DNA from: a virus
Direction: 5' to 3' (one strand)
IMG/VR virus record: IMGVR_UViG_3300032753_000102
Span: 1-34,717 of that record
Length of the DNA stretch: 34,717 nt
Shown here: one piece after another, positions 1 through 34,717 of the stretch
How the letters are laid out: every line of letters starts with the position of its first letter
Numbering within the stretch: the first letter of the stretch is position 1
Notes under the pieces: model-generated
Database searches by the model: none
What the model was told of the DNA's origin: nothing
The model's input: only the letters and a program-made list of their open reading frames with translations
Translations under genes and position numbers: made by a program

Positions 1-1653
1 TTGAACGATCTTCTGAGCCATTGTTGATGCATTAGGATCAGAAACTGGAATAACTTCCACGTTCTTATAGTCAGATTTACGAGCTTTACGTGTGCCAGTA
101 GAAGGCATGTACTCGTAATCACCGGGGGCATTATCAGCAATAATCACTTTTAAAAGCTTTAATTCTTGCTTTAAACTAAAGTGCACACGTGCTTGTACTG
201 CAGACATTACCTTCAAAGTACGCTCAAGAATCGCTAATGTAGTTCCAACAGGAGCATTGGCACTCATATCAGAAGCTTGCAAGTCTGCTGTATTAGCAAA
301 TCTACGGCCTTCTTCTACGATGGTATTTAACAAAGAATACAAGACTTGGCTTGGCTCTTTGTATGGCAATGGCATGATGTTATCTTTCATCGCACCGCTT
401 GGAACGTCTACATCCCTAAACTCACCCGGAGCAATAGGAGTGTCATCACCTTTAACTCTTAGACCACGAGTTTTGAAACCACCCGGCAGATTTGAAAGGG
501 ATCCTGCGTCAACCAATTGGCGGATAATCGAAGTGCCAGATTTAGCATAAGCACCGATAAGATGGATAAGGCCAAAACAATAGAAACCAAAGCCGGGAAT
601 ATATCCGTAGTGAACAATGTGTTTAAGTTTTTGATGATTTTCATCGCCTTCCTTCCAGTTTCTGCGAATAGATAATACTGTTCCAGTCGATTTCTCCATA
701 GTAATGACGTAAGGTAAAGCCATGCCTGTTGGCTCTCCATCTTCATCTACGTGCTCAAAACCGGGAATATCCAGATTTGTTTGCATCTCTAAAATCTTAT
801 AACGATCATCTGTAGTAGCTCTAAAACCAAGCTTCTCAGCAATCTTCTTTTCTACGTCATCTAATGAGTTAGATGGAGTTCCTAGATCTACTTCTCTATA
901 GAATCCTGATAACTGTAAACGATGCATATCATGTTCAGTCTTACGCATGACGTGAGTAACACGCTGTGCAGATTCTAAGTCTGGAGCGCCATAAGGTACT
1001 ACGATATCTTCAGCTGGAACATACAGGGAAACCTGACGTTTCAAAATAGGATCTTCATATACCTTCTTAAATGCATTGCCAGCCAATCCTAAGCCCCAAA
1101 GCATACGCTCTGTTTCAGGACGATACTCAGTCATGACTTCTGTAAGTTCGTAGTTCATATCTTCTTGAACACGTTCTGCAGATTCTTTTTTCTCTTGAGT
1201 CTCTTTTCCGATGATCAAAGTCTTTACTGGACCTTGTGCTGGGAAAATACTCATCATTGTTTCAGCTTGGAACTTTACTAAAGCTTCTGCTAACAGAGGG
1301 TGGTAGACACCACAAGCGCCTTCCCAAGGTTCAGACCGTTCTTCAATTTTGAGGCCAAGTAGTTCTAAGCCATCTACATAGGTTTGAATCCAATCTTTAC
1401 GAGCAGCAACGTCATCGTCAAATTCTTCAATCAAATCACCGGAAAGTTTAAGCAATTCGCTTTCAGTAAGGTATTCGGCAAGGTTATCACCAAATCCTTC
1501 TTCTCCCTCATCTGGAGTAATCTCAATTTCCAAACCATCTTTATTGATGGTTACTTCATCTGGATTAACAATCTCGATCTCTAAAGGAGATTCTTCCTTG
1601 CTGAGAGCTTCAATTCCTTTAGGTGCTTGGTAAAGCGCTTTATCAATGGACAT
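1..1653 (-). CDS. Portal protein (C-terminus cut by left window edge)
   Basis: The reading frame starts at ATG 1653 behind an AGGGA ribosome-binding site and is open for 551 codons to the window edge, so the C-terminus is missing. The portal forms the dodecameric ring at the capsid vertex through which DNA is packaged and ejected. Visible features are an acidic N-terminus, the stretch NAFKKVYEDP near residue 200, then VPAEDIVVPYGAPDLESAQR about 25 residues later. This last stretch is a recurrent signature of environmental phage portals as I remember them. Context supports the call: it follows terminase and a dioxygenase in one minus-strand operon. The start lies 8 bp after the dioxygenase stop. 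I cannot place it firmly in the P22-like or T7-like portal family. Confidence 0.8.
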   Translation of the reverse strand, partial: MSIDKALYQAPKGIEALSKEESPLEIEIVNPDEVTINKDGLEIEITPDEGEEGFGDNLAEYLTESELLKLSGDLIEEFDDDVAARKDWIQTYVDGLELLGLKIEERSEPWEGACGVYHPLLAEALVKFQAETMMSIFPAQGPVKTLIIGKETQEKKESAERVQEDMNYELTEVMTEYRPETERMLWGLGLAGNAFKKVYEDPILKRQVSLYVPAEDIVVPYGAPDLESAQRVTHVMRKTEHDMHRLQLSGFYREVDLGTPSNSLDDVEKKIAEKLGFRATTDDRYKILEMQTNLDIPGFEHVDEDGEPTGMALPYVITMEKSTGTVLSIRRNWKEGDENHQKLKHIVHYGYIPGFGFYCFGLIHLIGAYAKSGTSIIRQLVDAGSLSNLPGGFKTRGLRVKGDDTPIAPGEFRDVDVPSGAMKDNIMPLPYKEPSQVLYSLLNTIVEEGRRFANTADLQASDMSANAPVGTTLAILERTLKVMSAVQARVHFSLKQELKLLKVIIADNAPGDYEYMPSTGTRKARKSDYKNVEVIPVSDPNASTMAQKIVQ

Positions 1654-1661
1654 AAGTATCC

Positions 1662-2210
1662 CTATTTAAAAGTCGGGCCTACTGCCCAACTCACTGCTGT
1701 ATAACGAACACCAGAAATTACTGGCGTTACTCTATGTTCTAAAAAGGAAGGAAAGACTACAATACTTCCTTTTTTTAAATCTGGTGCTGGCACGTCCCTA
1801 AATTCTAACTTACCGCCTTCAAATTCACTAGGATCATTTAATAAAAGTACTATAGAAAGCTTTCTTTGACATCCATTCATAGGATTTGCTGTATCTCTAT
1901 GCCATGAATAATGACCAGATTTTTGATATTTCCCAATTTGAATGTTTTCTATTCCATGAAAATCATAATCCCATCCAGCTATTTGATTAACAAGTTCAAT
2001 AAAAGACCTTAAAATACACCCTACAGGAGAAAATTGATCAACCCAAACCAACTCTGTATTACGATATTCTTTATTTTCATCGCCAACCTTCTCTAAAGAT
2101 CCGCCAATTTTTGCAGTTTCTGCTTTATTCCAATCAATAGATTTAATAATTACATCACAATAATCTGCAGGAACTGCTTCTGACCAACTGTAGTTATAGT
2201 TTGTTAACAT
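1662..2210 (-). CDS. 2-oxoglutarate/Fe(II)-dependent dioxygenase, prolyl-4-hydroxylase-like
   Basis: A 182-residue protein of the P4Hc/PKHD double-stranded beta-helix class, which uses Fe(II), O2 and 2-oxoglutarate to hydroxylate a substrate. The metal triad is visible: H104 and D106 (motif HRD in YSWHRDTANP) and H159 (FPSFLEHRV). R169 (GVRYTAVSW) is the expected 2-oxoglutarate-binding arginine. The GGKLEF strand near residue 132 and hydrophobic core strands fit the fold. The start codon overlaps the terL stop by one base (TAATG). Position between terL and portal suggests a virion or capsid-assembly substrate, or host modification, but the substrate is unknown. Such enzymes occur in several phage groups, usually outside the packaging cassette. 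Confidence 0.88.
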   Translation of the reverse strand: MLTNYNYSWSEAVPADYCDVIIKSIDWNKAETAKIGGSLEKVGDENKEYRNTELVWVDQFSPVGCILRSFIELVNQIAGWDYDFHGIENIQIGKYQKSGHYSWHRDTANPMNGCQRKLSIVLLLNDPSEFEGGKLEFRDVPAPDLKKGSIVVFPSFLEHRVTPVISGVRYTAVSWAVGPTFK

Positions 2211-3694
2211 TAATAATATGCAGTTTTACGCTTAGGGATATAATCATCCCATTCGTCTGTTTTCAATCTTACAAAGCCACCTTTTCTAAATCGGATTAAA
2301 GCTTGTGATGCACTATCTACTAAGTCATCATGGTCCGAATTAGGAAACGCAGCCATCTCTTCAACTACTTCTTCCGCCCATCTAGTACTTGGAGCCCATA
2401 CTTTTCCTGAAGCAAATAAGTCTGATACAGAGTTTACACGCATGATTTTATCATTACCACGGGTAGGAGTAAATTCTTGTACGGGGATTCCCATCTGACG
2501 TAGCTCATATACCAATGGCGCTCCTGATGCCTTAGCCTCGATTATGCAGCAATCTGGGGTCCATTCTCGATATTGGTTTAAAGCACAGGCCTTCAATTCT
2601 GGGAATTCCATCCGCCTTTTGAATGCGTTCAATAATATTATATTCGCATCTTGGGGGTTTTCATCTTTATAAAATATTCCCCATGTCGTACAAGCTGAAT
2701 AGTCTGAACGTTCATTCTTTGTAAATGCCGTATCCCAAGATTGGATAATAAACTCGCAAGCAGGGGCTGTATCGCCTTCCCATACTTGCCACCATTCCCG
2801 CTTAATAATCGCCCCTTGCTCAGAAGTCGGTTGCTGTTGGTACTGAGCTTGCCACTTGTTTAAAGGCAATTCCCGTCTTAAAGCAGTTAGTTCCTCATAA
2901 GACCAGAACTCAGGCCATAGGGGTTTTTCACTAGGAAGGATTGCTGGAAAGTCGATTACTTCCCATTCATCCCCATCCCGTTCAAGTGCAGCTTTTAAAA
3001 TCTTTCCCGTTAAATCCCTCAGACTCCAACGAGTCATCACGATGACAATCGCTCCGCCCGGTTGCAAACGCTGACGTGGACCAGAGGTATACCACTCATA
3101 GACCTTATCAAATACTGCAGGATCAGATGCTGCTAATGCCGCTTCTTGTTCCGAATGAGGATCATCAATAATGACCAGATCGCCACCTTTACCTGTAACA
3201 GTACCGCCCACGCCAATAGCAAAATATTCACCATTACCGTTAGTACTCCAACGACCAGCAGCTTTAGAGTCAGAGCGAAGCCTGACGTTTGGGAATATTT
3301 TTCCATATTGTTCACTATCTACAAGGTTACGGACTTTACGTCCAAAGCCTACTGCAAGGTCGGCTGTGTTAGAACACTGAATGATTTTCTTTTTAGGGAA
3401 CTTACCAAGAAACCATGCTGGTAGCATATAACTGGCAAATTCTGACTTAGTGTGACGAGGAGGCATATTGATAATAAGCCGTTTAAGTTTCCCACTGGCA
3501 ATCTCCTCAAATTTTTGTGCCATGACTTTATGGTGTCGTCCGTCAATAAATCCGGGCCACATGGTATGTACGAATGCAAGAAAGTCTTTTTGGCCTTTCT
3601 CCATACGCTCAGAATCTGCCCATTCAGCAGCAGCTTTTAGAATCTCCGCTTGATCTGCAGGAGGTAACTTACTAATGATCTCTTCTAAGTTCAT
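2210..3694 (-). CDS. terL: Terminase large subunit (ATPase and nuclease)
   Basis: A 494-residue DNA-packaging motor. The N-terminal ATPase has a Walker A-like loop NMPPRHTKS (residues 76-84) and a Walker B motif LVIIDDPH (173-180). The C-terminal RNase H-like nuclease has acidic residues at D321 (QSWDTAF), E386 (IIEAKASG) and D457 (HDDLVD). It binds the portal and cuts and translocates concatemeric DNA. Length and motif order fit a full-length TerL. Its start overlaps the preceding winged-helix gene by 4 bp (ATGA), and the dioxygenase start overlaps its stop, so translation is probably coupled along the operon. Confidence 0.95.
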   Translation of the reverse strand: MNLEEIISKLPPADQAEILKAAAEWADSERMEKGQKDFLAFVHTMWPGFIDGRHHKVMAQKFEEIASGKLKRLIINMPPRHTKSEFASYMLPAWFLGKFPKKKIIQCSNTADLAVGFGRKVRNLVDSEQYGKIFPNVRLRSDSKAAGRWSTNGNGEYFAIGVGGTVTGKGGDLVIIDDPHSEQEAALAASDPAVFDKVYEWYTSGPRQRLQPGGAIVIVMTRWSLRDLTGKILKAALERDGDEWEVIDFPAILPSEKPLWPEFWSYEELTALRRELPLNKWQAQYQQQPTSEQGAIIKREWWQVWEGDTAPACEFIIQSWDTAFTKNERSDYSACTTWGIFYKDENPQDANIILLNAFKRRMEFPELKACALNQYREWTPDCCIIEAKASGAPLVYELRQMGIPVQEFTPTRGNDKIMRVNSVSDLFASGKVWAPSTRWAEEVVEEMAAFPNSDHDDLVDSASQALIRFRKGGFVRLKTDEWDDYIPKRKTAYY

Positions 3695-3909
3695 GATCTA
3701 ATCCTAACACCTTTGGGTCTGACAGTCCTAGCAAGATGTGGTAGACGGACACAATGACCTAACTCGCAAAGACGTTTAATGATCCTTTGTACATTCCCAC
3801 GCCCAGTAGTTCCCGTCATCATGAGGATTTCATCAATAGAGGGTCCGTAACCATAGTCCCGCCAAAAGGCATCTATGATCATAAAAACTTCTTTTTGCCT
3901 AGGTGTCAT
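3691..3909 (-). CDS. Small winged-helix protein like the LexA DNA-binding domain
   Basis: 72 residues. The N-terminus MTPRQKEVFMIIDAF, the following DYGYGPSIDEI and the VQRIIKRLCELGHC helix match the layout of the LexA N-terminal domain (T-x-R-Q-x-E-V ... G-Y-x-P-S ... recognition helix). No autoprotease domain follows, so it cannot self-cleave like LexA. It lies between terS-side genes and terL with 4-bp overlaps on both sides. It could be a DNA-binding regulator of late genes, or a packaging helper recognising DNA; the sequence does not decide between these. Confidence 0.6.
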   Translation of the reverse strand: MTPRQKEVFMIIDAFWRDYGYGPSIDEILMMTGTTGRGNVQRIIKRLCELGHCVRLPHLARTVRPKGVRIRS

Positions 3910-4061
3910 TTCCTACATCTTTCGATTAACTTCTCGGTTTGAATCTCTGCACTCGCCTTGCGACCCGCAATGATTTTTTTCATATTATCTCTACGCATTT
4001 CTAAGTGGGTCAGATAAGAACGAATGATCCTAATCTCTTTTTCTATCTCAGCAAGACTCAT
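3906..4061 (-). CDS. Small charged helical protein, unknown function
   Basis: 51 residues starting MSLAEIEKEIR, rich in Lys/Arg/Glu and predicted helical throughout. It overlaps its upstream and downstream neighbours by 4 bp each (ATGA), which is the main evidence that it is a real gene in the packaging operon. I recognise no family. It could be a small helical partner of terminase. Confidence 0.6.
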   Translation of the reverse strand: MSLAEIEKEIRIIRSYLTHLEMRRDNMKKIIAGRKASAEIQTEKLIERCRK

Positions 4062-4363
4062 TTACCGCAATCCTCCATCCCAGCACCCCAGTTTTTGGCA
4101 CTTGTGCCAGCACCATGAGTACCTGTAATCGCCCCATCGTTTCTTATTTCTCGTGTATCACTACCTGCTGGTTCACCTAATACCCAATACCTAGCTTTAA
4201 CTCCATGAGGATAAGTAGAACACGCAAGACCATTTCTGAGTAGGCGCATAACGTCTAACTGTTTCTGACACTCAGCAATTTGGACATCGGCCCAAGCGAT
4301 GTTTTTATCTAACTCTGCTTTCCATTCTTCATAATGAGGACGGGGTTCGTTAAAATTTTTCAT
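4058..4363 (-). CDS. Hypothetical protein in packaging operon
   Basis: 101 residues. The first half (about 1-50) is charged and helical (YEEWKAELDKNIAWADVQIA). The second half is Gly/Ala/Thr-rich and probably flexible (TGTHGAGTSAKNWGAG). It has two or three cysteines but no clear metal-binding pattern. It is joined to terS upstream and to the 51-residue gene downstream by ATGA overlaps. No family recognised. Confidence 0.6.
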   Translation of the reverse strand: MKNFNEPRPHYEEWKAELDKNIAWADVQIAECQKQLDVMRLLRNGLACSTYPHGVKARYWVLGEPAGSDTREIRNDGAITGTHGAGTSAKNWGAGMEDCGK

Positions 4364-5289
4364 ATATTTTTTTCGCCTTTTTCGTTTAAAAGAGTGACGG
4401 GGGGTGTTTCTGAATCAACCCAATCTACCTGTGCTGGATTTATTGTAGGGGGTGGCCCTTTAGAATCAATTACTTGCGAATCATTGTTAATGTTGTTTGT
4501 GGGATGTGTAACTTGTTCCACCGGTGACTGAGTGAGCAAACTATTATGCATATCTGGCCCACGGTCAAGCGGCTCATTTAGGGGCATGGGGGGCGTGGCG
4601 GTGTCGTTCACGGAATTTTCACTAGGGACGGGGTCAGAATCCAAATCGCTACTGTAACTTGTTACACTTGGAGTGCCTATTGTTCCTTCTATATATGTAG
4701 TCTTGAGTTCGTCTAGTAATGATTCCCCGCTATCTTTGTACTCAACATCTATTGAGTTACGGCTCATAGCTTCCCTGATCTTATCCATTAGAGAAGCCTT
4801 AGCGTCCTTGCTCGCTGAGATCGTGGTCACCTCTTTACGGTCTATGAATAGGTTTGCCCCGTTAGACTTGCCCAGTAACTCCAATGCTCTGACCCTTGTA
4901 GCTGGTGGAATGTCCTCATTAAGGGCGTGAATGGTTAATTGATGCAATACAAGGGAGGCTAAACGATCCCCTGTAAGATATTCCCTTGCTTCCTGAGCCA
5001 GTCTGTAGGCTTCTATCTCCATCGATACTCCAGCAGTCTTGGCGAGCTTAGATGCAGCATTGCCTACGACCTTGTGATTACTCTTAGACTTATAGACCTT
5101 TCTATATGCTCCTGCCTTTGTTTCTCCCATTGCTACTTCTTTGGCAAATGCTTTTTGCTTATGTGTAAGAGTGCTTCCTGTCTTAGTTGCTCCTAGTATT
5201 TGCTCTATTGGGATGCTCTTTAATCCCTCGCTTATTTGTGCCTTAGTCAAGCGAATCTTATTTACGGGCTTTTTCTTTTCTGCTGGCAT
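4360..5289 (-). CDS. terS: Terminase small subunit
   Basis: 309 residues from ATG 5289 (MPAEKKKPVNK), chosen because an AGGA ribosome-binding site sits upstream; the frame is open further but that extension looks untranslated. Residues about 30-95 carry the terminase small-subunit helix-turn-helix pattern (LTHKQKAFAKEVAMG, then GAYRKVY and VVGNAASKLAK), which recognises packaging-initiation DNA. A helical oligomerisation region follows (LTIHALNEDIPPATRVRALE). The C-terminal third is Pro/Ser/Thr-rich and probably disordered, a likely TerL-interaction tail. It is the first gene of the packaging operon. Two copies of the TGTAACTTGTTACA palindrome (one imperfect) lie inside its 3' half. Confidence 0.85.
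   Translation of the reverse strand: MPAEKKKPVNKIRLTKAQISEGLKSIPIEQILGATKTGSTLTHKQKAFAKEVAMGETKAGAYRKVYKSKSNHKVVGNAASKLAKTAGVSMEIEAYRLAQEAREYLTGDRLASLVLHQLTIHALNEDIPPATRVRALELLGKSNGANLFIDRKEVTTISASKDAKASLMDKIREAMSRNSIDVEYKDSGESLLDELKTTYIEGTIGTPSVTSYSSDLDSDPVPSENSVNDTATPPMPLNEPLDRGPDMHNSLLTQSPVEQVTHPTNNINNDSQVIDSKGPPPTINPAQVDWVDSETPPVTLLNEKGEKNI
4653..4666. promoter_or_regulatory. Palindrome TGTAACTTGTTACA within terS (copy 3)
   Basis: Reverse-oriented perfect copy inside the terS coding region, with a one-mismatch copy (TGTAACTTGTTCCA) at 4507-4520, 133 bp away. Intragenic location weakens a simple promoter-operator role. Confidence 0.4.
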
Positions 5290-5344
5290 TGTCTGTCTTT
5301 CCTTTATCCTTTTCACCCTTATATCTAGGGTATATATAGGGAAT

Positions 5345-5373
5345 ATGATAGCCGTAGGATAACACGGGCGCAA
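5345..5373 (-). promoter_or_regulatory. Candidate leftward sigma70 promoter for the packaging operon
   Basis: On the minus strand, TTGCGC (5373-5368), a 17-bp spacer and TATCAT (5350-5345) form a plausible -35/-10 pair. Transcription would start near 5338, about 50 nt before the terS ATG. The -35 is only partly consensus. Confidence 0.45.
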
Positions 5374-5382
5374 GTGTTTACT

Positions 5383-5398
5383 GTATGCCTGTACATAC
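5383..5398. promoter_or_regulatory. Inverted repeat GTATG-N6-CATAC, possible operator
   Basis: A perfect 5-bp inverted repeat with a 6-bp centre lies 9 bp upstream of the candidate terS -35. Spacing suits a dimeric regulator site, but no regulator is identified. Confidence 0.35.
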
Positions 5399-5460
5399 TG
5401 TATATATAACCATTAGGGAAAGCACCTATAAAATATTTATATAAAATACTAAGAAAAGTA

Positions 5461-5490
5461 TTGACAGCCCTTTTTCTAGCGTGTTAGTCT
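5461..5490 (+). promoter_or_regulatory. Rightward sigma70 promoter for the 5544-9166 operon
   Basis: Consensus TTGACA (5461-5466), an 18-bp spacer and TAGTCT (5485-5490). The first gene follows at 5544 behind an AGGAGG site. An inverted repeat AATACT-N6-AGTATT (5445-5462) overlaps the first bases of the -35 and could be an operator. Confidence 0.55.
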
Positions 5491-5543
5491 ATACACATGG
5501 ATTAAGTTTTATTGTTTAATGTATTACTTAGGAGGCTTTAACT

Positions 5544-5735
5544 ATGAACCACTACGATGCAATACTGAACCACATCAATGCAGTAAACCCCTGCTCTTAT
5601 GTTGGTGTAATCAATTGGGCTAAGTCTCAAGGTTACGGAGGGTCTAAGATGGTGTTAGCTATTCAAAATCTTATCAACGATCAAGTAATAGTCATCCATC
5701 GTGCAGATGGTGAACTAACGATTGATCTTATCTAA
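5544..5735 (+). CDS. Small protein, possible helix-turn-helix
   Basis: 63 residues; first gene of the rightward operon, with an ideal AGGAGG ribosome-binding site. The pattern of helices followed by a short hairpin-like end (LINDQVIVIHRADGELTIDLI) resembles a minimal winged helix, but there is no diagnostic motif. Its position directly after a strong promoter suggests early, abundant expression. Confidence 0.6.
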   Translation: MNHYDAILNHINAVNPCSYVGVINWAKSQGYGGSKMVLAIQNLINDQVIVIHRADGELTIDLI

Positions 5736-5745
5736 AGGAATGAAG

Positions 5746-5847
5746 ATGGAAGACTTAAAACACTTACTCAAGTTATCCCTAGCCATTGGCTTATCTGTTT
5801 TATTGGGTAATGCCTTTATCCTAGTTCTTAGACATTACGGGGTTTAA
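5746..5847 (+). CDS. Very small single-pass membrane protein
   Basis: 33 residues, start ATG 5746 with AAGGA upstream. After a short charged N-terminus (MEDLKHLLK) comes one hydrophobic segment of about 20 residues (LSLAIGLSVLLGNAFILVL), probably a membrane helix, and a short basic end. Such peptides in early phage operons often act on the host envelope, but function here is unknown. Confidence 0.5.
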   Translation: MEDLKHLLKLSLAIGLSVLLGNAFILVLRHYGV

Positions 5848-5850
5848 ATT

Positions 5851-6048
5851 ATGCAAGCATGGAACATTAAACAATTGCATCACGCCTTACTCGATGATCT
5901 AAACCAATGCACGACCCAGCTAGAACGAGATACGGCGAAAGCATTAGGTGGGAAAGAAATTAGATTACAGGCTCAAGAGTGGGCAAAGGTTAGAAAACTT
6001 ACCCCTTTTGAGGTGGCGATAGCTTCACTATATGGGTATTCGTCATGA
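5851..6048 (+). CDS. Small hypothetical protein
   Basis: 65 residues, mostly helical and charged (LNQCTTQLERDTAKALGGKE). It begins 3 bp after the preceding stop and its own stop overlaps the next start (ATGA). No family recognised. Confidence 0.55.
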   Translation: MQAWNIKQLHHALLDDLNQCTTQLERDTAKALGGKEIRLQAQEWAKVRKLTPFEVAIASLYGYSS

Positions 6049-6155
6049 CACAAACCAACCAGATGCACAGAGCTTTAGCCGTATCTTTTGCCCGTGGATT
6101 ACTTACGGGCGAGCAATTACACCAGTTTTTAAACATTTACAGGAATACAAAATAA
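6045..6155 (+). CDS. Very small hypothetical protein
   Basis: 36 residues (MTQTNQMHRALAVSFARG...). It overlaps the preceding gene by 4 bp (ATGA) and shares one base of its stop with the next start (TAATG). These couplings are the main support. The end (LTGEQLHQFLNIYRNTK) is helical. No function recognised. Confidence 0.5.
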   Translation: MTQTNQMHRALAVSFARGLLTGEQLHQFLNIYRNTK

Positions 6156-6466
6156 TGGAAATCAAATCAAACTTATGTAGCAACGCCACCCGCAAAATTG
6201 GGTTACTTATCACTAAGGCTTCAGCGATTGGGATGGATATAGGCGGATATGGTTACGCAGACGAGAATACAAGCTCAGGCAATGTATATCTATGGTTAGA
6301 AGATTATGCCTTCACGCTTTACATTGGCTTAGGCTCTGATGACATTTACGCTCTCTGGACAAATCCCGAAGATGGCGAGGAAATAGAAATTGAAGTGGAA
6401 GGCTCCGATCTTTCAGAGCTGGAATCATGGGCTAATGCGCTATATAACGATTCTCAAGAGGTATAA
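6155..6466 (+). CDS. Hypothetical acidic protein
   Basis: 103 residues from ATG 6155. This start is chosen because it touches the preceding stop; a longer in-frame extension would overlap the previous gene fully. The protein looks globular, with alternating strands and helices and a strongly acidic C-terminal third (NPEDGEEIEIEVEGSDLSEL). Acidic early proteins can mimic DNA or inhibit host nucleases, but nothing here proves that. Confidence 0.6.
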   Translation: MEIKSNLCSNATRKIGLLITKASAIGMDIGGYGYADENTSSGNVYLWLEDYAFTLYIGLGSDDIYALWTNPEDGEEIEIEVEGSDLSELESWANALYNDSQEV

Positions 6467-6468
6467 AA

Positions 6469-6648
6469 ATGGAATTTAATTTAAAAATCAATCTAGATAA
6501 TTCAGCTTATGAAGGTGAGAACCAAGCTCAGGAATTAGCGGAAAACCTTGATTTTATTATCGGTGCAATACTTAGCGGGAAAAATAGCGGAATCGTGCGG
6601 GATTCTAACGGAAATAAAACGGGCAATTTTGAAATTATCGGAGATTAA
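6469..6648 (+). CDS. Small hypothetical protein
   Basis: 59 residues starting MEFNLKINLDN. It begins with a beta strand, has a central helix (QAQELAENLDFIIGAILSG), and ends with strands around the RDSNGNKTG turn. It sits 2 bp after the previous stop. No family recognised. Confidence 0.55.
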   Translation: MEFNLKINLDNSAYEGENQAQELAENLDFIIGAILSGKNSGIVRDSNGNKTGNFEIIGD

Positions 6649-6651
6649 ATA

Positions 6652-6840
6652 ATGGCATACCAACGCAAAACCTCAGACGTATTTGTAATCGAATCCAATT
6701 ATGGTTATGGCTGGGAGGAAACCACCGCCAGCGATGCACGAAGGGAGGCGATAGAGGACTTAAAGGCTTACCGCCTGAATCAGCCAGAGTATGCCCACCG
6801 ATTGATTAAACGCAGAGAGAGAAACGAGCAAACATTATGA
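6652..6840 (+). CDS. Small hypothetical protein
   Basis: 62 residues with an N-terminal strand segment and a long basic helix at the C-terminus (AHRLIKRRERNEQTL). The helix SDARREAIEDLKAYR resembles the short repeat seen in many phage proteins that modify incoming amino acid or nucleotide fields, but no assignment is possible. The stop overlaps the next start. Confidence 0.55.
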   Translation: MAYQRKTSDVFVIESNYGYGWEETTASDARREAIEDLKAYRLNQPEYAHRLIKRRERNEQTL

Positions 6841-6992
6841 GCCACCCATTTATTTTTCAAGTAACGCTAAGGCATGACGCTGGACGGGTTTGTATTCAGG
6901 TTTATGCCCATGACATCAAGAGCGCCATAGAACAAGTTTTAAACGTAGAAAAAGCGCCTGAGCGAGCCATTTTATCTATAGAGAGGGTTTAA
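6837..6992 (+). CDS. Small hypothetical protein
   Basis: 51 residues (MSHPFIFQVTLRHDAG...). Beta-helix-beta layout with the helix HDIKSAIEQVLNVEKAP. ATGA overlap with the previous gene; the next ATG follows 2 bp after its stop. No family recognised. Confidence 0.55.
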   Translation: MSHPFIFQVTLRHDAGRVCIQVYAHDIKSAIEQVLNVEKAPERAILSIERV

Positions 6993-6994
6993 AA

Positions 6995-7162
6995 ATGAAG
7001 CTATATAAAAAAATCCATATATTACGCAAAACCTCCGAGGGCTGGGCGTATTGCTGTTCTACTAACTGGAGTAAAACTTGTAGAGACGCAAAAACGGTAT
7101 TTTTGGCTAAATTTCCACAATTTACAGCCGAGAACATCAAAACAACATGGGCGAGGGATTAA
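6995..7162 (+). CDS. Small basic hypothetical protein
   Basis: 55 residues (MKLYKKIHILRKTSEG...), lysine-rich, with three cysteines (YCCSTNWSKTCR) that do not form a standard zinc site. It ends with a helix containing FPQFTAENIKTTW. Operon position is the main support. Confidence 0.5.
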   Translation: MKLYKKIHILRKTSEGWAYCCSTNWSKTCRDAKTVFLAKFPQFTAENIKTTWARD

Positions 7163-7164
7163 CC

Positions 7165-7401
7165 ATGCAACAGGTAAGAATGAGAGCCGATCTCTATGAG
7201 TTGTTTGTCCCGGCCTATGACAGCGTAGAAGCACCAGACACGGGGCTAGGATCGACCATGTTAGGAGCCGAAGAACTGGAAGGAGCCGAGCATATACCCG
7301 ATTTATGCGGGGATGGTGATCCAGAGTATTGGTTTAACAGAATCAGGCTAAAGGATGGGCGGGTTTTCTTTATGCACTCGGTGGACTTGGATTGGCTATA
7401 A
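7165..7401 (+). CDS. Hypothetical protein
   Basis: 78 residues from ATG 7165, 2 bp after the previous stop; the longer frame starting at 7147 would overlap the previous gene. Acidic, with a central loop rich in Gly/Glu/Asp (AEELEGAEHIPDLCGDGDPE) and C-terminal strands. No family recognised. Confidence 0.55.
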   Translation: MQQVRMRADLYELFVPAYDSVEAPDTGLGSTMLGAEELEGAEHIPDLCGDGDPEYWFNRIRLKDGRVFFMHSVDLDWL

Positions 7402-7410
7402 GGGGGAATC

Positions 7411-7551
7411 ATGAACAGCAGAGCAGTTATCGAGAATTCTATTTCATGGCAGAAGCATATTTTATCTCATAGCCATGACCCGAAACAACGGGAACGAGCA
7501 AGACGGGCGATTGAAAAACTAGAGGAAGAACTGAAACAGGCTAAGACTTAA
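7411..7551 (+). CDS. Small helical protein
   Basis: 46 residues starting MNSRAVIENSI, with an AGGGGG ribosome-binding site. The C-terminal half is a highly charged helix (QRERARRAIEKLEEELKQAK), probably coiled-coil. Function unknown. Confidence 0.55.
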   Translation: MNSRAVIENSISWQKHILSHSHDPKQRERARRAIEKLEEELKQAKT

Positions 7552-7604
7552 AACTGAAGCCACTAATTATAGTGGTTTTGGTGTTAGGGTTTACCCTTAC
7601 AAGG

Positions 7605-7618
7605 TGTAACAAGTTACA
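7605..7618. promoter_or_regulatory. Palindrome TGTAACAAGTTACA, possible operator (copy 1)
   Basis: A perfect 6-bp inverted repeat with a 2-bp centre, in the gap before the TTG-start gene at 7644. The same 14-mer (either orientation) recurs at 4653-4666 and 18366-18379, with a one-mismatch copy at 4507-4520. Confidence 0.5.
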
Positions 7619-7643
7619 GCATGACGGCATAAAGGAGGATTTT

Positions 7644-7886
7644 TTGTATCAGATTAAACCTATTTTGTATCACATGGATTTAAAGCCCCAGACGCTAAGT
7701 GCTGAGACTTTTCAAAAGTTACAGCGTTTAATCAGACGGTGGCAGACGCACAATTGCATTCGAGCTTGGCATTGGTCAAGTCCTCCCGTTTATCGAGATG
7801 GGAAGTTACTTGGCTATCTAAGCTATAACGGCAAATTGTGGGATAAAAATGTTTTTAACGGACAGGGAGTGGAGATTACATTATAA
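7644..7886 (+). CDS. Hypothetical protein with TTG start
   Basis: 80 residues. The frame is open from 7545, but a strong AAAGGAGG site at 7631-7638 sits 5 nt before TTG 7644, so that start is preferred over GTG 7572. The upstream extension would add a hydrophobic stretch ending in LTRC, which is not a valid lipobox. The protein has a tryptophan-rich middle (RAWHWSSPPVYRDG) and beta-rich end. No family recognised. Confidence 0.5.
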   Translation: MYQIKPILYHMDLKPQTLSAETFQKLQRLIRRWQTHNCIRAWHWSSPPVYRDGKLLGYLSYNGKLWDKNVFNGQGVEITL

Positions 7887-7890
7887 TTGC

Positions 7891-7926
7891 GAAAGGTCTG
7901 TGAGCTTCCAACTCACTAGACCTTTC
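7891..7926. other. Long stem-loop before the HNH-AP2 gene
   Basis: GAAAGGTCT (7891-7899) pairs with AGACCTTTC (7918-7926), and GTGAG (7900-7904) with CTCAC (7912-7916), around a 7-nt loop with one bulged T. No T-run follows, so it is not a standard terminator. It may limit read-through into, or mark the insertion boundary of, the endonuclease gene. Confidence 0.5.
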
Positions 7927-7952
7927 TAACCACCAACAATGTAAGGATTGTC

Positions 7953-8465
7953 ATGGCTGACGATATTTTAACTCAAGAATATTTACATTCAATTTTCCAA
8001 TATAAAGACGGTAATTTATATCGTAAAAATTCTATTGGCAATAAAAAAATTGGCGATATTGTAGGGTCAAAGACCTACGATGGATATATGCGTACCAAAA
8101 TCAATAAAAAAAGTATTTTGATTCATAGGCTAATATTTTTTATGGCTTATGGATATTTCCCTTTATGCATTGACCATATCAATGGCAATAAATTAGACAA
8201 TAGACTGGAAAATTTAAGAGAAGCAACATTTTCGCAAAATCAATACAACAGAAAAGTAAACTCCAATACTTTTAGCAAAATTAAAGGCATTTATTGGAAT
8301 AAAGCATTGAAAAAATGGCATGCTAAATGTGGCGTAAATGGAATCAGAAAACATATAGGTTATTTTTTTAATATTGATGATGCAATACAGGAATTACAAG
8401 AGTATAGGATGATGCACCATGGAATTTTTTTAAATAATGGAGAGAAAAATGAAAATAATAGTTGA
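7953..8465 (+). CDS. HNH endonuclease with AP2-type DNA-binding domain (free-standing homing endonuclease)
   Basis: 170 residues. The HNH core spans about residues 55-95: H58-R59, D74-H75-I76-N77 (CIDHINGNKLDNR) and the LENLREAT segment. Residues about 108-150 (KGIYWNKALKKWHAK, then HIGYFFNIDDAI) form an AP2-like three-stranded DNA-binding domain. This combination is typical of mobile phage homing endonucleases that cut a site in intron- or gene-free relatives and spread by repair. Start ATG 7953 has AAGGA upstream. The gene is more AT-rich than its neighbours, has its own leader with a hairpin, and its 3' end overlaps the next gene by 17 bp, all consistent with a recent insertion. Confidence 0.88.
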   Translation: MADDILTQEYLHSIFQYKDGNLYRKNSIGNKKIGDIVGSKTYDGYMRTKINKKSILIHRLIFFMAYGYFPLCIDHINGNKLDNRLENLREATFSQNQYNRKVNSNTFSKIKGIYWNKALKKWHAKCGVNGIRKHIGYFFNIDDAIQELQEYRMMHHGIFLNNGEKNENNS

Positions 8466-8730
8466 AGTAGAAGTGCCTAATGGTACGCCAGTATCAGAAA
8501 TACAAGGTTTTGTAAGACGGCATTTTGATAAAGATTGGATTTCTATCTGGTGGAATATTGACGATGTAAAGGAGCAATACGAGGGAGACGGAGAATATAG
8601 CGAGATCACAGATGATCAAGCTAGGGAAGTTTTAAGACTTGCAGAACGGGATCACGATTCAGAGGTGGGTATTAACTGGGAAGTAATTGATTTTTGGATT
8701 GACCATGTTAAACAACAGGAGGAAGTATGA
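8449..8730 (+). CDS. Hypothetical acidic protein
   Basis: 93 residues from ATG 8449 (MKIIVEVEVPNG), preceded by GGAGAG. It begins with a beta strand and ends with a helix-rich acidic region (EVLRLAERDHDSEVG, then IDFWIDHVKQQEEV). It overlaps the 3' end of the HNH gene and its stop overlaps the next ATG, so the operon continues across the insertion. No family recognised. Confidence 0.6.
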   Translation: MKIIVEVEVPNGTPVSEIQGFVRRHFDKDWISIWWNIDDVKEQYEGDGEYSEITDDQAREVLRLAERDHDSEVGINWEVIDFWIDHVKQQEEV

Positions 8731-8891
8731 AACGACAATACGATGTTTTATTTTATATACAACGGACGGTAAACATTACGGTAGATTGCGACAGCGGAGA
8801 TGACCCCGTGGCATATGCACTAGACCAGTTAGTTTTACACGATGACGAAACCATTTACGACACGGATGTAACAGAGGGAGATTTTGAATGA
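8727..8891 (+). CDS. Small acidic hypothetical protein
   Basis: 54 residues (MKRQYDVLFYIQRTVNITVD...). Its start is preceded by GGAGGAAGT, an element also found exactly before ATG 19570 and ATG 20751. The C-terminal half is acidic (LHDDETIYDTDVTEGDFE). ATGA overlaps on both sides. Confidence 0.55.
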   Translation: MKRQYDVLFYIQRTVNITVDCDSGDDPVAYALDQLVLHDDETIYDTDVTEGDFE

Positions 8892-9166
8892 CACCATTTG
8901 ACCAACACAACAAGCGCACGAAGTTAAAGATGACGGTTTACGCTGAAGTATTACTGGATATTATTGCTATGAAAGGACAAGCGGAAGTGATGGAGGTAAT
9001 CGAAGTAGCAGAGCAGCATCGGGTAGCTTGTTTAGCTACCCTACACAGGGCTATTAAGTGGCTAGAAGCTGAAAAGTTTATTAACCTAAGAGTGGGAGAC
9101 GGTGACGGACGTAAACGCATCTGTACCATTGCACAAAGAGGAACTTTATACTTGAAGAGTTTTTAA
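8888..9166 (+). CDS. Winged-helix DNA-binding protein
   Basis: 92 residues. Helices VLLDIIAMKGQAEVMEVIEV and ATLHRAIKWLEAEKFI, followed by a strand-turn-strand wing (NLRVGDGDGRKRICTIAQRG), match the MarR/PadR-like winged-helix layout. It is last in the rightward operon and may regulate it. Its 3' end overlaps the opposing toprim gene by 21 bp, and the operon terminator follows 20 bp later. Confidence 0.6.
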   Translation: MTPFDQHNKRTKLKMTVYAEVLLDIIAMKGQAEVMEVIEVAEQHRVACLATLHRAIKWLEAEKFINLRVGDGDGRKRICTIAQRGTLYLKSF

Positions 9167-9949
9167 CAATCCTAATAGACTCTGGGAGACGGACTTTGTT
9201 CCGTCTTTTTTTTCGGCATCATTAAAGTCAAATCCTCGTACATCAGAAACCCAGTACGGGAAGCCTATCTTCTTAGCCGTATTGATACCTACATCGTCAC
9301 AATCTGCTACTACAATGGCAGACGCAAAGTTCTTAGATATTTCAATCATGTTGGATGCGCTAAAACAAACGTGTATGACGGCATTTTGTTTAAGTTCTTT
9401 CATAGCTCTACGGACAGATAATCCCGTAGCCATACCCTCTACTAAGATATTAACGCCCTTATCACCCATCTTAAAAGACGCACCTTTAGTTATCTGACCA
9501 GTAAGGAACCTTTTGGAACCTTCTGGATCAATTAGCTGACACCCTACGATCTTATCGTTAATCCTCATGGGAATGACGAGTAGATTATTCCAAACTAAAC
9601 CCTTAGATTGAAAGCCTTTTTTATTGAGATATTTATGAGTTTGTAAGACGGCATTCTCTATGATGTAGTTAGCCCTATTCATAGCCTTAGACTGACGCTC
9701 TTCACGTTCTTTAATCTGCTTCTCTTTCTTGGCTTGTGCTAGTGGATCAGGACGGTACGGCTCCCGTGATCTCCATTGAATTGGTTTATCGTGGACAGCC
9801 CAGTTAATAATTGCGCCCGTCATGCCCTCACATATATAAGATCCGTTTTTTTTATTAGGTTTATCTTGAGTAGAAACACGCACCCAGCGATCCATCACCA
9901 GACTACCGATCATTAGCCCATGCATCTCAGCGAATTGATTAAAGTCCAT
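9146..9949 (-). CDS. Toprim-domain protein, primase-like
   Basis: 267 residues. The C-terminal Toprim domain is visible: the catalytic glutamate E171 in NILVEGMATG, and the DxD motif D216/D218 in VVADCDDVG, followed by the FDFND motif at 240-244. Toprim domains of this type are found in phage DnaG-like primases and plasmid primase-helicases. The N-terminal part (about 1-60) resembles a degenerate primase N-terminal module, but no zinc-binding Cys/His set is present, so its priming activity is uncertain. It pairs with the SF2 helicase upstream in the same operon. A terminator for the opposite strand is embedded in its 3' coding region. Confidence 0.8.
   Translation of the reverse strand: MDFNQFAEMHGLMIGSLVMDRWVRVSTQDKPNKKNGSYICEGMTGAIINWAVHDKPIQWRSREPYRPDPLAQAKKEKQIKEREERQSKAMNRANYIIENAVLQTHKYLNKKGFQSKGLVWNNLLVIPMRINDKIVGCQLIDPEGSKRFLTGQITKGASFKMGDKGVNILVEGMATGLSVRRAMKELKQNAVIHVCFSASNMIEISKNFASAIVVADCDDVGINTAKKIGFPYWVSDVRGFDFNDAEKKDGTKSVSQSLLGLLKTLQV
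9187..9213 (+). terminator. Intrinsic terminator of the rightward operon
   Basis: AGACGGA (9187-9193) and TCCGTCT (9200-9206) form a perfect 7-bp stem with a 6-nt loop, followed by seven further T residues. It lies inside the opposing toprim gene, where the A-run reads as Lys-Lys codons. Confidence 0.85.
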
Positions 9950-10112
9950 CGAGCAATTCCTTGATATTGATATTACGTTGCTCTAGTATTTTAACAATCT
10001 TCTTACGGGCTAAACGATCAATCTCATAGACGTTGCTAGTGGATAACCCTAGTTCTTTACCGACTTGTTCACAAGTCATTTCATACTCATCGTATGGCAT
10101 CTTGTATGTCAT
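9939..10112 (-). CDS. Small helix-turn-helix protein resembling sigma factor region 4
   Basis: 57 residues from ATG 10112. The segment MTCEQVGKELGLSTSNVYEIDRLARKKI has the spacing of sigma region 4.2 (E-x-x-G-x-x-x-G-[LI]-S ... V-Y-x-I-[ED]). It is joined to the upstream gene by an ATGA overlap with the shared RKANEK junction and overlaps the toprim start by 11 bp. It could redirect host RNA polymerase or bind origin DNA. Confidence 0.6.
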   Translation of the reverse strand: MTYKMPYDEYEMTCEQVGKELGLSTSNVYEIDRLARKKIVKILEQRNINIKELLDGL

Positions 10113-10444
10113 TTCTCATTAGCCTTTCTTAATTCATCAACCAAAGAATCGCAAATAATTCTTGTTTCTTTGAAGCTAACTACAGATCTAATAAGTTTTC
10201 CATTGCAGTCTAAAACTGTGACTGTTAAAACAGGTAGCTCACCATCTTTTAAGTTTTCAATTGTCTTTGCTGGATGGACATTGTTATACCATTGCTCAAC
10301 TGTTTTTACACTTACACGACCACCAACATTGATGCCTATATTATTTTCTTTAGTCACAAAAATTGACGGAGAATAATAATCATTAGGGATTGCTCGCCAT
10401 ATTTCTCTGTCTGTATTTTCATACTCTACTGGTTCATTGTTCAT
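10109..10444 (-). CDS. Hypothetical protein ending in RKANEK
   Basis: 111 residues. Globular, with strands (IFVTKENNIGINVGGR, LPVLTVTVLDCNGKLI) and a C-terminal helix LVDELRKANEK. The last six codons also carry the AAGG ribosome-binding site of the next gene. No fold recognised. Confidence 0.6.
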   Translation of the reverse strand: MNNEPVEYENTDREIWRAIPNDYYSPSIFVTKENNIGINVGGRVSVKTVEQWYNNVHPAKTIENLKDGELPVLTVTVLDCNGKLIRSVVSFKETRIICDSLVDELRKANEK

Positions 10445-10716
10445 TTCTCATTAGCCTTTCTTAGTATTGCTATTTCGGATTCTTTTTCTTTAATGACGGC
10501 AAGAAGAAACTCATTTTTATTCATAAGGTATGCGTTTTCTTTTTCTAGCTTGCTGAAACACTCATTGGCAAGATTGTTATCTCTTTTTCTCTTTGCTTCA
10601 ACATCTATTTTACCTCCCTCAAACGCTCTAGCAAGCAACTTTAAAATTTCAGGGCTGACTGCCATTTGTGTAATGTTGGCATCGAACCAAATAGCGAATG
10701 GTGATTGATAGCTCAT
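10441..10716 (-). CDS. Hypothetical coiled-coil protein
   Basis: 91 residues. The N-terminal 30 residues are mixed (SPFAIWFDANITQMAVSPEI); the rest is a long charged helix (LEKENAYLMNKNEFLLAVIK) ending in the family tail RKANEK. ATGA overlaps on both sides. Confidence 0.6.
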   Translation of the reverse strand: MSYQSPFAIWFDANITQMAVSPEILKLLARAFEGGKIDVEAKRKRDNNLANECFSKLEKENAYLMNKNEFLLAVIKEKESEIAILRKANEK

Positions 10717-10907
10717 TTATCTTGTGCCTTTCTTAGCATGATTGGTAGATTATCTTCTAAAAATTTAGCGTAACAAAACGGACAAATAGGCTTACCAAAA
10801 CCATCTTTACTTCCTAAAACTGGTGCTGGAAAGCTATTGCTTGGGCTATATGGATGTTCACCACCGCATTTATGGCAAATATAAATTTGTGGAATTATGT
10901 AACTCAT
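10713..10907 (-). CDS. Small zinc-ribbon protein
   Basis: 64 residues with two CxxC knuckles: ICHKCGGEH (C11, C14) and ICPFCYAKF (about C42, C45). This is a four-cysteine zinc ribbon likely to bind nucleic acid or protein. The C-terminus LRKAQDK is the shared junction element. The partner or target is unknown. Confidence 0.65.
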   Translation of the reverse strand: MSYIIPQIYICHKCGGEHPYSPSNSFPAPVLGSKDGFGKPICPFCYAKFLEDNLPIMLRKAQDK

Positions 10908-11167
10908 TTCTCTTGTGCCTTTCTTAGTATTGCCCTACCTAAATCAACAGGGAAGTTATTGCCTGTGTAGTTTTCTTGAAAGTCAGCGTACACATTAAAC
11001 AAATCCTTATCTGTTAGGGTCTTTGCTTTCTTATCAGGTTCAAAATAAGCTGGGTCACATCCAAATAATTCTTTAAGGTGTTCTATTTCAGCTTGTTGCT
11101 GGCGTATCTGTGATTCTAGTTTGTCAAATAGTTGTATAGTTTCATGGTCCCAGCTTTTATCACTCAT
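10904..11167 (-). CDS. QQQAEIEAL-family small protein
   Basis: 87 residues. A short N-terminal helix leads into IRQQQAEIEHLKELFG, the coiled-coil core shared with four other proteins of this operon, then a variable region and the tail LRKAQEK. Function unknown; the DNA encoding the core is nearly identical between copies. Confidence 0.65.
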   Translation of the reverse strand: MSDKSWDHETIQLFDKLESQIRQQQAEIEHLKELFGCDPAYFEPDKKAKTLTDKDLFNVYADFQENYTGNNFPVDLGRAILRKAQEK

Positions 11168-11355
11168 TTTTTCCTCGCATCTTCAAACGCTTCTTTCATT
11201 TTATTGTCGAAGTTTTTAACAGCTTTGTTAATTTGTTCCCACAATAAATCTAAATCTGCTTGGTATTCTTCGTATGAGATTTCTTGTACATAGCATGGGT
11301 TATTTTCTCTGTGTATTGTGTTTGGTGCTGTTGATTCTCCACAAACGCATTTCAT
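11164..11355 (-). CDS. Small cysteine-containing protein
   Basis: 63 residues. The N-terminus MKCVCGESTAPNTIH and the later NPCYVQ give three cysteines and a histidine, perhaps half of a metal site. The rest is an acidic to basic helix (LDLLWEQINKAVKNFD) ending ARKK, the same tail as the helicase. ATGA overlaps on both sides. Confidence 0.55.
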   Translation of the reverse strand: MKCVCGESTAPNTIHRENNPCYVQEISYEEYQADLDLLWEQINKAVKNFDNKMKEAFEDARKK

Positions 11356-11648
11356 TTTCCATTCCTCCAGTATGTTTCTATTTTAAAATCGGCCATTAGA
11401 TTTTCGTAGTTTTCTATTAAATGTTCTTTGTCAGCTTTCAACGCCTCTATTTCAGCTTGTTGCTGGCGTAGAATGGCTTCAACTTCATCCATTTTGTCGT
11501 TCAGCTCTGGATTTGGATTGTCATAAAACTCTGTATCTTTAATCCAATCAGCTAGTTCATTTGCGTTCATTTCTTTTCTTTGTTCATGTTCCGTGAACTG
11601 TTCAATATCTTGAACATTAAGTGGGGTATTGGTCGCTTTATTGCTCAT
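11352..11648 (-). CDS. QQQAEIEAL-family protein with N-terminal extension
   Basis: 98 residues from ATG 11648, which overlaps the helicase stop. Residue 27 begins MNANELADWIKD, the usual start of its paralogues, preceded by RKE and an AAAGAAAAGAAATGAACGC-like sequence resembling a worn gene junction. So this may be a fusion of a short gene with a family member, with ATG 11570 as an alternative start. The core LRQQQAEIEALK is at about 61-72. Confidence 0.6.
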   Translation of the reverse strand: MSNKATNTPLNVQDIEQFTEHEQRKEMNANELADWIKDTEFYDNPNPELNDKMDEVEAILRQQQAEIEALKADKEHLIENYENLMADFKIETYWRNGK

Positions 11649-13129
11649 TTTTTCCTCGCATTTGCATACGCAATTTGACGGTGTTTAATCCATCCCATTG
11701 TCTCTGGTGTTGGTGTTTGCATTACATCTTTTAATCCTTTAGGCCAGACATCAAACTTCGCACGATACTGGTTAGCTACCCATCCTTTAGCGTAACCTTT
11801 AACCTTAGAGACATATATCAATTGAGAGTAGAAGTCTTGCTTACTGATAATAAGTTTACGGTTTGTAGCATCTAATTCTGTAAGCTCTCCAGCAATACTA
11901 ATCACCATATTGGAACGTTGACGCTCATGTCCACATTCATTACAGATATTGGTATCTGATGTCCACAGTCCACCACAGGCAGGGCATTTAGATTGTTTCT
12001 TTACTCTATCTGTCATCTCTGCACGTTTCTTAGAGTCACCCGTGTACTTGAGTTCATCTACGCCATTCTCAAATAGCTGATCCCAGTCATCACGAAATCT
12101 CAGGAAGTTACCGGAATGATCTTGGATAAGACAGAATGGTTTATTAGGATGTGAACGTGCGCCACGTCCAATCATCTGAACGTGCATGGATAAAGACTTA
12201 CGCAATGGACGAGCAAGGATGATATGTTCTACATCGGTCTGGTCAAATCCACGAGTAAGAATATCTGAACTGATAACGCCCTTGATTGTAGAGTCTGGTT
12301 TAGCAAACTCATCTAAGACTTCTCGTTTGTATTCTTCTGAATCCTTGTAGCTGATCTGAACAAAGTTAATTCCACGAGCATTAAACTGTTTAGCCAACTC
12401 TTCACCATGCTTTACGCCAGATGAGAAGCAAATAGTCTTACGCACTTCTCCAAAGATTTTATCGCTAAGATTGATGAATTCGTTGACTACGTCCCCGACA
12501 ATGTGAAGGCCACGAGTTTCTAGTTCATCCTTTTGCCACTCACCAGCAGTTACCTTGACACCAGCAGTATCTATTTCTTTAGCAATGAATACTTTAAATG
12601 GCACAAGGTATCCTTGATCCACTAATTCTTTCATCGTGATAACGTTGGTTACGTTGGTAAAGTATTTACCGAGCTTGTCATTGAATGGCGTAGCAGTAAG
12701 ACCTACTATCTTAGCTTGTGGGTTCTCGTCTATGTAACGCTCCAAAGATCCACGCATGACGGCATGAATCTCATCAACGATCAATAGATCCATGACAGGC
12801 CAGCTCTCTCTACGTTCTAATGTTTGTATGCTTGCTACCTGAATATTCTCATCAGGCTTAACTCTCCAGCTACCGGACATGATGCATCCGTGAGGTATTT
12901 CATGACGGGATAGATGGCGTGAGAATTGATCCACTAAGACTCTACGATCACATAAGAACATGACCTTAGATCCTTTTTTACTGGCGGATTCCAGCATACT
13001 CATAGCGATAATACTTTTACCAGCACCCGTACTAGCAGCAAGTATTTGTCGCTTATGATTATTTTTAAAACCTTCTCTTAACCCATCTATAGACTGAGTT
13101 TGGTAATCCCTAAGTTGTATGTCTGACAT
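11645..13129 (-). CDS. SF2 DEAD/DEAH-box helicase with C-terminal zinc finger
   Basis: 494 residues. Motifs in order: Q-like LRDYQTQSID (6-15), Walker A STGAGKS (33-39), DEIH (119-122), TATP (145-148), and motif VI MIGRGAR (319-325). Two CxxC knuckles (C382/C385 and C396/C399) form a zinc ribbon after the helicase core. The arrangement resembles phage helicases of the UvsW/RecG-like or RAD25-like type that remodel DNA during replication and recombination. It starts 2 bp after the ParB-like gene and ends with the ARKK junction tail. Confidence 0.9.
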   Translation of the reverse strand: MSDIQLRDYQTQSIDGLREGFKNNHKRQILAASTGAGKSIIAMSMLESASKKGSKVMFLCDRRVLVDQFSRHLSRHEIPHGCIMSGSWRVKPDENIQVASIQTLERRESWPVMDLLIVDEIHAVMRGSLERYIDENPQAKIVGLTATPFNDKLGKYFTNVTNVITMKELVDQGYLVPFKVFIAKEIDTAGVKVTAGEWQKDELETRGLHIVGDVVNEFINLSDKIFGEVRKTICFSSGVKHGEELAKQFNARGINFVQISYKDSEEYKREVLDEFAKPDSTIKGVISSDILTRGFDQTDVEHIILARPLRKSLSMHVQMIGRGARSHPNKPFCLIQDHSGNFLRFRDDWDQLFENGVDELKYTGDSKKRAEMTDRVKKQSKCPACGGLWTSDTNICNECGHERQRSNMVISIAGELTELDATNRKLIISKQDFYSQLIYVSKVKGYAKGWVANQYRAKFDVWPKGLKDVMQTPTPETMGWIKHRQIAYANARKK

Positions 13130-13131
13130 GT

Positions 13132-13812
13132 CTACACCTTAGACAATTTTTCAGCTTTTCTTTTCCAGTATAGGAGTTCTTTTTTGAGATTAGCGTTTTC
13201 AGTCATCAATTCATCACGGGACATTTTGAGAGATTTAATCTCTAGCTCCATAGATGACAATGGCTTTTCTAAAACTTCAATCTCTTCTCTTAGCTCTTCA
13301 TTTAACTCTTCAAGCTGAGTATCTAAAGGTTTATAAGAAGTGACTTCTGGTTTAGGAGCAGATGGCTCTGAAGACGGTTTTGGTTTGCTAAGTTCTTTTC
13401 TGATACGCTGTACTGTCATGTGAGATACATTACAAATAACTCCCATATCTCTAGTGCTTAGGTCTTGCCACTCAATGTCATTTAACATTGTCATCACAGC
13501 TTTTCTTTTGTCTGCAATAGTGCGAGGTAATCCATGCTTATCATTTACTCCGAGTGAATATAGTCTAGCTTCTCTAAGACTACCATTCGTAACGACAGCT
13601 TCTACTTCTTCGATGCCAGCACGTTTATATCCAAAGTAACGATGGAATCCATCTACTAAATACTTTTTAAGCCCATCATCATAAACTTGAATCTCAGGAA
13701 ATACAGCGCCCTCAATCATCGCTTCTGTATATTCCGCTACAGTATTTTGGTTAATCATTTCACGGCTTTGAGTGCCAGCATCAATGACTAAATCTTTCAA
13801 TAAAATCTTCAT
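13132..13812 (-). CDS. ParB/sulfiredoxin-fold protein with HTH and coiled coil
   Basis: 226 residues. N-terminal ParB-like domain (1-95) with the motif VDGFHRYFGYKRAG (53-66), corresponding to the DGxHR nucleotide-binding signature. A helix-turn-helix follows at about 115-140 (STRDMGVICNVSHMTVQRIR), then a Pro/Ser linker and a coiled coil (about 165-226). No ParA is present, so plasmid-style partition is unlikely. Phage proteins of this kind may be CTP-binding DNA clamps or nucleases. The gene lies just upstream of the helicase. Confidence 0.8.
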   Translation of the reverse strand: MKILLKDLVIDAGTQSREMINQNTVAEYTEAMIEGAVFPEIQVYDDGLKKYLVDGFHRYFGYKRAGIEEVEAVVTNGSLREARLYSLGVNDKHGLPRTIADKRKAVMTMLNDIEWQDLSTRDMGVICNVSHMTVQRIRKELSKPKPSSEPSAPKPEVTSYKPLDTQLEELNEELREEIEVLEKPLSSMELEIKSLKMSRDELMTENANLKKELLYWKRKAEKLSKV

Positions 13813-13867
13813 TTTTTATCCTTAGTTGACCACGAATCCTCTTACGTGGGTGTATCAGTGTACTACT

Positions 13868-14161
13868 TTATTTTACTTCTTTGACTTCTTTTATGCCTAA
13901 TCCTTGGCGTAATTGATGACTATGTAACTTCTTAATGCCCTTCTTTACTTCACCCGCTTTTTCTGCTACTTTTGCTGCTTTTTTACGATCTACAATTTCA
14001 CCATCACTTAGTTCAAACTCGTGTTTTGCATTCTTAAATCCTTTTTTGCCAAACTTTTTAGCGATATCTTCATGGGAATACTTTGCATTAGGAGCTACTT
14101 CAACTTTTCCCTTTTTTGTTACTACTACTGGCTTTACTACTTTTAATTGTTTTGTTGCCAT
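13868..14161 (-). CDS. Small basic protein of a widespread phage family
   Basis: 97 residues, lysine-rich at both ends. The middle (HEFELSDGEIVDRKKAAKVA, then GIKKLHSHQL) resembles a small phage family whose members have a D-x-x-x-[FI]-x-x-R-x-E-A-x-x-I-A helix and end near LHSEDL; that likeness is from memory. ATG 14161 has AAGGG upstream. Its first 62 bp overlap the preceding gene in another frame. Confidence 0.6.
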   Translation of the reverse strand: MATKQLKVVKPVVVTKKGKVEVAPNAKYSHEDIAKKFGKKGFKNAKHEFELSDGEIVDRKKAAKVAEKAGEVKKGIKKLHSHQLRQGLGIKEVKEVK

Positions 14162-14348
14162 GATTTTCCCTTTTATATTCTAGTTTTAGTGCTAGTTCAA
14201 TACTGTATTTTATCGCTTCCCATGATGCTCGGTCTAGTATTACCGGTATTTGCTCTTGACCACGTGCAATTTCAGCAAATTTAGCCGTTAAATACTCATC
14301 GTAAGCAATTTGTTCACTTTTTGTTTGAATTTTAGGCTTTTTACTCAT
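14100..14348 (-). CDS. Small hypothetical protein
   Basis: 82 residues (MSKKPKIQTKSEQIAYDEYL...), with a helical body (ASWEAIKYSIELALKLEYKR) and a basic Ser/Lys-rich tail. The tail is encoded by the bases overlapping the next gene, so it may be nonessential. The start follows the KAQEK junction of the 29-residue gene. Confidence 0.55.
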   Translation of the reverse strand: MSKKPKIQTKSEQIAYDEYLTAKFAEIARGQEQIPVILDRASWEAIKYSIELALKLEYKRENHGNKTIKSSKASSSNKKGKS

Positions 14349-14434
14349 TTCTCTTGTGCCTTTCTTTTATCAAAGTCCCTTTGTAACTTAGCAAAGGCTT
14401 TTCTCAATCCTTCTAACAATTCTTTTGTTGTCAT
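14345..14434 (-). CDS. Minimal 29-residue helical peptide ending in RKAQEK
   Basis: MTTKELLEGLRKAFAKLQRD then FDKRKAQEK. It has ATGA overlaps with both neighbours and carries the standard junction. It is the shortest member of the array; it may be functional or mainly a coupling spacer. Confidence 0.5.
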   Translation of the reverse strand: MTTKELLEGLRKAFAKLQRDFDKRKAQEK

Positions 14435-14736
14435 TTCTCTTGTGCCTTTCCAAAAACAACACCTGCGGCAATTGCATCGAACCTATCTTGCAATGGATTT
14501 CCTTTTATTCTTTGTCTAAGAATCTCAATCATTGTCCAGTAGTTATCATTTTGGGCTTCCAATGATTTAATATATTTCATTGCACATCCAGATGACCTTT
14601 GGGCATCAAACTTATCATTTGATGGGATATTGTTAAATATATTGCCCAATTCAACCCACCACCAATCATCATCTTTTCTAAAATAACTAGGGTCATCTAT
14701 AGAAATATACTCATCATCACGTTTATTTGCGTTCAT
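14431..14736 (-). CDS. Hypothetical protein ending in GKAQEK
   Basis: 101 residues from ATG 14736 (MNANKRDDEY), chosen because AGGAGG precedes it and it overlaps the previous stop. Tryptophan-rich patch KDDDWWWVELGNIF near residue 22; helical C-terminal half. Family not recognised. Tail FGKAQEK carries the ribosome-binding site for the next gene. Confidence 0.6.
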   Translation of the reverse strand: MNANKRDDEYISIDDPSYFRKDDDWWWVELGNIFNNIPSNDKFDAQRSSGCAMKYIKSLEAQNDNYWTMIEILRQRIKGNPLQDRFDAIAAGVVFGKAQEK

Positions 14737-14933
14737 TTCTCTTGTTCCTCCTCTTGACACCAATATAATGGGTCTTCAATATCGACAGGTACATCTCGCC
14801 ATTCATGTTCGGTTGTTTGATTCCATCGCTCACCATCACATACACTTTTACCCCATGCCTGTTGAAGAACTCTATCCCCATTGGATAGTGTTTTTAAACG
14901 AATAGGAATAAGTGGTTGCCATACTGGTTTCAT
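14733..14933 (-). CDS. Small hypothetical protein
   Basis: 66 residues from ATG 14933 (MKPVWQPLIPIRLKTLSNGD). Beta-rich, with several tryptophans (HEWRDVPVDIEDPLYW). The pattern EHEWRDVPVD resembles phage proteins that end short sequence summaries with W-R-x-V-P. The tail is EEEQEK. ATGA overlaps on both sides. Confidence 0.55.
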   Translation of the reverse strand: MKPVWQPLIPIRLKTLSNGDRVLQQAWGKSVCDGERWNQTTEHEWRDVPVDIEDPLYWCQEEEQEK

Positions 14934-15139
14934 TTCTTTTGTGCCTTCCAAATAATTAACTGCCCAGTTTCGCCACGCTCAGTAATAAACTGAAGCAACG
15001 CCTCAATTTCAGCTTGTTGCTGGCGATTTTGTTCAATTAACCACCATATCGCTTCTGCTCCTAATTTTTGCTCATCATAACTAACTGGTTCGGTCTGTTG
15101 TAAATAGTCGGCAATTTCAAAACATTTATCTATATTCAT
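14930..15139 (-). CDS. QQQAEIEAL-family small protein
   Basis: 69 residues. An N-terminal helical part (CFEIADYLQQ, AEAIWWLIEQ) leads to NRQQQAEIEALLQF and the tail WKAQKK. Paralogous to genes at 10904, 11352, 15136 and 15696. ATGA overlaps on both sides. Confidence 0.65.
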   Translation of the reverse strand: MNIDKCFEIADYLQQTEPVSYDEQKLGAEAIWWLIEQNRQQQAEIEALLQFITERGETGQLIIWKAQKK

Positions 15140-15699
15140 TTCTCTTGTGCCTTTCTGTTAAAGACTTCTTTAACAGGATTTTCTTTATTAAAGTCTGCTT
15201 GAGCAGCTTGGTAGCCAGTTTCAAAGCCTCCAGCGTGTGCCATAGCTTCGTAGTGGCTTGCCTTTTCCATCATGTGCTCCAATTCCTCAATACGCTTTCT
15301 TTGCTCAGCATGGCGTAGCTCGTACTTGGTTATCTTTTCTTGCATTTCTTTTAATTTATCAGACGGCACAAGCACAGAGTTACCACGCATAGTTTCATAC
15401 CTATAGGTATCAATTTGACTGCTATTTTGTGACTTATAAGTATCAATTTCAGTTTGTAACTTCTCTACCTTTTCATACAACAAATCAATCAGCCTTTTGT
15501 CGCCGTCTATAGTGCGTTGTTGGCTTGCGTGTAAGTCATAGAAATAACCTAAGTTCTCTCTACGCAATGATAGGCTTCTCAACGCCTCAATTTCTGCTTG
15601 TTGCTGGCGTAGCATGGTTTCGTGTTTTGTTAACCAAGCAAAATCCTCAAACTCATTAACCCATTCTTTTAATTCATCAGCTAGTTCTAAAGCGTTCAT
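15136..15699 (-). CDS. QQQAEIEAL-family long coiled-coil protein
   Basis: 187 residues, the longest member. It starts MNALELADELKEW, has the core LRQQQAEIEALR at 30-41, then a long coiled coil (LLYEKVEKLQTEIDTYKSQ; MQEKITKYELRHAEQRKRIE), a Gly/Ala patch (HAGGFETGYQAAQADF) and the tail NRKAQEK. Possibly a scaffold or oligomerising protein; function unknown. Confidence 0.65.
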   Translation of the reverse strand: MNALELADELKEWVNEFEDFAWLTKHETMLRQQQAEIEALRSLSLRRENLGYFYDLHASQQRTIDGDKRLIDLLYEKVEKLQTEIDTYKSQNSSQIDTYRYETMRGNSVLVPSDKLKEMQEKITKYELRHAEQRKRIEELEHMMEKASHYEAMAHAGGFETGYQAAQADFNKENPVKEVFNRKAQEK

Positions 15700-16013
15700 T
15701 CATCGTCCCTCATTGGCCACTCTGTATACATAATTGGTTGCCCTACAATATGCTCTTTGCCTGTTACTGCGGCAATAAACTCATGTGGTCTGACTTTGAC
15801 ATAGTTTACATTGATTACTTTTTCGTAGTAACCAAACTTATCCTCAAAATTGGCAATCATCATATCTGCCGCAGCAATAGAATTGTCCTGTGCCCTTACA
15901 TCCCGTTTCAACGCCTCTATTTCAGCTTGTTGCTGGCGTAGCATGTCGCTTACTTGTCCATAATCAATCAATATATCTTCATCAATACAATTAGCTAGTT
16001 CTAGTGCGTTCAT
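15696..16013 (-). CDS. QQQAEIEAL-family protein
   Basis: 105 residues beginning MNALELANCIDEDI, core LRQQQAEIEALKRD at about 25-38, then a distinct C-terminal domain (NVNYVKVRPHEFIAAVTGKE). It lacks the KAQEK tail (ends MRDDE), so the junction to the next gene differs. The shared N-terminus and unrelated C-terminus show modular shuffling. Confidence 0.65.
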   Translation of the reverse strand: MNALELANCIDEDILIDYGQVSDMLRQQQAEIEALKRDVRAQDNSIAAADMMIANFEDKFGYYEKVINVNYVKVRPHEFIAAVTGKEHIVGQPIMYTEWPMRDDE

Positions 16014-16183
16014 TTCTCTTTGTCCTTTTTGAGTAATTCAACATCATTCAAAATACTTTTAAAGAAATCATTTTCATTTTTGAGTTTATCCATTTCAGCT
16101 TTAGTAGATTTTCTACCTTCAGCGTATCCGAACATTTTTCCCCGTTCAAATGCTTCTAGTACGATCTTTTCATTCACATCCAT
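16010..16183 (-). CDS. Small helical protein
   Basis: 57 residues (MDVNEKIVLEAFERGKMFGY...), helical and charged, ending KKDKEK. The ending and AAAGAGAAATGAACGC junction resemble the array. Start overlaps the small membrane-protein gene by 10 bp. Confidence 0.5.
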   Translation of the reverse strand: MDVNEKIVLEAFERGKMFGYAEGRKSTKAEMDKLKNENDFFKSILNDVELLKKDKEK

Positions 16184-16269
16184 AATTTAATCCCCAAGTT
16201 GATAGCCCAGATAAAAGCCACCGCAGTTACGAGCGAGGCCGTGATTAGTAATTTTTCATTCCAGTTCAT
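16174..16269 (-). CDS. 31-residue membrane peptide
   Basis: MNWNEKLLITASLVTAVAFI then WAINLGIKLWM: one hydrophobic helix after a short charged start. It is preceded by GGAGAAAGAAA and overlaps genes on both sides. Function unknown. Confidence 0.45.
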   Translation of the reverse strand: MNWNEKLLITASLVTAVAFIWAINLGIKLWM

Positions 16270-16417
16270 TTTCTTTCTCCATTTGCCCGTCAATCCATTC
16301 ATCCATATCAGCTTCACTACTTACAACTTCTACAAAGTACGTATAGTTTCCTTTAGCAAGTTCTTTGCGTAACCAGCGATACCGATTAGCGCACTTAATC
16401 ATGTCATCTAATATCAT
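16256..16417 (-). CDS. Small hypothetical protein
   Basis: 53 residues (MILDDMIKCANRYRWLRKEL...), with an aromatic/basic N-terminal helix and acidic end (SEADMDEWIDGQMEKENELE). ATGA overlap with the 265-residue gene upstream; it overlaps the membrane-peptide gene by 14 bp. Confidence 0.5.
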   Translation of the reverse strand: MILDDMIKCANRYRWLRKELAKGNYTYFVEVVSSEADMDEWIDGQMEKENELE

Positions 16418-17211
16418 TTTTGACCTTCAAGTTTTATATTTAAACCATCAATGGTTATATCCTTAACGCCTCTCCAATGATTTTTTACATTTGTTTCTGA
16501 GAATTCTGTTTTTCTTGTATGTTTGTTTACCCAATGTAATATTGCTTTTCTTCTTCCAGATGGAGTTAAAGGGGCTTCACGTAAAGAAAATATTTCCTTA
16601 TGATCTCCAAGTGGTACAGGGAAAATAATTCCTGTATCTTCTTTTACCGTAGCTGTCAAAGCATTTGGTCTATGAGCATCCTCTATTATTGAAGCAGAAG
16701 TAATAGCTAACATTGAATCATTTCCTGCCCATCCATTTGAACCAGAAACAAGGGCAACCACTGGTTTTCCAGTTTTGCTAAATGCCACTACTCTTTTTGC
16801 ATAAGTCTCTGCACCATTTGAAAAAATCTCTCTATAGTGAAGTTCATATAAACTGGCTCCAGAAGATCCAACCCATACATTATGTGGACGTTTATTTAAT
16901 TTTTTATAGCATAACCATTTAACTCTATCATCACAAAGCAATGCAATCTCTGATTTAGACCCTAAAAGATCTTGTGGTGAATTTAAAAGCAATGATGAGT
17001 CTGTGCAAAACAATCTGTCATCATTTGCCAATTGCACTGTGTAAGCTAATTTTGGCGTAATCGGATCAAAATTTAGCACCTCACTAATATCAAACTCTTC
17101 ACCTACATTTTTAGTATTTGGCCTAATTAACTTGCTTGTTTCAGATAATTTAGAACAAATTAAATAAGCCAACAACGTTTCTGCCGTATCTAATACATCT
17201 TCATTTTTCAT
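16414..17211 (-). CDS. Hypothetical 265-residue protein
   Basis: The start is ATG 17211 (MKNEDVLDTAETLLA) because GGAGAG precedes it. The protein is globular: N-terminal helix, then mixed strands and helices, with a run of beta-rich sequence (KPVVALVSGSNGWAGNDSML). Near the C-terminus, AILHWVNKHTRKT and VKNHWRGVKDITIDG resemble an H-x-V-x-x-H-x-R plus H-W-R-G ending that I remember from other phage hypothetical proteins. I cannot assign a function. It is near the start of the leftward operon, so probably expressed early in it. Confidence 0.6.
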   Translation of the reverse strand: MKNEDVLDTAETLLAYLICSKLSETSKLIRPNTKNVGEEFDISEVLNFDPITPKLAYTVQLANDDRLFCTDSSLLLNSPQDLLGSKSEIALLCDDRVKWLCYKKLNKRPHNVWVGSSGASLYELHYREIFSNGAETYAKRVVAFSKTGKPVVALVSGSNGWAGNDSMLAITSASIIEDAHRPNALTATVKEDTGIIFPVPLGDHKEIFSLREAPLTPSGRRKAILHWVNKHTRKTEFSETNVKNHWRGVKDITIDGLNIKLEGQK

Positions 17212-17407
17212 TTTTCTCTCCGTACATTTTTCCAAATACTTGTTCACATCCAACTTGCAATATTTCTTGCATAGTCATCGGTGGTGGTGTCTCTGGCTCT
17301 GGAATCCCTTTTAACGCCCTTATTTCTTTTTCTAAAACTGAAATCCTATTTGATAACCTATCGTTTTCATAATCCTGTGCCGTCATATAAAACTGTGAAT
17401 GATCCAT
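17201..17407 (-). CDS. Small coiled-coil protein, first gene of leftward operon
   Basis: 68 residues from ATG 17407 (MDHSQFYMTAQDYENDRLSN), behind AGGAGAG. A helix (RISVLEKEIRALKGI) precedes a proline-rich linker (PEPETPPPM) and a helical end (EKNEK). The linker-plus-helix layout suggests a scaffold or adaptor. The bipartite 17425-17448 motif lies 17 bp upstream. Confidence 0.6.
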   Translation of the reverse strand: MDHSQFYMTAQDYENDRLSNRISVLEKEIRALKGIPEPETPPPMTMQEILQVGCEQVFGKMYGEKNEK

Positions 17408-17424
17408 TTCTCTCTCCTTTGTAA

Positions 17425-17448
17425 ACACATGACAACTATAGAGTACAA
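17425..17448 (-). promoter_or_regulatory. Bipartite motif TTGTACTC-N8-TCATGTGT (copy 1)
   Basis: On the minus strand, both 8-mers with an 8-bp gap lie upstream of ATG 17407. An identical pair with the same gap lies upstream of the RusA gene. TATAGT in the gap could be a -10. Could be an operator or a phage-specific promoter. Confidence 0.5.
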
Positions 17449-17480
17449 CCTGTGATATGTGCAAGTAAAATTTATTGTTT

Positions 17481-17894
17481 TTAAATATTTAGCAATCCAA
17501 CTTCTTTAACTTTGTAATTAACATCCGTTTTATTGCCTTTTTCTTTGTTGCATCGCCCGCATAAAGGCTGCAAATTGGTAATGTCCAAAGCAAGTTCGGG
17601 GTACATTTTTCTAGGCTTAATATGATCTATGTGGATAGGATGATTAACAGTTCCCTGAAACCCACATTTTTTACATTTGTTGCCGTATAGATCTACAGCT
17701 TTTTTTCTTAATTTCTTCCATTCATCAGTCAACAAAAATTTATTTGATGTCACATGAATAATCTTTGAAAAATCATTATCACTCATCTGCTTATGATCTG
17801 TAAATGACTTCTTTTTTAATGCTTCATAACTTAAATTTAAATAATAATTTGTTCTAGTTTGTTTCTTTTTAGCTCTACTTTTTATGCTACTCAT
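17481..17894 (-). CDS. HNH endonuclease with CxxC zinc site
   Basis: 137 residues from ATG 17894 (MSSIKSRAKKK) with AGGA upstream; a GTG at 17936 is a less likely start. The basic N-terminus is followed by the HNH nuclease: C74/C77 (CKKCGF), HIDHIKP (88-94) with catalytic H91, N107 (ITNLQPLC), and C112/C115 with the N116 that completes the motif. This is the McrA/5-methylcytosine type of HNH found in free-standing homing endonucleases and in phage packaging nucleases. Being next to a noncoding region rather than terminase suggests a mobile element. Confidence 0.85.
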   Translation of the reverse strand: MSSIKSRAKKKQTRTNYYLNLSYEALKKKSFTDHKQMSDNDFSKIIHVTSNKFLLTDEWKKLRKKAVDLYGNKCKKCGFQGTVNHPIHIDHIKPRKMYPELALDITNLQPLCGRCNKEKGNKTDVNYKVKEVGLLNI

Positions 17895-17933
17895 ATCTAT
17901 GTATCCTATAGTTGCGTTGCTAGATTCTGGGCA

Positions 17934-17968
17934 CACCTATCCCTACTATGAGGAATAGGTGTTTTTTT
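17934..17968 (+). terminator. Intrinsic terminator on plus strand (no plus-strand gene upstream)
   Basis: CACCTAT (17934-17940) pairs with ATAGGTG (17955-17961), extended by CC/GG with a bulged A, followed by seven T residues (17962-17968). No plus-strand gene precedes it, so it may block antisense transcription into the leftward genes. On the minus strand it forms a hairpin in the HNH leader. Confidence 0.6.
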
Positions 17969-18070
17969 GCCTCGCTGAGTTCATTTGTTTACATATTGCT
18001 TCGATGTCTTTGTCGTGCCTAGGTCTGTCTTTATCACTCATCGGTCTATCCATACAGGACGGTTCTCCAT

Positions 18071-18175
18071 CTTATTCAAGCAATAACGAATAAGGGAAGG
18101 TGCTTCTCGCACATAATATCTTCTAGGGGTATTTACGGCCTTTACTGACGCAACACGATTGAGGTCAGGCTAGGC
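18071..18175. other. Stem-loops between HNH gene and the ncRNA
   Basis: CTTATTC (18071-18077) with GAATAAG (18088-18094); GTGC/GCAC (18100-18103, 18109-18112); and a two-step stem GCCT plus CTGAC (18138-18149) with GTCAG plus AGGC (18164-18175). No reading frame of note. These could be the 5' leader of the HNH gene, whose transcript would run leftward, or part of a larger RNA. Confidence 0.4.
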
Positions 18176-18185
18176 TGGAGAAACG

Positions 18186-18320
18186 AAAAAAGCCGATTAA
18201 ATCTGCTATTTCCGAGTTGGCGACCATTATGTAAGTATGCTTGGAACACTTACGTAATGTGAAATAACAGACCTAAACGGCCTTATCAAGCTAATTTACT
18301 CTCTGATCGCCAAACCAGCC
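18186..18320 (-). ncRNA. Compact structured RNA with promoter, two possible pseudoknots and terminator
   Basis: A minus-strand transcript of about 135 nt is predicted from near 18320 to the six-U run at 18191-18186. Its 3' half is one long stem: bases 18284-18261 pair with 18212-18189 over 24 positions with a single U-U mismatch and four G-U wobbles; those wobbles become C-A mismatches on the plus strand, so the RNA is minus-strand. The internal loop leads to a second stem (18258-18248 with 18236-18226, one mismatch). The 5' single-stranded UUGGCGAUC (18313-18305) is complementary over nine bases to GGUCGCCAA (18225-18217) in the internal loop, and GCUUG (18291-18287) to CAAGC in the hairpin loop (18243-18239). 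No protein is encoded. I recognise no RNA family; it may be a regulatory RNA, sponge or decoy. Confidence 0.72.
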
Positions 18321-18325
18321 CCTAC

Positions 18326-18353
18326 AGAATACCATAAATTGAATTTGTGTCAA
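18326..18353 (-). promoter_or_regulatory. Strong sigma70 promoter of the ncRNA
   Basis: Minus strand TTGACA (18353-18348), 16-bp spacer, TATTCT (18331-18326). Predicted start at 18319-18321. The same -10 hexamer occurs in the 19507-19535 promoter. The palindrome at 18366-18379 lies 12 bp upstream of the -35. Confidence 0.7.
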
Positions 18354-18365
18354 ATATATTTTTAC

Positions 18366-18379
18366 TGTAACAAGTTACA
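18366..18379. promoter_or_regulatory. Palindrome TGTAACAAGTTACA, possible operator (copy 2)
   Basis: Perfect copy located just upstream of the ncRNA promoter, a position suited to an activator, or to a repressor of a divergent promoter. No regulator is assigned. Confidence 0.55.
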
Positions 18380-19010
18380 CTTTAAAGTTATTGATAGCGG
18401 TACGATCCAATTTGCGATCTCGTACAGGCCCCTAGTGTGCGCCAATCCCTTTTCGCTACCAATACGACTGAAGACTGTTGCTAGGAGCTACCTAACTAGA
18501 CTCATCGGGATGAATAGTTGGAAATGGGTTGGAGCGCTCAACATTGCCCATCTTGCCTACACTACCTGACCGACTTTATATCCACAATCTTCATGCGTAT
18601 TAGGCTTGGGCTAACCAGCACACCATCCGGTGACTAGCTTATCTTAAGTTATGCCCCCAAGCAACATAACAGCATTTATGGTAACTCCAACTGGAACCAC
18701 CCATAAAAGCAGAACCAGAGGTTAGAAAGCCCCGCTATTTTGCACTTTACGTAGAGGTGTGCAGGGAAATCGGTTTTACTATAGCACATTTTAAAAGTAA
18801 GGCTACTGTTGTGTGTTTAAGAATCGTGTAGTAGTTAGACGTTTAAGGTCATCTCTTTCGAGCTTTGCTACCAATCCCCCAAGATTACAGCTTCCTTCCG
18901 CTTTAGCATACGGAAAATCTCCATATTTGGATCATCCCTCTTGGGTCTTATTTCCCCTAACAGTTGGGGTTGCTTACTATTTACCACAGCCTTGAGAAAA
19001 CTATAGCACA
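18380..19010. ncRNA. Candidate large structured RNA region
   Basis: About 630 bp with no convincing gene but many helices: GTACGA/TCGTAC (18400-18425); 10 bp pairing 18439-18449 with 18526-18537; AACTA plus TCAT with ATGA plus TAGTT (18494-18519); GCCCA and GCCTA (18546-18559) with TAGGC and TGGGC (18601-18611); GTTATG/CATAAC (18648-18670); TTTATGG/CCATAAA (18675-18707); TGCAC/GTGCA (18741-18762); CCCAAGA/TCTTGGG (18878-18945) enclosing TTCCG/CGGAA and TCCA/TGGA hairpins; CCCC/GGGG (18954-18969). The loop of the 18648-18670 hairpin also pairs with GCTTGGG at 18604-18610, a pseudoknot or switch. Wobbles in the 18675-18707 hairpin favour the minus strand. Size and complexity resemble giant ornate RNAs such as GOLLD or ROOL, but I cannot confirm homology. 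Confidence 0.4.
18778..19010. repeat. Direct repeat ACTATAGCACA (two copies)
   Basis: The 11-mer occurs at 18778-18788 and 19000-19010. On the minus strand it reads TGTGCTATAGT, an extended -10 (TG-n-TATAGT), so it could mark two minus-strand start sites or a duplicated element of the RNA. No good -35 is seen at either copy. Confidence 0.4.
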
Positions 19011-19015
19011 AAAGG

Positions 19016-19046
19016 GAACGTCCTAGTGGATTAGGCTAGGACGTTC
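19016..19046. other. 11-bp stem-loop after rusA
   Basis: GAACGTCCTAG (19016-19026) and CTAGGACGTTC (19036-19046) form a perfect stem with a 9-nt loop. On the minus strand, CCCTTTTG follows, so it may be a weak terminator for the RusA transcript, or the 5' cap hairpin of the structured RNA. Confidence 0.5.
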
Positions 19047-19121
19047 GGGGCGCACACGGAGGAGAGTGCTGGAGGATTTACAGAAATGAAGGATCTGTAC
19101 CTGTATTATTACACAGTATTG

Positions 19122-19466
19122 TTATTTTGCATATTCTGTGATAGTTACCTCACACCCACCGCCTTTGATCTTTTCTCCACGTTCGATAGTCATTTTCCAC
19201 ACTTGTTGGTCATTGTCATAAAGATATCCCTGCAAAGAATCAAGGCAGCATTTTCCTATGTTATCCACATCGAGCAGTCTTTTATCACGTGGGAAAAGGA
19301 TAATTGATACTTCTACTCGCTTATCCCCAAAGCTCTTTAGCCCTTGACAGGCTTGAGCTACAGCAGATTTGAATGCCATGCCACGTTTTGATATGTATCG
19401 TCTATGACCACTTGACAAATAATAATTATTTACGCTACATGGGTATGGAAGTTGAAGAGTTATCAT
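19122..19466 (-). CDS. rusA: RusA family Holliday-junction resolvase
   Basis: 114 residues from ATG 19466 (MITLQLPYPCSVNNYY); an in-frame upstream start is possible but lacks a ribosome-binding site. The catalytic core is DVDNIGKCCLDSLQG with D66, D68 and K72, and the third acid D86 in LYDNDQQVW, matching D70, D72, K76 and D91 of E. coli RusA. It resolves recombination and replication intermediates, fitting the ERF and RecB-like genes nearby. The gene runs against those genes from the shared intergenic region and has its own TTGTACTC-N8-TCATGTGT element. Confidence 0.88.
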   Translation of the reverse strand: MITLQLPYPCSVNNYYLSSGHRRYISKRGMAFKSAVAQACQGLKSFGDKRVEVSIILFPRDKRLLDVDNIGKCCLDSLQGYLYDNDQQVWKMTIERGEKIKGGGCEVTITEYAK

Positions 19467-19478
19467 AATTTTCTTTAC

Positions 19479-19502
19479 ACACATGAATTGATATGAGTAC
19501 AA
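19479..19502 (-). promoter_or_regulatory. Bipartite motif TTGTACTC-N8-TCATGTGT (copy 2)
   Basis: Same 8-mers and gap as 17425-17448, 12 bp upstream of the RusA ATG. Minus strand. Close to the plus-strand TTGACA of the opposing promoter, so the two promoters may be coregulated. Confidence 0.5.
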
Positions 19503-19506
19503 TCTG

Positions 19507-19535
19507 TTGACAGGATAAAAAGTCTTTGTTATTCT
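19507..19535 (+). promoter_or_regulatory. Strong rightward promoter for the recombination operon
   Basis: TTGACA (19507-19512), 17-bp spacer and TATTCT (19530-19535). The first gene begins at 19570 after GGAGGAAGT. It is nearly consensus and suits strong early expression. Confidence 0.75.
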
Positions 19536-19569
19536 GTAATCGGATTGTAGTTTATTTAACGGAGGAAGT

Positions 19570-19743
19570 ATGGATTACTCAGAATCAATTTTGTATCTCA
19601 AGGCTTATATCAAGAACATTGAATCAGCTCTTAATAAGCGTCAGTTTGAGCATGCGCTCAATTTATCGCAAGAAATTATTGCTGAATCAAAGCAATTAGA
19701 TGATACCGTTTTTGCGATTCTTAAAGCTCAGGAGGAGTTATGA
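19570..19743 (+). CDS. Small helical protein
   Basis: 57 residues (MDYSESILYLKAYIKNIESA...), predicted as two or three helices, with GGAGGAAGT upstream. Stop overlaps the next ATG. Position as first gene suggests high expression; function unknown. Confidence 0.6.
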   Translation: MDYSESILYLKAYIKNIESALNKRQFEHALNLSQEIIAESKQLDDTVFAILKAQEEL

Positions 19744-19895
19744 ATCAGGATGTATTCAACCCTATGCAAAATGAAATATTACGTGCTGTATTCCGCTCTA
19801 TGGATAAAGAACTTGGGATTCGTCCTTTAACTGAAGAGCAGCTCAAAGAATTTAACTTAAAGTTAGATGAGGAAAATCATGCGCCTGACCAATAA
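19740..19895 (+). CDS. Small hypothetical protein
   Basis: 51 residues (MNQDVFNPMQNEILRAVFRS...), with a charged helix and acidic end (LTEEQLKEFNLKLDEEN). ATGA overlap with the previous gene; it overlaps the RecB-like gene by 17 bp. Confidence 0.6.
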   Translation: MNQDVFNPMQNEILRAVFRSMDKELGIRPLTEEQLKEFNLKLDEENHAPDQ

Positions 19896-20754
19896 GTACC
19901 ACCTACCTCAGACAATCGTTAACGTATTGGAAAGACCGAACTATACAAAGGGTAAAGCTCACCTTTCAGTAACGGAGTTATTGCAGCCTCCCCAGTTAGT
20001 TCAGTTACGTAAGAAGTATTGGGATGATTTAGAAGAGGATGTATCTGATAAGGTATGGGCTATCTTTGGTACTGCTATTCACTCAATCTTAGAGCAAGGC
20101 AAAGATGAGAACCATATCATCGAGCAACGCCTACACGAGACTTTAGAGGGGTGGAATATCTCAGGAGCTATTGACCTTCAACGTGTTGATAAAGATGGCG
20201 TGGTGGTATCTGATTACAAGACTACAGGTGCTTGGGCAGTAATGAATGAGAAGATTGACTGGGAACAACAGTTAAACATCTATGCTTGGCTAGTAGAAAG
20301 AGTAAAGAAGATCCCCGTTAAGAAGATAGAGATCGTAGCCATCATTCGAGATTGGAGCCGTAGAGATGCACAGAATAAAGAAGGATATCCTGAAGCCCCG
20401 ATTAAAGTCATTGATATTAATTTGTGGCCTTATGAAGTCCGTGAAGATTTCATCAGATCCCGTATCGGCTTACATTCCAATGCTAATTTGGCATCAGAAA
20501 TTGGGGAAGATTATGCTCCATGTACGCCAGCGGAGTGTTGGGAGAAGCCCACTTCTTTTGCAATTAAAAAGACTGGGAATAAAAGAGCTACCAATGTATG
20601 TCTCACTATCGAAGATGCAGAAGCAAAAAAAGCAGAGCTTGGGAAAGGGTATGAGATTGAAGTACGTCCGGGAGAAAGGACGAGATGTAATGAGTTTTGT
20701 CAGGTAAGAGATGTATGTAAGCAGTTTCAAGATTATTTAAAGGAGGAAGTATGA
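19879..20754 (+). CDS. RecB/Cas4-like PD-(D/E)XK exonuclease with cysteine cluster
   Basis: 291 residues from ATG 19879 (MRLTNKYHLPQ), preferred over ATG 19867 because GAGGA is well spaced. Nuclease motifs: H68 (GTAIH), D99 (GAIDL), D112 and K114 (SDYKTT), and the QxxxY motif Q131-Y135 (QLNIY). Cysteines C215, C220 and the C-terminal set C270, C274 and C280 (RCNEFC...VC) may bind an iron-sulfur cluster as in AddB or Cas4. It degrades or resects DNA ends, generating substrate for the ERF annealase encoded downstream. ATGA overlap with the following membrane-protein gene. Confidence 0.85.
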   Translation: MRLTNKYHLPQTIVNVLERPNYTKGKAHLSVTELLQPPQLVQLRKKYWDDLEEDVSDKVWAIFGTAIHSILEQGKDENHIIEQRLHETLEGWNISGAIDLQRVDKDGVVVSDYKTTGAWAVMNEKIDWEQQLNIYAWLVERVKKIPVKKIEIVAIIRDWSRRDAQNKEGYPEAPIKVIDINLWPYEVREDFIRSRIGLHSNANLASEIGEDYAPCTPAECWEKPTSFAIKKTGNKRATNVCLTIEDAEAKKAELGKGYEIEVRPGERTRCNEFCQVRDVCKQFQDYLKEEV

Positions 20755-21086
20755 AAGATTTATTTGTAGGAATATCGGTGTTTATTGCTGGATTAGTTTT
20801 ATTACTTGCTATTGGTTTTGGTTTAAATATTGCTGGATTAGCAAGTTATAACTTTTTTGCTCCAAAGTACCGAGCAGTTGATAACAAAGTATTTAAGGAA
20901 TCAGAGCAGTACAACGATGGAATGGTACGTGACTTAGAGAACTTGCAGATGGAATACATCAATTCTGATGCAGATCATAAGCAAGCATTAAGAGCGATTA
21001 TCTTACACAGATTTAGCGTGTATGACGAGAACCGTTTACCGTATAACTTACGTAGTTTTTATGACCAATTGAGGAGTGGAAAATGA
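20751..21086 (+). CDS. Membrane protein of a widespread phage family
   Basis: 111 residues. Hydrophobic residues about 5-33 form one or two membrane segments (VFIAGLVLLLAIGFGLNIAG). The soluble part (FFAPKYRAVDNKVFKESEQY, then MVRDLENLQMEYINSD) resembles a conserved phage/prophage protein of unknown role that I have seen beside lipoproteins like the next gene. It may act at the host envelope, but why it lies in a recombination operon is unclear. Confidence 0.65.
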   Translation: MKDLFVGISVFIAGLVLLLAIGFGLNIAGLASYNFFAPKYRAVDNKVFKESEQYNDGMVRDLENLQMEYINSDADHKQALRAIILHRFSVYDENRLPYNLRSFYDQLRSGK

Positions 21087-21583
21087 AGAAGATTATTTTA
21101 TTAGTAACAGTAGTTGGAGTATTGGCAGGATGCGATGCTCCTGCTCCAGTCCAGAGTACTTCAACTGTTGAGGCAAAAAGACAAGAAGAAATTTCACGAC
21201 AAGCTCAACATACAGTAGGAATGCCTTCTATTGTGAACTTTGCTGAAAAACGTATGATGAAAGATATCCTTGAGATCCGAGATCAAGACGTAGCTACTAC
21301 GACCTATATCGTTGGAATGAATGGTGATCTTCATAAGTTATGTAACTCTGTTGGGTATGGATTACCTTATGCAACTCAATATACCAATCCTCAACAAGAT
21401 ACCTATTACACTTCACAAAGTAGTGTTCATACTGTTCTTCCACAGCCAGACCCTAATGGTTTATATTCACCAGCTAGTGCAGATGGTACATGGGTGCAGT
21501 GTGTAGATTCTAAGAGTGGTAAAGCAAAAGTTGTATATATTGAACCACGTATTATTGTTAGTCCAATTCCATTAGGGGGTTAG
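21083..21583 (+). CDS. Predicted lipoprotein
   Basis: 166 residues. N-terminal signal MKKIILLVTVVGVLAG with lipobox LAGC: cleavage before C17 would leave a lipid-anchored protein. The conserved core (EKRMMKDILEIRDQDVATTT; HKLCNSVGYGLP) and ending (VYIEPRIIVSPIPLGG) match a widespread family usually paired with the previous gene. It is probably in the inner or outer membrane. Function unknown; superinfection exclusion or lysis support are possible. Confidence 0.75.
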   Translation: MKKIILLVTVVGVLAGCDAPAPVQSTSTVEAKRQEEISRQAQHTVGMPSIVNFAEKRMMKDILEIRDQDVATTTYIVGMNGDLHKLCNSVGYGLPYATQYTNPQQDTYYTSQSSVHTVLPQPDPNGLYSPASADGTWVQCVDSKSGKAKVVYIEPRIIVSPIPLGG

Positions 21584-21584
21584 T

Positions 21585-21752
21585 ATGAAAGAGTGGCATA
21601 AACACGCAATCTTGCTTGTATTAGGAGTGCTATTTGTATTATTTATTGAGTACGTTCATGCATCAGAAAGATGTGTAAAAGATAGTAACGGAGGTATCTG
21701 TTGTTGGAATACAGATGAAGAAGGAACAATCAAACCAATCAGTTGTGCATAA
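21585..21752 (+). CDS. Small secreted or membrane-anchored cysteine-rich peptide
   Basis: 55 residues. An N-terminal hydrophobic helix (AILLVLGVLFVLFIEYVHA) is followed by a short part with four cysteines (RCVKDSNGGICCW, ISC). This could form disulfides in the periplasm. It sits 1 bp after the lipoprotein stop. Confidence 0.55.
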   Translation: MKEWHKHAILLVLGVLFVLFIEYVHASERCVKDSNGGICCWNTDEEGTIKPISCA

Positions 21753-21762
21753 GGAGAAGAAA

Positions 21763-21939
21763 ATGCGACCATTACGTGATGAATTAATTTTGAATTTTAT
21801 GATGGCTTTAACAGGTAATCAAAGTATCTGTGTTGGATCAGAGGAAGATCCACAATGGATTGTTGAGTATGCTGAGAAACTTGCTGATGCTTTTTTAAAC
21901 AAACCAACTATCGAGGATAAAAATGGTAATCCCGTATGA
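21763..21939 (+). CDS. Small hypothetical protein
   Basis: 58 residues from ATG 21763 (MRPLRDELILNFMMALTGNQ), chosen for its AAGGAGAAG ribosome-binding site. Helical with a long acidic helix (EYAEKLADAFLNKP). Overlaps the next gene by 17 bp. No family recognised. Confidence 0.6.
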   Translation: MRPLRDELILNFMMALTGNQSICVGSEEDPQWIVEYAEKLADAFLNKPTIEDKNGNPV

Positions 21940-22126
21940 CACTGGTAAGGTAAAGATTGGATGCTATTACGAACGTCCACGTTACGTTGAGCATGATAGA
22001 GATATGTTGATGTTGCAGTTATGCTTAATCGGGGATGCTCGTAAAGCTAGGATTCAATACTGGATTAATGTATCCTACTTGACCGCAGTAGCATTTATCT
22101 TTTTAGTCATGATTTTTAAGAGGTGA
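21923..22126 (+). CDS. Small membrane-anchored protein
   Basis: 67 residues with a soluble N-terminus (MVIPYDTGKVKIGCYYERPR) and one C-terminal hydrophobic segment (LTAVAFIFLVMIFKR), making a tail-anchored protein. The stop overlaps the DUF3310 region. Confidence 0.55.
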   Translation: MVIPYDTGKVKIGCYYERPRYVEHDRDMLMLQLCLIGDARKARIQYWINVSYLTAVAFIFLVMIFKR

Positions 22127-22128
22127 GT

Positions 22129-22338
22129 ATGAGCGCAAATGAGAAGCAGATTGGCGGAGATCATTACAAGGGTAAAGCAATACAACCTTGGGATTACATT
22201 ACCGCTAATAACATTCCATACTTAGAAGGAAACATTATTAAGTATGCAAGCAGATGGCGTGATAAAGGTGGTATTGACGATCTAAGGAAAGTCATTCATT
22301 ACGCTGAGAAATTAATTGAATTGGAGAGTAACAAATGA
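22129..22338 (+). CDS. DUF3310 family protein
   Basis: 69 residues from ATG 22129 (MSANEKQIGGDHYK) with GAGGT upstream; a GTG six bases earlier is less likely. The family signature is complete: GGDHYKGKAIQPWDYI, NIIKYASRWRDKGG and DLRKVIHYAEKLIE. DUF3310 proteins are very common in phages and are sometimes called nucleotide-kinase-like, but their biochemistry is not settled. ATGA overlap with the ERF gene. Confidence 0.88.
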   Translation: MSANEKQIGGDHYKGKAIQPWDYITANNIPYLEGNIIKYASRWRDKGGIDDLRKVIHYAEKLIELESNK

Positions 22339-23024
22339 GCGTATATAAGAAGTTACAAGAAGCCCGTGTTAAGTTGCATAGCACCCAGCTTAATAAGTCT
22401 GGTGAGAATAAGTTTGCTAAGTTCAAGTATTTTGAGCTAGGTGACTTTATTCCACAGGTAACGGAGATCTTCAATAAGGTAGGTCTATGTGGAGTTGTAT
22501 CGTTTACTCAAGATACTGCTTACTTGACTGTTCATGAAACTGAAGGTGATGGCTATATTACTTTTACTACCCCATTGGTTTACGCCAGCGTAGAGAAGAC
22601 ACAGCCTATTCAGAACTTAGGATCGACTCATACATACATTCGCAGATACTTATGGCTAATGGCTATGGAGATCGTAGAGAATGATGTGGTGGATTCTGTA
22701 GAGCCTAAAGCACCAGTTAAAGCAGAAGCTCCAAAGGTTACACCTAAAGCTGAAGTTAAACCAGAGCCTAGGAAAGAAGAGTTCTTTGATAGTTCTGAGC
22801 CTTGGCAAGTATCGGTAGATGTATCGAAAGATGGATGGCCTGTAGCAGTTAAAGAAGGTATTGCTGTATTGATTAAGTTGGCTAAGAAGCCAGAGGATGT
22901 AAACAGTATTTACAGAATCAATATGCAGCTATTAGAGCAGTTGAAGGTAAAAGACGTAGCAGTATTTGATGAGATTTTTGCAACATTTAAAATAACTAAA
23001 GAAGCATTGAAAGGCACAGAATGA
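22335..23024 (+). CDS. erf: ERF-family single-strand annealing protein
   Basis: 229 residues. The ERF core (about 1-120) is visible: KLQEARVKLHSTQLNKSGEN, FKYFELGDFIPQVTEIFNKV, and GSTHTYIRRYLWLMAMEIVE, matching Erf of phage P22 and relatives. ERF forms rings that anneal complementary strands for recombination or genome circularisation. The C-terminal part has a Lys/Pro/Ala-rich linker and a helical domain, probably protein interaction. Together with the RecB-like nuclease and RusA this gives an end-resection, annealing and resolution set. Confidence 0.88.
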   Translation: MSVYKKLQEARVKLHSTQLNKSGENKFAKFKYFELGDFIPQVTEIFNKVGLCGVVSFTQDTAYLTVHETEGDGYITFTTPLVYASVEKTQPIQNLGSTHTYIRRYLWLMAMEIVENDVVDSVEPKAPVKAEAPKVTPKAEVKPEPRKEEFFDSSEPWQVSVDVSKDGWPVAVKEGIAVLIKLAKKPEDVNSIYRINMQLLEQLKVKDVAVFDEIFATFKITKEALKGTE

Positions 23025-23275
23025 GTGATTACCCAAACACAGGCATATTGCATAAAACCAAAGAGAAGAAACACGAGAAAGCCCCTGATATGTGGGGAAA
23101 ACTTGAGTTAGATCGTGACTATGTACGTTCATTACTGGAAGAAGGTAACGGATTGATTCTTATCAAGATTGATGCATGGGATCGTGAAAGCGCTGCAGGA
23201 AACCAGTTTTTATCTATTAAAGTAAATACATGGAAACCAACTAATAAAACTGAAGAACGGATGCCTGAATTATGA
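23021..23275 (+). CDS. Small conserved protein beside recombination genes
   Basis: 84 residues. NTGILHKTKEKKHEKAPDMW, a central helix, then AWDRESAAGNQFLSIKVNT. This follows a widespread small phage/plasmid family whose members start with N-T-G-x-L-x-K and end with a W-x-x-x-x-x-G-x-x-[FM]-[LM]-S-[LI] strand. Its role is unknown but likely DNA-related. ATGA overlaps on both sides. Confidence 0.6.
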   Translation: MSDYPNTGILHKTKEKKHEKAPDMWGKLELDRDYVRSLLEEGNGLILIKIDAWDRESAAGNQFLSIKVNTWKPTNKTEERMPEL

Positions 23276-23472
23276 TTAAGAAAGCTATTACTAAAAAAGA
23301 AACTCCAGTAGATTGGGAGCGATTAGCAAAGAATCTTCAGGAAGCCTTGGCTAAAGAAATGAGAGTTACTCAAGATCTTGAAAATGAAAATGCTGAATTG
23401 TTAATGGAAATTTACAAACATCAGGGAGTAATTATTTACTTGGAGAAAAAACGTGGAAACGATCCAGTTTGA
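23272..23472 (+). CDS. Small coiled-coil protein
   Basis: 66 residues. After a basic start, one long helix (WERLAKNLQEALAKEMRVTQ, LENENAELLMEIYKHQG) suggests a dimeric coiled coil. Function unknown. Confidence 0.55.
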   Translation: MIKKAITKKETPVDWERLAKNLQEALAKEMRVTQDLENENAELLMEIYKHQGVIIYLEKKRGNDPV

Positions 23473-23863
23473 GGGAATTAAAACTGGATTGAAGCAGTCT
23501 AAAGATGGCTATATGCTGTCTTTAGCTGTCCACCCAGATGATTTACCAGATAATCTCATAAGAGACTTTGTAGGCGCTCGTTATATGGTAGTAATGGTAA
23601 GGCTAGGAGATGATGAGAAACCAGTCGTACAGGCTCGTAAAAATGATCCTGCTGTATCTATGGCTGGGTTAGTCTGTAGAGATAAATATTTTTGGAATTA
23701 TATTTCTCTTCGTGAAGGTGAGCTTGTTACTTCAGAAGCAGAGTGTTCTGAATGGATGAAGATGCATTTTGACATTGATTCACGAGCAGAATTTAAAACT
23801 AATACGGAAGCTAGAGAAAAATTCATTAAATTTAAGGAAGAGTTTGAAAAATGGAAAAAGTAA
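23453..23863 (+). CDS. Hypothetical 136-residue protein with GTG start
   Basis: Begins at GTG 23453 (METIQFEGIKTG) with GGAGA upstream. The N-terminal half is beta-rich (GLKQSKDGYMLSLAVHPDDL, ARYMVVMVRLGDDEKPVV) and looks like a compact OB- or SH3-like barrel; the rest is helical and basic (REKFIKFKEEFEKWKK). An ssDNA-binding or recombination-accessory role is possible from context only. Confidence 0.55.
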   Translation: METIQFEGIKTGLKQSKDGYMLSLAVHPDDLPDNLIRDFVGARYMVVMVRLGDDEKPVVQARKNDPAVSMAGLVCRDKYFWNYISLREGELVTSEAECSEWMKMHFDIDSRAEFKTNTEAREKFIKFKEEFEKWKK

Positions 23864-24132
23864 ATAAATTAGTACCATATTCTGTATACCTTCCAAAGGA
23901 ATACCATGACCGTATCAGTGCATTTGCAAAGGAACGCAAAGCGTCTGGAATGATTAGGGATGCAATTTGCATGATATTAGATGGTGGAGATCAGTATAAG
24001 TCTGGGTATAACCAAGGAATTCGTGATGCTGCAAAGGCCGTAAAACGTATCTCAGAACTCAAGGTTATTGCTTATAAGGGTAAGTACATGGATACCCTAG
24101 TATTAGAACAATTAGATCAATTGGAGATATGA
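23851..24132 (+). CDS. Ribbon-helix-helix DNA-binding protein
   Basis: 93 residues. The first 50 fit the Arc/MetJ-type fold: strand VPYSVYLP, helix KEYHDRISAFAKER, and helix SGMIRDAICMILDG. Such proteins dimerise and bind operator DNA. The C-terminal part (YNQGIRDAAKAVKRISELKV) may oligomerise. It is the best candidate regulator in this operon and might bind one of the palindromes. Confidence 0.6.
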   Translation: MEKVNKLVPYSVYLPKEYHDRISAFAKERKASGMIRDAICMILDGGDQYKSGYNQGIRDAAKAVKRISELKVIAYKGKYMDTLVLEQLDQLEI

Positions 24133-24284
24133 TGAAACACGGATGGAAGACTAGGATAGATGAACGGGTTTACTTTGAACGTAAGAAAGCTGAACGGGAA
24201 GAACGTGCAGCAATTATGGAATTAGTAAAAATGAAGTTTGAGCAAGAGCGTATTCTTGCTACGATGAAACAGGAGATGCACTAA
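24132..24284 (+). CDS. Small charged helical protein
   Basis: 50 residues (MKHGWKTRIDERVYFERKKA...), almost entirely a charged helix ending MKQEMH. Its start shares one base with the previous stop and its stop shares one with the next start. No family recognised. Confidence 0.55.
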   Translation: MKHGWKTRIDERVYFERKKAEREERAAIMELVKMKFEQERILATMKQEMH

Positions 24285-24508
24285 TGGAAGATCCAGTAAA
24301 AGAACTCGCTGTAGAGGTATTTCAGTTTCTATTGCCCAAAGCTAACGTAGATACCACAATTATTTTATCGGCATTAAGTATGGTATTAGCTACCGTTGCT
24401 GTGGAATCTGGTATGGAAGAAGAAAAGGCCGTATATGCTTTTCGCAAATCCTATGGAAACTCTAAACGTAGACTTAAACAAGTTATAAAAGGAATGCCAA
24501 ATGAATGA
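24284..24508 (+). CDS. Small hypothetical protein
   Basis: 74 residues. Helical, with a moderately hydrophobic middle (TTIILSALSMVLATVAVESG) and a basic end (SYGNSKRRLKQVIKG). The middle could be a weak membrane segment or a buried helix. Overlaps the next gene by 8 bp. Confidence 0.55.
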   Translation: MEDPVKELAVEVFQFLLPKANVDTTIILSALSMVLATVAVESGMEEEKAVYAFRKSYGNSKRRLKQVIKGMPNE

Positions 24509-24674
24509 GAATGATCTAAGAGATTGTTTTGCTATGTTTGCTACATTGGGATTGGTTAGTAAACATACTGCATTTGACCCCGTAGAACCTTGGAGAATAG
24601 CCGATAGCATTATGGAAGCTAGAGATCAAAAAGAAGAAGGTATTGTTGCAATTAAGAAAAGGGTAAAGAAATGA
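24501..24674 (+). CDS. Small hypothetical protein
   Basis: 57 residues (MNENDLRDCFAMFATLGLVS...), helical, with a basic C-terminus (EGIVAIKKRVKK). ATGA overlap with the next gene. No family recognised. Confidence 0.55.
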   Translation: MNENDLRDCFAMFATLGLVSKHTAFDPVEPWRIADSIMEARDQKEEGIVAIKKRVKK

Positions 24675-24961
24675 GTGAATATCAAAAGCCTATGTCAGAA
24701 GAAGGTATGAGTAACTGGGATAAGATCTTTAAAAAGTCAGATAGTAACCTTGGTCTATCTCCTCATGAGATGCTTTATAAGGCTAAAGATTTATACACTC
24801 GGTATATGACAGGTCAAATAAATAAAAATGTTTTTAAAGAAGACATGACAAATTTAAATATTGCCAGTAATATCCTTAGCAGAGCTGACGAGTTTGATCA
24901 ACACCCAGAAATTCGTGAAGCACTTGTACAACTTGCTTCACTTTTATCGAAAATATCATGA
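24671..24961 (+). CDS. Hypothetical helical protein
   Basis: 96 residues. The N-terminus is polar (MSEYQKPMSEEGMSNWDKIF); the rest is helical (PHEMLYKAKDLYTRYMTGQI, then ALVQLASLLSKIS). ATGA overlaps on both sides. Confidence 0.55.
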   Translation: MSEYQKPMSEEGMSNWDKIFKKSDSNLGLSPHEMLYKAKDLYTRYMTGQINKNVFKEDMTNLNIASNILSRADEFDQHPEIREALVQLASLLSKIS

Positions 24962-25143
24962 TTGAACCAATTCCGTTTTTAGGGCATGTAGTAGTCGATG
25001 ACTTTACTAGAAAAGATGTCTATATGTGGGCTTCCGATGCTGGATTCTCTACATTTGATATTCAAAATAACATTCATAGATTAGAGAAGTTTGCTAGAGC
25101 TGTTGAATGGTTTATTGCTGATCGTGAGAAAGACAGCGAATGA
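24958..25143 (+). CDS. Small hypothetical protein
   Basis: 61 residues (MIEPIPFLGHVVVDDFTRKD...). Strand-rich start and helical acidic end (LEKFARAVEWFIADREKDSE). ATGA overlaps on both sides. Confidence 0.55.
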   Translation: MIEPIPFLGHVVVDDFTRKDVYMWASDAGFSTFDIQNNIHRLEKFARAVEWFIADREKDSE

Positions 25144-25361
25144 GCTGGAATCTCAGGCTTGTAGACCATACAGATGATGACGGGATAGACTTCGTAGAGA
25201 TTTGCGAGGTCTATTACGATGAACTGGGTATCCCAATGGGATATTGCGCTGCTTCTATGTATGGAGATAATAAGGAAGATGTAAAAACTTACCTTTTATG
25301 GGCGCTAGAGGCTTTAGATAAACCTGTTTTGAGTTTTGAATTTAATCAACTAGAACATTAA
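25140..25361 (+). CDS. Small hypothetical acidic protein, last gene of operon
   Basis: 73 residues. VDHTDDDGIDFVEICEVYYD and the later helix EDVKTYLLWALEALDKPVLS suggest a small alpha/beta protein like phage antidefence or modification factors, but no family is evident. Its stop is 9 bp from the convergent stop of the metallophosphoesterase; the AT-rich gap with T-runs may terminate both transcripts. Confidence 0.6.
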   Translation: MSWNLRLVDHTDDDGIDFVEICEVYYDELGIPMGYCAASMYGDNKEDVKTYLLWALEALDKPVLSFEFNQLEH

Positions 25362-25370
25362 TTTTAATTT

Positions 25371-26339
25371 TTAAATTTTTAAAATTTCCCCTCTAAATTC
25401 TACTTTATCTTCCCCGCATACCATTACAAGTTCCGGCATTAGCATCCTACCTTGATCGAATGACAGCATTACAAATCCTGATCTCCAGTCTTTTGGGCCA
25501 TCTTCACAGTATTCAAAAGTAGCGGACATAGGATCTGCTAAACAACCAGTCTGAACACCCCACCACGTACCTTGAAAATTAGTAATAGGAGAGGCACAGA
25601 GGACGTGCGTATGACCAGTGACTATATTGGTATTCCCAGCAGCTAAAAGGTTAGAATAGCCAGCTGTACGGCCTCCCTTGAGACGATGCTTAATGACTGT
25701 ATCCTCACCTACCCAAAAGCTCCAGCAAGTCTCCCACATAGGGAAATGATACTTTAATGAAAATCCATCTACACCAGAGTACTCAGGAACTTTATTAACC
25801 AGCCAAGATTCGTAGCGCATGTCATGATTGCCCAGCGTCCAGATCAATCTACATCCAGCAGGACGTACCTTCTCGATCTCCCCCAAATGCCATCTACAGG
25901 ATTCTAGTTCTTCTAAAACAGTAGGTTTCTGATCATAATTAATGGATGGGAATCTGCTAAGAACTTGCCCGTCAAATGCATCACCGTTACAGATAATGAC
26001 TTCAGGCTTGAAATGCTCTATGAACTTGAGTAATGCTTTAAATGCTGTAGTGGTTTCATCAGTAAAGTGAGCATCTGAGAAAACTAGAATCTTTTTAACT
26101 TTGTCAACTTCTATGCCTCTTCGGACGTTATGAGCAGCTTGAGCCACCTTTGGAGGCTTTTTTTCTTCTCGTTGAGAATTGGTAGTAGGAAGCTCTATTT
26201 TGTAGCGTATTTCTAAATTCCTACGTCTAGTCATAGCGCTTCTAGGGTTCATGCCTAATTTCTTACCAACTAATGCAGGGCTACCTAATTCTCTCCAAAT
26301 TCTGATAAACTCCTGATCTGACTCTTCGCTGTGTCGCAT
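25371..26339 (-). CDS. Calcineurin-like metallophosphoesterase with N-terminal HTH-like region
   Basis: 322 residues. The two-metal phosphoesterase motifs are complete: D89-x-H91 (FSDAHF), GDxxD-like N118-GD-x-x-D123, G170-NHD (GNHDMR), H218 (KHRL) and GHTH (242-245). The first 50 residues (SPALVGKKLGMNPRSAMTRR) look like a helix-turn-helix, suggesting a DNA- or RNA-targeted phosphatase or nuclease. Such fused proteins occur in phages; natural substrates are unknown, possibly DNA ends or cyclic nucleotides. Convergent with the rightward operon and divergent from the YbcO-like gene. Confidence 0.85.
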   Translation of the reverse strand: MRHSEESDQEFIRIWRELGSPALVGKKLGMNPRSAMTRRRNLEIRYKIELPTTNSQREEKKPPKVAQAAHNVRRGIEVDKVKKILVFSDAHFTDETTTAFKALLKFIEHFKPEVIICNGDAFDGQVLSRFPSINYDQKPTVLEELESCRWHLGEIEKVRPAGCRLIWTLGNHDMRYESWLVNKVPEYSGVDGFSLKYHFPMWETCWSFWVGEDTVIKHRLKGGRTAGYSNLLAAGNTNIVTGHTHVLCASPITNFQGTWWGVQTGCLADPMSATFEYCEDGPKDWRSGFVMLSFDQGRMLMPELVMVCGEDKVEFRGEILKI

Positions 26340-26368
26340 TACAATCCTCTAGTGTTTAATGTAACCAT

Positions 26369-26680
26369 TTGAATAATATAACAAAATTGTATAGAAACAA
26401 ACAAATCCTTGAAATACTTAGAAATTCACCATGTCAAGCGTGTGGTCGGTCTGACGGCACAGTTGTGGCAGCTCACTCAAACCAACTCAGAGATGGAAAA
26501 GGCCGTGGAATCAAATCCCACGATTTTAGGGTCGCTGCATTGTGCTACCCCTGCCACATGGAACTTGACCAAGGAAAAGACATGGACAAACAGGAAAGAG
26601 TAGAGTTCTGGGAAGAAGCCCATAGAAAGACTATAGGCTGGCTTTTTGAGAACAATCTCTTATCTGTTAAACCCCATTAA
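26369..26680 (+). CDS. ybcO: YbcO-like HNH nuclease (DUF1364)
   Basis: 103 residues. CQACGRSDGTVVAAH (C22, C25, H36) and ALCYPCHMELDQ (C59, C62, H63) match the YbcO/DUF1364 zinc-binding HNH-like fold of lambdoid prophages, thought to act in recombination or DNA repair. No ATG or clear ribosome-binding site is seen; TTG 26369 or TTG 26387 are the candidate starts, so the exact N-terminus is uncertain. Its stop overlaps the stop of the giant minus-strand gene by 4 bp. Confidence 0.8.
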   Translation: MNNITKLYRNKQILEILRNSPCQACGRSDGTVVAAHSNQLRDGKGRGIKSHDFRVAALCYPCHMELDQGKDMDKQERVEFWEEAHRKTIGWLFENNLLSVKPH

Positions 26681-29600
26681 TCCTGAAACGCCTTTACCTT
26701 ATCATTAAATCTTGTCATGATGGCTTGTTTACGGTCATCAAGAGTTCTGATCTGCTCATCAGTTCTACCAGCTTTTTCCCATGCTTTCTTTTGTTTATTT
26801 AATAATGCTATTTGATTAGATGCATTATTAGCTTGTTGCCACAAACGGGCTTCAGGATTACTTTGCATGTATTCATTAACATTTTCTTTACGCTGTCTAA
26901 TGCCTTTAATTGTGGCTTCATATTCACCCATTTTATTGATGTTATCGTAAAAATGTTGTGAGTTAGCAGCAGGAGAATTAGTATCCCCATAAAAACGTCC
27001 AGCAAGAGGAATATCATATGAAGCTAATTGATCAGTATTTCCGGTAGATATAGCAGTAGCAGCTTTACCAACTTTCATTACTTCACGACCAGCACCACCA
27101 GTAGCTTGACCTACTAAATAATCTAATTGATCGCCTGTAGGACTGAGGAATCCTTTAACATCTTCTGTACCACCAGTTACATAATTAATAGCTTCTGCAA
27201 CTTTTTTATTAATTTCTGTAGCTCTTTCGCTGGTACGGCTTAAACCTGTACTTGGCTCATTAGGACGCTCTTGTTTAGAAATATTTCTACCAAAAGCATC
27301 TTTATTTGTTGCTAAAGCTACTACTGGGTCTAACACAGTTGGAGAAATAGTTTGCAACGAAAGATTTCCACCGCCTAATGGGTTAAATGCATCAGCAACG
27401 ACAGAAGCCATATTACCTGCATGTTTTGTAAAGTCACCATGTAAACCAGTCTCTACTGCAATACGCCCCATGTTAGGAAGGAAATGTAAACCTAGTGGAT
27501 AAGGAATAGCAATATATTTTCCATCTGGCGTAGGAATAATAAAGTTACGAGACTTTACAAATTCAGGAGGATCGTCATCTCCAAATCCTGCGAGTGCCAT
27601 CATTCCAGCTTGCATAGCTCCTAAACCTATGCCGCCAATCATTAACTTTTTACCTGCTGGACCTGCTAGGGTTTGTGTCATGCGAGATACACCCTGTACA
27701 GAAGCATTAAAAAACGCAAAGTAATTATTAATCATTTGACCATAAGCACCTTTACGATCAAAGTTTACAGTTAACTCTTTAGCAATAGTGGCTGCTTTTT
27801 CTGAAGATAACCCTTTATCTTTAGCTGCTTTAAATGCTGATAAACGAATAGCATTTTCAATAGAATCATTGAAGTCTGATAAACCATTAAAGAATGCTGA
27901 AGCAGTTTTCTTGGCAGCATTGCTATGAAGATCTTTTATCTTATCATCCAGAATATTGCCTTCTTCTGCACGTTTTTTTAATTGCTCACGATATAGTGTT
28001 TGACCACCAAATTCTCTAAATTCTTGGTATGTTTTAGCCCATTCAGTGTCCGGTAAAGGAGCGCCAGAACGTTCTGATCTCATTGTTCTCCATACTGCAG
28101 CCATTGCAGGTTGAATGCCAGAAGCAACTTTCTTTTGTTGACCAGCAATTTCTGTACTAGATAAGTTTGCCATTGCGGAACCAAAGTCACGCAAAAAGTT
28201 TAACCCACCAAATACTGGATTCCATTGCGTATTGACTTTAGCCATCCACTGAGTAACTTTACCAATCTGTTGCCCAGCAAGGCCAATAGTAGGTGTATCC
28301 ATATTACGGAAAGACCTAGCCATATTAATTGATGTTTGATTTTTTGGATTAAAGAAAATAAAACGATCTTGTCCATTGATGCGAATAGGAAATACATTAT
28401 CCCCATAACGCTTTAGTGGATTTGTTTTAAATGTTACACGATCTAATCCCGTTACTGGATCTACATCAATAACACGTTGTTGTGGCTCTTTCATATATCC
28501 AACAATTGAACTTCCTTCTAAACCCATTTCATTTAATTCACGTGCTAATAATTCTGGATTTCTAATAGCATCTGGGTTTACTGCTTTCCATATTTCAGGA
28601 TTAGGAGACTGAATGGCAAGACCATATAAAGCATGATCAACTTTCATTTTTTGAGCAATTTCTAAAGCTCTTTCATGTTGACCAATAATATTATTAACAA
28701 TGTCAGTAACTTCTTTTTCTGAACCCATTGCACGTTTACCAAATGATCCACTTAATCCTAAGCCTTTTCCTGAGGAAGACATAGGAAATTGAATTTCATC
28801 TTGAACACGCTCTAATGGAACATAGTGTTCATAAGCTTTATTCCATTGATCAATAGTCTCTTGAGTTTCTTGACCAGACTCTACTAAAATTCTTTGGGTA
28901 TCTTTTTTTATCTTATCAAAATCTTTAGCTACACTTTCTAATGCAGCTTTCTTTTGTGCAGTTAACTCTTTAAAATACTTTTTAGCATCTTCAGTATGAA
29001 TACCAGATGCACGATCTTTTAATGGATAAGGAATAACATCACCAGTCTCTGTTACGATATCTGGATTAATTTTGTTCATTTGATTATTGCGCTCTTCTGC
29101 ATGACGGTTATGCAGATAGTCACTAACTTCTTGTGTTTTTAATCCAAGTTTATCAATTTTCTTTGCCAATGGATCAAGAGTATTTTCATTAAATACTCGT
29201 GCATCATTAGCATACTCACTGTGATATAAACCTAATTTTTCATAAGGATTGAAACGCTCTGCTATTTTTGCTCCATTTTTCTTAATAGCTTCAATAGTGC
29301 GTTTAAGATCAATATAACGATCTTGTGTTTTACGAACAAATTCAGTTAAATGACTAACAGTAGGAGCTTCAAAGCTAGGAGCTGTTGTTTTAGGAAGAGA
29401 ACTTAAATAAACATTTGGAAATTCTTTAGCAAACTTTGCTTGATTGTATCTTTCCATGTCGCTAACAATATTTTTAGCAACTTCTGGTTTTTTTTCTTGT
29501 TTTTCAAACATCGGACTTATAGAAGTAGAATCCTTAGTTGAGGAAAGCCTTCCTTCTTCAGCAGATTTAAATATATCTTCACTGTTTTTAAAACCACGAC

Positions 29601-31908
29601 CACGTAATACATTTCCAATGCGTTTCAAAACTTCTATAGCCTTAGCCATAATAGATTTTACATTTGGAGTTTGAGTTTTATAGTCAGCAAATGCTTTAGC
29701 AATAGCTTCTTCGTGCTGTAGTTCTACTGGCAAATGACCATAATCATCTTTTATTTTATATTGTTGCATCCAATCTTTATTAGCTTTATCTGAAAGAATA
29801 GACCAATCTTTATCTGTAAAAAAGCCATGATCTTTCATTGCGTGTAAAGCTTCATGATTTAAAGTTCTAGGAATATCATCACTAGCTAATGAAACATGAA
29901 TCATATTTTTTAAATATTGTCCATTAACGGATTCCATTCTTCCATCAACTACTGCTTGAATAGAATCTTCAAGATTCAATCCAACATGACTTAGTCCCAT
30001 TTTATCTAATGAAGACCTTAAATTCTTAGCTAATGCTTCTCCATCTTCAAGAAATTTATCTGTAGCGGGTGTAGAAGAACGCTCAAAAAATGGAATATCT
30101 TCATCTAAACGTTGCTGACCTGTTAATGATTCTTCAGGTGTTTGTCCTAGTTGAAAATTTTCTGCTTGTGCTTTGCTTTGTTCAGCAATTGCTTGTTTAT
30201 CACGAGCAGCTTGTGCATCCATTTCAGCTTTAATAGCAGCATCATCTTGAGCTTTTTTAGATGCAGCCTCTTGGTCTATTCTGGCCTGTGATTCTTCAGG
30301 AGTTTCAGACTTTAATCCAAATTCTTTTTCGTTTTGTAACTTTGCTTCTAAATCCTGAATACGACTATCAACAGCATGATATCTAGCTTGTTGATCCACA
30401 TTATTTGGCGTAGGAACACGTTCCCCATTTAACGCTGAGTTAATATGCTCACGCATAGATTCAACACCACCAACACCTTCGGTTAATTGTTCTGGAGATA
30501 GTAAACCATTTTCCTGTGCCATTAAAGTTAAATCATCAAGGCCATGACCTTTATCACTTATGTATGGATGTGGAAAGCTTTTTTCATAGTTAAGATCTGA
30601 TTTTTCATTAGAATGCACTTTAACTTTATTAAGCCATTGTCTAAAATCATCTGGTTCTTTTTCTATTTTGTCACGAGCATGATATAAGTCTAATAACTCT
30701 AAAGTATCATCCGTAGGGTTCTGAATAACTTTATCGTTTAATACTTTTTGACGTTTTTTACCATTTTCATCTTGATAAACAACATGATCTTTTCCGTTTA
30801 TATTCTTTACATCACCTTGAACAGTTTTAATTTCCCCGTTATCTCCCATAAATGAAAATATATCTTTCATTTTTGGAGTTTCAATTGGTTCTGTTACGGG
30901 TGTTTTAGCAACCTCAGGTGTAATTGGCTCAACAGTTGGCACTACAGCTGTAGGCTCTACTGGAGCTTCTTGTGCAGCTATTGGAGCAGTAGGCTCTTGT
31001 AATGGTGCTTTATTTTCTGGGTATAACTCACTCAACATTGATTGAGTATCTAATGATGCTGAAGGAGTAGCGCCCGTTTCTGCTTGTGGAGTAACTTCAG
31101 GAGTAACGGATGGAGCGATCTCTTCCGGTCTACGTAATGCATTAATAGCAGCTTTAGATGCTGCTGATGCAGGAATTTCACCAATATGAGCTAAACCTCT
31201 ACCAAGAGCTGTTTCTTTTTGACCTGTGGCACCCATCAATCCAGCTATACCGACCTTTTGCCAATCAATAGGCTCTTCACCCATAGCTTCTTGACCAGCT
31301 TGTATACCTGCTCCTACGCCAGCGCCAAGAGAAGAATTGACACCAGCAGCAATCTTTTCCGCAGCCAGTTTTTTAGCAGCATCTTCTGATAGCCCAGCAG
31401 CACTTTTAAATAATGCCCCACTTGGGCGTAATGCCAATAAGTTAGGAGCAAGTTCACCTGTAAATGCTGCAAGTGGATGTGCTTTTTCTTCTTTAGCTGT
31501 TTGTTCTGGAGATAAGCCAATAGCCTTAGCAATATCTGGATGTGCTTGTAAAAAAGCTTCTTGAGCTGCAGCTGCTGCTGCTGATGCGCCAAAACCACCA
31601 GCTAATCCTGCTCCTATTGCACCTACTGGACCAGCTACTGCACCTAATGCTCCAGCCCCAGCACCGCCAATAATACCTGCTGCTGCAGGAAGAGCGCCAC
31701 GTAATGCGCCATGACCAAGAGATTCTAATGTAGTAGCTTCTTGCGGAGTAGACACGCCAAATTTTTGACGAATAGCATCCTGAGTTGCATCATTTGCTTT
31801 AGTAAAATTATCATCTAACGCAGAATATTTATCAAAAATAGCCTGTTTAGTAGATTCATTAGCATTGACATAATTAGGATCTTCTAATATATCCATCAAA
31901 CTTGGCAT
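26677..31908 (-). CDS. Giant polyvalent virion protein with metallopeptidase domain
   Basis: 1743 residues, start ATG 31908 with AAGGA upstream. Order: short helical head (1-50); Gly/Ala-rich hydrophobic stretch (about 70-120), likely membrane-active; Pro/Glu-rich linker (260-345); coiled-coil region (510-590); metallopeptidase with HEALH (H685, E686, H689) and possible third ligand E733 or E734 (QHEEAIAKAF); then a long helical region with RYIDLKRTIEAIK and VSDYLHNRHAEERN; then a region about 1200-1500 (NPVFGGLNFLRDFGSAMANL; FDRKGAYGQMINNYFAFFNA) that fits the LPD38-type polyvalent domain; and a Gly-rich hydrophobic segment (1420-1445). Such proteins are thought to enter the host with DNA, like T7 gp15/gp16. 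The gene sits in the late operon beside a transglycosylase gene. Confidence 0.8.
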   Translation of the reverse strand: MPSLMDILEDPNYVNANESTKQAIFDKYSALDDNFTKANDATQDAIRQKFGVSTPQEATTLESLGHGALRGALPAAAGIIGGAGAGALGAVAGPVGAIGAGLAGGFGASAAAAAAQEAFLQAHPDIAKAIGLSPEQTAKEEKAHPLAAFTGELAPNLLALRPSGALFKSAAGLSEDAAKKLAAEKIAAGVNSSLGAGVGAGIQAGQEAMGEEPIDWQKVGIAGLMGATGQKETALGRGLAHIGEIPASAASKAAINALRRPEEIAPSVTPEVTPQAETGATPSASLDTQSMLSELYPENKAPLQEPTAPIAAQEAPVEPTAVVPTVEPITPEVAKTPVTEPIETPKMKDIFSFMGDNGEIKTVQGDVKNINGKDHVVYQDENGKKRQKVLNDKVIQNPTDDTLELLDLYHARDKIEKEPDDFRQWLNKVKVHSNEKSDLNYEKSFPHPYISDKGHGLDDLTLMAQENGLLSPEQLTEGVGGVESMREHINSALNGERVPTPNNVDQQARYHAVDSRIQDLEAKLQNEKEFGLKSETPEESQARIDQEAASKKAQDDAAIKAEMDAQAARDKQAIAEQSKAQAENFQLGQTPEESLTGQQRLDEDIPFFERSSTPATDKFLEDGEALAKNLRSSLDKMGLSHVGLNLEDSIQAVVDGRMESVNGQYLKNMIHVSLASDDIPRTLNHEALHAMKDHGFFTDKDWSILSDKANKDWMQQYKIKDDYGHLPVELQHEEAIAKAFADYKTQTPNVKSIMAKAIEVLKRIGNVLRGRGFKNSEDIFKSAEEGRLSSTKDSTSISPMFEKQEKKPEVAKNIVSDMERYNQAKFAKEFPNVYLSSLPKTTAPSFEAPTVSHLTEFVRKTQDRYIDLKRTIEAIKKNGAKIAERFNPYEKLGLYHSEYANDARVFNENTLDPLAKKIDKLGLKTQEVSDYLHNRHAEERNNQMNKINPDIVTETGDVIPYPLKDRASGIHTEDAKKYFKELTAQKKAALESVAKDFDKIKKDTQRILVESGQETQETIDQWNKAYEHYVPLERVQDEIQFPMSSSGKGLGLSGSFGKRAMGSEKEVTDIVNNIIGQHERALEIAQKMKVDHALYGLAIQSPNPEIWKAVNPDAIRNPELLARELNEMGLEGSSIVGYMKEPQQRVIDVDPVTGLDRVTFKTNPLKRYGDNVFPIRINGQDRFIFFNPKNQTSINMARSFRNMDTPTIGLAGQQIGKVTQWMAKVNTQWNPVFGGLNFLRDFGSAMANLSSTEIAGQQKKVASGIQPAMAAVWRTMRSERSGAPLPDTEWAKTYQEFREFGGQTLYREQLKKRAEEGNILDDKIKDLHSNAAKKTASAFFNGLSDFNDSIENAIRLSAFKAAKDKGLSSEKAATIAKELTVNFDRKGAYGQMINNYFAFFNASVQGVSRMTQTLAGPAGKKLMIGGIGLGAMQAGMMALAGFGDDDPPEFVKSRNFIIPTPDGKYIAIPYPLGLHFLPNMGRIAVETGLHGDFTKHAGNMASVVADAFNPLGGGNLSLQTISPTVLDPVVALATNKDAFGRNISKQERPNEPSTGLSRTSERATEINKKVAEAINYVTGGTEDVKGFLSPTGDQLDYLVGQATGGAGREVMKVGKAATAISTGNTDQLASYDIPLAGRFYGDTNSPAANSQHFYDNINKMGEYEATIKGIRQRKENVNEYMQSNPEARLWQQANNASNQIALLNKQKKAWEKAGRTDEQIRTLDDRKQAIMTRFNDKVKAFQD

Positions 31909-31920
31909 AGCGATCCTTTA

Positions 31921-33924
31921 TTATTTTAACAATGGATTATTTGTATCCACAGAACTTGCTGCTGGTGTTCCATATCCTATTAAGCTTTTAACTCTATCCA
32001 CTATTCCGGGAGTCACAGGTTTAGTTGGATCTGTAATAGGACTTAATTGTACGGCTACATCAGGGTTAATTTGAAGTTGTTTTGCAATAGCTTGTTGTAT
32101 TTTTTGAATGTTTGCTTGATATTGTCTTGCTCTATAATCAATCAATGTACCATTTTTTATCTCTTCTTGCATCATACGATTTTGCTCAAGAATTTGAGGG
32201 TGTCTTTGAACCATTTTAGAATATTGATCGTATTTTCTATCTTCAATAGATGGTTTTTCACCTAATGCAGCAATTTTAGCTTTATTAATTTCTGCAGCAT
32301 TTTTATTAGCTTCTTGACGGAATAATGCTGAATTTTCTGCTGTATTTAATGCAGCCTCTTGAGCAGCACGTTGTTTCTGTGCATTAGAAGCATAAGAAAT
32401 ACCTTCCATAGCTCCTGTAGAAATATCGCTAAGACCTGAATGAACTTCACCGGGTTTAACTGTTCCCGCAGACTTAACCATTCCCAAACCTGCTGTTAAC
32501 AAAGATATATACTTATCTTCATCTTTTTGTTTTTTCAAATCTTCTCTACTAGATGCTAAATTAGCTAAATATTGATCCCATGCAGTAGGAGCAGGAGTTT
32601 GTGGGGCTGTGTACCCTGTTGGAACTTCTGGAGAAATAGTATTTGTATTGGTATCAGTAGTAGTAATAGAAGGAATATTAAAATTACCAGCGCCTTTAAA
32701 TCCTGTACTGGATAGAATTGAATTAATACCTGATGGAGCAACAGCAGGTGGCGTATTTACAGGTGGACTTGTAGCAGCAACTTTTTCTGCTTGAGCTTGA
32801 GCTATTGTTTTAGGAGTATATGGTTGATATAAAGAATTTAATGCTGGAATAGGAGCATTATTTTTAATAGCATCAATTGCTATCTGTCTATTTTTTAATT
32901 GCTCAATTCCTTGTGGACTTTGCATCCAATCGGTAACTGAACCCATATAATCACTTGGTGGATTTTCAGATAAACTTTGGTCTACTGCACCTAATGCTTG
33001 GTTTTGTACATCTCTTGCAGATTTTACTTCACCTGCTGTAGCAAAATGAGCAATACCACCTTCTGCATAACTAGCAATACCACCTTGAGCCAAATTCATG
33101 CCTTGAATATAACTTTGAGTTTCTTTAGGTAAGCGAGTAGGATCAGCGCCTTGGGCTAACCACTTATCAATAGTTCCAGATCCAGCATTATAAGCAGCTG
33201 CTGCATGAACTGGATTTTTATATTTGTTTAATAAGGCTACAGCAAGCTCTCGACCAACACGGTTGTATTCTTCAGGAGTCTCTCCTCTAGCAGGTTTAAT
33301 ACCAAATCCGGGATCTTTAGCTGTAGAAGGTAAAACTTGCATAGCAAACTTAGCGCCACTCGAAGATGTTAATGGCTTGCCTTTTTTATCAAAATCTTTA
33401 CCACCACTTTCTTTTTTGAGAATATGACTAATTAAAGAATCTGTAGATGGACCTTTAATACCTTGCTCTACATTGGGGGTCTTATTCACATAAGAAGGCT
33501 GGCTAGATTTTGCAGCAATTAAAGCATCCATTTCTGGATCTTCTGCACCTTGTTGAGTCATTGATAACTCTTGCATATCTTGTTGGTCCTGTGCTTGATC
33601 CTCATAGCTTAATGGGTCTACATCTCCACTATCTGCATAAGACATAATACCGCCTTCAGCAGCGCTCATTTCTGGTAGATTAGACTGAGCAGCATCAATA
33701 CCACGCTCTTCTTGCTGTTTAGCAGCGCCAAGAATTTGATCAGCAATAGGTGGCTGTTGTGGCTGTGGTTTACCAGCTTGTGTCATTTGCTGTTGCTTCA
33801 TCTTATCTTGGATAAGAGGAATACCAACATATGCAGGTAACGTACCGTCTTGAACGGCTTGTTGAAGTTGTTTTACGTCCATGTTTTGAGCAGTGGACAT
33901 ACGGCTCATTAAGCTACCGATCAT
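31921..33924 (-). CDS. Virion protein with lytic transglycosylase (SLT) domain
   Basis: 667 residues, start ATG 33924, overlapping the previous stop by 4 bp. Residues about 160-275 form an SLT goose-lysozyme-like domain: catalytic E172 in KKESGG, AMQV (194-197) and AAYNAG (243-248). The enzyme cleaves peptidoglycan so the genome can enter the host. The N-terminus is Gln-rich; the C-terminal two-thirds are Ala/Gln/Pro-rich and helical. Two copies of the motif G-G-I-x-S-Y-A-[DE] occur at about 91-98 and 281-288, and a related element is found in the neighbouring gene. Likely ejected with the polyvalent protein. Confidence 0.85.
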   Translation of the reverse strand: MIGSLMSRMSTAQNMDVKQLQQAVQDGTLPAYVGIPLIQDKMKQQQMTQAGKPQPQQPPIADQILGAAKQQEERGIDAAQSNLPEMSAAEGGIMSYADSGDVDPLSYEDQAQDQQDMQELSMTQQGAEDPEMDALIAAKSSQPSYVNKTPNVEQGIKGPSTDSLISHILKKESGGKDFDKKGKPLTSSSGAKFAMQVLPSTAKDPGFGIKPARGETPEEYNRVGRELAVALLNKYKNPVHAAAAYNAGSGTIDKWLAQGADPTRLPKETQSYIQGMNLAQGGIASYAEGGIAHFATAGEVKSARDVQNQALGAVDQSLSENPPSDYMGSVTDWMQSPQGIEQLKNRQIAIDAIKNNAPIPALNSLYQPYTPKTIAQAQAEKVAATSPPVNTPPAVAPSGINSILSSTGFKGAGNFNIPSITTTDTNTNTISPEVPTGYTAPQTPAPTAWDQYLANLASSREDLKKQKDEDKYISLLTAGLGMVKSAGTVKPGEVHSGLSDISTGAMEGISYASNAQKQRAAQEAALNTAENSALFRQEANKNAAEINKAKIAALGEKPSIEDRKYDQYSKMVQRHPQILEQNRMMQEEIKNGTLIDYRARQYQANIQKIQQAIAKQLQINPDVAVQLSPITDPTKPVTPGIVDRVKSLIGYGTPAASSVDTNNPLLK

Positions 33925-34717
33925 AGCGAACCTTTCATTACATTGTATAGACTCAATTCTACTAAACCACCTTCAACATATTTTTTGGTTTTTTTCTTTT
34001 TAATTACCCCACCTTTTTTACTCTGTTGAGGATTATTTTGAGCAGCTAAATAATTATTATATTGCTGTTGTTGATAGGCTTGATAAGCTGGATCTGTAGC
34101 AGGAGTTGGAGATAATAAGTTTGCAGCAGCAACGCCAGTTGTACCTAGGCCAGCTATTGTCCCTAAAGTACTAGGTGTAGCAGCTTGTTGAGTAGTAGTC
34201 ACATCAGTCATCGGTAATCCAGTAGCAAGAGCTTTAAGCTGCGTCAATTGCTGCATTGGGTAAGCCTGTGCAGTTTGATAGTTCTGCATAGCTTGATTGA
34301 TAACGTTCTGTTGATTTTGTTGTTGCTGTGTACCGTATGTATTTTGCAATCCAGCAATACCTTGTTGAGCAGCTAATTGACTTGTTCCTAAATTACCTAA
34401 AGTACTTGCTGTTTGATTGGCTAATCCATATCCAGCTTGTTGAGCATTAACACCAGATAAACCAGCTTGAGCACCAGAGATACCTAGTTGACCAGCTTGT
34501 TGAGCACCTTGTAATCCTTGAGCAGATCCTGCAAGACCTAACTGACCTTGAGCTTGAGCACCAGAAATACCAGTATTAGCACCAGAGATCCCTAGTTGAC
34601 CTGCTTGCTGTTCAGCACTTAATCCTGTATTAACACCAGCTAATCCTAAAGTACCAGCTTGTTGAGCGCCTTGCAGTCCTGCATTTGCTCCAGCAAGACC
34701 AAGAGTACCCGCTTGTT
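33921..34717 (-). CDS. Gln/Gly/Ala-rich repeat virion protein (N-terminus beyond right edge)
   Basis: The frame is open from the window edge to the stop at 33921, about 265 codons, so the start lies outside. The edge part has at least five imperfect repeats of about 18 residues, of the type QAG-[TQ]-LG-[LI]-[AS]-GAN-x-GLQGAQ (34717 to about 34380). A Gln-rich stretch (TYGTQQQQNQQN), a Pro-containing region and a basic segment (KKGGVIKKKKTKKYVEGGL) follow. Repeats of this kind suggest an extended or adhesive virion component. Location before the SLT gene suggests a tail or ejection-apparatus protein; exact role unknown. Confidence 0.65.
   Translation of the reverse strand, partial: QAGTLGLAGANAGLQGAQQAGTLGLAGVNTGLSAEQQAGQLGISGANTGISGAQAQGQLGLAGSAQGLQGAQQAGQLGISGAQAGLSGVNAQQAGYGLANQTASTLGNLGTSQLAAQQGIAGLQNTYGTQQQQNQQNVINQAMQNYQTAQAYPMQQLTQLKALATGLPMTDVTTTQQAATPSTLGTIAGLGTTGVAAANLLSPTPATDPAYQAYQQQQYNNYLAAQNNPQQSKKGGVIKKKKTKKYVEGGLVELSLYNVMKGSL
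34380..34717 (-). repeat. Tandem ~54-bp coding repeats
   Basis: Imperfect repeats encode units such as QAGTLGLAGANAGLQGAQ, QAGTLGLAGVNTGLSAEQ and QAGQLGISGANTGISGAQ. The array continues beyond the window edge, so the copy number is unknown. Confidence 0.7.

Follow-up and report, generated by a model that had tools for sequence, protein, structure and literature searches.

A covarying, tightly folded small RNA gene neighboring the recombination genes of phages

The window analyzed here, meaning the whole stretch of DNA, is a 34.7 kb contig deposited as an IMG/VR virus record, whose genes include a terminase, a primase, a helicase, a ParB-like gene, an Erf-like gene, and an exonuclease gene. 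Approximately 1.2 kb without a credible gene separates a RusA-like Holliday junction resolvase gene (19122-19502, minus strand) from the next gene to the left, and the minus strand of this gap holds RNA1, a structured small RNA of ~135 nt (18186-18323; supported by its fold and by covariance model matches). A PD-(D/E)XK exonuclease gene (19867-20754, plus strand; PHROG 2139 and PF12705) served as a synteny marker. Among 69 loci with at least 2 kb of sequence upstream of the phage exonuclease gene, 44 contain RNA1, always divergent from that gene and at a median distance of 1,090 bp upstream (range 0.6-2.6 kb). The most regular same-strand upstream neighbor of RNA1 is resolvase-like, being of the RusA type (family F3) in 12 of 25 loci and RuvC-like in 10, with both names assigned by reading the sequences. 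The window conforms to this arrangement, as its RNA1 is divergent from the exonuclease gene and near the RusA-like gene, with the genes in the expected order. Two tRNA genes are located closely upstream of RNA1 in L184 (2115-2282) and L187 (3891-4058).

The first-pass annotation had described a self-contained gene here, with a minus-strand TTGACA-N16-TATTCT promoter and a stem ending in six U residues. Both elements are present. The sigma-70-like promoter (18326-18353, minus strand) has the two hexamers at a spacing of 16 and an extended -10 (TGG), that is, a TG before the -10 hexamer; promoter-like scores of at least 10/12 occurred in 56% of 78 upstream regions from the window and its relatives vs 3.9% of shuffles. 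The 5' hairpin H1 (18303-18318; stem CUGGU/AUCAG), predicted by RNAalifold on alignment A3 and supported by compensatory pairs, is followed by a rod (18189-18284), composed of P1 (5' strand ~18284-18261, 3' strand ~18212-18189) and P2 (~18259-18246 with 18238-18225). The rod passes directly into UUUUUU (18191-18186), read as the U-run of an intrinsic terminator. U-runs are weak in some other members (e.g., UCUUUUG in L142 and CCUUUUC in L077). The minimum free energy of 18186-18320 on this strand was -45.2 kcal/mol, compared with -27.5 +/- 3.3 for shuffled sequences (z = -5.4; none of 200 shuffles as good), and the stretch had the lowest z-score among 120-nt windows of the contig (60-nt steps, both strands). 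Other folded windows, some of them within genes, had z-scores of about -4.5 to -5 (21961-22080 and 9481-9600, plus strand; 14941-15060, minus strand; 7741-7860, plus strand). As the site falls within a replication/recombination module, between divergent operons, the helices could in principle arise merely from a DNA element, for example a hairpin-bearing replication origin. This is very unlikely, given that G-U pairs are tolerated on the modeled strand, the plus strand of 18186-18320 folds at -27.1 only, and the promoter and U-run bracket the fold exactly.

Relatives of RNA1 were sought from starting loci supplied by two IMG/VR protein scans with the RusA-like and exonuclease proteins. RNA1 was detected in several of these loci by blastn and nhmmer, and a DNA pattern brought more. 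Covariance model R1, built from six sequences with the window among its seed, matched the window with 124.9 bits (18185-18324), and searches with it uncovered a second subfamily with little sequence similarity. A pattern for this second subfamily matched 51 IMG/VR stretches, with an identical fold in the distinct ones examined. Model R2, constructed from the second subfamily with the window excluded, recovered the RNA1 of the window (36.2 bits, E = 8.7e-6) and also revealed a third group, in which the apical stem is short. Taken together, the covariance model and pattern searches located relatives in dozens of IMG/VR contigs. R2 additionally matched two GenBank phage genomes, both from Manatee Spring (MW202426.1 and MW202545.1), which came to light by covariance model only, among fetched helicase relatives. 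The architecture common to the groups comprises a sigma-70-like promoter, H1, a short linker, a rod of ~20 pairs, and a basal U-run. In all groups, the window's included, an unpaired stretch of 6-8 nt, found on the 3' side of the rod only, is complementary to the H1 loop. A sequence-free descriptor (U-run, rod, and a bulge able to pair with an upstream stretch) recovered the place of RNA1 in most loci, and its off-site matches were scattered single ones only.

Further searches set limits on this distribution. Against 50,697 phage records, blastn with the window region and with three RNA1 sequences returned no named relative. No prophage carrier was identified among 84,980 bacterial and archaeal genomes scanned with the subfamily 2 pattern, which does not cover the window's subfamily; the three matches obtained lacked the rod and were judged to be due to chance. 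Among the candidates from a first subfamily 1 pattern scan of IMG/VR, six were dropped because the fold was missing (L127, L131, L132, L134, L135, and L141), and a second gave zero matches. The initial suggestion that the layout belongs to no known phage RNA family is upheld as far as Rfam is concerned: Rfam 15 at gathering thresholds gave no matches on the window's RNA1, or in eight relative loci, and a relaxed search of 17940-18420 also produced no match on RNA1. Relaxed scans yielded only sub-threshold overlaps of miRNA models with RNA1, which were unconvincing. The threshold for Betaproteobacteria-1 (RF02932; at least 49.4 bits) was not met on RNA1 either, and the 87-96-bit matches to this family fall just downstream. 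A literature search of partial coverage recovered no description of the RNA1 layout, and nothing useful on EGFOA, Betaproteobacteria-1, or phage RNAs with an RNA1-like layout, although an existing description elsewhere cannot be excluded.

Evidence that the fold is maintained comes from compensatory changes. Across 24 aligned subfamily 2 sequences, 94.4% of cells pair and 23 pairs show double changes, with a covariation of 0.368 compared with 0.189 in shuffles. On four of five measures, no shuffle out of 500 came up to the real alignment, while the fifth, the number of further pair types, did not discriminate (354/500 shuffles). Pairing fell to 32%-46% when the partner was shifted by 1-3 columns. 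An absence of covarying homologs, or relatives that break both long-range complementarities, would have refuted the original proposal; we observed the opposite, with homologs showing compensation in the stem and in the pairing of the loop with the internal loop, as well as, for members of the window's subfamily, in the pairing of the apical loop. We conclude that 18186-18320, read on the minus strand, is a genuine gene encoding a noncoding, tightly folded small RNA, the transcript of which has not been shown.

A feature of the whole family is a pairing, K1, between the H1 loop (UUGGCG(A), 18307-18313) and the 3'-side internal loop of the rod ((U)CGCCAA, 18217-18223; both minus strand). A 9-base match between the 5' end and the internal loop had been claimed, and it exists (UUGGCGAUC:GGUCGCCAA; eight Watson-Crick pairs and one U.G, as read from the sequence) and covaries. 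However, since three of its bases double as part of the H1 stem, the form seen in relatives is better described as a loop/bulge kissing interaction of 6-7 bp (7 bp in the window, P = 0.002). In the 24 subfamily 2 sequences, all 168 of 168 K1 cells are paired, with double changes in five of seven pairs and no one-sided changes. Over all groups, 28 H1-loop sequences were collected, nearly all with a full-length partner of 6-8 nt in the bulge; the L130/L142 type is a weak case (~4 bp, including one G.U). It is possible that the loop of one RNA1 molecule binds the bulge of another, forming dimers or rings comparable to the phi29 packaging RNA, ROOL, or GOLLD. The K1 match in subfamily 2, which is perfect, wobble-free, and fast-changing, is what a recognition code would show, and in OLE, ROOL, and GOLLD, covariation lends support to conserved contacts between molecules (PMC12286853). 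Nonetheless, an intramolecular fold seems sterically easy given the linkers, neutral compensation explains the covariation equally well, and the analogy with packaging derives from general knowledge, while the window phage has an ordinary terminase. We consider this intermolecular form quite unlikely.

A second long-range pairing, PK2, joins the linker (GCUUG, 18287-18291) to the apical loop (CAAGC, 18239-18243; both minus strand). This 5-bp pairing, also part of the original proposal, exists, but is not significant in the window alone (P about 0.11). Its support derives from relatives, in which compensated versions extend to 7-9 bp (9 bp in L049, 7 in L012, 8 in L007, and 9 in L130 and L142; P = 0.004 to <0.0002), whereas linkers and apical loops combined from different members pair over only 2-6 bp. 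PK2 thus covaries, but is confined to the window's subfamily.

RNA1 does not stand alone, but is one member of a cluster of noncoding RNAs. Immediately following the RusA-like gene is RNA0, a short RNA-like element (19010-19099, minus strand) with a hairpin, CCUCC motifs, and a terminator (GAACGUCCUAG...CUAGGACGUUCCCUUUU); the region 18961-19080 folds with a z-score of -6.4, and the layout is repeated in L012, L007, L035, and L049. The CCUCC motifs are anti-Shine-Dalgarno-like, and the element has a promoter-like sequence and a strong terminator. A sub-threshold match to RF02278 (Betaproteobacteria toxic small RNA) occurs in the equivalent gap of L007 and L077, with a resemblance also in L173. 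Downstream of RNA1, a second structured RNA, RNA2 (18003-18132, minus strand), resembles the Rfam family EGFOA (RF02955), below threshold (17.9 bits, E = 0.64; gathering score 37.7), and the RNA2 of L012 shows a similar partial match, also below threshold. In four phage types, RNA2 is instead Betaproteobacteria-1 (RF02932), matched at 87-96 bits and 7-15 nt after RNA1 (L035 7879-8001, plus strand; L110 6535-6654, L130 2479-2604, and L142 3306-3431, minus strand). In many other loci it is an unnamed RNA of several hundred nucleotides. Such a long structured RNA, 100-500 nt downstream of RNA1, was seen in L077, L084, L053, L098, and others, with conserved blocks CUCGGUGUGACCCGCACCUC and, in several, GGGAGGGUCAACGGGUAAGAGG; it had no above-threshold Rfam match in the loci scanned.

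The proximity of RNA2 bears on whether RNA1 is self-contained. While the promoter, fold, and U-run suggest that it is, RNA2 starts shortly past the U-run in the loci inspected, including the four phage types with RF02932, and lacks a recognizable separate promoter, which leaves open that a single longer transcript has RNA1 as its leader. RNA1 might then act in cis as a gate, in which K1 sets the strength of the rod-terminator, read-through makes RNA2, and the H1 loop may alternate between two partners, the RNA1 bulge and a matching site in RNA2. One RNA2 type has, just ahead of its G(C/U)AGCCG, 7 nt that either duplicate the RNA1 bulge or pair with the H1 loop (such RNA2s were noted in L075, L082, L100, L115, L145, L147, and L184). 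Runs of at least six pairs between the H1 loop and this site occurred in 7 of 21 distinct combinations, compared with 2.5 expected (P about 0.001, permutation). A purely structural K1 would leave unexplained that, in about a third of the combinations tested, RNA2 carries a partner for the H1 loop. Nevertheless, the RNA2 site is suggestive only, as the permutation ignores relatedness, the script misread two of the 21 loops (L066 and L083), and the site was picked out prior to being tested; in the window itself, RNA2 lacks a further copy of the K1 site. Moreover, RNA2 types and downstream genes change freely across loci while RNA1 stays, such that the conserved downstream gene expected of a riboswitch or attenuator leader is lacking, and genes after RNA2 often have their own promoter-like sequence (read by eye). 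We regard the cis-acting gate as possible, but hold it only tentatively.

A broader conjecture is that a recognition code links three sites, namely the RNA1 bulge, the RNA2 site, and the H1 loop as its reading head, with codes particular to each phage type allowing RNA1 and RNA2, or several RNA1 molecules, to recognize their own kind in a phage-specific switch or assembly. We offer this as speculation and think it doubtful. Extra nearby copies of the H1-loop complement, as targets in trans, showed no general enrichment, with the RNA2 site as the exception.

On balance, and without great confidence, we favor a phage noncoding RNA gene whose product acts in trans through its shape, a function that is inferred only. 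The letters of nearly every helix vary while the shape is kept, which is most readily explained by such action; the few invariant unpaired bases make a fixed antisense target unlikely, and the lack of a conserved downstream gene argues for a free-standing RNA. As a putative sequence of events, host RNA polymerase would start at the consensus promoter, the promoter-like sequence being observed and transcription inferred, and produce an RNA of ~135 nt. Folding may begin with H1, followed by P2, after which the 3'-side bulge of the rod would capture the H1 loop as K1; covariation supports the helices, whereas the order is presumed. The rod would then zip into the terminator, with release predicted at the U-run, and in the window's subfamily the second pairing would tie the linker to the apical loop. 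The resulting RNA would be a compact rod, folded back on itself, that buries the 5' region and carries a U-tail; it could bind a phage or host protein or ribonucleoprotein early in infection, rather than one fixed antisense target. A chaperone that recognizes 3' ends, of the ProQ/FinO family or Hfq, is a first candidate partner, purely by inference and without binding data. RNA1 is thus probably an early, shape-acting RNA and less likely a terminator gate for a downstream RNA, although neither can be decided without RNA ends.

RNA1 is a regular companion of phage recombination genes, in carriers that are nearly all uncultured and many of which come from freshwater-type metagenomes. Its kissing pair, with 28 versions in one architecture, constitutes a natural set of orthogonal RNA contacts and a target for structural work. 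Among known systems, the packaging RNA (pRNA) of phi29 also comes from a phage, is comparable in size, and has complementary loops that vary in concert from phage to phage. RNA1 differs in that it has no Rfam match, its loop pairs with the bulge of a terminator rod, and an intramolecular form suffices; the window phage carries a Terminase_6C-type terminase. Kissing loops also hold together ROOL, GOLLD, and OLE, structured phage or bacterial RNAs whose function is unknown (PMC12286853), but these are several hundred nucleotides long and gave no match to RNA1. A terminator stem with a 3' tail is the usual ligand of ProQ/FinO proteins (PMC9977716), and small RNAs bound by these proteins or by Hfq share with RNA1 the terminator stem and 3' U tail, a likeness of sequence only; unlike them, RNA1 has no evident conserved unpaired seed. 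Betaproteobacteria-1 and EGFOA are, like RNA1, structured small RNAs, and they belong to its noncoding cluster, where they follow it immediately downstream in the same orientation, but they correspond to RNA2, and RNA1 matches neither model. For Betaproteobacteria-1, the RNA1 cluster supplies a phage setting.
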